DNA of 38,356 nucleotides, taken from positions 1 to 38,356 of the forward strand of contig NZ_JAFDVE010000005.1 in the NCBI RefSeq assembly GCF_016888005.1, given 5' to 3'. The stretch comes from Phycicoccus sp. CSK15P-2. GTDB lineage: Bacteria > Actinomycetota > Actinomycetes > Actinomycetales > Dermatophilaceae. The notes under the pieces are model-generated. The model was given only the letters and a program-made list of their open reading frames with translations. It was not told where the DNA came from and made no database searches. Shown here piece by piece: positions 1 through 38,356 of this stretch. Positions within the stretch are counted from its first letter, which is position 1, and each line of letters opens with the position of its first letter. A program made the position numbers and the translations under genes.

Positions 1-1
1 G

Positions 2-91
2 GACGCCACCACCGGCGAGGTCCTGCGAAAACTCACCCTCGACACCACCCACAAGTACCAACCCCAGACACCACGAAACCCCCAAACCTGA
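2..91 (+). CDS. C-terminal fragment of an IS481-like transposase
   Basis: The reading frame is open from the window edge to a TGA at 89-91 and gives 29 residues. It contains the segment ATTGEVLRKLTLDTTHKYQP, which resembles the C-terminus of DDE transposases of the IS481/IS3 type common in actinobacteria. These enzymes cut and join insertion sequence ends. Only the tail is visible, so intactness cannot be judged. It is followed immediately by a hairpin over the stop codon and a palindrome compatible with an element end, and then by the tRNA-Arg fragment. The assignment rests on a short stretch and could be another integrase-fold protein. Confidence 0.55.
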   Translation, partial: DATTGEVLRKLTLDTTHKYQPQTPRNPQT

Positions 92-106
92 CGGTTCGGG
101 GGTTTC
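75..106. terminator. Hairpin overlapping the transposase stop codon
   Basis: GAAACCCCC (75-83) pairs with GGGGGTTTC (98-106). An inner AACC/GGTT pair (85-88 with 93-96) lengthens the stem. It spans the TGA of the transposase fragment. It could be a terminator or a structure at the insertion sequence end. Confidence 0.5.
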
Positions 107-107
107 C

Positions 108-123
108 GATGTCCTGAGACATC
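108..123. repeat. Palindrome, possible insertion sequence end
   Basis: GATGTC-CTGA-GACATC is a 6-bp inverted repeat just past the transposase stop and 4 bp before the tRNA fragment. Its place fits the terminal repeat of the insertion sequence. The other end lies outside the window, so this is unproven. Confidence 0.35.
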
Positions 124-127
124 ACAC

Positions 128-171
128 TGCGCGCCCGAAGGGACTCGAACCCCCAACCTTCTGACCCGTAG
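128..171 (-). pseudogene. 3' fragment of tRNA-Arg, island attachment-site copy
   Basis: This stretch matches 5608-5651 at 41 of 44 positions. It covers the anticodon loop to the 3' end of the intact tRNA-Arg at 5610-5682. The 5' half (D arm and 5' acceptor strand) is absent, so it is not a working tRNA. Tyrosine recombinases commonly use exactly this anticodon-loop-to-3'-end segment as the attachment core, leaving one whole tRNA and one 3' copy at the far end. Orientation fits: the intact tRNA points left and this copy closes the left end. The three mismatches suggest an old event or a diverged incoming attP. Confidence 0.85.
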
Positions 172-551
172 ACCTCCGGCCAGGTGCCAGGAGCTACCCG
201 GCACGCCACCAGCTGACACCCGCTGTGAGCGAACGTAGCAGGTCAGCACAGGTGAGATCGGCCGTGTCGTGACCGGTCCCGTCCAGTCGCGTGGTGACGT
301 GATCGTGTCAACACGGCATGGTTTTGGAGCCGTTTCGGAGCCAGCGTGCCGGGCTCGGCTCGCAGCCGCGGGATCGCGCGAGCGCGGTCTCGCCCAGGGC
401 CGCATCGTGCTGTCGGTCACCACGGGTGCAGGTGCGGCAGGAGCTGTTCCATCGCCTCGACGATTCTCGTGGCCTTCGGCACGGGGTCGGATGCTTCTGG
501 GCGCCCGTCCTCTCACGTGGCACTATTAGATAAACACGCGAAAGGCAGTAA
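172..551. other. Left-end non-coding stretch of the island
   Basis: I find no convincing gene in these 380 bases. Short open frames on both strands have no ribosome binding site and no recognisable product. A short inverted repeat GTGCC/GGCAC occurs around 185-204. An AT-richer patch at 524-540 (TATTAG at 524-529) could be the -10 region for the gene at 552, but no -35 is evident. Confidence 0.4.
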
Positions 552-1688
552 ATGCTGATAACGGCTGGGGTGTGGTGGGCGCTGACCGCCGCCGGCGTCA
601 CCTTGGTGCGCGCCGATGGCAACATCATCACGCTCGGCGCCGAGGGTCACCCGGACACCGCCACCTCGTTCACTGCCATCACATCAACTCACCGCCTAGG
701 CCCGCACGCAATCGCCGACCTGATCACCACACACACCGGCAGGTCCGAGATGCACGTGGCTGACCAGAAGCATCGGCAGTGGACCGATGACCCCCGCCCA
801 CTGCTGCTGGCCCCGGACCTCAGCGAACGATCTCTTGACCTGCTCGACAGCGCGGGCTGGTCATGGATCTCCCCTGACACCAGGTCGGGCGTCCGCGGAA
901 ACCTTCACCTGACCACTCGCACCGTCCGCATCGCGCCGCCCGTCGAGGCTGTGCCTCGACCCGCGCCCCGTGGACGCACCCCGTGGGGCACCCTCACCAT
1001 GTCCAAGTACCTGCTGACCGGGCACGCCCAGACCCAGAGCGACCTGGCCGGGCACGCCGGTATCGGCCAGCCGCGCGCGTCCCAGATCCTGACCGACCTC
1101 GCCGACCGGGGCTGGGTGGCCCGCGCCCGCCACCGCCGCGTGACCTGGCAGGTGTCTCACTGGGATGCCCTGCTGGACTGGTGGCTGGCCAGCTACCCCG
1201 GCCCTGGCGGGGTCAGTAGCCACTGGCTAGGCCTCGAGGAGCCCATGGTGCAGGTCAGAGCCGCCTACGACGTCCTCGATGCCGCCTCACCCGCTGCAGA
1301 GCCCTCGCAGGAGCAGTTGCACCCGACCCTGGGCGGTGGCCTCGCCGCGGACGAGTACGCCCCGTGGGCGGTCCCGGCCCATGCCCTGCTCTACGCGCCA
1401 GTACACGCCGACCTCACCCCCGCCGGGCTCACTCCCGTGGCCGAACAGGACGCGACCCTGACCGTCACGGTCCCGCGAGACCCCGGCCTGCGGCCCGCCG
1501 GCGCGCTCGCCCGCTTCGGCCGAACCCTCGCACCCGGCACACCCCTGCCACTCACCGACCCGTTCCAGGTCCTCTGGGACCTGACCAGCGCTCGGACGGT
1601 GGACTCCGACCAAGCCGCCGGCGTACTGCGCGAGCATCTGCGGGCGGCTGCCGCCGAGGTGGCCACCCGTGAGATCCCCCAGGCATGA
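552..1688 (+). CDS. AbiEi-like antitoxin / winged-helix regulator
   Basis: A 378-aa protein that looks like the antitoxin partner of the AbiEii-like gene that follows. A winged helix-turn-helix is visible at about residues 150-200 (SDLAGHAGIGQPRASQILTD). The region before it (about 88-125: LLAPDLSER...LLDSAGWSWISPD...GNLHL) resembles the N-terminal domain seen in AbiEi-type regulators. A C-terminal helical region ends DPFQVLWDLTSARTVDSDQA. In type IV AbiE systems this protein represses its own operon and neutralises the toxin. The ATG start is supported by AAAGG at 541-545. The last four bases overlap the next start (ATGA), implying translational coupling. Family assignment rests on architecture and partner and is moderately sure. 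Confidence 0.65.
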   Translation: MLITAGVWWALTAAGVTLVRADGNIITLGAEGHPDTATSFTAITSTHRLGPHAIADLITTHTGRSEMHVADQKHRQWTDDPRPLLLAPDLSERSLDLLDSAGWSWISPDTRSGVRGNLHLTTRTVRIAPPVEAVPRPAPRGRTPWGTLTMSKYLLTGHAQTQSDLAGHAGIGQPRASQILTDLADRGWVARARHRRVTWQVSHWDALLDWWLASYPGPGGVSSHWLGLEEPMVQVRAAYDVLDAASPAAEPSQEQLHPTLGGGLAADEYAPWAVPAHALLYAPVHADLTPAGLTPVAEQDATLTVTVPRDPGLRPAGALARFGRTLAPGTPLPLTDPFQVLWDLTSARTVDSDQAAGVLREHLRAAAAEVATREIPQA

Positions 1689-2470
1689 ACCAACCGCACC
1701 ACCTGCCGCTGGCCTCGACGAGCCGGGCCGGCGACGCCGCCCACCTGGCCTCCGCGGACATCGCCGAGGTGGCCCACACCCTCGGAGCCGACTACCGCCT
1801 CGTGGGCGGCAACGCCGTCACCCTCTTGACCTACGTCCACCACGTCGCCCACTCCGTCCCCGCACGCGAGACCGCCGACGCCGACCTGGGCACCCGCCCG
1901 GAGGTCATCGCCGACCCGGCACTCGCCACCGAGCTCGCCAGCCGCGGCTACGTCCGCCCCCAGGGAAAACGGTTCACCCGCACCATGCCTGCCGAGGCCG
2001 GCGACCTGCAGCTGTCCGTTGACGTCCTGGCGCCGTCAGTCACCGGCCGTCTCGAGACCAACACCTCGATAGGGGGAATGGTCGTCGACGCCATCCCTGC
2101 CCTGACACTGGCTCTGCGGATGCCCCCGACCACCGTGACAGTCGAGGCGAGACTGAGCATCGACACCGGACTCACATACACCGTCAATCTTCCGCACGTC
2201 CTGGCCCAGCTGGCCCTGAAGGCCCACGCTTTCGCCGGCCGCAAAACCCAACGTGACGCCATCGACATCTGGCGGCTCGCCGAGGCCGCCCGAGAAGCCG
2301 GCTACGGCCCCACCGCCTGGCTGGCGGGTGCGACGACACGCGACACCCACAGACTGCTGCGACAGCACTTCACGACCCCGACCGGTGCAGGCATCAACGC
2401 GCTCCGGATGACCACAGGCGATGCCGCGCGCGTTCGCCTCCTCGTCACGCGACTACTGCCTCCCCGCTAG
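1685..2470 (+). CDS. AbiEii-like nucleotidyltransferase toxin
   Basis: A 261-aa protein of the nucleotidyltransferase fold used by AbiEii/MenT-type toxins, which inactivate cellular targets by transferring nucleotides (known for the family; the target here is unknown). Visible signatures are the glycine motif VGGNAV (residues 40-45), the metal-binding pair D65-x-D67 (TADADLG), a third aspartate at D113 (SVDV), and the C-terminal LALKAHAF...KTQRDAIDIWRL block with K179, K187, D191 and D194. All catalytic elements appear intact. It overlaps the upstream antitoxin by four bases. It probably acts in phage defence by abortive infection or as island stabilisation. Confidence 0.8.
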   Translation: MNQPHHLPLASTSRAGDAAHLASADIAEVAHTLGADYRLVGGNAVTLLTYVHHVAHSVPARETADADLGTRPEVIADPALATELASRGYVRPQGKRFTRTMPAEAGDLQLSVDVLAPSVTGRLETNTSIGGMVVDAIPALTLALRMPPTTVTVEARLSIDTGLTYTVNLPHVLAQLALKAHAFAGRKTQRDAIDIWRLAEAAREAGYGPTAWLAGATTRDTHRLLRQHFTTPTGAGINALRMTTGDAARVRLLVTRLLPPR

Positions 2471-2536
2471 GACGTGCTACTCGGCGCTGGGCTCGAACAC
2501 GACGTCGACCCATACCGGTGCACGAGGGGCGCCGCC

Positions 2537-2542
2537 TACGAT
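2537..2542 (+). promoter_or_regulatory. Candidate -10 element for a leaderless gene
   Basis: TACGAT fits the actinobacterial TANNNT -10 pattern. Its end lies 8 bases before the ATG at 2551, so transcription could begin at or next to the start codon. No good -35 is seen. Confidence 0.35.
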
Positions 2543-2550
2543 CCATGCAC

Positions 2551-3852
2551 ATGTCGCTGAGTCGTGAGCTGGATGTCGCCACCTGCCGGGAGCTGGCTCG
2601 GGCGGTGGAGGCGTTCGGGGAGGCGCTCGAGGCGTGGCTGGAGCTGTTCGATGACCGCCCCGACCTGCGCTTGACCGGCCGGCGGCCCACGGTCCGCCCC
2701 CGCGCCGACGCCGACCCCGACGAGATCGAGCGCCGGGCCGCCGCCGTACGCGACTACCAGGACGCCGCCGCGGTCGCGATCGACGTGGCCGGCACGCACT
2801 TGCCGGCCGGGGTCAACCTCGCCCGGGAGTGGGCCGGCATGGCCGCTAAAGGGGCCAAGGTCAACCCCGACGCCGCACGCTACACACCCCGGTCGACACG
2901 CCGCGTCCTGGAGTTCCTCGTCGAGCGCTTCGAACGCCACGGCGGCGCCGTGCCCCTGCTGCCCGTGCCCGACCCGACCGTCCTGCACCGCCACGTCTGG
3001 TGGAGCCCCGTCGTCAACGACTGGCTCCAGGACAAGTACACCTCCATCCCCAACGAGATCCCGCTAGGAGCCGTCGGGGCATGGGGCCAGCGGCTGGACC
3101 ACCCCGCGCGGCGAGGCGCCGACACGCTCTGGCAGGTCCTGCTCTCCCCCGACCCACCCGCCGAACGCCAACCCCGCCTGCGCATCCCCGACACCGGCGA
3201 CCCCGAGACCACCGCCACCCGCCAAGCCGCCCTGCTGCACGCCCTCGACGCCATGCAGCGCCTCGGCCGCACCTACCACGACGCCCCCACCCCCATCGGC
3301 CCCGAGCAGGTCGCCGGCTGGCTGCACACCTGGACCCACCTGCTCACCCTCCTGGACCAGTGCACCATCCTGCCCGCCACCCCCGAACCCGACACCCCCA
3401 CACCGCCACCCCCCGCGCCCCCCACCGACACCACCCCCGCAGCCCCCGGCGCCATCACCGTCGACGACACCGTCTTCGCCCCCATCCCCCACCCCGACTA
3501 CCCCGAGATCCACCTCAGCGCCCACGAGACCGTCCGGGTCACCACCACCGCCCCCGACGAACACCTCGCCCACGCCCTCGCCACCGCCGCCGCCCGCCTC
3601 TGCCTCGTCGACTCCGAAGGCACCGAACACCCCGACCTCGACACCATGAACAACGAGGCCAGCCACCTGCACACCCCCTCCTGGGCCCAGGTCCTCACCG
3701 ACACCGACGGCCACCCCTTCCTCTACGTCGACTGCCAAAGCGCCATCCCCGAACCCATGGGCGCCACCATGCGACGCATCCTCACCGACGAGCTCGCACG
3801 CACCATCCCCGACGGCCACGCCCACCCCCTCGACCACGACCCCAACCCCTGA
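2551..3852 (+). CDS. Hypothetical protein of the island, unknown function
   Basis: About 433 residues that I do not recognise. The N-terminal 300 residues look largely helical (ELARAVEAFGEALEAWLELF, LLHALDAMQRLGRTY). A proline/threonine linker around residues 280-305 (PEPDTPTPPPPAPP) leads to a C-terminal region with alternating beta-like segments. No signal peptide or membrane segment is present. Codon use is extreme: from about 3100 to 3850 the plus strand is very C-rich and G-poor, unlike its neighbours. No ribosome binding site precedes any start. I chose ATG 2551 because a -10-like TACGAT lies 8 bases before it. GTG 2518 and ATG 2545 are alternatives. It sits between two AbiE-like modules, so a defence or regulatory role is possible but not shown. 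Confidence 0.6.
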   Translation: MSLSRELDVATCRELARAVEAFGEALEAWLELFDDRPDLRLTGRRPTVRPRADADPDEIERRAAAVRDYQDAAAVAIDVAGTHLPAGVNLAREWAGMAAKGAKVNPDAARYTPRSTRRVLEFLVERFERHGGAVPLLPVPDPTVLHRHVWWSPVVNDWLQDKYTSIPNEIPLGAVGAWGQRLDHPARRGADTLWQVLLSPDPPAERQPRLRIPDTGDPETTATRQAALLHALDAMQRLGRTYHDAPTPIGPEQVAGWLHTWTHLLTLLDQCTILPATPEPDTPTPPPPAPPTDTTPAAPGAITVDDTVFAPIPHPDYPEIHLSAHETVRVTTTAPDEHLAHALATAAARLCLVDSEGTEHPDLDTMNNEASHLHTPSWAQVLTDTDGHPFLYVDCQSAIPEPMGATMRRILTDELARTIPDGHAHPLDHDPNP

Positions 3853-3902
3853 GCACCCACCCGCGCCATGGCATCGACGGCCGGGTCGGCGAGCAGGCGA
3901 TC

Positions 3903-3937
3903 TTTACAGATTCAGCGCGGAATGGAACATTATCTGT
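3903..3937 (+). promoter_or_regulatory. Leaderless promoter with palindromic operator
   Basis: TTTACA (3903-3908) is a good -35. A 17-base spacer leads to AACATT (3926-3931), placing the start of transcription at or next to ATG 3938. ACAGAT (3906-3911) and ATCTGT (3932-3937) form an inverted repeat that overlaps both promoter elements. This is what one expects for autorepression by the following helix-turn-helix protein. Confidence 0.5.
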
Positions 3938-4615
3938 ATGGCCGTGGAGGGACTGCTGGTCAGCACATCCGACGCTGCGCGCGCGCTTGGTGTGACGGTC
4001 CAGCACGTCCGCAGGCTCGCAAACTCCGGTGAGCTGACACGTGTGGCCCGCGGCCTCATCGACCGCGACTCCCTCGAGCGCTACCTCGCCGAGCGCCACG
4101 GCGGGCGGACCCGGGTCTGGGCCGAGCACACGGCGTGGGGAGCCATCGCGATGCTGTCCGGGAGACCTGTGGACTGGCTCGGCACCACCCAGGCCTCGCG
4201 GCTGCGGGCATCCCTGCATGCGCTGACCGGCCCGGCCGACCTGATCACCCAGACCCGCAACCGCGCGAGCACCCGCACCTACCAGGGCCATCCCTCGGCC
4301 CTGAGGCGGCTGCTCGACGACCTCGTGACCACCGACGCCTCCGCTCTGGGGCTCGTGGGTACTCGGACGGACTCCGTGGACGGCTACCTGGACGTCGACA
4401 GGGTCGACTCCACCGTGAGCTTCTTCGGGCTGCGGTCAGACCTCTCCGGCAACGTCACGATCCGGACGACCGGCTTCGACCTCGATGTCGTCCGCGATCT
4501 CGCCGACCACGGGGTCGTGCTCGCTGCCCTCGACGCCGCGACGTCCCGTGACCCTCGCGAGCGGGGCGTCGGCGAACGAGCTTTGACCCAGTCACTCGAC
4601 CGGTTCAGGCGATGA
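3938..4615 (+). CDS. Excisionase-type helix-turn-helix antitoxin of an AbiEii-like module
   Basis: A 225-aa protein with an N-terminal MerR/excisionase-like helix-turn-helix at residues 6-50 (STSDAARALGVTVQHVRRLA, then RGLIDRDSLERYL). An alpha/beta region of about 170 residues follows that I cannot place in a named family. It overlaps the next nucleotidyltransferase gene by four bases (ATGA), so it is most likely the cognate antitoxin and autorepressor. The architecture differs from the first module, where the DNA-binding domain is central. A palindrome ACAGAT-N20-ATCTGT overlaps its promoter, and the mRNA probably begins at the start codon. Confidence 0.65.
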   Translation: MAVEGLLVSTSDAARALGVTVQHVRRLANSGELTRVARGLIDRDSLERYLAERHGGRTRVWAEHTAWGAIAMLSGRPVDWLGTTQASRLRASLHALTGPADLITQTRNRASTRTYQGHPSALRRLLDDLVTTDASALGLVGTRTDSVDGYLDVDRVDSTVSFFGLRSDLSGNVTIRTTGFDLDVVRDLADHGVVLAALDAATSRDPRERGVGERALTQSLDRFRR

Positions 4616-5427
4616 CAGCATCGGCCGCTGACGGACCCCGCGGGCGCCCCCGAGCAACGGTCGAGGTGGCCTCCGCTCCGGGGGGCTGGCCGCCGCCGTG
4701 GCCGAACGTCGCCGAGCTGGCCGCGGCCCTGCCCGCCGATCGGTGGACCCTTGTCGGCGGTCTCATGACCCAGCTGCACACCGTCCACCACGGGCTCGGA
4801 GTGGTACGACCGACGAACGACGTCGACATCGTGCTCCACATCGAAACCCGCCGCGGCGTCCCCGGCGCCACCGCGACCGTACTCGAGAGCTTGGGCTACC
4901 GAATGCGCGATTCCGTCGACCCCCGGGACAACACCGCCCACCGGTTCGTCCGGGGCACCAGCACGGTCGACCTGGTAGCCGACCGGACCGACGAGGACGT
5001 CGTCGACGTCCTCATGTCCGACCATCCAGCTCCGCACGTCGTGGAACGGCTCCGCGGTCGCGACATGGTCCGCATCGAGGGAGGCACCCAGGCCCTGCGG
5101 CGAACCATGAACGCCGTTCTCGAGATCACCACCGAGGAGCGAACGACCGTCTCCGTGCCCAGCCCGTTCGGAGCACTCATCCTCAAGGCCGCCGCGCACA
5201 CCACCGACGGTCGCGACCGTGACCGTCATCTCTTCGACGCCGTCTCACTCCTCGCCTGCATCGACGACCCGTTCGTCGAACGCGATGACCTCCACGGATC
5301 CGACCGGCGACGCCTGGCGAAACTGCGCAAGGCCATCCCCGACGATCACCCCGCGTGGCGGCAGCTTCCTCCGGACCATCGGGCAAACGCCGAGACCGCT
5401 CTACACATCCTCACGTCCGACATGTGA
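4612..5427 (+). CDS. Second AbiEii-like nucleotidyltransferase toxin
   Basis: A 271-aa nucleotidyltransferase-fold protein. Visible motifs are LVGGLMTQLH (47-56), the metal pair D70-x-D72 in TNDVDIVL, a third aspartate D120 (STVDLVAD), and a C-terminal block with K192, D202, D204, H206 and D209 (LKAAAHTTDGRDRDRHLFDA). These match the AbiEii/AbiGii-type catalytic scheme. The first 30 residues are a proline- and alanine-rich extension. Sequence similarity to the other toxin at 1685-2470 is limited to the motifs, so this is an independent module and not a recent duplication. It is translationally coupled to the gene before it and is the last gene before the tRNA. Confidence 0.8.
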   Translation: MTASAADGPRGRPRATVEVASAPGGWPPPWPNVAELAAALPADRWTLVGGLMTQLHTVHHGLGVVRPTNDVDIVLHIETRRGVPGATATVLESLGYRMRDSVDPRDNTAHRFVRGTSTVDLVADRTDEDVVDVLMSDHPAPHVVERLRGRDMVRIEGGTQALRRTMNAVLEITTEERTTVSVPSPFGALILKAAAHTTDGRDRDRHLFDAVSLLACIDDPFVERDDLHGSDRRRLAKLRKAIPDDHPAWRQLPPDHRANAETALHILTSDM

Positions 5428-5555
5428 CCTCCTGCCGCGGGAACCGACCCAGCCACGTCCCCGCCCCTACGGAACGGTGAGACGTGACCGACGGAGGCGG
5501 GAGGCCCGAGAATGACGCGCCCTACAGGCCCGGTCCACGAGCCGGAGACGACGAC

Positions 5556-5586
5556 GCCCCCGACCGCGTCGCCGCTGGTCGGGGGC
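5556..5586. terminator. Hairpin between the island and tRNA-Arg
   Basis: GCCCCCGACC (5556-5565) pairs with GGTCGGGGGC (5577-5586), a perfect 10-bp stem. It lies 24 bases past the 3' end of tRNA-Arg and downstream of the island operon, so it can stop transcripts from either side. Confidence 0.7.
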
Positions 5587-5609
5587 TCATCGTCTGTCTC
5601 AACACAGTG

Positions 5610-5682
5610 CGCGCCCGAAGGGATTCGAACCCCTAACCTTCTGATCCGTAGTCAGATGCTCTATCCGTTGAGCTACGGGCGC
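5610..5682 (-). tRNA. tRNA-Arg (ACG)
   Basis: The reverse strand folds into a full cloverleaf: acceptor GCGCCCG with CGGGCGC, anticodon stem TCTGA/TCAGA, loop CTACGGA with anticodon ACG (5647-5649), and T loop TTCGAAT. CCA is not encoded. This is the insertion target of the island to its left. A -10-like TAGTCT on the minus strand (5716-5711) may drive it. Confidence 0.95.
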
Positions 5683-5756
5683 CCGCTGCGCTCGCGCGCA
5701 ACGACTGTGCAGACTACCGGAGCCGGGAGCGTCCCGAGAAATCGGCGCGGGGCGCC

Positions 5757-6431
5757 TCAGATGCTGCGGCCGCTCTGCCCGGCGTCGCCGTCGTTGGCAT
5801 CCGACGGGTCCGACGAGCCCGGCCCGCGCCGGTCGTCCTGCGGAGGCCCAACGCGACCGCCGAACCTCTGGTCACCGAACCCGCGGTCCCCGCCCCGGTC
5901 ACCGCCGTCGCGGTCACCGAAGCCCTGGTCACGGCCACCGCTCCGGTCGCCGAGGTCCCGACCAGAGGGCTGCCCCTGCCCGCCACCCGGCAGCTGCCCG
6001 GGAGCCCCGCGACCTCCACGGTCCCAGCCCCCACCGTCGGACCTGGCCACGGCCGCCGTCGCGCCGAGCGCACCCAGCGCACCGACCAGGAGGGCGACGA
6101 CCATCGCGACGGCCGTCCGCGTCGCGGACCACTGGCCCGGTGCGGACCATCCGGACCAGGGACGCCGCCACCACCGGTCCCCACCACCCGAGCCCCCCGC
6201 CGGTGCCGTCGGCGCCACCACCGGCGACGGCGCGGCGGGATGGTGCTCGCCGGCGGGCCCCACGGGTGCCGCATGGGACGCCGCAGCCCAAGCAGGAGCC
6301 TCCGGCGGCGCAGGAGCCGGCTCGGAGGACGGCGGCGTACCGGGCAGCACGGACGTGTCGTCCGTCGCCGGGAACTCCGTCGTCGCGTCGGGCGTCTCGG
6401 ACGGCGTGGTCTCGTCGGGGCGCTCGGCCAT
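5757..6431 (-). CDS. Single-pass membrane protein with Gly/Arg/Asp-rich tail
   Basis: A 224-aa protein with three parts. Residues 1-100 are proline/alanine/acid-rich and probably cytoplasmic and disordered. Residues 106-129 form one hydrophobic helix (VAMVVALLVGALGALGATAA). Residues 130-224 are a low-complexity G/R/D-rich tail with repeated DRGG and FGD units, probably outside the membrane. No enzymatic domain is visible. The gene diverges from the PhoP-like regulator, and two CACAG direct-repeat boxes lie between them, so it is probably under the same control. Function is unknown; an envelope stress or sensing accessory role is a guess. Confidence 0.75.
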   Translation of the reverse strand: MAERPDETTPSETPDATTEFPATDDTSVLPGTPPSSEPAPAPPEAPAWAAASHAAPVGPAGEHHPAAPSPVVAPTAPAGGSGGGDRWWRRPWSGWSAPGQWSATRTAVAMVVALLVGALGALGATAAVARSDGGGWDRGGRGAPGQLPGGGQGQPSGRDLGDRSGGRDQGFGDRDGGDRGGDRGFGDQRFGGRVGPPQDDRRGPGSSDPSDANDGDAGQSGRSI

Positions 6432-6484
6432 GGATCCATCGCTCTCTGGTCGCGGGAGGTGCTCGCCGCATGGTCTCCCCCCAG

Positions 6485-6501
6485 CCTGTGGCGGACCTGT
6501 G
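6485..6501 (-). promoter_or_regulatory. PhoP-box-like direct repeat, minus orientation
   Basis: On the minus strand CACAGG-N5-CACAGG repeats with an 11-bp period. This resembles the mycobacterial PhoP site (two TCACAGC heptamers, 4-bp spacer). It lies 54 bp before the membrane-protein gene and points toward it. Confidence 0.5.
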
Positions 6502-6538
6502 CCCCACCCAGCCCCCGGCTGGCAGATCCGCGCCCGGC

Positions 6539-6556
6539 ACACAGGAAGAACACAGC
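6539..6556 (+). promoter_or_regulatory. PhoP-box-like direct repeat before the response regulator
   Basis: ACACAGG-aaga-ACACAGC is two heptamers with a 4-bp spacer and an 11-bp period, close to the mycobacterial PhoP consensus. It lies 43 bp before the start of the response-regulator gene, suggesting autoregulation. Confidence 0.55.
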
Positions 6557-6599
6557 CCGTCCATGGACATGCCCCAGTGGGTCCACACACACTGGTCCC

Positions 6600-7340
6600 A
6601 TGCCCACCCGCCAGCAGTCCTCCCCCGCCCCGGCCCTGACCCGTCCCGACGGCAGCCCGGTCCGCGTCCTCGTCGTCGACGACGAGCCCAACCTCACCGA
6701 GCTCCTGTCCATGGCGCTGCGCTACGAGGGCTGGGAGGTCCGCACCGCCGCGTCGGGCCTCCAGGCGGTCCGGGCCGCGAAGGAGTTCGGCCCGGACGCC
6801 GTGGTGCTCGACATGATGCTGCCCGACTTCGACGGGATGGAGGTGCTCCGGCGGATGCGGGGCGAGGACCCACACGTCCCGGTCCTGTTCCTCACCGCGA
6901 AGGACGCCGTCGAGGACCGCGTCGCCGGGCTCACGGCCGGCGGTGACGACTACGTGACGAAGCCGTTCAGCCTCGAGGAGGTCGTGGCCCGCCTGCGCGC
7001 CCTCATGCGGCGCACCGCCGTCGCGGCGGACGACGGCAGCGCCCTGCTCGTCGTCGGCGACCTCACGATGGACGAGGACAGCCACGAGGTGACCCGGGGC
7101 GGCACCGAGATCCAGCTGACCGCCACCGAGTTCGAGCTGCTGCGCTACCTCATGCGCAACCCGAAGCGGGTGCTCTCCAAGGCACAGATCCTGGACCGTG
7201 TCTGGAACTACGACTTCGGCGGACAGGCCAACGTCGTCGAGCTCTACATCTCGTACCTGCGCAAGAAGATCGACGCCGGCCGGACGCCGATGATCCACAC
7301 GATGCGCGGCGTCGGGTACGTCCTCAAGCCGGCCGACTGA
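6600..7340 (+). CDS. PhoP-like OmpR-family response regulator
   Basis: A 246-aa two-domain regulator. The receiver domain (about 20-135) has the acidic pair in VVDDEPN, the phospho-acceptor D71 in VVLDMMLPDFDG, and the lysine of YVTKPFSLEE. The C-terminal winged helix (about 150-245) includes LTATEFELLRYL, VLSKAQILDRVWNYDFGG and HTMRGVGYVLK. These stretches closely resemble mycobacterial PhoP. It sits 5 bases before its kinase gene. ATG 6600 was chosen as the first start before the receiver, although its ribosome binding site is weak. CACAG direct repeats upstream and before 9446 fit its expected DNA site. PhoP, MprA and TcrA types are related; PhoP-like is my best call. Confidence 0.9.
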   Translation: MPTRQQSSPAPALTRPDGSPVRVLVVDDEPNLTELLSMALRYEGWEVRTAASGLQAVRAAKEFGPDAVVLDMMLPDFDGMEVLRRMRGEDPHVPVLFLTAKDAVEDRVAGLTAGGDDYVTKPFSLEEVVARLRALMRRTAVAADDGSALLVVGDLTMDEDSHEVTRGGTEIQLTATEFELLRYLMRNPKRVLSKAQILDRVWNYDFGGQANVVELYISYLRKKIDAGRTPMIHTMRGVGYVLKPAD

Positions 7341-7345
7341 CGGCG

Positions 7346-8845
7346 ATGAGCACCATCCCCCACATCCGGGGGGCATCCCGGTCCCTCTCCCGCTGGACGC
7401 TGCGCACCAAGCTGCTCGCCGCCGTCCTCGCACTGTTCACCGTCGTCATGCTCGTGACGAGCGCGCTCACCGTCCTCGAGACCCGCCGCTACCTCTACGG
7501 CCAGCTCTCCGAGGACCTGCGCAGCGCCGTGACCCGGGTCGGCGAACGGGGCGGATACGACCTCGACGGCGACGGTCGGGTCCCCCGCGGCGAGGGCCGG
7601 GCGGGCGCTCCCGGCGGCGACACCGTGCTCGTCCTGGGGATCGGGCCGGACGGCCAGGTCGTGGACACCCCCTCAGGACGCCAGGTCAACAGCGTGGTCC
7701 TCAAGGACGGCCAGGACGGCATGCTGGACGCCGACGACGTGGCACGCGTGACCGACGAGGTCGAAGGGCGCGAACCGGTCGTGGTGCAGCTGGGGGGCGA
7801 CGTCGGGGAGTACCTCGTCACCGCCCGCCCCGTCCCGGACGGCGGGAGGTACATCGTCGGGGTCTCCACCGAGCCCGTGCAGGACCTCCTCGAGAAGCTC
7901 CTCGCCCTCGTCGTCGCAGGGACCGCCATCGGCCTCGTCCTCGTCGGCGCGGGCGGGGCCGTCGTCATCCGCCGCAGCCTCGCCCCCCTCGACCGGGTGG
8001 CGGCCACCGCCCGCCAGGTCTCCGCACTCAAGCTCGACTCCGGCGACGTCTCGCTCGCCGTGCGCGTCCCCGAGGCGGACGTCGACGACCGTACCGAGGT
8101 CGGCCAGGTCGGTCTCGCCCTCAACACGATGCTCGACGACGTCGAGAAGGCCCTCCGGGCTCGCCAGGAGAGCGAGACCCGGGTGCGGCGCTTCGTCGCC
8201 GACGCCTCGCACGAGCTGCGCACGCCGCTCGCGTCGATCCGGGGCTACGCCGAGCTGACCCGGCGCGAGCAGGACCCCGTCCCCGGCACCGTCACCCACG
8301 CCATCGGCCGCGTCGAGTCCGAGGCGCTGCGGATGCAGGAGCTCGTCGAGGACCTCCTGCTGCTCGCCCGCCTGGACTCCGGGCGGCCGCTCGAGCGCGA
8401 GCCGGTCGACCTCTCGCTGCTCGCGATGAACGCCGTGAGCGACGCCCACGCCGCCTCACCGGACCACGCGTGGGAGCTCGACCTGCCCGACGAGCCCGTC
8501 GAGGTCACCGGGGACGGCGCGCGGCTCCACCAGATCCTCGCCAACCTCCTCGCCAACGCCCGCACCCACACCCCGGCCGGCACGCGGGTCGTCACGAAGG
8601 TGCGGCCCGAAGGGTCGATGGTGCGGATGTCGGTGACCGACGACGGCCCGGGCGTGCCGGTAGAGCTGCAGCCGACGGTCTTCGAGCGGTTCACCCGCGG
8701 GGACGACTCCCGCAGCCGCGCGAACGGGTCGACCGGGCTCGGGCTGTCGATCGTCGCGGCGGTGGGGCAGGCGCACGGGGGACGCGTCGAGGTGTCCTCC
8801 CACCCCGGCGACACCACCTTCTCGGTACTCCTGCCCACCACCTGA
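7346..8845 (+). CDS. PhoR-like sensor histidine kinase
   Basis: A 499-aa membrane kinase that should phosphorylate the preceding response regulator. Transmembrane helix 1 is at about residues 27-50. A roughly 135-residue extracytoplasmic sensor region follows, rich in acidic residues and glycine. Helix 2 is at about 188-213, followed by a HAMP segment. The dimerisation/phosphotransfer motif FVADASHELRTPL has the phosphorylated H289. The ATPase domain has the N-box (LHQILANLLANARTHTP), G1 (DDGPGVP), F-box and G2 (STGLGLSIV). All catalytic motifs are intact. It lies 5 bases after the regulator, in one operon. The signal is unknown. Confidence 0.93.
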   Translation: MSTIPHIRGASRSLSRWTLRTKLLAAVLALFTVVMLVTSALTVLETRRYLYGQLSEDLRSAVTRVGERGGYDLDGDGRVPRGEGRAGAPGGDTVLVLGIGPDGQVVDTPSGRQVNSVVLKDGQDGMLDADDVARVTDEVEGREPVVVQLGGDVGEYLVTARPVPDGGRYIVGVSTEPVQDLLEKLLALVVAGTAIGLVLVGAGGAVVIRRSLAPLDRVAATARQVSALKLDSGDVSLAVRVPEADVDDRTEVGQVGLALNTMLDDVEKALRARQESETRVRRFVADASHELRTPLASIRGYAELTRREQDPVPGTVTHAIGRVESEALRMQELVEDLLLLARLDSGRPLEREPVDLSLLAMNAVSDAHAASPDHAWELDLPDEPVEVTGDGARLHQILANLLANARTHTPAGTRVVTKVRPEGSMVRMSVTDDGPGVPVELQPTVFERFTRGDDSRSRANGSTGLGLSIVAAVGQAHGGRVEVSSHPGDTTFSVLLPTT

Positions 8846-8866
8846 CACCGGGCGGCACCGGCGCGG

Positions 8867-9352
8867 TCAGAGGTCCAGCCGGTAGGCGACGAGGTCGACG
8901 TCCGGCTGCGGCGACCAGTCACGCTCCGGTGTGCGGGCGAAGCCCATCCGCGCGTACAGCCGGTGCGCCGCCACCATCCACGTCCCGCTCGAGAGCGCCA
9001 GGGCGGAGCAGCCGGCGTCGCGGGCCCGACGGACGCACTCGTCGGCGAGCAGCTGCCCCACCCCGGCCCCGCGAGCCTCGGGCAGCACCGCCAACATCCG
9101 CACCTCGGCCTCGTCGTCCCGGCCCAGCTCCGCGAACGGCGTCCCCGGAGGCACGAAGGTGGCGGTGCCGACCAGTCGGCCGTCGCCGGCGGTCGCCACG
9201 AGCAGGACAGCGTCCCGCGCCCGCCCGGCGGCGTCGAGCAGCGTTGCGGCGTAAGGGTGCTCGGGGGTGACGTGGCCGTCAGCCGCGTACGCCACGAAGG
9301 TCATCCGCCCGACGGCGCCGCACTCGTCGGGGTGGGCGGGGCGGACGGTCAC
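8867..9352 (-). CDS. GNAT-family N-acetyltransferase
   Basis: A 161-aa acetyl-CoA-dependent acetyltransferase. Motif A is clear: VRMLAVLPEARGAGVGQLL carries the RxxGxG/A acetyl-CoA loop. Motif B follows as the HRLYARMGF region typical of the GNAT C-terminus. The GTG start at 9352-9350 is chosen because GGAGG lies five bases before it. A GTG two codons earlier would overlap that site. The gene converges with the kinase gene (21 bases between stops) and diverges from the GT39 gene. The substrate cannot be deduced. Confidence 0.85.
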   Translation of the reverse strand: MTVRPAHPDECGAVGRMTFVAYAADGHVTPEHPYAATLLDAAGRARDAVLLVATAGDGRLVGTATFVPPGTPFAELGRDDEAEVRMLAVLPEARGAGVGQLLADECVRRARDAGCSALALSSGTWMVAAHRLYARMGFARTPERDWSPQPDVDLVAYRLDL

Positions 9353-9405
9353 GGGCACCTCCGCATCATCCCAGGGAGCGCACTCTGGCGGCGACGACAG
9401 GCCGG

Positions 9406-9423
9406 CCACAGGTGGGTCACAGG
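9406..9423 (+). promoter_or_regulatory. PhoP-box-like direct repeat before the GT39 gene
   Basis: CCACAGG-tggg-TCACAGG consists of two heptamers with a 4-bp spacer and an 11-bp period. It is the same arrangement as at 6539-6556 and 6485-6501. It ends 22 bp before the glycosyltransferase start, linking that operon to the PhoP-like regulator. Confidence 0.6.
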
Positions 9424-9445
9424 CGACCGGCGGAGCGTTGCACCC

Positions 9446-11518
9446 ATGACGACCGCGACCCTGCCACCGAGCACGTCCGACGCCGCGTCCGGCCCTCCGT
9501 CCCCGGGCGCCCCGAGCACTACCCGTCCGCGCGGAGCCGCCAGGATCCGCCGAGCCGTGCGCGGGCCGGAGACCGACCCGGCGTGGGCCCGACCCGCGTT
9601 CCTCGCGCTGCTCGCCCTCACGGCGGCCGCGTACCTCGTCAACCTCACGGCGAGCGGATGGGCGAACAGCTTCTACTCGGCCGCGGTCCAGGCCGGCGCC
9701 ACCTCGTGGGAAGCCTTCTTCTACGGGAGCCTCGACGCCGGCAACGCGATCACCGTCGACAAGCCCCCTGCCTCCCTGTGGGCCATGGCGCTGTCGGTCC
9801 GGCTCCTCGGGCTCAGCTCGTTCGCGATCCTGCTGCCACAGGTGCTCATGGGCGTCGCGACGGTCGGCGTCGTGCATGCCTCGGTGCGGCGCTGGTTCGG
9901 CCACGGCGCGGCCCTGCTCGCCGGGGGCGCGCTCGCCCTCACCCCCGTCGCGGTCCTCATGTTCCGGTTCAACAACCCGGACGCCCTCCTGACCCTGCTC
10001 ATGGCCCTGGCGGTGTGGGCAACGCTGCGGGCGGTGGAGGCCGGCTCGGTCCGCTGGATCGCGCTCGCCGGTGTCTTCGTCGGCTTCGGCTTCCTCACCA
10101 AGACCCTGCAGGTGCTGCTCGTCGTCCCCGCGGTGGCCCTCGTCTGGATCTTCGCCGCGGACACCTCACTGCGGCGCCGGCTGCTCGGCGGGCTGGCGTC
10201 CGGCGGCGCGTTCCTGGCGTCCGCCGGATGGTGGGTCGCGGTCGTCGAGCTCGTGCCCACGTCGATGCGCCCGTACGTCGGCGGCAGCCAGAACGACTCG
10301 TTCCTCGAGCTGACCTTCGGCTACAACGGCCTCGGCCGGCTCGACGGCACCGAGGTCGGGCGGGTCGGTGGCGGTGGCGGCGGCGGGTTCTCCGAGGGCG
10401 CGGGCCTCTGGCGGATGTTCGGCTCGGCCGTGGGCGGCCAGGTGTCGTGGCTGCTCCCGGCGGCGCTGCTCCTCCTCGTCGCCGGGCTCGCGATGCGCGG
10501 GCGTGCGCCGCGAACCGACCTGCGTCGCGCGGCCTACCTCGCGATGGGCGCCTGGATGCTCGTCACCGCGCTCGTCTTCTCCTTCATGGAGGGGATCTTC
10601 CACGAGTACTACGTCGTGGCGCTGGCCCCGCCGGTCGCCGCGCTCGTCGGGATGGGCGCCGGCGAGGCGTGGGAGCGGCGACGCGACCCGGTCGGCGCGC
10701 TCGTCCTCTCCGCCGCGACGGCCGCGACCGCCGTGTGGGCCTTCGTCCTGCTGTCCCGGACGACCGCGTACGGCGACTGGCTGAGGACCGGGACGCTCAT
10801 GCTCGGGCTCGCCGCCACGCTCCTCTTCCTCGTCCTCGGCCGGCTGCACCGCCGAGCCGTCGCGGTGGTCGGTGCCGCGGCCGTCGTCGCCGGACTGGCG
10901 GGGCCGGCCGCGTACGCCTCGTCCACGCTCGCCACCGGCCACAGCGGCTCGATCGTCACGGCCGGCCCGTCGACCCGTGGCGGTGGTGGACCCGGCGGAG
11001 GCGGCCGAGGCGGCTTCACCGGTGGCCGTCCGGGCACCACGACCGGTGGTGGCCCGGCCACCACCAACGGCGGTCGGCCGGCGAACGGCGGCGGTCCGGC
11101 GAACGGCGGCGGTCCGGCCACCGGCGGCGGAGGCGGGATGAACGGGCTGCTCGACGCGACCACGCCCGACGCCGACGTGGTCGCCGCGCTCAGCGCCGAC
11201 GCCGAGCGGTACACGTGGGTCGCGGCGGCCGTCGGGTCGCAGAACGCGGCCGGCCTCCAGCTCGGGACGCGGCTTCCCGTCATGGCCATCGGCGGGTTCA
11301 ACGGCTCCGACCCGTCACCGACGCTCGAGGAGTTCCAGCAGTACGTCGCCGACGGCGAGATCCACTACCTCGTCGCCGGCGGCGGCTTCCGTGGCCAGCA
11401 GGGCGGCTCGAACGTCGCGAACGAGATCGCCACCTGGGCAGCCGCGGGCTACGAGCAGGTGACGATCGGCGGACAGACGTTTTACGACCTCACCCGTCCG
11501 ACGGGAACCGGGGCGTGA
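9446..11518 (+). CDS. GT39 (ArnT/PMT-like) membrane glycosyltransferase
   Basis: A 690-aa polytopic membrane protein expected to transfer a sugar from a polyprenyl-phosphate donor to an envelope acceptor. After a proline-rich cytoplasmic N-terminus (about 1-45), hydrophobic helices run from about 50 to 500. The conserved first outer loop contains GNAITVDKPPASLW near residue 105. An unusual glycine-rich low-complexity segment (about 509-565, GGGGPGGGGRGG and ANGGGP repeats) separates the membrane part from a soluble C-terminal domain (about 570-690) that may lie outside the cell. GGAG at 9432-9435 supports ATG 9446. The stop overlaps the GtrA start. A CACAG direct repeat upstream suggests PhoP-like control. 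Donor and acceptor are unknown. Confidence 0.88.
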   Translation: MTTATLPPSTSDAASGPPSPGAPSTTRPRGAARIRRAVRGPETDPAWARPAFLALLALTAAAYLVNLTASGWANSFYSAAVQAGATSWEAFFYGSLDAGNAITVDKPPASLWAMALSVRLLGLSSFAILLPQVLMGVATVGVVHASVRRWFGHGAALLAGGALALTPVAVLMFRFNNPDALLTLLMALAVWATLRAVEAGSVRWIALAGVFVGFGFLTKTLQVLLVVPAVALVWIFAADTSLRRRLLGGLASGGAFLASAGWWVAVVELVPTSMRPYVGGSQNDSFLELTFGYNGLGRLDGTEVGRVGGGGGGGFSEGAGLWRMFGSAVGGQVSWLLPAALLLLVAGLAMRGRAPRTDLRRAAYLAMGAWMLVTALVFSFMEGIFHEYYVVALAPPVAALVGMGAGEAWERRRDPVGALVLSAATAATAVWAFVLLSRTTAYGDWLRTGTLMLGLAATLLFLVLGRLHRRAVAVVGAAAVVAGLAGPAAYASSTLATGHSGSIVTAGPSTRGGGGPGGGGRGGFTGGRPGTTTGGGPATTNGGRPANGGGPANGGGPATGGGGGMNGLLDATTPDADVVAALSADAERYTWVAAAVGSQNAAGLQLGTRLPVMAIGGFNGSDPSPTLEEFQQYVADGEIHYLVAGGGFRGQQGGSNVANEIATWAAAGYEQVTIGGQTFYDLTRPTGTGA

Positions 11519-12027
11519 GCACCGTGGCGGAGCGGACGGCACGCCCGACGGACACCGCCCGGCCCAGGCGGCACGTCCTCGCCCAGCTCACCTGGTTCGC
11601 CGTCATCGGGGTGGCGAGCACCGCCCTCCATCTCGGAGGCTTCGTCCTCCTCCGGCTCGTCGCCCCGAGCCAGGTCGCCAACGCCGTGGCGCTGCTCACG
11701 GCCGCGGTCCTCAACACCTGGGCCAACCGGCGGTGGACCTTCGGGGTACGGGGCCGGGCGGACGCCGGCCGACACCAGGTGCAGGGCCTGCTCGTCTTCG
11801 GGCTGACCCTGGCGATGAGCTCGGGCGGGCTCGCGGCGCTCGGAGCCGTGGCACCGGACGCACCGCGCTGGCTGGAGACGGCCGTCGTCGCGGTGACCAC
11901 CGCAGCGGCCACGGCCGTGAAGTTCGCCGCGATGCGGTGGTGGGTGTTCGTGCCCCGGCAGGGGGCGCCGGAGCATCGCGACCGGCGTGACTGCGTCACT
12001 CCGGAGGCACGCTCCGCGCGTCGGTAG
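11515..12027 (+). CDS. GtrA-family membrane protein
   Basis: A 170-aa protein with four predicted helices (about 24-45, 50-70, 95-117 and 128-150) and the GtrA pattern FAVIGVASTALHLGGFVLL...NAVALLTAAVLNTWANRRWTF. GtrA proteins are thought to flip polyprenyl-phosphate-linked sugars across the membrane, which would supply the GT39 enzyme encoded just before. The GTG start overlaps the previous stop (GTGA), implying coupled synthesis of donor flippase and transferase. A charged C-terminal tail of about 20 residues follows the last helix. Confidence 0.88.
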   Translation: MSTVAERTARPTDTARPRRHVLAQLTWFAVIGVASTALHLGGFVLLRLVAPSQVANAVALLTAAVLNTWANRRWTFGVRGRADAGRHQVQGLLVFGLTLAMSSGGLAALGAVAPDAPRWLETAVVAVTTAAATAVKFAAMRWWVFVPRQGAPEHRDRRDCVTPEARSARR

Positions 12028-12056
12028 ACGCGCCGGTTCGCACCGCTCGGGGCCGC

Positions 12057-12087
12057 TTTGCCCGGCGACCACCCCGGCGGATACCCT
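12057..12087 (+). promoter_or_regulatory. Probable tRNA-Ser promoter
   Basis: TTTGCC (12057-12062) and TACCCT (12082-12087) are separated by 19 bases. Transcription would begin a few bases before the mature tRNA 5' end at 12099. The spacer is longer than ideal. Confidence 0.4.
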
Positions 12088-12098
12088 GTGCAGGCGTT

Positions 12099-12188
12099 GG
12101 AGGCGTCGCCTAGTCCGGTCTATGGCGCCGCACTGCTAATGCGGTTTGGGCTAACCGCCCATCGAGGGTTCAAATCCCTCCGCCTCCG
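12099..12188 (+). tRNA. tRNA-Ser (GCU)
   Basis: A 90-base class II tRNA. Acceptor GGAGGCG pairs with CGCCTCC. Anticodon stem CCGCA/TGCGG encloses loop CTGCTAA with anticodon GCT (12135-12137). There is a long variable arm and T loop TTCAAAT. CCA is not encoded. Confidence 0.95.
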
Positions 12189-12257
12189 CCGACCAGGAAC
12201 CCCCGGGCGCTCGCGACCGGGGGTTCCTGTCTGCGCGTGGCTCCCTCCGCCTCCGCC
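12175..12257. repeat. 16-bp direct repeat of the tRNA-Ser 3' end
   Basis: TCCCTCCGCCTCCGCC occurs at 12175-12190 (T stem to just past the acceptor) and again at 12242-12257, 67 bp downstream. The first hairpin lies between the copies. A copy of a tRNA 3' end just downstream can be an old attachment site, or a chance repeat in CT-rich sequence. Confidence 0.5.
12194..12229 (+). terminator. Terminator of tRNA-Ser(GCU)
   Basis: CAGGAACCCCCGG (12194-12206) pairs perfectly with CCGGGGGTTCCTG (12217-12229) around a 10-base loop, starting 5 bases after the tRNA. Confidence 0.85.
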
Positions 12258-12260
12258 CTC

Positions 12261-12297
12261 GAGAATCCCCCGGGACACAGCCGCCCGGGGGATTCTC
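12261..12297. terminator. Second hairpin of a triple terminator
   Basis: GAGAATCCCCCGGG (12261-12274) pairs with CCCGGGGGATTCTC (12284-12297), a perfect 14-bp stem with a 9-base loop. It can act on both strands. Confidence 0.75.
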
Positions 12298-12324
12298 CGT
12301 CCTCCGAAACCCGGGACGGGCGAA

Positions 12325-12364
12325 GTGGGAGCCCCCGAGGGCCCAGTCACCCGGGGGCTCCCAC
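12325..12364 (-). terminator. Terminator of the SDR gene
   Basis: GTGGGAGCCCCCG (12325-12337) pairs with CGGGGGCTCCCAC (12352-12364), 13 bp. It lies 25 bases past the stop of the minus-strand dehydrogenase gene and closes the hexitol transport operon. Confidence 0.8.
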
Positions 12365-12389
12365 GTCTGGGGGAGCGATGCGTGTGCCG

Positions 12390-13133
12390 TCAGTGCTTCT
12401 CGGACAGGCTCCACATCGTCCACAGCTCGGTCCGCATCCGTCGCGGCTGGCCCAGGGTGTGCAGCACGGCTCCGGCGACGTCCGCGGGGTCCATGAACGG
12501 GCCCGACCACGGGTCACCGTCACCGAACCGCCCGTCCGCCGCTGCGAACGGGGTGTTGACCCCGGCGGGCGCGATGACGGTGGTCCGGATGCCCTCGTCG
12601 CGCAGCTCGCGGTCGAGGGCATAGCCGAGGTTGACCTGCGCGGCCTTCGAGGCCGCGTACACGGCCTCCTGGCCACCGCCGATGAGCAGCCCGGCCACCG
12701 AGCCGAGGATGACGACGTCGCCGCCGTCCCCCTGTGCCCGGTACTGCCGCACCGCTGCCCGGACGAGCCAGACGGTGCCCTTGACGTTGACGTCGACCAT
12801 GAGGTCGATGTCGTCGGCCGTGTAGTCGAGGATGCCGCCGTAGAACCCGACACCGGCGTTCGCCACGACGGAGTCGACCCGCCCGAAGGCCTCGACCCCG
12901 GCCGCCACGAGCGCGTCGGCCGTCGCCTCCTGCCGGATGTCCCCACCGACGGCGACCACCCGGTCGGGGCCGTGCCCCTCGACGAGGGGGCGCACGGCGT
13001 CCTCCCGCAGGTCACCGGCGACGACCCGGGCCCCGGCTTCGAGGGCCAGCCGCACGGTGGCGCCACCGATCCCGCCTCCGGCACCGGTGACGACGACGAC
13101 GGTGTCGGTCAGGCTGCGTGCCGGTGCCGGCAT
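12390..13133 (-). CDS. SDR-family polyol dehydrogenase
   Basis: A 247-aa classical short-chain dehydrogenase/reductase. The cofactor loop TGAGGGIG is at residues 16-23. D41 at the end of strand 2 favours NAD over NADP. NAG is at 92-94. The catalytic set is N116, S145, Y159 and K163 (YAASK). GAGGAGG lies seven bases before the ATG. It is the last gene of the operon that begins with the sugar-binding protein at 16455, 97 bp after the second permease and beyond a hairpin. By context it oxidises an imported hexitol or related sugar alcohol, as the SmoS sorbitol dehydrogenase does in related clusters. The exact substrate is inferred. Confidence 0.85.
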   Translation of the reverse strand: MPAPARSLTDTVVVVTGAGGGIGGATVRLALEAGARVVAGDLREDAVRPLVEGHGPDRVVAVGGDIRQEATADALVAAGVEAFGRVDSVVANAGVGFYGGILDYTADDIDLMVDVNVKGTVWLVRAAVRQYRAQGDGGDVVILGSVAGLLIGGGQEAVYAASKAAQVNLGYALDRELRDEGIRTTVIAPAGVNTPFAAADGRFGDGDPWSGPFMDPADVAGAVLHTLGQPRRMRTELWTMWSLSEKH

Positions 13134-13190
13134 CGCCGACCTCCTCGAACGGACGGAGGGGACATGAGGACGGGAAGTGGGGGGACCGCC

Positions 13191-13220
13191 CGGCCACCAG
13201 TTCAGCAGTGGTGGTGGCCG
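13191..13220 (-). terminator. Hairpin between permease and SDR genes
   Basis: CGGCCACCA (13191-13199) pairs with TGGTGGCCG (13212-13220). It sits in the 97-bp gap after the second permease and may reduce read-through into the dehydrogenase gene. Confidence 0.55.
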
Positions 13221-13230
13221 GACGTGTCCG

Positions 13231-14046
13231 TCACTTGATGGCGCCCATCGAGAGACCACGGACGAGCTGCTTCTGCGCGACCCACCCGGCGATGATCACC
13301 GGCAGTGCGGCGATGGTCGCAGCCGCCGACAGGACCGCGAGGAACTGGCCGCGACCGTCGACGAAGCTGCCGAGGAACGGCGGCGTCGTGCGGGCTGCCG
13401 AGCTCGTGAGGTTGAGCGACAGGAAGTACTCGTTCCAGGCGAAGATGAAGCTGATCAGCGCTGCGGCGGCGATCCCCGGCAGGACGAGCGGCAGGACGAT
13501 CCGCACGATCTCGCGGTAGAGCCCGGCGCCGTCGACGCGTGCCGCCTCGACGATCTCGAAGGGCACCTCGAGGAAGAACGAGCGCATCATCCACACCGTC
13601 ACCGGCAGGTTCATCGCCGCGTACACGAGCGACAGCATGTAGATGTTGTCGAGGAGGTCCAGCTCCTTGAGGATCATGAAGAGCGGCAGGACGATCGCCG
13701 CCAGCGGCATGAACCGGGTGGAGATGAAGAAGGTCAGCGCACCCTCGACGTTCTTGACCCGCCGGATCGACAGCGCGTACGCCGCCGGGATGGCCAGGAG
13801 GACGGCGATGACGGTCGCCGTCGTCGCCGCCGTGAGCGAGTTCATCAGGTAGCCCTGCATGCCGCGGTCGAACGCGGACCGGAACCCCTCGGTGACCGGC
13901 TCGAAGAAGAACGACGGGTCCACCGACGACGCCACCGACTCCTTCTTGAACCCGTTGAGGAACATCCAGAAGACCGGGAAGAAGAAGACGAGGACGAGGA
14001 ACCACGTGAAGACGGTGAGCAACGTGCCCTTGGTCTTGGTGCTCAT
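13231..14046 (-). CDS. smoG: Hexitol ABC transporter permease, MalG/SmoG-like
   Basis: A 271-aa inner-membrane permease of the CUT1 carbohydrate importer family. Six hydrophobic helices are visible, the first at about residues 10-30 (LLTVFTWFLVLVFFFPVFWMF). The ATPase-coupling EAA loop appears as EIVEAARVDGAGLYREIVRIVLPLVLPG. AGGAGG lies seven bases before the ATG. The start overlaps the stop of the first permease (ATGA), so the two subunits are made together. With the neighbouring binding protein, dehydrogenases and AraC regulator, the likely substrates are mannitol or sorbitol. The symbol is given by cluster similarity. Confidence 0.85.
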   Translation of the reverse strand: MSTKTKGTLLTVFTWFLVLVFFFPVFWMFLNGFKKESVASSVDPSFFFEPVTEGFRSAFDRGMQGYLMNSLTAATTATVIAVLLAIPAAYALSIRRVKNVEGALTFFISTRFMPLAAIVLPLFMILKELDLLDNIYMLSLVYAAMNLPVTVWMMRSFFLEVPFEIVEAARVDGAGLYREIVRIVLPLVLPGIAAAALISFIFAWNEYFLSLNLTSSAARTTPPFLGSFVDGRGQFLAVLSAAATIAALPVIIAGWVAQKQLVRGLSMGAIK

Positions 14047-14975
14047 CGGCTGCCTCCTGCCATGAAGACCTTGAAGAGGGTGCGGAGCGCGATCGTCGCG
14101 ACGATCAGCGTGAGGACGACGGTGACGACGCCGTACGCCGCCGCCTGGCCGATGTCGAGGCCGATGAACGCCCGCTCGTAGAGCAGGTACGCCAGGGTCT
14201 TGGTCCCGCCGGTCCCCTTGGTGAGGATGGCGATCGGGTCGAAGACCTGGATGATGATGACCGAGCCGAGCAGCACACCGATCTCGATGTACATCCGCAT
14301 GTGCGGCAGCGTGATCCAGGTGAAGGTGCGCCAGGTGCCGGCGCCGTCGACCTGCGCGGCCTCGAGGATCCCCTTGTCCTGCCCCTGCAGGCCCGCCAGC
14401 AGGATGAGCATCATGAAGGGCGTGAACTGCCAGGTCAGCACGATGATGACGGTCGCGAGCGGGTGGTTGGTCCCCCAGGAGACGATGGGAAGGCCGAGCG
14501 AGCGGCTGAGCCAGTTGAGCATGCCGATGTTCGTGTCGAACATCGAGTACTTCCAGATGAGCGCCGCGGCCGCCGGCATGATGAGGAAGGGGGTGATCAT
14601 CAGGGTCCGCGCGATGGCGCGGCCGGGGAACGCCCGGTCGAGCAGGAGCGCGAAGATCATCCCGAAGATCACCGACAGGACCACCGACGAGGCGGTGATG
14701 ACGACCGTCGCGACGATCGACGGCCCGAGGTCGCCCGAGGACAGGGCCGAGGAGTAGTTGTCGAAACCGCTGAAGCCCCGGTCGTTCGGGTAGAGCAGGT
14801 TCCACCGGACCAGCGAGAACCCGATGGTCACGAGGAAGGGCACCTGCGTCAGCAGGATGAGGAAGATGACCGCCGGGGCGGCGAGCCTCCTGGCGGTGCT
14901 GAGGTCGGACTTCTTGGCGCGCCGTGGTTCGGTGGCTGTGTCGGCCTGCACCGTGTCGACGTCGGTCATGGACAT
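14043..14975 (-). CDS. smoF: Hexitol ABC transporter permease, MalF/SmoF-like
   Basis: A 310-aa permease, partner of the following subunit. After a charged N-terminus (about 1-30) six helices follow, the first at about 33-55 (LAAPAVIFLILLTQVPFLVTIGF). The EAA loop GILEAAQVDGAGTWRTFTWITLP binds the ATPase. ATG 14975 is chosen because GGGAG lies eight bases before it. The GTG three codons upstream (14984) would leave no room for a ribosome binding site. A hairpin at 15027-15060 separates it from the binding-protein gene, a common way to make more binding protein than permease. Confidence 0.87.
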   Translation of the reverse strand: MSMTDVDTVQADTATEPRRAKKSDLSTARRLAAPAVIFLILLTQVPFLVTIGFSLVRWNLLYPNDRGFSGFDNYSSALSSGDLGPSIVATVVITASSVVLSVIFGMIFALLLDRAFPGRAIARTLMITPFLIMPAAAALIWKYSMFDTNIGMLNWLSRSLGLPIVSWGTNHPLATVIIVLTWQFTPFMMLILLAGLQGQDKGILEAAQVDGAGTWRTFTWITLPHMRMYIEIGVLLGSVIIIQVFDPIAILTKGTGGTKTLAYLLYERAFIGLDIGQAAAYGVVTVVLTLIVATIALRTLFKVFMAGGSR

Positions 14976-15026
14976 CTGAAGCACTCCCTTGTGCGAGCGG
15001 AGGGATGGGAGAACGATCCGGCGCGG

Positions 15027-15060
15027 GTGCCGGGGCCGGCCGGACGGCCGACCCCGGCAC
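15027..15060 (-). terminator. Attenuator hairpin between binding protein and permease
   Basis: GTGCCGGGG (15027-15035) pairs with CCCCGGCAC (15052-15060), with further GGCC/GGCC pairing inside. It lies in the gap after the binding-protein stop at 15088 and likely lowers permease expression relative to the binding protein. Confidence 0.65.
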
Positions 15061-15087
15061 CTCGGAGGCTAGTCCCTAGCCAGGGGG

Positions 15088-16455
15088 TCAGCCCTTCTGA
15101 GCGTCACCCGCGGTCTGCGCGATGCTCTGGCACTTGGACAGAGCGTCGTCGACCGACGACCGGTTCGCGATGTAGTCAGCGATGAGCTGAGCACACTGGT
15201 TGCCGACGTCCTGGAACTCGGGGATGGAGACGTACTGGATGCCGACCCACGGCTGGGGCTTGACACCCGGCTGCTCCGGGTTGACCGACGTCATGACGTC
15301 GAGGGTGATCGGGGCGTAGGCGGCCGCGGCCTCCTTGTACTCCGGGATCTCGTAGGTCGACTGGCGGGCACCCGGGGGAACCAGCGACCAGCCGAGCTGC
15401 TCACCGACGAGCTGGTGGTAGTCCTTGCTCGTGGCCCACTTCACGAAGTCGATCGCGGCGTCCTTGTTCTTGGTCGTGGACGGGACCGCGAGGTTCCAGC
15501 TCCACAGCCAACCCGACTCCTGGGTCTTGTTGACCGGCATGTGGGCGTAGCCCATCTTGCCCTTGACCGGCGAGTCGTCGGCCTCGAGGAGCGAGGCGGC
15601 GACGGAGGCGTCGGCCCACATCGCGGCCTTGTTCTCCTTGAGCGCGGTGAGGCACTCGTTGAACGAGTAAGACACCGGGTCGGCCTCGCCGGACTCGTCG
15701 AGCATCGTCTTGTAGAACTCGACGGCCTCCTTCCACTCCGCACTGTCGACCGTGGCGTTCCACTGCTCGTCGTACCAGTTGCCACCGAAGGTCTGGACCA
15801 CGGTGGTCAGCGGAGCGAAGAGGTCACCCCAGCCGGGCTTGCCGCGCATGCAGATGCCCGACATGTCATTGGTGTTGACCTCCTTGGCCGCCTCGGCGAC
15901 CTCCTCCCAGGTCGGGTTCATCGACAGCTTCACACCGGCCTTGTCGAGAACCTCCTTGTTGTACATGAGGATGGAGGACTCGCCGTAGAACGGCACCGCG
16001 TACTGCTTGCCATCGTTGGAGATGGCGACCCGGACGGGCTCGAGGATGTCGTCGACGTCGTACTCGGCGTCCGAGGCCAGCGGCTCGGTGAGGTCGACGA
16101 GCCAGCCGTTGGCACCCCACTGCGGGGTCTCGTAGGCACCGATGGTGACGATGTCGTACTGGCCGGCGCCGCTCGCGACGTCCGCGGTGACCGCGGCGCG
16201 CAGGTCGGCCTCCTCCATGACCTGGAAGTTCACGGTGGTGCCGGGGTTGGCCGACTCGTACTCACCCTTGAGCTTCTCCATGTCCTGCATCTGGCCGTTG
16301 TTCACCGTGGCCAGGTTCAGGGTCACGCTCTCGCCGCCGTCGCCGCCGGCGGAGCTGTCGTCCGTCGAGACGTTCCCGGACGAGCAGGCGGCGAGGGCCA
16401 TGGCCGTGGCCATCGCTCCCGCACCGAGCGTCAGGGCGCGCTTCTTCGCGAGCAT
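15088..16455 (-). CDS. smoE: Hexitol-binding lipoprotein, SmoE-like
   Basis: A 455-aa extracellular solute-binding protein of family 1. The signal peptide MLAKKRALTLGAGAMATAMA ends in a lipobox (LAAC) with C24 as the lipid anchor, followed by a serine/glycine/aspartate-rich tether. The mature part shows the usual binding-protein layout, for example DIVTIGAYETPQWGANGWLVDL, YAVPFYGESSILMYNKEVL and MWADASVAASLLE. AAGGAG lies eight bases before the ATG. It is first in the operon for two CUT1 permeases and an SDR. A mannitol dehydrogenase and an AraC regulator lie next to it, so mannitol/sorbitol binding is the best inference. No transport ATPase is encoded nearby. Confidence 0.87.
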   Translation of the reverse strand: MLAKKRALTLGAGAMATAMALAACSSGNVSTDDSSAGGDGGESVTLNLATVNNGQMQDMEKLKGEYESANPGTTVNFQVMEEADLRAAVTADVASGAGQYDIVTIGAYETPQWGANGWLVDLTEPLASDAEYDVDDILEPVRVAISNDGKQYAVPFYGESSILMYNKEVLDKAGVKLSMNPTWEEVAEAAKEVNTNDMSGICMRGKPGWGDLFAPLTTVVQTFGGNWYDEQWNATVDSAEWKEAVEFYKTMLDESGEADPVSYSFNECLTALKENKAAMWADASVAASLLEADDSPVKGKMGYAHMPVNKTQESGWLWSWNLAVPSTTKNKDAAIDFVKWATSKDYHQLVGEQLGWSLVPPGARQSTYEIPEYKEAAAAYAPITLDVMTSVNPEQPGVKPQPWVGIQYVSIPEFQDVGNQCAQLIADYIANRSSVDDALSKCQSIAQTAGDAQKG

Positions 16456-16580
16456 TCCTAACTCCTTTGGTAGGTCTCCGCTCCCGTTCCCAGGGAGTCG
16501 GGGTCTGGTGCCCGGGCGGTTCCCGGGGCGTTCCGTACGGCGGTGCTGCGCCACGAACACGGGCAATGTAAGGATCACGA

Positions 16581-16606
16581 GGGTCGTGCAGCAAGCACCT
16601 CGACCC
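16581..16606. promoter_or_regulatory. Palindrome between smoE and the AraC regulator
   Basis: GGGTCG (16581-16586) and CGACCC (16601-16606) form the outer arms, with GTGC (16586-16589) and GCAC (16595-16598) inside. It lies in the 268-bp divergent intergenic region between smoE and the AraC regulator. TACTAT at 16619-16624 may be a -10 for the regulator. A minus-strand TACATT nearby may serve smoE. Confidence 0.45.
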
Positions 16607-16723
16607 TTCCGCTTTCGATACTATTTTGCCGCGCTCGGTCGAGCCCGCCGTGCCCCCAGTGTGCATCGCTGGTCGACGAATTGCAGTGGCAGCACGCGCA
16701 AGTCACGGCGTCAACGAGGAGTG

Positions 16724-17754
16724 GTGACGATTTCGTATCAATCAACGGGCACACCCCGCGCCTACCTCGCAGGATTCCCCTCCGTCGCCGTGGAGGCCTC
16801 GACCCAGGACAAGCCCCTGCCGCGCGGGGCGTACCCCCCGCCGCGCCGCGAGGTCATCCCGCCGCATCCACAGCAGGCCATCCGCGCCCTGACCCACGAC
16901 TTTCCGAGCGAGATCTGCGGATGGGGCGCGCATCCCGAGTACGAGATCCACCTCATCACGAAGACCCACGGCAGCTTCATCGCCGGCGACCACGTCGGGA
17001 CCTTCGCGCCAGGACACGTGAGCCTCATGGGTCCGAACCTCCCTCACGACTGGGTCAGCGACCTGCCGGACGGCCAGGTCGCCGTCGACCGCGACGCCGT
17101 CATCCAGTTCACCGACGAGTGGGTCCGCGAGTGCATGCGGATCATCCCCGAGCTCATCGAGATCGACGAGGTGCTCACCCAGTCGACCCGCGGCCTCGTC
17201 TTCTCGGGCGCCACCGCCTGGCGCGCCGCCGAGACCATCCTCGACGTCACCCGCACGCACGGCGCCGAGCAGATGGCACACCTGTTCAAGCTGCTCAGCC
17301 TGTTCGCGCGATCCCCCCGCGAGGACCGTGCGGTCGTCGCCAGCGAATGGCTCGGGCGCCCCACGGACGGGAACTCCCTCAACGCCGTCGAGGCCGGGCT
17401 CTCGTACATCTTCGAGAACCTCACCGGGGACATCCGCCTCGCCACCGCCGCGAAGATGGCGTACATGTCCGAGCCGACGTTCTCGAAGTACTTCAAGAGC
17501 GCCACGGGCATGACGTTCAGCGCGATGGTCAAGAAGCTGCGCATCGCGCACGCCCGTCGGCTGCTCGACTCCACCCAGGAGCCGATCGCCCAGGTCGCGG
17601 CACACAGCGGATACCACAACATGGCCAACTTCAACCGGCAGTTCCTCGCCGAGGTCGGCACGACCCCGACGAGCTACCGCAAGCTGGAGACCAGCCAGAA
17701 GCCACCGCCGGAGCTGTTCAGCCTCGGGCTGCGCGCCCCCCTCGACGGCGGGGG

Positions 17755-17767
<13 letters not shown>
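16724..17767 (+). CDS. AraC-family regulator of hexitol catabolism
   Basis: A 347-aa transcription factor. The N-terminal cupin-like sensing part spans about residues 40-180 (HPEYEIHLITKTHGSFIAGDHVGTF, then GHVSLMGPNLPHDW). The C-terminal AraC domain (about 235-335) has both helix-turn-helices: DIRLATAAKMAYMSEPTFSKYFK and PIAQVAAHSGYHNMANFNRQF. It diverges from smoE and converges with the mannitol dehydrogenase gene, overlapping it by 13 bp, like MtlR-type activators of mannitol operons. The start is uncertain: GTG 16724 has GAGGAG only two bases away, and GTG 16790 is an alternative with no clear site. Confidence 0.85.
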
Positions 17768-19221
<1,454 letters not shown>

Positions 19222-19272
19222 GGAGATGTCCTTTCGCGGCGGTTCGTGCACGTCCCCAGGCGCATGAAACCA

Positions 19273-19286
19273 ACGACGCTCGTCGT
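19273..19286. promoter_or_regulatory. Short palindrome before the mannitol dehydrogenase gene
   Basis: ACGAC-GCTC-GTCGT lies 52 bp before the start codon of the dehydrogenase gene, where an operator could sit. Nothing else supports it. Confidence 0.25.
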
Positions 19287-19344
19287 ATGGAAAGGCACCG
19301 GGCGTGCATCCGAGGAAACCATCGACAGGCGAGGAGATCGCATC

Positions 19345-19371
19345 GACGGACCCCCTCTGTCGGGGTCCGTC
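19345..19371 (-). terminator. Terminator of the LCP gene
   Basis: GACGGACCCC (19345-19354) pairs with GGGGTCCGTC (19362-19371) around a 7-base loop, 33 bases past the stop of the LCP gene. Confidence 0.8.
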
Positions 19372-19403
19372 CACCTTCCCATCCGGAGGTGACCCGCGCC
19401 AGG

Positions 19404-20861
19404 TCAGGAGCAGATGTCCTCGTCGGCGGTCCGGGCCTTGATCGTCGTCGACGGTGGCGGCGCGCTGACGCGTGACCTCGGCAGCGGCTCGCTGCCCAGG
19501 CGGTTCGGCACCTCGACCACCGACGCCGCACCGGCCCCGATCGTCACCCGGATGTGGTCGCCGAGGGTGGGGTCCTCCTCGACCCCGGAGTCCGGGAAGG
19601 CGGCCGCGACGGTCCGTGCCTCCTCCTCGGCCCCCGGGCCGTGCGCGACGACGACGCCGTCCGGCCGGTCGGCGACGGAGGAGGTCGTGACCCGGGCGAA
19701 GCCCTGGACCCGCAGTGCCCTGGCCGCGGCGGCGGCGAGCCCGTCGACTCCGGTGGCGTTGACGACCGTCACGGTGATGTCGTCGGGGCTCACCGTCAAG
19801 GGGGTGGGGGACGGCTGGGGCGTGGGCTCGCCCGCGTCCTCGGACTCGGTGACCGAGCGGTCCTCGCGCAGCGTCTGCCACAGGGTCTCGGCCGCGGCGG
19901 ACCACTGGACGCGGTTCGGGTCGGCGGGATAGGTCTCGACGGGGACGGTGACGAGCGCGACGTTGTCGACGCCGACATCCTTGACGGACTGCGCGATGTC
20001 CTTCATCTGGCCGAGACCGAGGTCCTCGTCCGTCGTCAGCGACTGCGTGGCGGCGTCGAGGAAGCCGAAGAGCCGGTCCGGGCGCAGGAGCAGGGAGGTG
20101 CGGGTGGCCTCCTGGACGACCGAGGCGAGGAACTGCTGCTGCCGCTCGATCCGCCCGAGGTCCGACCCGTCACCCAGGGTGTACCTCGCCCGTACCCAGC
20201 CGAGGGCCTGCGTACCGTCGAGGGTGTGCCGACCGGCGCTCAGCCGCAGACGGGCCTTGGGGTCGTCGATGTCGACGGGGGTGCAGACCGGCACCCCACC
20301 GAGCGCGTCGACCATCTCCCGGAACCCCGAGAAGTCGACGATCGCGACGTGGTCGACGAACAGCCCGGTGTCGGCCTCGAGCGTGGCGACCAGGCAGGCG
20401 GGCCCACCCATGCTGAACGCCGAGTTGACCTGCTGCACCCGCCACAGGTCCTTCGTGGTGTCGAGGTCGCACGACGGCGGCATCGGGACCATCGAGTCCC
20501 GGGGGATGGAGACGACCGTGACCCGCTCACGGTCGGCCGACAGGTGGGCGAGGAGTGTGGTGTCCGAGCGGGCGCCGCTCGTGAGGGTGTCCCCGGGGAG
20601 GTCCTGGCCCTCCCGGGTGTCCGACCCGACGAGCAGGATGTTGAGCGGGCCCTCCGCCTTCTGCGGGCGGTCCTCCTCGCCCAGGGCGTCACCCAGCGAG
20701 ACGCGGTCGATGTTCCCCTCGAGCCGCCACCACGCGAAGCCGAGGCCGCCCCCCAGCACGACGCCCAGCACGACGAGCACCGTGAGCACGCGCCGTAGGC
20801 GCAGCGGGTGGGTCTCCCGCGACCGTTCCCGGGCGCGGTTGCGACGCGTCTCCTTCGGCAC
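19404..20861 (-). CDS. LytR-CpsA-Psr (LCP) family glycopolymer ligase
   Basis: A 485-aa membrane-anchored enzyme of the family that attaches undecaprenyl-linked glycopolymers to peptidoglycan. A basic N-terminus leads to one helix (about 22-46). The LCP domain (about 72-260) has the conserved RSDTTLLAHL (D100), PRDSMV (R121, D122) and an arginine-rich GRIERQQQF segment. From about residue 350 an LytR_C domain follows (DDITVTVVNATGVDGLAAAA). A proline/threonine linker separates the domains. GTG 20861 is chosen because GGAGG lies six bases before it. ATG 20876 would place that site inside the gene. It stands alone between the hexitol cluster and the cold-shock gene. Confidence 0.9.
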   Translation of the reverse strand: MPKETRRNRARERSRETHPLRLRRVLTVLVVLGVVLGGGLGFAWWRLEGNIDRVSLGDALGEEDRPQKAEGPLNILLVGSDTREGQDLPGDTLTSGARSDTTLLAHLSADRERVTVVSIPRDSMVPMPPSCDLDTTKDLWRVQQVNSAFSMGGPACLVATLEADTGLFVDHVAIVDFSGFREMVDALGGVPVCTPVDIDDPKARLRLSAGRHTLDGTQALGWVRARYTLGDGSDLGRIERQQQFLASVVQEATRTSLLLRPDRLFGFLDAATQSLTTDEDLGLGQMKDIAQSVKDVGVDNVALVTVPVETYPADPNRVQWSAAAETLWQTLREDRSVTESEDAGEPTPQPSPTPLTVSPDDITVTVVNATGVDGLAAAAARALRVQGFARVTTSSVADRPDGVVVAHGPGAEEEARTVAAAFPDSGVEEDPTLGDHIRVTIGAGAASVVEVPNRLGSEPLPRSRVSAPPPSTTIKARTADEDICS

Positions 20862-20973
20862 CGCCCACCTCCACATGCCGGCCCGCCTTGGTCTCCAGCG
20901 GGCGCACGGATCGTCCGGGTCTCACGGACCGTGCGAGTCTACGGACTTCCGCGCGACCCCCTTCACACAGGAC

Positions 20974-21006
20974 GAAGGCCCCGCCCGGCGAACCGGGGCG
21001 GAGCCC
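20974..21006 (-). terminator. Terminator of the cold-shock gene
   Basis: On the minus strand a GC-rich stem (CCGCCCCGG with CCGGGCGGGG, one bulge) with a TTCG loop is followed by CCTTCGT. It begins 23 bases after the cold-shock stop codon. Confidence 0.65.
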
Positions 21007-21028
21007 TCGTGCGACTCGGGTGACCGGG

Positions 21029-21232
21029 TCAGATGGGGCGGACCTGGTCGGCCTGCGGACCCTTCGGACCCTGGGTGACCTCGAACTCGACCCGCTGAGC
21101 CTCGTCGAGGCTGCGGTAACCCTGGACGTCGATCGCAGAGTAGTGGACGAACACGTCCGGGCCGCCGCCGTCCTGGGCGATGAAACCAAAGCCCTTCTCA
21201 GCGTTGAACCACTTCACGGTGCCCTGTGCCAT
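21029..21232 (-). CDS. Cold-shock protein (CspA family)
   Basis: A 67-aa single-domain nucleic-acid chaperone that melts RNA secondary structure. Both RNA-binding motifs are intact: KGFGFI (residues 13-18) and VFVHYSAI (27-34). The beta-barrel pattern [15 protein letters not shown]...[14 protein letters not shown] covers the full length. GAAGGAAG before the ATG is the ribosome binding site. A leader of about 80 bases is implied by a possible -10 at 21324-21319, as is common for cold-shock mRNAs. It has its own terminator and is monocistronic. Confidence 0.95.
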
Positions 21233-21318
21233 ATGGGGACAACTTCCTTCACTTGCGTAGCACTCGGCCGGCGCACGTCGCACCGACCGTGGATGCGACT
21301 CCAGCCCCCTGTGGCGCG

Positions 21319-21324
21319 AGGGTA
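21319..21324 (-). promoter_or_regulatory. Possible -10 element of the cold-shock gene
   Basis: The minus strand reads TACCCT here, 87 bases before the start codon. No convincing -35 is seen. The rest of 21233-21498 holds no gene; GGTCGG-rich repeats and a small CCCC/GGGG hairpin lie near 21450-21480. Confidence 0.3.
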
Positions 21325-21498
21325 GTTCGACCTGAGAGGTACTGCTGTTGCTGCAACCGCGAGCGAACCTAGCAGAGTGAGCGCGCCCTCGCCGTCTGCG
21401 GGCCGGTCGGTCCACCGTTCGGTCGCCGACCGTTCATCCTCGCTTCCGAGCAGCCCCGCCACCGGGGCCGACCGGTCGGTCCGACGGGCTCCGCCCGC

Positions 21499-22332
21499 TC
21501 AGGCGGACTCCAGCGTCGTGGCACCCGTCATGATCGCCACCCCGTCGCCCATCTCGTGGGACCGCGGCGTGACGACGCCGGCGCATCCACCCAGCCGCTG
21601 GATGTGGATCCGGTCGGCGACCTCCCACACGTGCGGCATGTTGTGGCTGATCAGGATGACCGCGAGCCCGTTGTCGCGGAGCTGCTCGACCATGTCGAGG
21701 ACCATGCCGGACTCCTTGACACCGAGCGCGGCCGTCGGCTCGTCGAGGACGACGACCTTGGACCCGAACGCCGCGGCCCGAGCCACCGCCACGGCCTGCC
21801 GCTGGCCTCCCGACAGGGTCTCGACGGCCTGGCCCATGTTCTGGATGGTCTGGATGCCGAGGTCCTGCACCGACCGGCTCGCACGCTGCTCCATGCCCTT
21901 CTTGTCGAGCATCCGGAAGACCGACCCGAGCAGCCCCTTCCGCCGGTCCTCGCGGCCGAGGTAGAGATTGCTCGCGATGTCGAGCGCGGGGATGACGGCC
22001 AGCTGCTGGTACACCGTCTCGATGCCGGCGTCGCGCGCGTCCTGGGGGCGACGGAACGCCACCCGTCTGCCCTCGAGCTCGATGCGGCCGGAGTCGGGGA
22101 GGTACGCCCCGGTGAGGCACTTGATGAGCGTCGACTTCCCGGCGCCGTTGTCGCCGATGACGGCGAGCACCTCTCCCTTGTAGAGGTCGACGCTCACGCC
22201 GTCGAGTCCGACGACCCGGCCGAAGGTGATGACGAGGTCCCGGGCGGAGAGCACGGGGTCGGCGTCGTAGATGCCGCGCCGCTCCTCGGGGATCGCCTCG
22301 AGGGCGAGGGGCAGGGGCTCGGTGCGGCTCAT
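21499..22332 (-). CDS. frcA: Frc-like sugar ABC transporter ATP-binding protein
   Basis: A 277-aa ATPase that powers the permease encoded before it. Walker A (GDNGAGKST), Q-loop (VYQQLAV), signature (LSGGQRQAV), Walker B (VVVLDEPT) and H-loop (ISHN) are all intact. It has a single ABC domain, unlike the tandem ~500-aa RbsA/XylG type. This single-domain form and the order binding protein-permease-ATPase match the FrcBCA fructose/ribose/mannose importer. The start overlaps the permease stop (ATGA). It is a CUT2-type ATPase, so it is unlikely to serve the CUT1 hexitol permeases nearby. The substrate is inferred. Confidence 0.87.
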   Translation of the reverse strand: MSRTEPLPLALEAIPEERRGIYDADPVLSARDLVITFGRVVGLDGVSVDLYKGEVLAVIGDNGAGKSTLIKCLTGAYLPDSGRIELEGRRVAFRRPQDARDAGIETVYQQLAVIPALDIASNLYLGREDRRKGLLGSVFRMLDKKGMEQRASRSVQDLGIQTIQNMGQAVETLSGGQRQAVAVARAAAFGSKVVVLDEPTAALGVKESGMVLDMVEQLRDNGLAVILISHNMPHVWEVADRIHIQRLGGCAGVVTPRSHEMGDGVAIMTGATTLESA

Positions 22333-23351
22333 GCCTTCACCTTCCGGATCCACTGGTCGATGGCGACCGCGACGATGACGAGGACGCCCGTGGCGAGGAC
22401 GCGCCACTGCTGGTCGACACCCAGCTGGGACAGCCCGAACGCGAACGTCTGGACGATGAGCGCGCCGATGAGCGTGCCGATGAGCCGGCCCCGCCCGCCG
22501 AAGAGGCTCGTCCCGCCGATGACGACCGCGGTGATGGACGCGAGGTTGGCGTCCGGGATGGCGTTGGGTGTGGCGGCCCCGGCCCGGCCGATGAGGATCC
22601 AGGCGGCCAGGCCGTAGATCAGACCGGCGACGGTGTAGACGCCGAGGAGGATGCGACGGCTCGGGACGCCGGAGAGGCGCGCCGACTCCGCGTCGTCCCC
22701 GACGGCGTAGACGTAGCGGCCCCAGGCCGTCTGGGACAGCACGAAGGCCATCACCGCGTAGATGAGGACGACCACGACGATCCCCCACGTCAGGCGGAAG
22801 GCGCCGATGCCGAAACCCTCGCCGAGCACGTTGAGCAGCCGCGGGAGGTGGCTGGCCTGGATGCTCGCGCCGCCGGAGTACAGCAGCGCGATGGCGGTGA
22901 AGATGCTCAGCGACCCGAGCGTGACGATGAACGGGGGGAGGTTGATCCTCGTGACGAGCAGGGCGTTGACGAACCCGGCGAGCGTCGCGAGGCCGACGCC
23001 GATGAGCAGGGCGAGGATCCCCGGCATGCCGCCGTCCTCGGCCAGGGAGGCCATCACCATCATGGACAGGACCATGACCGCGCCGACGGAGAGGTCGATG
23101 CCGGCGGTGAGGACGATGAGCGTCTGCCCCACCGCGAGGGCCGCGACGACCGCCGTCTGCTGGAGCAGGATGCCCATCGAGCCGGGCGTGAGGAAGGTCG
23201 GCGTCGCGATGAAGAACGACACGAACGCGACGAACAGCAGGAAGAGCGGGCTCAGCCACGGGCGGGCGTGGAGGACGTGCTGCAGCCTCTGGAGGGGGGA
23301 GTGCTGCCGCCGGGAGAACTCGGCGGCAGCGCTGCCGGAGGTGGTGGTCAT
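22329..23351 (-). CDS. frcC: Frc/Rbs-like sugar ABC transporter permease
   Basis: A 340-aa permease of the CUT2 branched family with about ten hydrophobic segments. The family signature GIDLSVGAVMVLSMMVMA (about residues 84-102) and the GxNxxAARLSG-like stretch VGDDAESARLSGVPSRRILLGVY are present, as is the C-terminal VIGGTSLFGGRGRLIGTLIGAL. It starts two bases after the binding-protein stop and overlaps the ATPase start. It probably works as a homodimer in the membrane. Confidence 0.9.
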   Translation of the reverse strand: MTTTSGSAAAEFSRRQHSPLQRLQHVLHARPWLSPLFLLFVAFVSFFIATPTFLTPGSMGILLQQTAVVAALAVGQTLIVLTAGIDLSVGAVMVLSMMVMASLAEDGGMPGILALLIGVGLATLAGFVNALLVTRINLPPFIVTLGSLSIFTAIALLYSGGASIQASHLPRLLNVLGEGFGIGAFRLTWGIVVVVLIYAVMAFVLSQTAWGRYVYAVGDDAESARLSGVPSRRILLGVYTVAGLIYGLAAWILIGRAGAATPNAIPDANLASITAVVIGGTSLFGGRGRLIGTLIGALIVQTFAFGLSQLGVDQQWRVLATGVLVIVAVAIDQWIRKVKA

Positions 23352-23353
23352 CC

Positions 23354-24451
23354 TCAGTTGCCCCAGCAGAGCTCGGCACCCTCGGCGGAGTCGATGCTGT
23401 CGACCCCGTCCACGGGCTCGTCGGTGACGAGGGCGACGCCGGTGTTGAAGAAGTCGAGCCCCTCGGTGGGCTTCGGCTTCTCACCGCCCCGGGCGATCTT
23501 CGCGATGGCCTCCATGCCGAGCGTCGCCATCTTCAGCGGGTACTGCTGCGCAGTGGCGCCGATGACACCGCTCCTCACGGAGTCGACCCCGGCGCAGCCG
23601 CCGTCGACCGAGACGATGAGCGCATCCTTGCCGGCGGCCTCGAGGGCGGCGCTGGCACCGACGGCCGCCGGCTCGTTGATCGTGTAGACGAGGTTGATGT
23701 CGGGGTTCTTCGCCAGGCACCGCTCCATCGCGGTGCGGCCGCCGTCCTCGGCGCCGTTGCTCGCCTCGTTGCAGACGATCGTGTAGTCGCCGCCGGAGTA
23801 CGAGCCGCTCGTGGCCTCGTCGCCGTTCTTCGTCGGGTCGGCGACGTCGATGCCCATGCCTTCGAGGAAGCCCTGGTCCCGGTCGTAGTCGACGGAGACG
23901 ATCTTGTCGTCGAAGAGGTCGAGGAGCGCGATGACGGCCGGCTCGCCGTCCAGCGTGGCCGCGGCCCACTGCCCGTCGAGCTTCCCGGCCTCACGGTTGT
24001 CCGTGGCGAACGTGATGTCCACGGTGTCCGGCGGGTCCGGCGGGGTGTCGAGCGCGATGACGTACAGGCCGGCGTCGCGGGCCTGCTTCATCGCGGCGTT
24101 GACCCCGGTGGACATCGGGGTGATGAGGATGCCCTTGTCGCCGCGGGCGATGGCGTCCTCGATCGCGGTGATCTGGCCCTGGTCGTCCCCCTCCTGCTTG
24201 CCGGAGGCGACGGTGAGCGTGACGTTCTGCGTCGTCGCGTCCTGCTTCGCACCGTTCTGCATGGCCACGAAGAAGGGGTTCGTCGAGTCCTTCGTGATGA
24301 GGGTGACGCCGACCGCGGCCTCGCCGCCGGAGCCGGAGTCGGAGGCGCTCCCGCGGTTGCACGCGGCCGCGGTGAGGGCGAGTCCGACGATCCCGGCCGA
24401 GGCCACGATCCGACGGGCGGACGGGCGGGGTGGGCGCTGACACAGCTGCAT
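23354..24451 (-). CDS. frcB: Sugar-binding lipoprotein of the Frc-like transporter
   Basis: A 365-aa periplasmic-binding-protein-like lipoprotein. A basic N-terminus and hydrophobic stretch end in TAAAC with C31 as the probable lipid-anchored residue, followed by a serine/glycine tether. The type 1 sugar-binding fold is clear: [22 protein letters not shown], then [22 protein letters not shown] and LIVSVDGG. The segment [18 protein letters not shown] fits FrcB-type proteins better than RbsB. AAGGAGAG lies eight bases before the ATG. It is first in the operon. Its promoter carries a perfect LacI-type operator immediately after the -10. Confidence 0.88.
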
Positions 24452-24503
24452 GTCCGGACTCTCCTTCGAGTTGCTCTCGGGGTCGGACGACGCGGCACCA
24501 TCT

Positions 24504-24521
24504 GGTGACAACGTTGTCACC
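24504..24521. promoter_or_regulatory. LacI-type operator O1, perfect palindrome
   Basis: GGTGACAACGTTGTCACC is an 18-bp perfect palindrome with the central CG typical of LacI/GalR operators. It sits just after the -10 of the importer promoter, over the expected transcription start, so binding should block the importer operon. Confidence 0.85.
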
Positions 24522-24526
24522 AACCG

Positions 24527-24555
24527 TTTCTAGCGAATCCTTGCGTATCGGTCAA
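24527..24555 (-). promoter_or_regulatory. Promoter of the sugar importer operon
   Basis: On the minus strand TTGACC (24555-24550), a 17-base spacer and TAGAAA (24532-24527) form a sigma-70-type promoter. It reads directly into operator O1. Confidence 0.6.
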
Positions 24556-24569
24556 GACATGAGTTAGAA
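24541..24569 (+). promoter_or_regulatory. Promoter of the LacI regulator gene
   Basis: TTGCGT (24541-24546), a 17-base spacer and TTAGAA (24564-24569) place the start of transcription at about 24576-24577, the GTG start codon, so the mRNA is probably leaderless. It interleaves with the opposite promoter. Confidence 0.5.
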
Positions 24570-24576
24570 CACATCT

Positions 24577-25620
24577 GTGGGCCTGACATCGTTGTCAACG
24601 AGGGGTCGCGGGCGGGCGACCATGCGGGACGTCGCCGCTCTCGCCGGAGTGAGCCTCAAGACGGTGTCGCGGGTCGTCAACGACGAGCCCGGCGTGTCGG
24701 ACGACGTCCGGACCCGCGTGCAGACCGCCGTGGCCCGCCTCGACTACCGGCCCAACCTCGCCGCGAGCAACCTGCGCCGTCTCGGCGCCCGCACCGGCCT
24801 CATCGGCGCCCTCGTGCAGGACCTCTCGAACAGCTTCTCGGCCGCCCTGCTCCGGGCCCTCGAGGACGCCGCACGCACACGGCGCACCGGCATCCTCACC
24901 GCCAGCCTCGACGAGGAGATCCACCGCGAGCAGGCACTCGTCCACGACCTCGTGACCCGCCGGGTCGACGCGCTCGTGCTCATGCCGTCCAGCCGGTCCC
25001 AGGAGTACCTGGCGGCCGAGCTGCGCACCGGGACACCGGCGGTCTTCGTCGACCGGCCACCGCGGGGCGTCGAGGCCGACTCCGTCGTCGTCGACAACGC
25101 CTATGGTGCCCGCCTCGCGGCCGAGCATCTCCTCGACCAGGGCCACCGGCGGATCGCCGGCATCTTCCACCTCCCGCAGATCCACACCGCGGCGGAGCGG
25201 ATGCGCGGGTTCACCAGTGCGCTCACCGACGCGGGGCTAGAGCCCGACCCCCATCTCATGGTGACCGGCGTCGCCACCGTCGAGGCCACGGCCGCAGCGG
25301 TGCGAGAGCTCCTCGACCTGGCCGACCCGCCGACCGCCATCTTCGCGGCACGGAACAACCTCGCGGTCGGCGCCGTGCGCGCCATCGCCGAGCGCGGGCT
25401 CTCCCGGGAGGTCGCGCTCGTCGGGTTCGACGACTTCCCGATGTCGGACCTCGTCGACCCGCCCCTCACGGTCATCCGCCAGGACGTCCCGCGCATCGGC
25501 CGCACGGTCGCCGACCTGGTGTTCCAGCGCATCGAGGGCGACCGCTCGCCCGTGCAGCACGTCGTCCTCAACCCTTCGCTCCTCGTGCGGGGGTCCGGCG
25601 AGATCCCTCCGCGCCGGTGA
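24577..25620 (+). CDS. LacI-family repressor of the sugar importer
   Basis: A 347-aa regulator. The LacI helix-turn-helix (MRDVAALAGVSLKTVSRVVN, residues 16-35) is followed by the hinge DYRPNLAASNLR. The sugar-sensing domain (about 62-345) includes IGALVQDLSNSFSAALLRALE, VVVDNAYGARLAAEHLLDQGH and VGFDDFPMSDLVDPPLTVI. GTG 24577 has no ribosome binding site, but a promoter places transcription initiation on it, so I favour a leaderless start. ATG 24622 would begin inside the helix-turn-helix. A second operator lies within its first codons, implying autorepression. Divergence from the importer genes and the shared operators identify them as its target. Confidence 0.9.
   Translation: MGLTSLSTRGRGRATMRDVAALAGVSLKTVSRVVNDEPGVSDDVRTRVQTAVARLDYRPNLAASNLRRLGARTGLIGALVQDLSNSFSAALLRALEDAARTRRTGILTASLDEEIHREQALVHDLVTRRVDALVLMPSSRSQEYLAAELRTGTPAVFVDRPPRGVEADSVVVDNAYGARLAAEHLLDQGHRRIAGIFHLPQIHTAAERMRGFTSALTDAGLEPDPHLMVTGVATVEATAAAVRELLDLADPPTAIFAARNNLAVGAVRAIAERGLSREVALVGFDDFPMSDLVDPPLTVIRQDVPRIGRTVADLVFQRIEGDRSPVQHVVLNPSLLVRGSGEIPPRR
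24584..24597. promoter_or_regulatory. LacI-type operator O2
   Basis: TGACATCGTTGTCA is a near-perfect copy of the core of O1 (one mismatch to the palindrome). It lies at about +8 to +21 of the regulator gene, inside its coding sequence. It is spaced about 78 bp centre to centre from O1, so looping or autorepression is possible. Confidence 0.7.
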
Positions 25621-25645
25621 GCGCACTCGCGCGCGGGTGCGGCGG

Positions 25646-26032
25646 TCACCGGTGCGGCGGAGGCGCCTCGTCGACGTTGACGGTGGGGATACCGATGCCC
25701 GCACGGGCGATGACGGCGAGCGAGGGCTCACGGCCGGGGTTCGACTCGCGGTGCACGGTGAACGCGGGGACGTGGACGTAGCTGCCCACAGTGGCGTCGA
25801 CATACCCCTCCACGCCTTCGCACTCGAGGCGGAGCACTCCTCGCACGACGTACAACACGGACACGTTGGAGTCGTGGTGGTGCCAGCCGGAGACCGCGCC
25901 CGGGTCGGTGACGACCTGGCCGGACCACAGCCCCGGGACCTCGACCGCGCGGCGACGGAGCATCCCGCTCGTGGGGTCGGCCTCGACCAGCTCGTCGTCG
26001 GTGACGACCCGCACGGGCCCGCGCTCGGTCAT
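25646..26032 (-). CDS. Small cupin-domain protein
   Basis: A 128-aa single cupin barrel. Metal-binding motif 1 is recognisable in GWHHHDSNVSVLYVVRG, with the histidine cluster present but the usual glutamate replaced. Motif 2 is around PAFTVHRESNPG (YVHVPAFTVH). Such proteins range from enzymes to sensors, and nothing nearby fixes the reaction. The ribosome binding site is weak. It converges with the LacI gene (25 bases between stops) and has a strong hairpin 55 bases upstream. Confidence 0.75.
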   Translation of the reverse strand: MTERGPVRVVTDDELVEADPTSGMLRRRAVEVPGLWSGQVVTDPGAVSGWHHHDSNVSVLYVVRGVLRLECEGVEGYVDATVGSYVHVPAFTVHRESNPGREPSLAVIARAGIGIPTVNVDEAPPPHR

Positions 26033-26087
26033 CCCGCCACGGTAGCCCCGGCCCGTCCTCCCCGCCCTCTCAAGCTCTCTCACCTCT

Positions 26088-26142
26088 CGCGAACGTGTGT
26101 GAACACGCCGCACCTTCCGCGGCGTGTTCACACACGTTCGCG
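26088..26142. terminator. Perfect 24-bp hairpin after tRNA-Ser(UGA)
   Basis: The arms 26088-26111 and 26119-26142 are perfectly complementary over 24 bp around a 7-base loop (ACCTTCC). It lies 12 bases past the tRNA 3' end, where a terminator is expected. Its length and perfection also fit a mobile palindromic repeat. Confidence 0.8.
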
Positions 26143-26154
26143 ACTGGAGGCGAG

Positions 26155-26241
26155 CGGAGGGCGTGGGATTCGAACCCACGATGACGTTGCCGCCATAGCG
26201 GTTTTCAAGACCGCCGCACTAGGCCACTATGCGAGCCCTCC
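26155..26241 (-). tRNA. tRNA-Ser (UGA)
   Basis: The reverse strand gives an 87-base class II tRNA: acceptor GGAGGGC with GCCCTCC, anticodon loop CTTGAAA with anticodon TGA, a long variable arm, and T loop TTCGAAT. No CCA is encoded. Confidence 0.95.
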
Positions 26242-26387
26242 TCACCCGGCGGGCCGGGCGCCCGACCAGGGTAGGCCCCACCGGCGACCGTCCGACCACC
26301 GACGCCGGGCGCGGCCGACTCCCGTCACCGCCGAGGCCACCGGGAACGACGCCCTCTGTAGGGTCGGGGCAGACGAAAGGAGCCCCC

Positions 26388-26729
26388 ATGGGCAAGCTGT
26401 CCTTCCTCGCGGGCCTCGCAGCCGGCTACGTGCTCGGCGCCAAGGCGGGCACCCAGCGCTACGAGCAGATCCGTCGCACCTCGGGCAAGGTGTGGAACTC
26501 GGAGCCGGTGCAGAAGCAGGTCGAGAACGCCAAGGAGGCCGCGCGCACCAAGGCCGCTCCGGTCGTCGCCGACATGGTGGCCGACGCCGCCCGGGCCACG
26601 GGTGAGAAGCTCCGCCAGGGCCGGACCATCGCGTCCGAGGCCATCACGCACGACTCCCCGGAACCACGCCGCAGCGAGGACCACACCGACGCCTGGGCCG
26701 CCGCGACCAGACCCACGACGACCGACTAG
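26388..26729 (+). CDS. YtxH-like small protein
   Basis: A 113-aa protein with an N-terminal glycine-rich hydrophobic stretch (LSFLAGLAAGYVLGAKAG, residues 4-21) and then a charged helix rich in alanine, lysine and glutamate (about 25-85). This is the pattern of YtxH/general-stress-type membrane-associated proteins in actinobacteria. GTRRYEQI-type motif GTQRYEQIRR follows the hydrophobic part. GAAAGGAG lies six bases before the ATG. The tail is polar and probably disordered. Function is unknown. Confidence 0.8.
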   Translation: MGKLSFLAGLAAGYVLGAKAGTQRYEQIRRTSGKVWNSEPVQKQVENAKEAARTKAAPVVADMVADAARATGEKLRQGRTIASEAITHDSPEPRRSEDHTDAWAAATRPTTTD

Positions 26730-27117
26730 CCGCAGTCGCAAGGCCCTCGAGCACGCCCGCACGGGCCACGCCGGCGGACGCCACTGCGCATCCCCCGGGG
26801 CGGTCTCTGCCACCGCTCCCGTCCGGCGTGGCCCGCGCGCCCCACCGGGGGCGTGACCGCGTCCTCCCGGCGTCGGCCCACCCCTTCGGACGCCGAGGCG
26901 GTGGCCGCCCACCTCTGCTCGGGCGTCCTGCCGCGGCGCCCGGAGGGGCCCACGTGGAGAAGGACGAGCCCGCCGTCCCCCTGATACCCCGGCGGGGAAA
27001 GTTCTGGATCCGGACGTATCACCGTCGCCTCCGGCGGCTCCTGTTCAGCGTCGACGAACGTCACTACGCTGAGGCGCCACCGTCTCGGCCGACCCGCCTC
27101 TCATCCAGGAGCAGCCC
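26730..27117. other. Non-coding region before the protease-sigma operon
   Basis: I see no supported gene in these 388 bases. An open frame at 26828-27121 has no ribosome binding site and an arginine/proline-rich composition typical of chance frames. TGTTCA (27042-27047) and TACGCT (27065-27070), 17 bases apart, could be the operon promoter, giving a leader of about 40 bases before ATG 27118. Confidence 0.4.
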
Positions 27118-28692
27118 ATGAGCGTCACCGGCCCGGAGCAAGCGTCCAACGGCGACGGGCCCGTCGGTGACCGACCACCGGCGCCGGTGTTCGGCATTCC
27201 GGCATCGGCCCTCGAACGGTTCGATGCCGTGGTCCTGGACCCCACGACTGCGGAGCGCAACGGCGACCAACCGGCTCCGCGCCCGGTGGCGTACGTCCGC
27301 ACGCGTCTCCTGGTCCCGGGTCTCACCGACGCACAGCTCGCGGATGCCGTCGCCGCCCTGGAACGGCTCGGCGAGCAGCTGCAGTTCACCCCTCGCGTCC
27401 TGGCGAGCGCGGTCCGTGACCTGGCCGTCGAGCTCGGGTACGACGACCGGCTGGGAGCCTCCACCCACAGTGCGGTGGAGCTCGTGCCCCTCGACGAACG
27501 CACCGGCCCACCGCTCGACGCGTGGACGGTTCTCCAACGGGCCCGGCGCGAGCTCGGCGAGAAGGTGGCCGGATGGGGTCTCGACCATGTCCTCATGAGC
27601 GCGGGCACCCTCGACGGGGTCGGGTACATGGGTGGCGTCGGCTACATGGGTGGCGTCGGGTACATGGGCGGCGTCGGGTACATGGGCGGCGTCGGGTCGC
27701 CCGGCACCGCCTCCGGCAGGGCACCCGTGGCCCTGAGTGCCGAGCCGCCACGACGCAGCGCCGAACGGTCACCGGTCGTCGCCGTGCTCGACACCGGTCT
27801 CGGCAAGCACCCCTGGTTCGACGGGTCACCCCTCGTCGAGCGGGACCCTCGGATCGACGGTGTCCCGATCGGCCTGCGCTTCCCACCGGCGGACGACCCG
27901 GAGGGCTCCGGTGTCACGGTCGACCTCGTGAACGGCAGTCTCGACGCCCTCGCGGGCCACGGGACCTTCGTGGCCGGTGTCATCCGCCAGCACTGTCCGG
28001 ACGCCCGGCTGGTCGTCGTCCCTGTCATGTACGGAGACGGGGCTGCCGAGGAGCACGACGTCATCGAGGCGCTCAATGCTCTCGCGTTGTACCACTGGTC
28101 GGCCTTGGACGGCCGGACCGACGACCCTCCCCTCGACGTCGTCAACCTCTCTCTCGGGTACTACCACGAGACTCCGGCCGCCGTGCAGAACGAGACGGCG
28201 CTCCTCCACATCCTGCGCGCACTCGCGGACGACGGCGTCGCGGTCGTCGCGGCGGCCGGCAACGGAGCCACGACCGAGTACTTCTGGCCTGCCGCCCTCA
28301 CCTCGGAACCCCAGCCCGCTGTCCCCGTGACCAGCGTCGGCGCCACCAACCCCGGCGACACCTCCGTCGCGGTGTTCTCCAACACGGGCAGCTGGGTGAC
28401 CCGCTACGAGCCCGGCGTCGCGGTGGTCAGCACCATGCCGGTCACCCTCGACGGCTCCTCACGCGGGGCTGTCGCCGTGGCGGCCCGAGGCGGCAGCCCG
28501 GCCCGCAGCACCGCCGACCCCGACCGGTACGTCACCGGCTTCGGCATGTGGAGCGGTACCTCGTTCGCCTCCCCCGTGTGCGTCGGACGTATCACTGCCG
28601 CGCTCGCCGCACACAAGACCCCGGCCGACCGGGAGTCCCGGGTCGAGCAGGCACGAGAGGCGCTCAACACCGCCCTCGGAGGGACGTCGTGA
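27118..28692 (+). CDS. Cytoplasmic subtilisin-like (S8) protease with GVGYMG repeats
   Basis: A 524-aa serine protease with the full subtilase triad: D225 in VVAVLDTGLG, H281 in GHGTFVAG, and S482 in GTSFASP. The oxyanion-hole Asn lies in AAAGNGA. There is no signal peptide, so it should act inside the cell. The N-terminal ~160 residues form an extra domain (RTRLLVPGLTDAQLADAVAA and a helical part) followed by four GVGYMG units (about 167-193), which could be a flexible or cleavable joint. AGGAG lies six bases before the ATG. Its stop overlaps the sigma-factor start (TGATG). It is the first of four tightly linked genes ending with a CHAT protease. Confidence 0.9.
   Translation: MSVTGPEQASNGDGPVGDRPPAPVFGIPASALERFDAVVLDPTTAERNGDQPAPRPVAYVRTRLLVPGLTDAQLADAVAALERLGEQLQFTPRVLASAVRDLAVELGYDDRLGASTHSAVELVPLDERTGPPLDAWTVLQRARRELGEKVAGWGLDHVLMSAGTLDGVGYMGGVGYMGGVGYMGGVGYMGGVGSPGTASGRAPVALSAEPPRRSAERSPVVAVLDTGLGKHPWFDGSPLVERDPRIDGVPIGLRFPPADDPEGSGVTVDLVNGSLDALAGHGTFVAGVIRQHCPDARLVVVPVMYGDGAAEEHDVIEALNALALYHWSALDGRTDDPPLDVVNLSLGYYHETPAAVQNETALLHILRALADDGVAVVAAAGNGATTEYFWPAALTSEPQPAVPVTSVGATNPGDTSVAVFSNTGSWVTRYEPGVAVVSTMPVTLDGSSRGAVAVAARGGSPARSTADPDRYVTGFGMWSGTSFASPVCVGRITAALAAHKTPADRESRVEQAREALNTALGGTS
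27616..27696 (+). repeat. 18-bp tandem repeat encoding GVGYMG
   Basis: Four 18-bp units (27616-27633, 27634-27651, 27652-27669, 27670-27687) and a 9-bp partial unit encode repeated GVGYMG. Units differ by one to three bases. They link the N-terminal domain to the protease domain. Confidence 0.9.
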
Positions 28693-29288
28693 TGCAGACA
28701 GGGGCAGGGTCCGAGAGCCTCGCAGTCCGGGCGGCCGACGCCTTCAGAGCCTTCCGGGACGGCGACCCGTCCGGGATGTCCACGCTGGTGGACGACGTCA
28801 CGCCCCTGCTCTGGTCGATCGCCCGGCAGCAAGGCGTCAGCCGGCAAGGCGCGGAGGACGTCGTCCAGAACGCCTGGCTCAAGCTCGTCGAGCACGCGGC
28901 GTCCATCGCAGATCCGCAGTCGGTGCTCAAGTGGCTCATCACCACCACGAAACGGGACGCGTGGACGCTCGGCGCCCGGTCCCGCCGCGAGGAGCCCGGC
29001 GCCTCGGAGGACATCCGAGAGCGAGAACCGGAGAACACGGCCCCTTCACCGGAGGCCGTCGTCCTCGCCGCCGAAGCGGGCTCGGTCGTGTGGACCCATT
29101 TCGCGGCGCTTCCCCAGAGGTGCCAGACCCTGTTGCGCGCCATCGCTTTCGCGGACCGCCCCGACTACGCCCACGTGGCCGAGGCCCTCGGGATGCCCGT
29201 CGGCTCGATCGGGCCCACCCGCGGACGCTGTCTCGCCAAGCTCCGCGCCTCGCTCACGGCCGACCCTCGATGGGAGCTCTCCACATGA
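28692..29288 (+). CDS. ECF-type RNA polymerase sigma factor
   Basis: A 198-aa alternative sigma factor. Region 2 (about 20-90) shows PLLWSIARQQGVSRQGAEDVVQNAWLKL and then WLITTTKRDAW. Region 4 (about 130-190) shows LPQRCQTLLRAIAF...YAHVAEALGMPVGSIGPTRGRCLAKLR. There is no region 3 or 1.1, as in ECF factors. GGAGGG lies eight bases before ATG 28692. GTG 28689 is an alternative. Start and stop overlap with the protease gene before and the small gene after. No classical zinc anti-sigma gene adjoins it. The next gene or the two proteases may control its activity, which is inference. Confidence 0.9.
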   Translation: MQTGAGSESLAVRAADAFRAFRDGDPSGMSTLVDDVTPLLWSIARQQGVSRQGAEDVVQNAWLKLVEHAASIADPQSVLKWLITTTKRDAWTLGARSRREEPGASEDIREREPENTAPSPEAVVLAAEAGSVVWTHFAALPQRCQTLLRAIAFADRPDYAHVAEALGMPVGSIGPTRGRCLAKLRASLTADPRWELST

Positions 29289-29785
29289 CCCCCACGCCCG
29301 AGCACGAGTTCCGGCTCGCCGCCGAGCCCCTGGACGACCTGGACGCGGCCGTCCTCGCGGAGCTGCGGGGCCTCCACTCCGACGCCGACCCCCTGCCCGG
29401 CGACCTGCTGGACCGCATCAAGTTCACGATGAGCGTGGCGCATCTCGAGGCACAGGTCGCGGAGATCGTCAGCGAGTCCGATCTCGCTCCGGTCCGTGGG
29501 ACGGACTACGACCGAGCGGACACGGTGACCTTCGCCCGGGACGGCCTCAGTGTCATGGTGACGATCGAGCACGGTGAGTCCCCTCGCGCAGACGTGGCCG
29601 GCTGGGTCAGCGAGAGCGACGTCGAGGTCGAGCTGCGCGAACGGGGAAGGACCCGGACGACGAGCACCGACGATGACGGACGGTTCACGTTCACGGGAGT
29701 CGAGCGAGGGCTGGCCAGCTTCGTCCTCCGACGACGCTCGGAGCCGGACGCTCCGCCGATCATCACGCCGGCGATCGAGCTGTAG
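29285..29785 (+). CDS. Small protein with helical N-terminus and Ig-like C-terminus
   Basis: A 166-aa soluble protein. Residues 10-65 look helical and acidic (LDDLDAAVLAELRGL, DLLDRIKFTMSVAHLEAQVAEIV). Residues 75-160 look like a beta sandwich of the carboxypeptidase-regulatory/Ig type (VEVELRERGRTRTTSTDDDG, then FTFTGVERG). It has no membrane segment and no HxxxCxxC anti-sigma motif. Its start overlaps the sigma-factor stop (ATGA), so the two are made together. By position it could hold the sigma factor inactive or be a protease substrate. This is inference; I know of no firm function for such proteins. Confidence 0.75.
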   Translation: MTPTPEHEFRLAAEPLDDLDAAVLAELRGLHSDADPLPGDLLDRIKFTMSVAHLEAQVAEIVSESDLAPVRGTDYDRADTVTFARDGLSVMVTIEHGESPRADVAGWVSESDVEVELRERGRTRTTSTDDDGRFTFTGVERGLASFVLRRRSEPDAPPIITPAIEL

Positions 29786-32342
29786 GGGCCCCGACATCGA
29801 GGACGACGAGCTGCTCGTCCACGCGCAGCGGCTGCTCGCAACCGCCCGGCAGGACAACGAGGCCGGGCGGTTCGACTCCGCGGCATCCAGTCTCGACACC
29901 GCTCTCTCCCTGCTCGCCCCCCGGACGGACCGCGCGGCCATGTGGCTTCGCACTCGGGTGCTTGTCACGCGATCGTGGTCCGAGCTCGAGCGGAGGGGTA
30001 CCGAGCCTGCCCTGGCGATGTTGCACACGGCCAGGGACGCCGCTGCGGATCTCGGCGACCCGCTGCTGCTCGCCCTCACCTGGATCCAGGAGGGGACGGT
30101 ACTGGGCCGGGTCGGGGACTGGCGCGCGTGCGTGTCCGCGCTCGAGCATGCGGCGGACGGGGAGCACCTCCTCGACCCCTCGCAGACCTGGGCCCTCTGG
30201 CTCAACCTGGGACAAGCGGAGCTGGGTCTGGGCGACACTGCGGCCGCGGCGGCCCACGCCGAGGCCGCGATCGCCGTCGCCGCTGAGCACGGGCTCGTCG
30301 ACCTGGAGTTCAAGGCCCGCCACAACCGGGCCGTCGTCGCATTCGTGGACGGCGACGTCCCCCGGGCCCTGCTCCTCATGAAGGAGGCGGACCAGATGGA
30401 CGCGGCGGTCTCCCGCGACCGCGCGCGGCTCGACCACGCCGAGGTGCTCATCGCCGCCGGCCTCGTCCGGCAGGCCCGCGCGACCCTCGAGGACGCCCTC
30501 GTCACGGCCCGGGCGGAGGGGCACCGGCTCGAGACCGGGGAGATCGGCCTGCGGCTGGCCCGCTGCGACGTCCTGGAGGACGACCTCGACGGCGCGCGAC
30601 GGCACCTGCGCTCCGCCGTAGCGGCGTGGCGGACCCGGCAGGCGGATGCTCTGCTCCGGGAGGCCGAGCTCGTCCGCGCAACGGTCGACGTGGCGGACGG
30701 CTCCGACCTGCCCGCGGTCGTCACGGCTCTCGCCCGGCGGAACACGGGGATGCTCGGGCCCGCGCCCTCGGACCGGGTCGCCGTGCGGATCGAAGCCGAG
30801 GCCCGGGCCCTGCTCGGCGACCCGGACGGCGCCGAGCACCGGCTCGACAGGCTCGCGGGCCACCCGACCGGGTCGCTGGCCGCCGGCCTGCACGAGGCAC
30901 TCGTGCGGGCTCGCATCGCGGCAGCCCGTGGGCGGTGCGACGAGGCGGGGCGGCAGGCGACCACCGGCAGCCGGCTGTTGGCTGCCCATCAGCACCAGTC
31001 GTCGAGTCTCGACGTCCGGGCCGCCATGGCCCTGCACGGCCGCGCCTTGGCCAGGTTCGACGTCGAGCGGGCGCTCGAGGGCGGCGACGCTGCGGACCTG
31101 CTCAGCACGGTCGAGCGCTGGCGGGCGATCTCGCACCGGGTCGCTCCCGTCGCGGCCACGAGCGACCCCGAGCTCTCGGCCCTGACCCGCGAGCTGCGTC
31201 GGCTGCGCCGGCTGTCCACCGACGGCGGAGCGGACGTCGTCCGAGAGCTCGCGCCCCGGATCGCGGCCCTGGAGGCGGACGTCGCCGAGCGCGAGTGGAG
31301 CCTCGCCGACCAGGTGTCCAGCCGTCCCCAGGCCGGAGCGGTGGAACCCGACGAGGCCGGCGCGGCCCTGGCCGACCGGCAGGCGACGGCGGTCGAGCTC
31401 GTCGAGTCCGGTGGCGTGCTGCGTGCGGTGGTCGTCTCCGAGCGGGGTACGACGAGCCACGAGCTAGGACCGCTCGTGGACGTCGTCAGCCTCGTCGTCC
31501 GGCTCCGCCGCGACCTACGGGCACGGGCGTCGCTCGCTCCGCACTCACCCATGCTGCGGACGCTCGCACGCGCCACCCGGTCCTCGCTCGGGGCGGTCGA
31601 TGCCGTCTTCGGACGGCTGTGGGGTGGCGGTGCACGCGTGATCGTCATCCCGTCGGCGTCGTTGTCCGCCATGCCGTGGAGACTCCTCCCCTCGCTCGCC
31701 GGCTCACCGGTCACGGTGGCGCCGAGCCTGACCCGCTGGGTACGCGGCCCACAGCGCGTCGGGGCCGAGCAGCCGCAGGAGCCGCTCCGGGCCCTCTACG
31801 GGCCGGGGCTCGCCCACCCGGCACCCGAGGTCGCAGCCGTCCGCGAAGCCTGGGGCGTCTCGACGACGACCCGGGCCGCAGCGAGCAGCGACGACGTCCT
31901 CGCCGCCCTCGGCGCGGCCCGCGTGGTCCATCTCGCCGCGCACGGGACCCACGAGGCGCAGAGCCCCTTGTTCTCGTCGGTGCGGATGGCCGACGGGCCG
32001 GTGTTCGCGCACGAGTTCCCCCGGCCCGTCGTGGCCGAGCACGTCGCGCTCGCCGCCTGCGACGTCGGCCAGTTCTCCAGCCGCCCGGGGGACGAGCCGC
32101 TCGGGCTGGCGACGGCTCTGCTGTCGCTCGGGACGCACAGTGTCCTGGCCGCGGTGGCACCGGTGGCGGACGACCTCGCGGCCGAGACGATGGTGCACTA
32201 CCACCGGCAGCTCGCACGGGGCGCGGACGCCGCCGAGGCCTGGTGCGCGACCGTCGCGGAGCAACCGGACGCCGGGGCGTTCTGCGTCTACGGCTCGGAG
32301 TGGAGCGCCGGCGGGACCGAGGCCGCCGAGACCATCAGATGA
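29673..32342 (+). CDS. TPR-CHAT caspase-like protease
   Basis: A large protein whose N-terminal two thirds are helical TPR-like repeats (DNEAGRFDSAASSLDTALSL, WALWLNLGQAELGLGDTAAA and others) and whose C-terminal third is a CHAT peptidase. The catalytic dyad is visible: His in VVHLAAHGTHEA and Cys in ALAACDVGQF, residues 757 and 796 from ATG 29673. CHAT proteases are clan CD cysteine peptidases related to caspases and separase. The start is problematic. ATG 29673 is the nearest canonical codon, but it lies 113 bases inside the previous gene. The recognisable protein begins near 29796 (ATC), and CTG 29811 has GAGGA seven bases before it. The end overlaps convergent cysE by 8 bp. Confidence 0.85.
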   Translation: MTDGSRSRESSEGWPASSSDDARSRTLRRSSRRRSSCRGPDIEDDELLVHAQRLLATARQDNEAGRFDSAASSLDTALSLLAPRTDRAAMWLRTRVLVTRSWSELERRGTEPALAMLHTARDAAADLGDPLLLALTWIQEGTVLGRVGDWRACVSALEHAADGEHLLDPSQTWALWLNLGQAELGLGDTAAAAAHAEAAIAVAAEHGLVDLEFKARHNRAVVAFVDGDVPRALLLMKEADQMDAAVSRDRARLDHAEVLIAAGLVRQARATLEDALVTARAEGHRLETGEIGLRLARCDVLEDDLDGARRHLRSAVAAWRTRQADALLREAELVRATVDVADGSDLPAVVTALARRNTGMLGPAPSDRVAVRIEAEARALLGDPDGAEHRLDRLAGHPTGSLAAGLHEALVRARIAAARGRCDEAGRQATTGSRLLAAHQHQSSSLDVRAAMALHGRALARFDVERALEGGDAADLLSTVERWRAISHRVAPVAATSDPELSALTRELRRLRRLSTDGGADVVRELAPRIAALEADVAEREWSLADQVSSRPQAGAVEPDEAGAALADRQATAVELVESGGVLRAVVVSERGTTSHELGPLVDVVSLVVRLRRDLRARASLAPHSPMLRTLARATRSSLGAVDAVFGRLWGGGARVIVIPSASLSAMPWRLLPSLAGSPVTVAPSLTRWVRGPQRVGAEQPQEPLRALYGPGLAHPAPEVAAVREAWGVSTTTRAAASSDDVLAALGAARVVHLAAHGTHEAQSPLFSSVRMADGPVFAHEFPRPVVAEHVALAACDVGQFSSRPGDEPLGLATALLSLGTHSVLAAVAPVADDLAAETMVHYHRQLARGADAAEAWCATVAEQPDAGAFCVYGSEWSAGGTEAAETIR

Positions 32343-32931
32343 AGATGGCGGGCTCGGCGAAGAGGGCGTCGTAGGGGTCCTCGTCCGGGCGCTCGGGGAA
32401 GCGCACCCGGGCCGGGATGCCGGTGGCGACGGCTCCCGCCGGGACGGTCTTGACGACGACCGAGTTCGCGCCGATCTGCACGTCGTCGCCGATCTCGACG
32501 TCGCCCAGGACCCGCGCACCGGTGCCCACCGTGACGCGGTCGCCGAGCGTCGGGTGGCGCTTGACGCCCCGCTGCAGCGAGCGTCCGCCGAGGGTCACCC
32601 CGTGGTAGAGCATGACGTCGTCCCCGACGACCGCGGTGGCACCGATGACGACGCCCATCCCGTGGTCGATGAAGAACCTCCGCCCGATCCGTGCACCGGG
32701 GTGGATCTCCACCCCGGTGACGGCCCGGGTCACGGTGGACATCAGGCGGGCGGCGGGGCGCCACTGCGGCCCCTTCTCCCAGAGCCGGTGCGCCGCCCGA
32801 TAGGCCCAGATCGCGTGCAGCCCAGGGCTGTTGAACGCGACGTCGGCCCGCGTCTGCGCCGCGGGGTCGCGGCGCATCGCGGCATCGAGGTCCTCGCGGA
32901 CGGTCTCCCGCGCCTGCCGGATGATGGACAT
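32335..32931 (-). CDS. cysE: Serine O-acetyltransferase
   Basis: A 198-aa enzyme that makes O-acetylserine from serine and acetyl-CoA, the first step of cysteine synthesis. The N-terminal helical part is short, as in many Gram-positive forms. The left-handed beta helix with hexapeptide repeats runs from about residue 70 (GVEIHPGARIGRRFFIDHG, VVIGATAVVGDDVMLYHGVTLGG). The active-site histidines in IDHG and YHGV are present. It begins two bases after the cysK stop, so the two are one operon. Its last 8 bp overlap the CHAT gene on the other strand. Confidence 0.92.
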   Translation of the reverse strand: MSIIRQARETVREDLDAAMRRDPAAQTRADVAFNSPGLHAIWAYRAAHRLWEKGPQWRPAARLMSTVTRAVTGVEIHPGARIGRRFFIDHGMGVVIGATAVVGDDVMLYHGVTLGGRSLQRGVKRHPTLGDRVTVGTGARVLGDVEIGDDVQIGANSVVVKTVPAGAVATGIPARVRFPERPDEDPYDALFAEPAIFI

Positions 32932-32933
32932 GG

Positions 32934-33863
32934 TCAGTCGACGAGCCCCTCGAAGAGGATGGTCGAGAGGTAGCGCTCGCCGAAGCTCGGGATGATGACG
33001 ACGATCGTCTTGCCGGCGTTCTCCGGGCGCGACGCGACCTCGTTGGCGGCCGCGAGCGCCGAGCCGGACGAGATGCCGACGAGCAGGCCCTCCTCGGTGG
33101 CGGCCTTGCGGGCCCACTCGACCGAGGTCTGCGCGTTGACGTCGATGACCTCGTCGTAGACCTCGGTGTTGAGGATCTCGGGGACGAAGTTGGCGCCGAT
33201 GCCCTGGATCTTGTGCGGGCCGGGCTGGCCGCCGTTGAGGATGGGCGACTCCTCGGGCTCGACGGCGACGATCTTCACGTCCGGCTTGCGTGACTTGAGC
33301 ACCTCGCCGACCCCCGTGATCGTCCCGCCGGTGCCGATGCCGGCAACGACGATGTCGACCTCCCCGTCGGTGTCCTTCCAGATCTCCTCGGCGGTGGTCC
33401 TCCGGTGGATCTCGGGGTTCGCGGCGTTGGCGAACTGACGCGCGAGCACGGCGCCCTCCCGCTCGGCGACGATCTCGTCGGCCTTCGCGACGGCGCCCTT
33501 CATCCCGAGCGACGGGTCGGTGAGGATGAGCTCGGCGCCGTAGGCCCGCAGCAGGGCGCGGCGCTCCTTGCTCATCGACTCGGGCATGGCGAGGACGACG
33601 TCGTAGCCGCGCGCGGCACCGACCATGGCGAGGGCGATGCCGGTGTTGCCGGAGGTGGCCTCGACGATCGTGCCGCCGGGCTTGAGGTCGCCCGAGGCCT
33701 CCGCGGCGTCGATGATCGCCACGCCGATGCGGTCCTTGACGGAGCTGGCCGGGTTGTAGAACTCGAGCTTGGCGGCGACCGTGGCATCGCCGCCGATGAT
33801 CCGGTTGAGCCGGACGAGCGGGGTGTTGCCGACGGCCTGGGTCACGTCGTCGAGGATGGGCAT
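32934..33863 (-). CDS. cysK: Cysteine synthase (O-acetylserine sulfhydrylase)
   Basis: A 309-aa PLP enzyme that converts O-acetylserine and sulfide to cysteine. The PLP lysine is K43 in [11 protein letters not shown]. The substrate loop TSGNTGIA is at 70-77. The phosphate-binding loop [10 protein letters not shown] is at 175-184. AAAGG lies eight bases before the ATG. With cysE directly downstream it forms a two-gene cysteine operon and the enzymes can form the CysE-CysK complex. ACGTTAT direct repeats about 90-115 bp upstream are candidate control sites. Confidence 0.95.
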
Positions 33864-33949
33864 CGAGTCGCCTTTCGGTCGGGTGCGCCGATCACCCGGC
33901 GAGGGCGGCGGCGCGCTACATCGGTCTGCTGCCCGGGCCAACCCCGAGC

Positions 33950-33978
33950 ACGTTATGGCTATTCCAACAGAACGTTAT
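33950..33978. promoter_or_regulatory. ACGTTAT direct repeats before cysK
   Basis: ACGTTAT occurs at 33950-33956 and 33972-33978, exactly 22 bp apart (two helical turns). It reads as ATAACGT toward cysK. AT-rich sequence between them may contain the promoter. This is the only obvious regulatory structure in the 307-bp gap between cysK and the EtfD-like gene. Confidence 0.45.
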
Positions 33979-34114
33979 CCCTCGGGACAACGGCGTCCAT
34001 CCTCCGGCTGCGCGGGGCGAGCCCGGCCGTGCGTGGCAGGCACCCGGAGCATGGGTCCCGAGGCCGGGCCAGGGGGCAGGCATCGGGGCTCGGGCCTGGC
34101 TCGCAGACAGAGGC

Positions 34115-34151
34115 TTGACAGTCGTCACACACGGGTGAGCGCTTGCTTACC
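34115..34151 (+). promoter_or_regulatory. Promoter and TetR-like palindrome before the EtfD-like gene
   Basis: A consensus -35 TTGACA (34115-34120) is followed by GGTGAGC-GCTT-GCTTACC (34134-34151), an inverted repeat with one mismatch per arm, where the -10 should be. Such spacing suits a TetR-family repressor. Confidence 0.45.
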
Positions 34152-34170
34152 TGCGAGTACGCTGACCGGC

Positions 34171-37100
34171 ATGCCTGCCGTGCCCGCATCCGCTCCGGCC
34201 AGCGACATCCCGTTCTCCGACTTCGGCGGCACCACACCGCTGCAGGTCGTCGCGGTCGTCGTGTCGCTGCTCGTCATGGTCGTCGGCGTCGCGCTGTTCG
34301 CCCGGCAGATCGGCCGCTTCGTCGGGCAGTACCGGCTCGGCCAGCCCGACGCCACCCGCACGAACGACCCCGGCGCACGCACCTGGACCCTCACCCGCGA
34401 GTTCCTCGGCCACACCCGGATGAGCCGCCTGCCGGTCGTCGCCGCAGCACACTGGGTCACCGCGCTCGCGTTCATCATCCTGTTCACGACGCTGGTCAAC
34501 GCCTTCCTCCAGCTGTTCCGGCCGGACGCCCGGCTGCCCCTCATCGGGCACTTCCCGCCGTTCGAGTGGGTCGTCGAGCTCTTCTCGTGGGCCGGGCTCG
34601 TCGGGATCGTCGTCCTCATGGCCATCCGCCAGAAGGAGCACCCGCGGCGGGCGCGCGGCGAGGGCGGCCGCTTCTCGCGGTTCTTCGGCTCCACGTTCTG
34701 GCAGGCGTACTACGTCGAGCTCACCATCCTCGGCGTCACCGTCTGCATTCTCCTGCTCCGCGGGCTCGAGGCGGCGATCGCCGAGCGCGCCGAGCCCGGC
34801 ACCTCGCTCGCGCTGCACTTCCCGCTCACCGGCTGGATGGCCGGCTGGTGGGGCGGCGCGTCGCTCGCCACCATCGCCTCCGTCGTCTACATCGTCGCGA
34901 CGGTCAAGATCCTCATCTCGTTCGCCTGGATGATCACCATCTCGCTGCAGCCGACGATGGGCGTCGCCTGGCACCGCTTCCTCGCCTTCCCCAACATCTG
35001 GTTCAAGCGGGAGTCCTCGGGCCGCACGGCGCTCGGCGCCGCCAAGCCGATGACGGTCGGAGGCCGGCCGTTCGACCTCGACGCCATGGAGGAGATGGAA
35101 GAGGGCGACGTCCTCGGCGTCGGTTCGGTCGAGGACTTCACGTGGAAGGGCCTGCTCGACTTCTCGACGTGCACCGAGTGCGGCCGCTGCCAGAGCCAGT
35201 GCCCCGCCTGGAACACCGAGAAGCCGCTGTCGCCGAAGCTCCTCATGATGACGCTGCGCGACCACGCGGACGCCAAGGCTCCCTACCTGCGGGCGCTCGC
35301 GGACGCCGACGGCGACACCGAGAAGGCGATGGCCACGGTGACCTCCGCCGCGCAGGCCACGCCCACGGACGGCATCGAGCCCACCGCTGCCGTCGACGTC
35401 GTCGACTGGCCGTCGATGACACTCGTCGGTGAGACCGGGTACGCCGCCGACTCCCCGCTGACGGCGTACAACCCGCACGGCCCGGACGCCGTCATCGACC
35501 AGGACGTCCTGTGGTCGTGCACGACGTGCGGCGCGTGCGTCGAGCAGTGCCCGGTCGACATCGAGCACGTCGACCACATCATCGACATGCGGCGGTACTC
35601 GACGCTCATCGAGTCGGCCTTCCCGAACGAGCTCGGCGGGCTGTTCAAGAACATGGAGACCAAGGGCAACCCGTGGGGGATGGGTGCCCGGGCACGGCTG
35701 GACTGGGCCAAGGACCTGCCCTTCCCGGTCAAGGTGCTGGGGCAGGACGTCGAGAAGGCGTCCGACGTGGACTGGCTGTTCTGGGTCGGGTGCGCCGGCG
35801 CCTACGAGGACCGTGCGAAGAAGACGACCCGTGCGGTGGCCGAGCTGCTCGACGCCGCCGGGGTCTCGTTCGCGGTGCTCGGCGACGGCGAGACGTGCAC
35901 CGGCGACTCCGCGCGGCGGGCCGGCAACGAGCTGCTCTTCCAGACGCTCGCACAGCAGAACGTCGACACCTTCGGCGAGTTCGGGGTGACCAAGGTCGTC
36001 GTCACGTGCGCACACTGCTTCAACACGATCAAGAACGAGTACCCGCAGCTGGGCGGCTCGTACGAGGTGGTCCACCACACCCAGCTGCTCAACCGGCTCG
36101 TCCGCGAGAAGAGGCTGACGCCGGTGGCCCGGCCGGACGCGACGCCGGCGATGTCGTCGGTGAAGAACGTCGCGTCCACCGCCGCGTCGGTGACGTACCA
36201 CGACCCGTGCTACCTCGGGCGGCACAACGGGGTGTACGCGCCGCCGCGCGAGCTCATCGGGGCCCTGCCGGGGGTTGAGCTGCGCGAGATGCCGCGCTCG
36301 GCCGAGAAGTCGTTCTGCTGCGGCGCCGGCGGTGCGCGCATGTGGATGGAGGAGAAGCTCGGGACGCGGATCAACACGAACCGCACCGACGAGGCCCTGG
36401 CCACCGGCGCGGGTCGCATCGCCATCGGCTGCCCGTTCTGCCGCGTGATGATGTCGGACGGGCTCACGGCGAAGCAGGCCGAGGGTGTCGGCGAGGACGT
36501 CGAGGTCGTCGATGTGGCCCAGATGCTGCTCGCGGCCGTCAGGCGGGGCGAGGACGCACCGGAGGAGGAGGCGGCCGACGCCGCCGTGGCAGGGGGCCGG
36601 GTCGCCGAGGCGGAGGACGAGGGGACCGCGACCGGGGCGGCCGCTGCCGTCGGCGCCGCTGGAGCTGCGGGCTCCACGGAAGCTGCCGGCGCCACGGAAA
36701 CTTCCGAAACCACGGAAGCTGCCGACACCGCGGGAGCTTCCGACACCACGGGAGCTTCCGACACCACGGAAGCTGCCGGCGCCGCGGGCACGGAACACCC
36801 GGATGAGACGACCCGTGAAGCCCGGGCTGCATCTGCCCCCACCGACGAAACCCAGGCTTCATCCGTCGCCCCATCCGATGACGATGCCGACGCCGACCCC
36901 TGGGACGAGCCTGCTGCCCGCACCGAGACCCCCTCGGACCGCGCACAGGAAGCGGCGGATGCTCCCGCACCGGCCACCGATGACGACGCCGACCCCTGGG
37001 ACGAGCCCGCCACCGCAGCACCCGCAGCAGCCAAGCCGGCGACCGAGCAGGCAGAGCCCGAGGAGCAGCCGAAGGCCACGGCAGCAACGCCCGAGACCAC

Positions 37101-38256
37101 TGACGACGCCGACCCCTGGGACGAGCCTGCTGCCCGCACCGAGACCCCCTCGGACCGCGCACAGGAAGCGGCGGATGCTCCCCCGCCGGCCACCGATGAC
37201 GACGACCCATGGGACGAGCCGGCGGCCGCGGCTGCTCCTGCCAAGGAACCGGCATCTGCCGACCCTGCCGATGCGCCGGAGCCGTCCGGGGACGACCCGG
37301 ACCCGTGGGACGAGCCCGCCGCGACGGACGACCCGGTCGCCGGGACCTCCCAGGGTGAGCCCACGCCGGAGAAGGCGACAGCCGATGCAGCGGCGTCCGC
37401 CGACGACGTCGACCCGTGGGACGAGCCCGCCGTGGACGGCGCATCCGACACTGCGAAGGATGACGCAGCGGCCGACACGGCTGACAAGTCGTCGACTCCG
37501 TCAGCCGCTCAGGACGCTGCCACCGACGACGATGTCGACCCGTGGGACGACCCCGCCGCCGGCACCGCGGGAGCCGCCGACTCCGCCATCACGGAAGTCC
37601 CGGATGAAACGACCCATGAAGCCCGGGACGCATCTGCCCCCACCGACGAAACCCAGGCTTCATCAGTCGCCCCATCCGACGACGAGGACGACGTCGACCC
37701 GTGGGACGAGCCCGCCGTGGACGGCTCCACCGCCGAGCAGCCGACTGACCCGGAGTCGGAGCCGTCCGGGGACGCATCCGACACCGACGAATCCGACACC
37801 GCAGACGAGTCGACCGGTGAGTCGGCTGCTCAGCCGGATGACGAGGCCGCGCCGAAGTCATCGACATCCGACGACACGGCAGCCGCCGACGCTCCCTCGA
37901 CAGGCGCTTCGTCCGGGTCGTTCGGCGACGACGCGTCGCTCGTCGACGAGCCGGACCCTTGGGACGAGCCGGCCGACGCCGCTCCCCGGCCGACCACCGA
38001 GCCCCACACAGAGCCTGCCGAGGACGCAGATGCGCCGTTCGGGGCCGCGGCTGGCGCGACCACCGAACACCCGGACGAGACGACCCGTGAAGCCCGGGCC
38101 ACATCTGCCCACACCGACGAAACCCAGGCTTCATCAGTCGCCCCATCCGACGACGAGACCGCGGCGGCGAGCGACGAGAGCACCGCCGAGCGCGCCGAGG
38201 CGGGGTCGTTCGGTGGCGACGCGAGCCTCATCGACGAGCCCGACCCCTGGGACTGA
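34171..38256 (+). CDS. EtfD-like membrane iron-sulfur reductase with long acidic tail
   Basis: A 1361-aa protein. Residues 1-265 carry about five to six membrane helices of the heme-b/NarI-like type. Two ferredoxin-type 4Fe-4S motifs follow (CTECGRCQSQCP near 334-345 and CTTCGACVEQCP near 450-461). A heterodisulfide-reductase-like region has cysteine-rich CCG motifs (VTCAHCFN, DPCYLGRH, FCCGAGG). This core (about 790 residues) matches the actinobacterial EtfD family, which passes electrons from electron-transfer flavoprotein (fatty-acid oxidation) to menaquinone. The remaining ~570 residues are Ala/Asp/Pro/Thr-rich, predicted disordered, with ten DPWD motifs and duplicated segments, far longer than usual. 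ATG 34171 is the first start before the helices. Confidence 0.87.
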   Translation: MPAVPASAPASDIPFSDFGGTTPLQVVAVVVSLLVMVVGVALFARQIGRFVGQYRLGQPDATRTNDPGARTWTLTREFLGHTRMSRLPVVAAAHWVTALAFIILFTTLVNAFLQLFRPDARLPLIGHFPPFEWVVELFSWAGLVGIVVLMAIRQKEHPRRARGEGGRFSRFFGSTFWQAYYVELTILGVTVCILLLRGLEAAIAERAEPGTSLALHFPLTGWMAGWWGGASLATIASVVYIVATVKILISFAWMITISLQPTMGVAWHRFLAFPNIWFKRESSGRTALGAAKPMTVGGRPFDLDAMEEMEEGDVLGVGSVEDFTWKGLLDFSTCTECGRCQSQCPAWNTEKPLSPKLLMMTLRDHADAKAPYLRALADADGDTEKAMATVTSAAQATPTDGIEPTAAVDVVDWPSMTLVGETGYAADSPLTAYNPHGPDAVIDQDVLWSCTTCGACVEQCPVDIEHVDHIIDMRRYSTLIESAFPNELGGLFKNMETKGNPWGMGARARLDWAKDLPFPVKVLGQDVEKASDVDWLFWVGCAGAYEDRAKKTTRAVAELLDAAGVSFAVLGDGETCTGDSARRAGNELLFQTLAQQNVDTFGEFGVTKVVVTCAHCFNTIKNEYPQLGGSYEVVHHTQLLNRLVREKRLTPVARPDATPAMSSVKNVASTAASVTYHDPCYLGRHNGVYAPPRELIGALPGVELREMPRSAEKSFCCGAGGARMWMEEKLGTRINTNRTDEALATGAGRIAIGCPFCRVMMSDGLTAKQAEGVGEDVEVVDVAQMLLAAVRRGEDAPEEEAADAAVAGGRVAEAEDEGTATGAAAAVGAAGAAGSTEAAGATETSETTEAADTAGASDTTGASDTTEAAGAAGTEHPDETTREARAASAPTDETQASSVAPSDDDADADPWDEPAARTETPSDRAQEAADAPAPATDDDADPWDEPATAAPAAAKPATEQAEPEEQPKATAATPETTDDADPWDEPAARTETPSDRAQEAADAPPPATDDDDPWDEPAAAAAPAKEPASADPADAPEPSGDDPDPWDEPAATDDPVAGTSQGEPTPEKATADAAASADDVDPWDEPAVDGASDTAKDDAAADTADKSSTPSAAQDAATDDDVDPWDDPAAGTAGAADSAITEVPDETTHEARDASAPTDETQASSVAPSDDEDDVDPWDEPAVDGSTAEQPTDPESEPSGDASDTDESDTADESTGESAAQPDDEAAPKSSTSDDTAAADAPSTGASSGSFGDDASLVDEPDPWDEPADAAPRPTTEPHTEPAEDADAPFGAAAGATTEHPDETTREARATSAHTDETQASSVAPSDDETAAASDESTAERAEAGSFGGDASLIDEPDPWD
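36673..36790 (+). repeat. 18-bp degenerate tandem repeats in the acidic tail
   Basis: Units related to GGAGCTTCCGACACCACG repeat about six times and encode hexapeptides such as TEAADT, AGASDT and TGASDT. They begin the repetitive tail of the EtfD-like protein. Confidence 0.7.
36793..38154 (+). repeat. Three dispersed 90-bp in-frame palindromic repeats
   Basis: Near-identical 90-bp copies lie at 36793-36882, 37594-37683 and 38065-38154, all in the same frame, encoding PDETTREAR...TDETQASSVAPSDD. Each contains the inverted pair GAAGCCCGGG / CCCAGGCTTC and flanking GGATGA / TCATC. A second repeat of about 98 bp starts at 36889 and 37105. Confidence 0.8.
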
Positions 38257-38273
38257 ACCGCACCACGCAGCAG

Positions 38274-38331
<58 letters not shown>

Positions 38332-38356
38332 GCGCGCCCCCCGGCCCGCCCGCCCG

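Follow-up and report, generated by a model that had tools for sequence, protein, structure and literature searches.

What do two proteases of different families, an ECF sigma factor and a small protein do together? The question is raised by a four-gene set on the forward strand of the window, which here means the whole 38,356-nucleotide stretch of Phycicoccus DNA analysed (contig C31 of a 3.9-Mb genome in 45 contigs). The initial annotation had proposed a CRISPR-independent circuit in which a protease cascade frees the sigma factor, for stress or phage defence. The four genes, with the small protein called REG, were:

27118–28692, forward strand: pro-subtilase (S8), 524 aa, triad D225/H281/S482, Pfam PF00082 (Peptidase_S8) at 6.5e-20, predicted intracellular.
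28692–29288, forward strand: ECF sigma factor, 198 aa, TIGR02937 at 7.6e-16 and Sigma70_r2 at 8e-8, TGATG overlap with the subtilase gene.
29285–29785, forward strand: REG, 166 aa, predicted soluble anti-sigma factor, ATGA overlap with the sigma gene.
29796–32342, forward strand: TPR-CHAT protease, 848 aa, Pfam CHAT at 1.3e-20, catalytic His at 31941–31943 and catalytic Cys at 32058–32060.

These coordinates (27118–32342) bore out the earlier description of four intact genes on one strand joined by TGATG and ATGA overlaps, and Pfam and NCBIfam agreed with the family labels given to the subtilase, the sigma factor and the CHAT protein. The sigma factor matched the ECF superfamily model TIGR02937 over residues 30–186 (58.2 bits; cut-off 42.9), the CHAT protein matched PF12770 (74.5 bits; cut-off 24), and REG had a sub-threshold match to CarboxypepD_reg alone (1.4e-4) in Pfam. 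Both active sites had been described as intact and were found to be invariant: the subtilase triad D225, H281 and S482 together with the oxyanion Asn N382 in 55 of 55 aligned sequences, and the CHAT dyad H719/C758 (numbered with residue 1 at 29787) in 36 of 36. The proteases had also been said to lack a signal peptide. Consistent with this, the window subtilase had no hydrophobic signal segment, and no clear membrane segment was present in the window proteins (best 19-residue Kyte-Doolittle averages of 1.47, 1.50, 0.82 and 1.65), which look cytosolic. Among relatives, averages of at least 1.9 occurred in 19 of 94 CHAT, 1 of 90 subtilase, 1 of 127 REG and 0 of 120 sigma proteins. The nearest named relatives of REG belonged to Phycicoccus (phylum Actinomycetota) and were 75–82% identical. 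Three features lay beyond the initial annotation: a hexapeptide array (27616–27696), a candidate promoter (27016–27042) and the lack of an ATG, GTG or TTG start in the CHAT gene.

A single-sequence REG query of 248 genomes of the same order found 42 positive genomes spread over 18 of 85 genera. With a REG profile (E ≤ 0.001), 43 of 396 phylum genomes and 113 of 394 class genomes were positive. In total, 124 loci were fetched, with G023 left out: 40 of the 41 other order positives, 20 phylum matches, 60 class matches and four named Phycicoccus loci. REG was present in 123 of these, and 120 of the 123 had a sigma gene. Sigma, CHAT and subtilase genes lay within 8 kb in 85 loci; sigma and REG stood with neither protease nearby in 25; sigma, REG and CHAT were found in nine; and the remaining four were without sigma or without CHAT. 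Because 27 of the 123 REG loci lay within 5 kb of a stretch end, some absent partners may be cut off. Gene order differed (32 loci with S8-SIG-REG-CHAT, 27 with SIG-REG-S8-CHAT, others with divergent arrangements) while gene content stayed constant, which argues for a functional unit. The window's CHAT protein was the sole Pfam CHAT family match in its genome; this, together with the recurrence of all four genes at 85 of 123 fetched REG loci, indicates that the set is not a chance assembly. The expectation of related clusters in other actinobacteria was thus borne out, and in the search for co-occurrence across actinobacterial genomes the lack of joint conservation that the initial annotation had named as evidence against the circuit did not appear.

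Within the order sample, the CHAT family (E ≤ 1e-30; genome lists compared by hand) occurred in 56 of 248 genomes: 41 of the 42 REG-positive genomes and 15 of the 206 REG-negative ones. The one REG-positive genome without CHAT (G202) was counted as positive despite a weak and doubtful REG match (1.8e-4), and its locus (L071) held no gene of the families. Some of the 15 REG-negative genomes with CHAT may carry a REG that has diverged beyond the reach of a single-sequence query, as in G004, which the profile did match. The subtilase propeptide domain was found in 38 order genomes, although the matches in G202 and G117 lay at the E limit. The other 36 had CHAT in every case (36/36) and REG in 33. 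The subtilase is not essential to the set: eight of the 41 order genomes with REG and CHAT gave no match to the propeptide profile.

A further CHAT search covered 28 genomes, namely 24 with a fetched REG locus lacking a CHAT match of at least 100 bits (some of these loci being short) and four others, of genus g346, whose loci were not fetched. The CHAT profile matched 27 of the 28 at E ≤ 1e-10 and 26 at above 370 bits; the remaining two were a 75%-complete genome without a CHAT match and a genome with a match of 46.5 bits. In G288, the best-but-one-genome CHAT match shared a contig with a second, weaker REG match. REG thus accompanies CHAT even where the two are unlinked, and the subtilase does so less strictly. 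Two loci (L073, L075) each held two subtilase-CHAT pairs, two or three REG copies and a single sigma gene, copy numbers from which it follows that REG, CHAT and subtilase go together.

The AlphaFold2 model of REG, built from 110 sequences (pLDDT 86.4, pTM 0.56), contained helices at residues 5–13, 18–34 and 41–64 and a seven-strand beta-sandwich at 79–150. The linker between these parts (residues 63–75) had pLDDT below 50 and was taken as disordered. It contained one candidate site:

29495–29497, forward strand: REG Arg71 codon, predicted site of cleavage within the linker, Arg in 110 of 110 sequences.

Around this arginine, position −1 (P2) was Val in 82 of 110 sequences and position +1 (P1′) was Gly, Ser, Ala or Thr in 109 of 110. 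An invariant residue within a disordered linker looks like a processing site, and Arg is preferred by several clan CD proteases; Arg71 could also have a structural role. Comparison with the PDB by sequence or structure gave REG no significant match: the model had no fold match at E ≤ 1e-3, and no anti-sigma factor was named among the 50 matches listed. In a check against the class I anti-sigma fold, the model offered three N-terminal helices and no significant structure match. The role predicted for REG, that of a soluble anti-sigma factor, has two indirect grounds: its linkage to sigma in 120 of 123 loci and the correlated divergence of its helical half with SIG_2 and SIG_4.

Correlated divergence was measured on 54 dereplicated loci with all four genes (from 79), using ranked pairwise distances and partial correlations among eight segments, where SIG_2 was sigma residues 20–100 and SIG_4 was sigma from residue 125. 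Loci without one of the four proteins or with a CHAT of 700 aa or less were dropped, as was L103 from the runs on 54 loci; L073 and L075 (several copies) were dropped from the coevolution runs, and L096, which looks like the same genome as L032, was dropped throughout. The partial correlations were 0.27 for REG_N-SIG_2, 0.21 for REG_N-SIG_4 and 0.30 for REG_C-CHATcat, each reached in 0 of 300 permutations. Low pairs were REG_N-REG_C (0.09) and REG_N-CHATcat (0.07), and the within-protein controls gave 0.22 for SIG_2-SIG_4, 0.40 for TPR-CHAT and 0.29 for propeptide-protease. REG_C-S8cat stood at 0.15 (0.22 in an earlier run of the same design, in which the other values were similar). The six contrasts tested held in 95–100% of 400 subsamples of 70% each. 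Pairs without a proposed contact also scored (SIG_4-S8cat 0.20, SIG_2-S8cat 0.18, SIG_2-CHATcat 0.16); related sequences in distance correlations are not independent, and correlated divergence is not contact. Coevolution of the helical half with sigma and of the sandwich with the CHAT catalytic domain is the pattern expected of an anti-sigma factor cut by CHAT, and it fits a REG that bridges sigma through its helical half and CHAT through its sandwich half.

The subtilase adds a second protease to this pairing. Its AlphaFold2 model (pTM 0.88) comprised an N-terminal domain and a catalytic domain, with a repeat array between them:

27223–27600, forward strand: subtilase N-terminal domain, residues 36–161, propeptide-like order, last strand LDHV with invariant H157.
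27616–27696, forward strand: tandem array of GVGYMG, 4.5 copies, residues 167–193, joining the propeptide to the catalytic domain.

The strand and helix order of the N-terminal domain was propeptide-like, and D99, L120 and H122 of its alignment were invariant (48/48). As in pro-subtilisins, a propeptide-like domain precedes a catalytic domain, and the best Foldseek match was unautoprocessed pro-subtilisin E (3whi; 514 columns, TM 0.44 by query and 0.63 by target, rmsd 5.8). A test for likeness to I9 gave no Pfam I9 match, and a PDB sequence search with the domain profile returned no subtilisin. Unlike pro-subtilisins, the window protein had no hydrophobic signal segment, and an array followed the last strand of the propeptide in 49 of 90 relatives.

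The array region was disordered (pLDDT about 30–39 over residues 171–200). The survey of arrays covered 90 subtilase ORFs (at least 150 bits, L096 excluded); the 49 that carried one had mostly a period of 6 and three to nine copies. The exception was L097, with two copies of an 11-residue unit, which was dropped from the array runs. Fetched members of family f21 (L088–L090, L146) had no array. Altogether, the 49 arrays contained 39 distinct units, among them GVGYMG, GYGDGV, PYTQPF, NPFTRT, PFIETN and HPLYDG. Between adjacent copies, 1276 codon comparisons gave 448 synonymous differences, 3 nonsynonymous differences and 825 identical codons, set against an expected synonymous share of 0.247 for random base changes; the segments were picked by amino-acid self-match, so that the nonsynonymous shortage is partly built in and the synonymous divergence is not. 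A synonymous divergence of 35% marks the copies as old and held alike, and it rules out recent slippage as their source. An origin as a copied target site was rejected: within the 49 array loci, the exact unit was confined to the subtilase ORF. The coding pattern of the unit was found nowhere else in the window's genome. Relative to the His of LDHV, arrays began exactly six residues later in 22 of 49 cases, 5–7 residues later in 25 and 10–22 residues later in the other 24. The sixth residue is, we assume from the subtilisin processing site, the first residue past the cut.

Divergence of the array unit was correlated with that of each protein part over 42 loci, raw and then partial given sigma and REG_C. 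The best correlate was the TPR part of CHAT (raw 0.68, partial 0.59), followed by the CHAT catalytic domain (0.57, 0.42) and the catalytic domain of the subtilase (0.52, 0.33). Lower values were obtained for REG_N (0.50, 0.31), REG_C (0.42, 0.22), sigma (0.38, 0.12) and the propeptide (0.30, 0.09). By segment, given the other proteins, the four TPR segments reached 0.28–0.45, CHAT 691–851 reached 0.39 and the subtilase catalytic segments 0.01–0.13. The corresponding values were 0.19–0.37, 0.30 and 0.03–0.17 in 28 dereplicated loci, and 0.05–0.35, 0.22 and 0.01–0.15 in the 30 loci outside the window's family. Reading of the array by its own protease was a weak candidate, given the 0.01–0.13 of the subtilase catalytic segments, though their domain had 0.33 given sigma and REG_C. 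Because the unit tracks TPR and CHAT above its own protease domain, less strongly outside the window's family, the array seems to be recognised by a partner protein. It may be a lineage-specific molecular address, a hexapeptide word read by the TPR domain of the partner CHAT, with word and reader changing together so that a private two-protease cascade frees sigma; we regard this as a real possibility that we would nevertheless bet against.

The same array enters a stricter cascade, in which CHAT cuts the array and so releases the subtilase from its propeptide, and REG is then destroyed by the active subtilase instead of by CHAT. Such an order of events would suit an array placed at the propeptide-protease junction and beginning, in 25 of 49 cases, 5–7 residues past the LDHV His, as well as unit divergence that tracks the TPR domain and CHAT 691–851 and the REG_C correlation with the subtilase catalytic domain. 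We consider it unlikely, if well short of negligible. Eight of the 41 genomes with REG and CHAT have no propeptide match, yet the linker Arg was kept in 39 of 39 sequences of the first REG alignment, seven of those eight genomes included, and REG_C tracks CHAT (0.30) above the subtilase (0.15). Direct cleavage of REG by CHAT is the reading carried forward here.

Ahead of the subtilase gene lies a candidate promoter:

27016–27042, forward strand: GTATCA-N16-CTCCT, candidate promoter for the sigma factor, 75 nt ahead of the subtilase ATG.

Of 120 loci, 28, belonging to several families, had the element (G)TATC-N16-18-YTCCT at a distance of 50–197 nt before their first gene. In the 42 REG-positive genomes GTATCA-N15-17-CTCCT was counted 115 times vs 11 for the reversed pattern, and in the 206 REG-negative genomes 146 times vs 163. 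Downstream genes were inspected for part of the sites in 25 genomes (stretches L161–L230, duplicates included): many sites lay just upstream of an ORF, and others were without a clear gene or inside one. Candidate targets in the window's genome were a vWA protein of 595 aa and a less convincing ORF of 217 aa. In G224, G122 and G235 the motif lay 52–53 nt from an orthologous protein of 264–267 aa. This candidate was set aside: of 59 family genomes, four carried it (one at E 8.8e-4), and the window's genome did not. The stretch around a further copy of the 264-aa family in G979 (L238) contained no motif. The motif also stood at a divergent pair of CHAT proteins in G150 and at a calpain-family protease in G209. 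The candidate targets vary among genomes.

Targets of this kind bring up another arrangement, in which REG assists sigma as an adaptor or sensor, and sigma directs the production of the proteases, which would act as end effectors in, say, controlled self-digestion. The proteases often stand in the sigma operon, candidate targets elsewhere encode CHAT and calpain-like proteases, and the fold of REG is not recognisable as that of an anti-sigma factor. Three findings point instead to CHAT acting on REG, namely the arginine kept in every linker, the correlation of REG_C with CHAT and the almost obligate company of CHAT with REG, and we judge the adaptor arrangement improbable.

Expression of the CHAT gene has a peculiarity of its own:

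29796–29798, forward strand: probable AUC start codon of TPR-CHAT, an ATC behind TAGGGG.

No ATG, GTG or TTG was present within 45 codons upstream of the conserved start in the window. Among 91 CHAT genes, eight had none from the in-frame stop to the profile start and 13 had none within 45 codons; the same counts in 281 S8, sigma and REG genes were 0 and 2. An ATC after a purine-rich, Shine-Dalgarno-like stretch was found in the window and nine of its relatives in the same family, and also in three loci from a different family. A downstream canonical start is an alternative in L032, L033, L035, L092 and L095; the start differs in L036, L037 and L039, where it is perhaps ACG; and L087 and L153 had no clear start. 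Translation of TPR-CHAT thus probably starts at AUC. The AUU of infC is a precedent for a rare start, and conservation of an AUC start in a protease gene would be uncommon in itself.

Taken together, these features suggest a cytoplasmic, CRISPR-independent switch that releases sigma by proteolysis. The N-terminal helices of REG would bind regions 2 and 4 of the ECF sigma factor and so restrain it, and the REG beta-sandwich would be gripped by the CHAT catalytic domain. In response to a signal at the TPR domain, CHAT would cleave the linker of REG behind Arg71; loss or degradation of the helical half would follow, and the freed sigma would transcribe its own operon from GTATCA-N15-17-CTCCT, in a positive loop, along with a small variable gene set. 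Where present, the pro-subtilase would be an amplifier kept inactive by its propeptide; TPR-CHAT may read the hexapeptide array, so that an activated CHAT would trigger or recruit the subtilase as well. With its rare AUC start, CHAT may be kept scarce. The binding and cleavage steps and the signal are inferred, and for the full statement, array-linked subtilase and AUC start included, our confidence is tentative and falls a little short of an even balance.

Of the initial proposal, the joint conservation of the families and the independence from CRISPR RAMP proteins were supported, and the divergence pattern fits a REG that bridges sigma and CHAT; the phage-defence part was not supported. The pairing of TPR-CHAT with an ECF sigma factor, which resembles Csx29 and CASP-sigma in the available part of PMC10028731, brings to mind a defence module in which immunity is linked to sigma, like that of type III-E CRISPR loci; a further point in its favour is one candidate target that matched PADLOC SAVED_CHAT (2.4e-13). 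In a PADLOC scan of the four proteins, the subtilase, REG and CHAT had no match and the sigma factor matched an effector model weakly (E 0.002), and the locus in the window's family sat among shared chromosomal genes; a defence island found no support in these results. CRISPR membership was rejected as well: the RAMP family PF03787 was absent from the window's genome and from 40 of the 41 genomes with REG and CHAT, and present in one. The Csx29 model NF041237 gave 16.9 bits on CHAT (cut-off 300), the TPR plus CHAT architecture being common to both. A defence role is therefore quite improbable, and the sigma-release switch is compared below with known systems.

Type III-E CASP/Craspase, as presented in the available part of PMC10028731, shares with the set a TPR-CHAT protease, an inhibitor that is cut in a flexible loop, an ECF-type sigma factor and sigma motifs in its own locus. 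It differs in that Craspase TPR-CHAT cuts Csx30 at non-conserved sites (available part of PMC11106740), whereas REG is a 166-aa protein with an invariant linker Arg; the four-gene set also adds a pro-subtilase with a hexapeptide array, and RAMP is absent in 40 of 41 genomes. EACC2-caspase neighbourhoods (DUF1822) likewise bring together a caspase-fold protease, a TPR protein and an ECF sigma factor, but the TPR protein and the caspase are separate there and the caspase is fused to EACC2; the available part of PMC8195603 mentions trypsin-like peptidases and no subtilase, REG or array. In the RseA system a membrane anti-sigma factor is cut by two proteases, DegS and RseP, whereas the window proteins have no clear membrane segment and the proteases are CHAT and an intracellular subtilase. 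Neither CHAT nor sigma appears as a term in PMC7159879 (0 occurrences of each), a DNA search of plasmid records gave two short partial matches alone, and the four-gene set was undescribed among the titles and abstract starts of the literature matches listed.

That the array is a multi-copy precursor from which the proteases release a lineage-specific hexapeptide signal is very improbable: near-identical copies within each protein, 39 units in 49 arrays and 448 synonymous vs 3 nonsynonymous differences would suit it, but the window proteins have the look of cytosolic ones, the unit correlates best with the TPR domain, the top 40 recurring neighbour clusters listed were mostly lineage-specific, and a neighbour resembling an ABC-transporter ATPase, a common protein type, occurred in 15 loci.

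A conserved, CRISPR-independent sigma-release circuit is thus the best reading and is partly supported, and phage defence is unsupported. Its strongest new features are the paired array, the arginine that never varies in REG and the almost constant presence of CHAT where REG occurs. The 39 units at one place in one protein family, near-identical inside any one protein and apparently changing along with a TPR domain, are a rare natural experiment that could make peptide recognition by TPR proteins decodable. If true, a repeated peptide code that evolves and insulates a protease cascade would be a new kind of specificity device. If the circuit is as proposed, the protease-freed sigma logic of a CRISPR system would be a widespread circuit of the Actinomycetota that operates without CRISPR, which would suggest where such circuits originated.

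The subtilase of the window carried an array of tandem hexapeptide units (27616-27696), and the location of this array within the protein was conserved among array-bearing relatives. Altogether, 49 subtilase arrays contained 39 different units; copies within any one protein were near-identical. Two DNA stretches (L073 and L075) each contained two subtilase-CHAT pairs, two or three copies of the predicted anti-sigma factor gene and a single sigma factor gene. Array units differed between the two subtilases of L073, and likewise between those of L075.

AUC at 29796-29798 was the probable start codon of the CHAT gene; such a probable AUC start occurred in two families. Close to the window end, a run of 47 G (38283-38329) was perhaps an assembly artefact. 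The ORF at 36663-38256, which resembled an Fe-S oxidoreductase, ended in a long, acidic C-terminal tail with repeated DPWDEPA-like motifs.

Genes outside the system were also preceded by the candidate promoter motif (GTATCA-N15-17-CTCCT):

L208:319-2514 and L209:440-2908, divergent CHAT-domain proteins (genome G150), two back-to-back motif copies
L192:516-2300, 595-aa vWA protein (window's own genome, contig C5), motif match upstream
L196:1719-2510 and L211:499-1299, 264-267-aa protein family, gene 52-53 nt downstream of the motif in each of three genomes

One protein of the divergent pair additionally carried a CBM9 domain and a sub-cut-off HetF-like match. The 264-267-aa family was found in 4 of the 59 family genomes searched. 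The vWA protein gene of the window's own genome is a candidate target gene.
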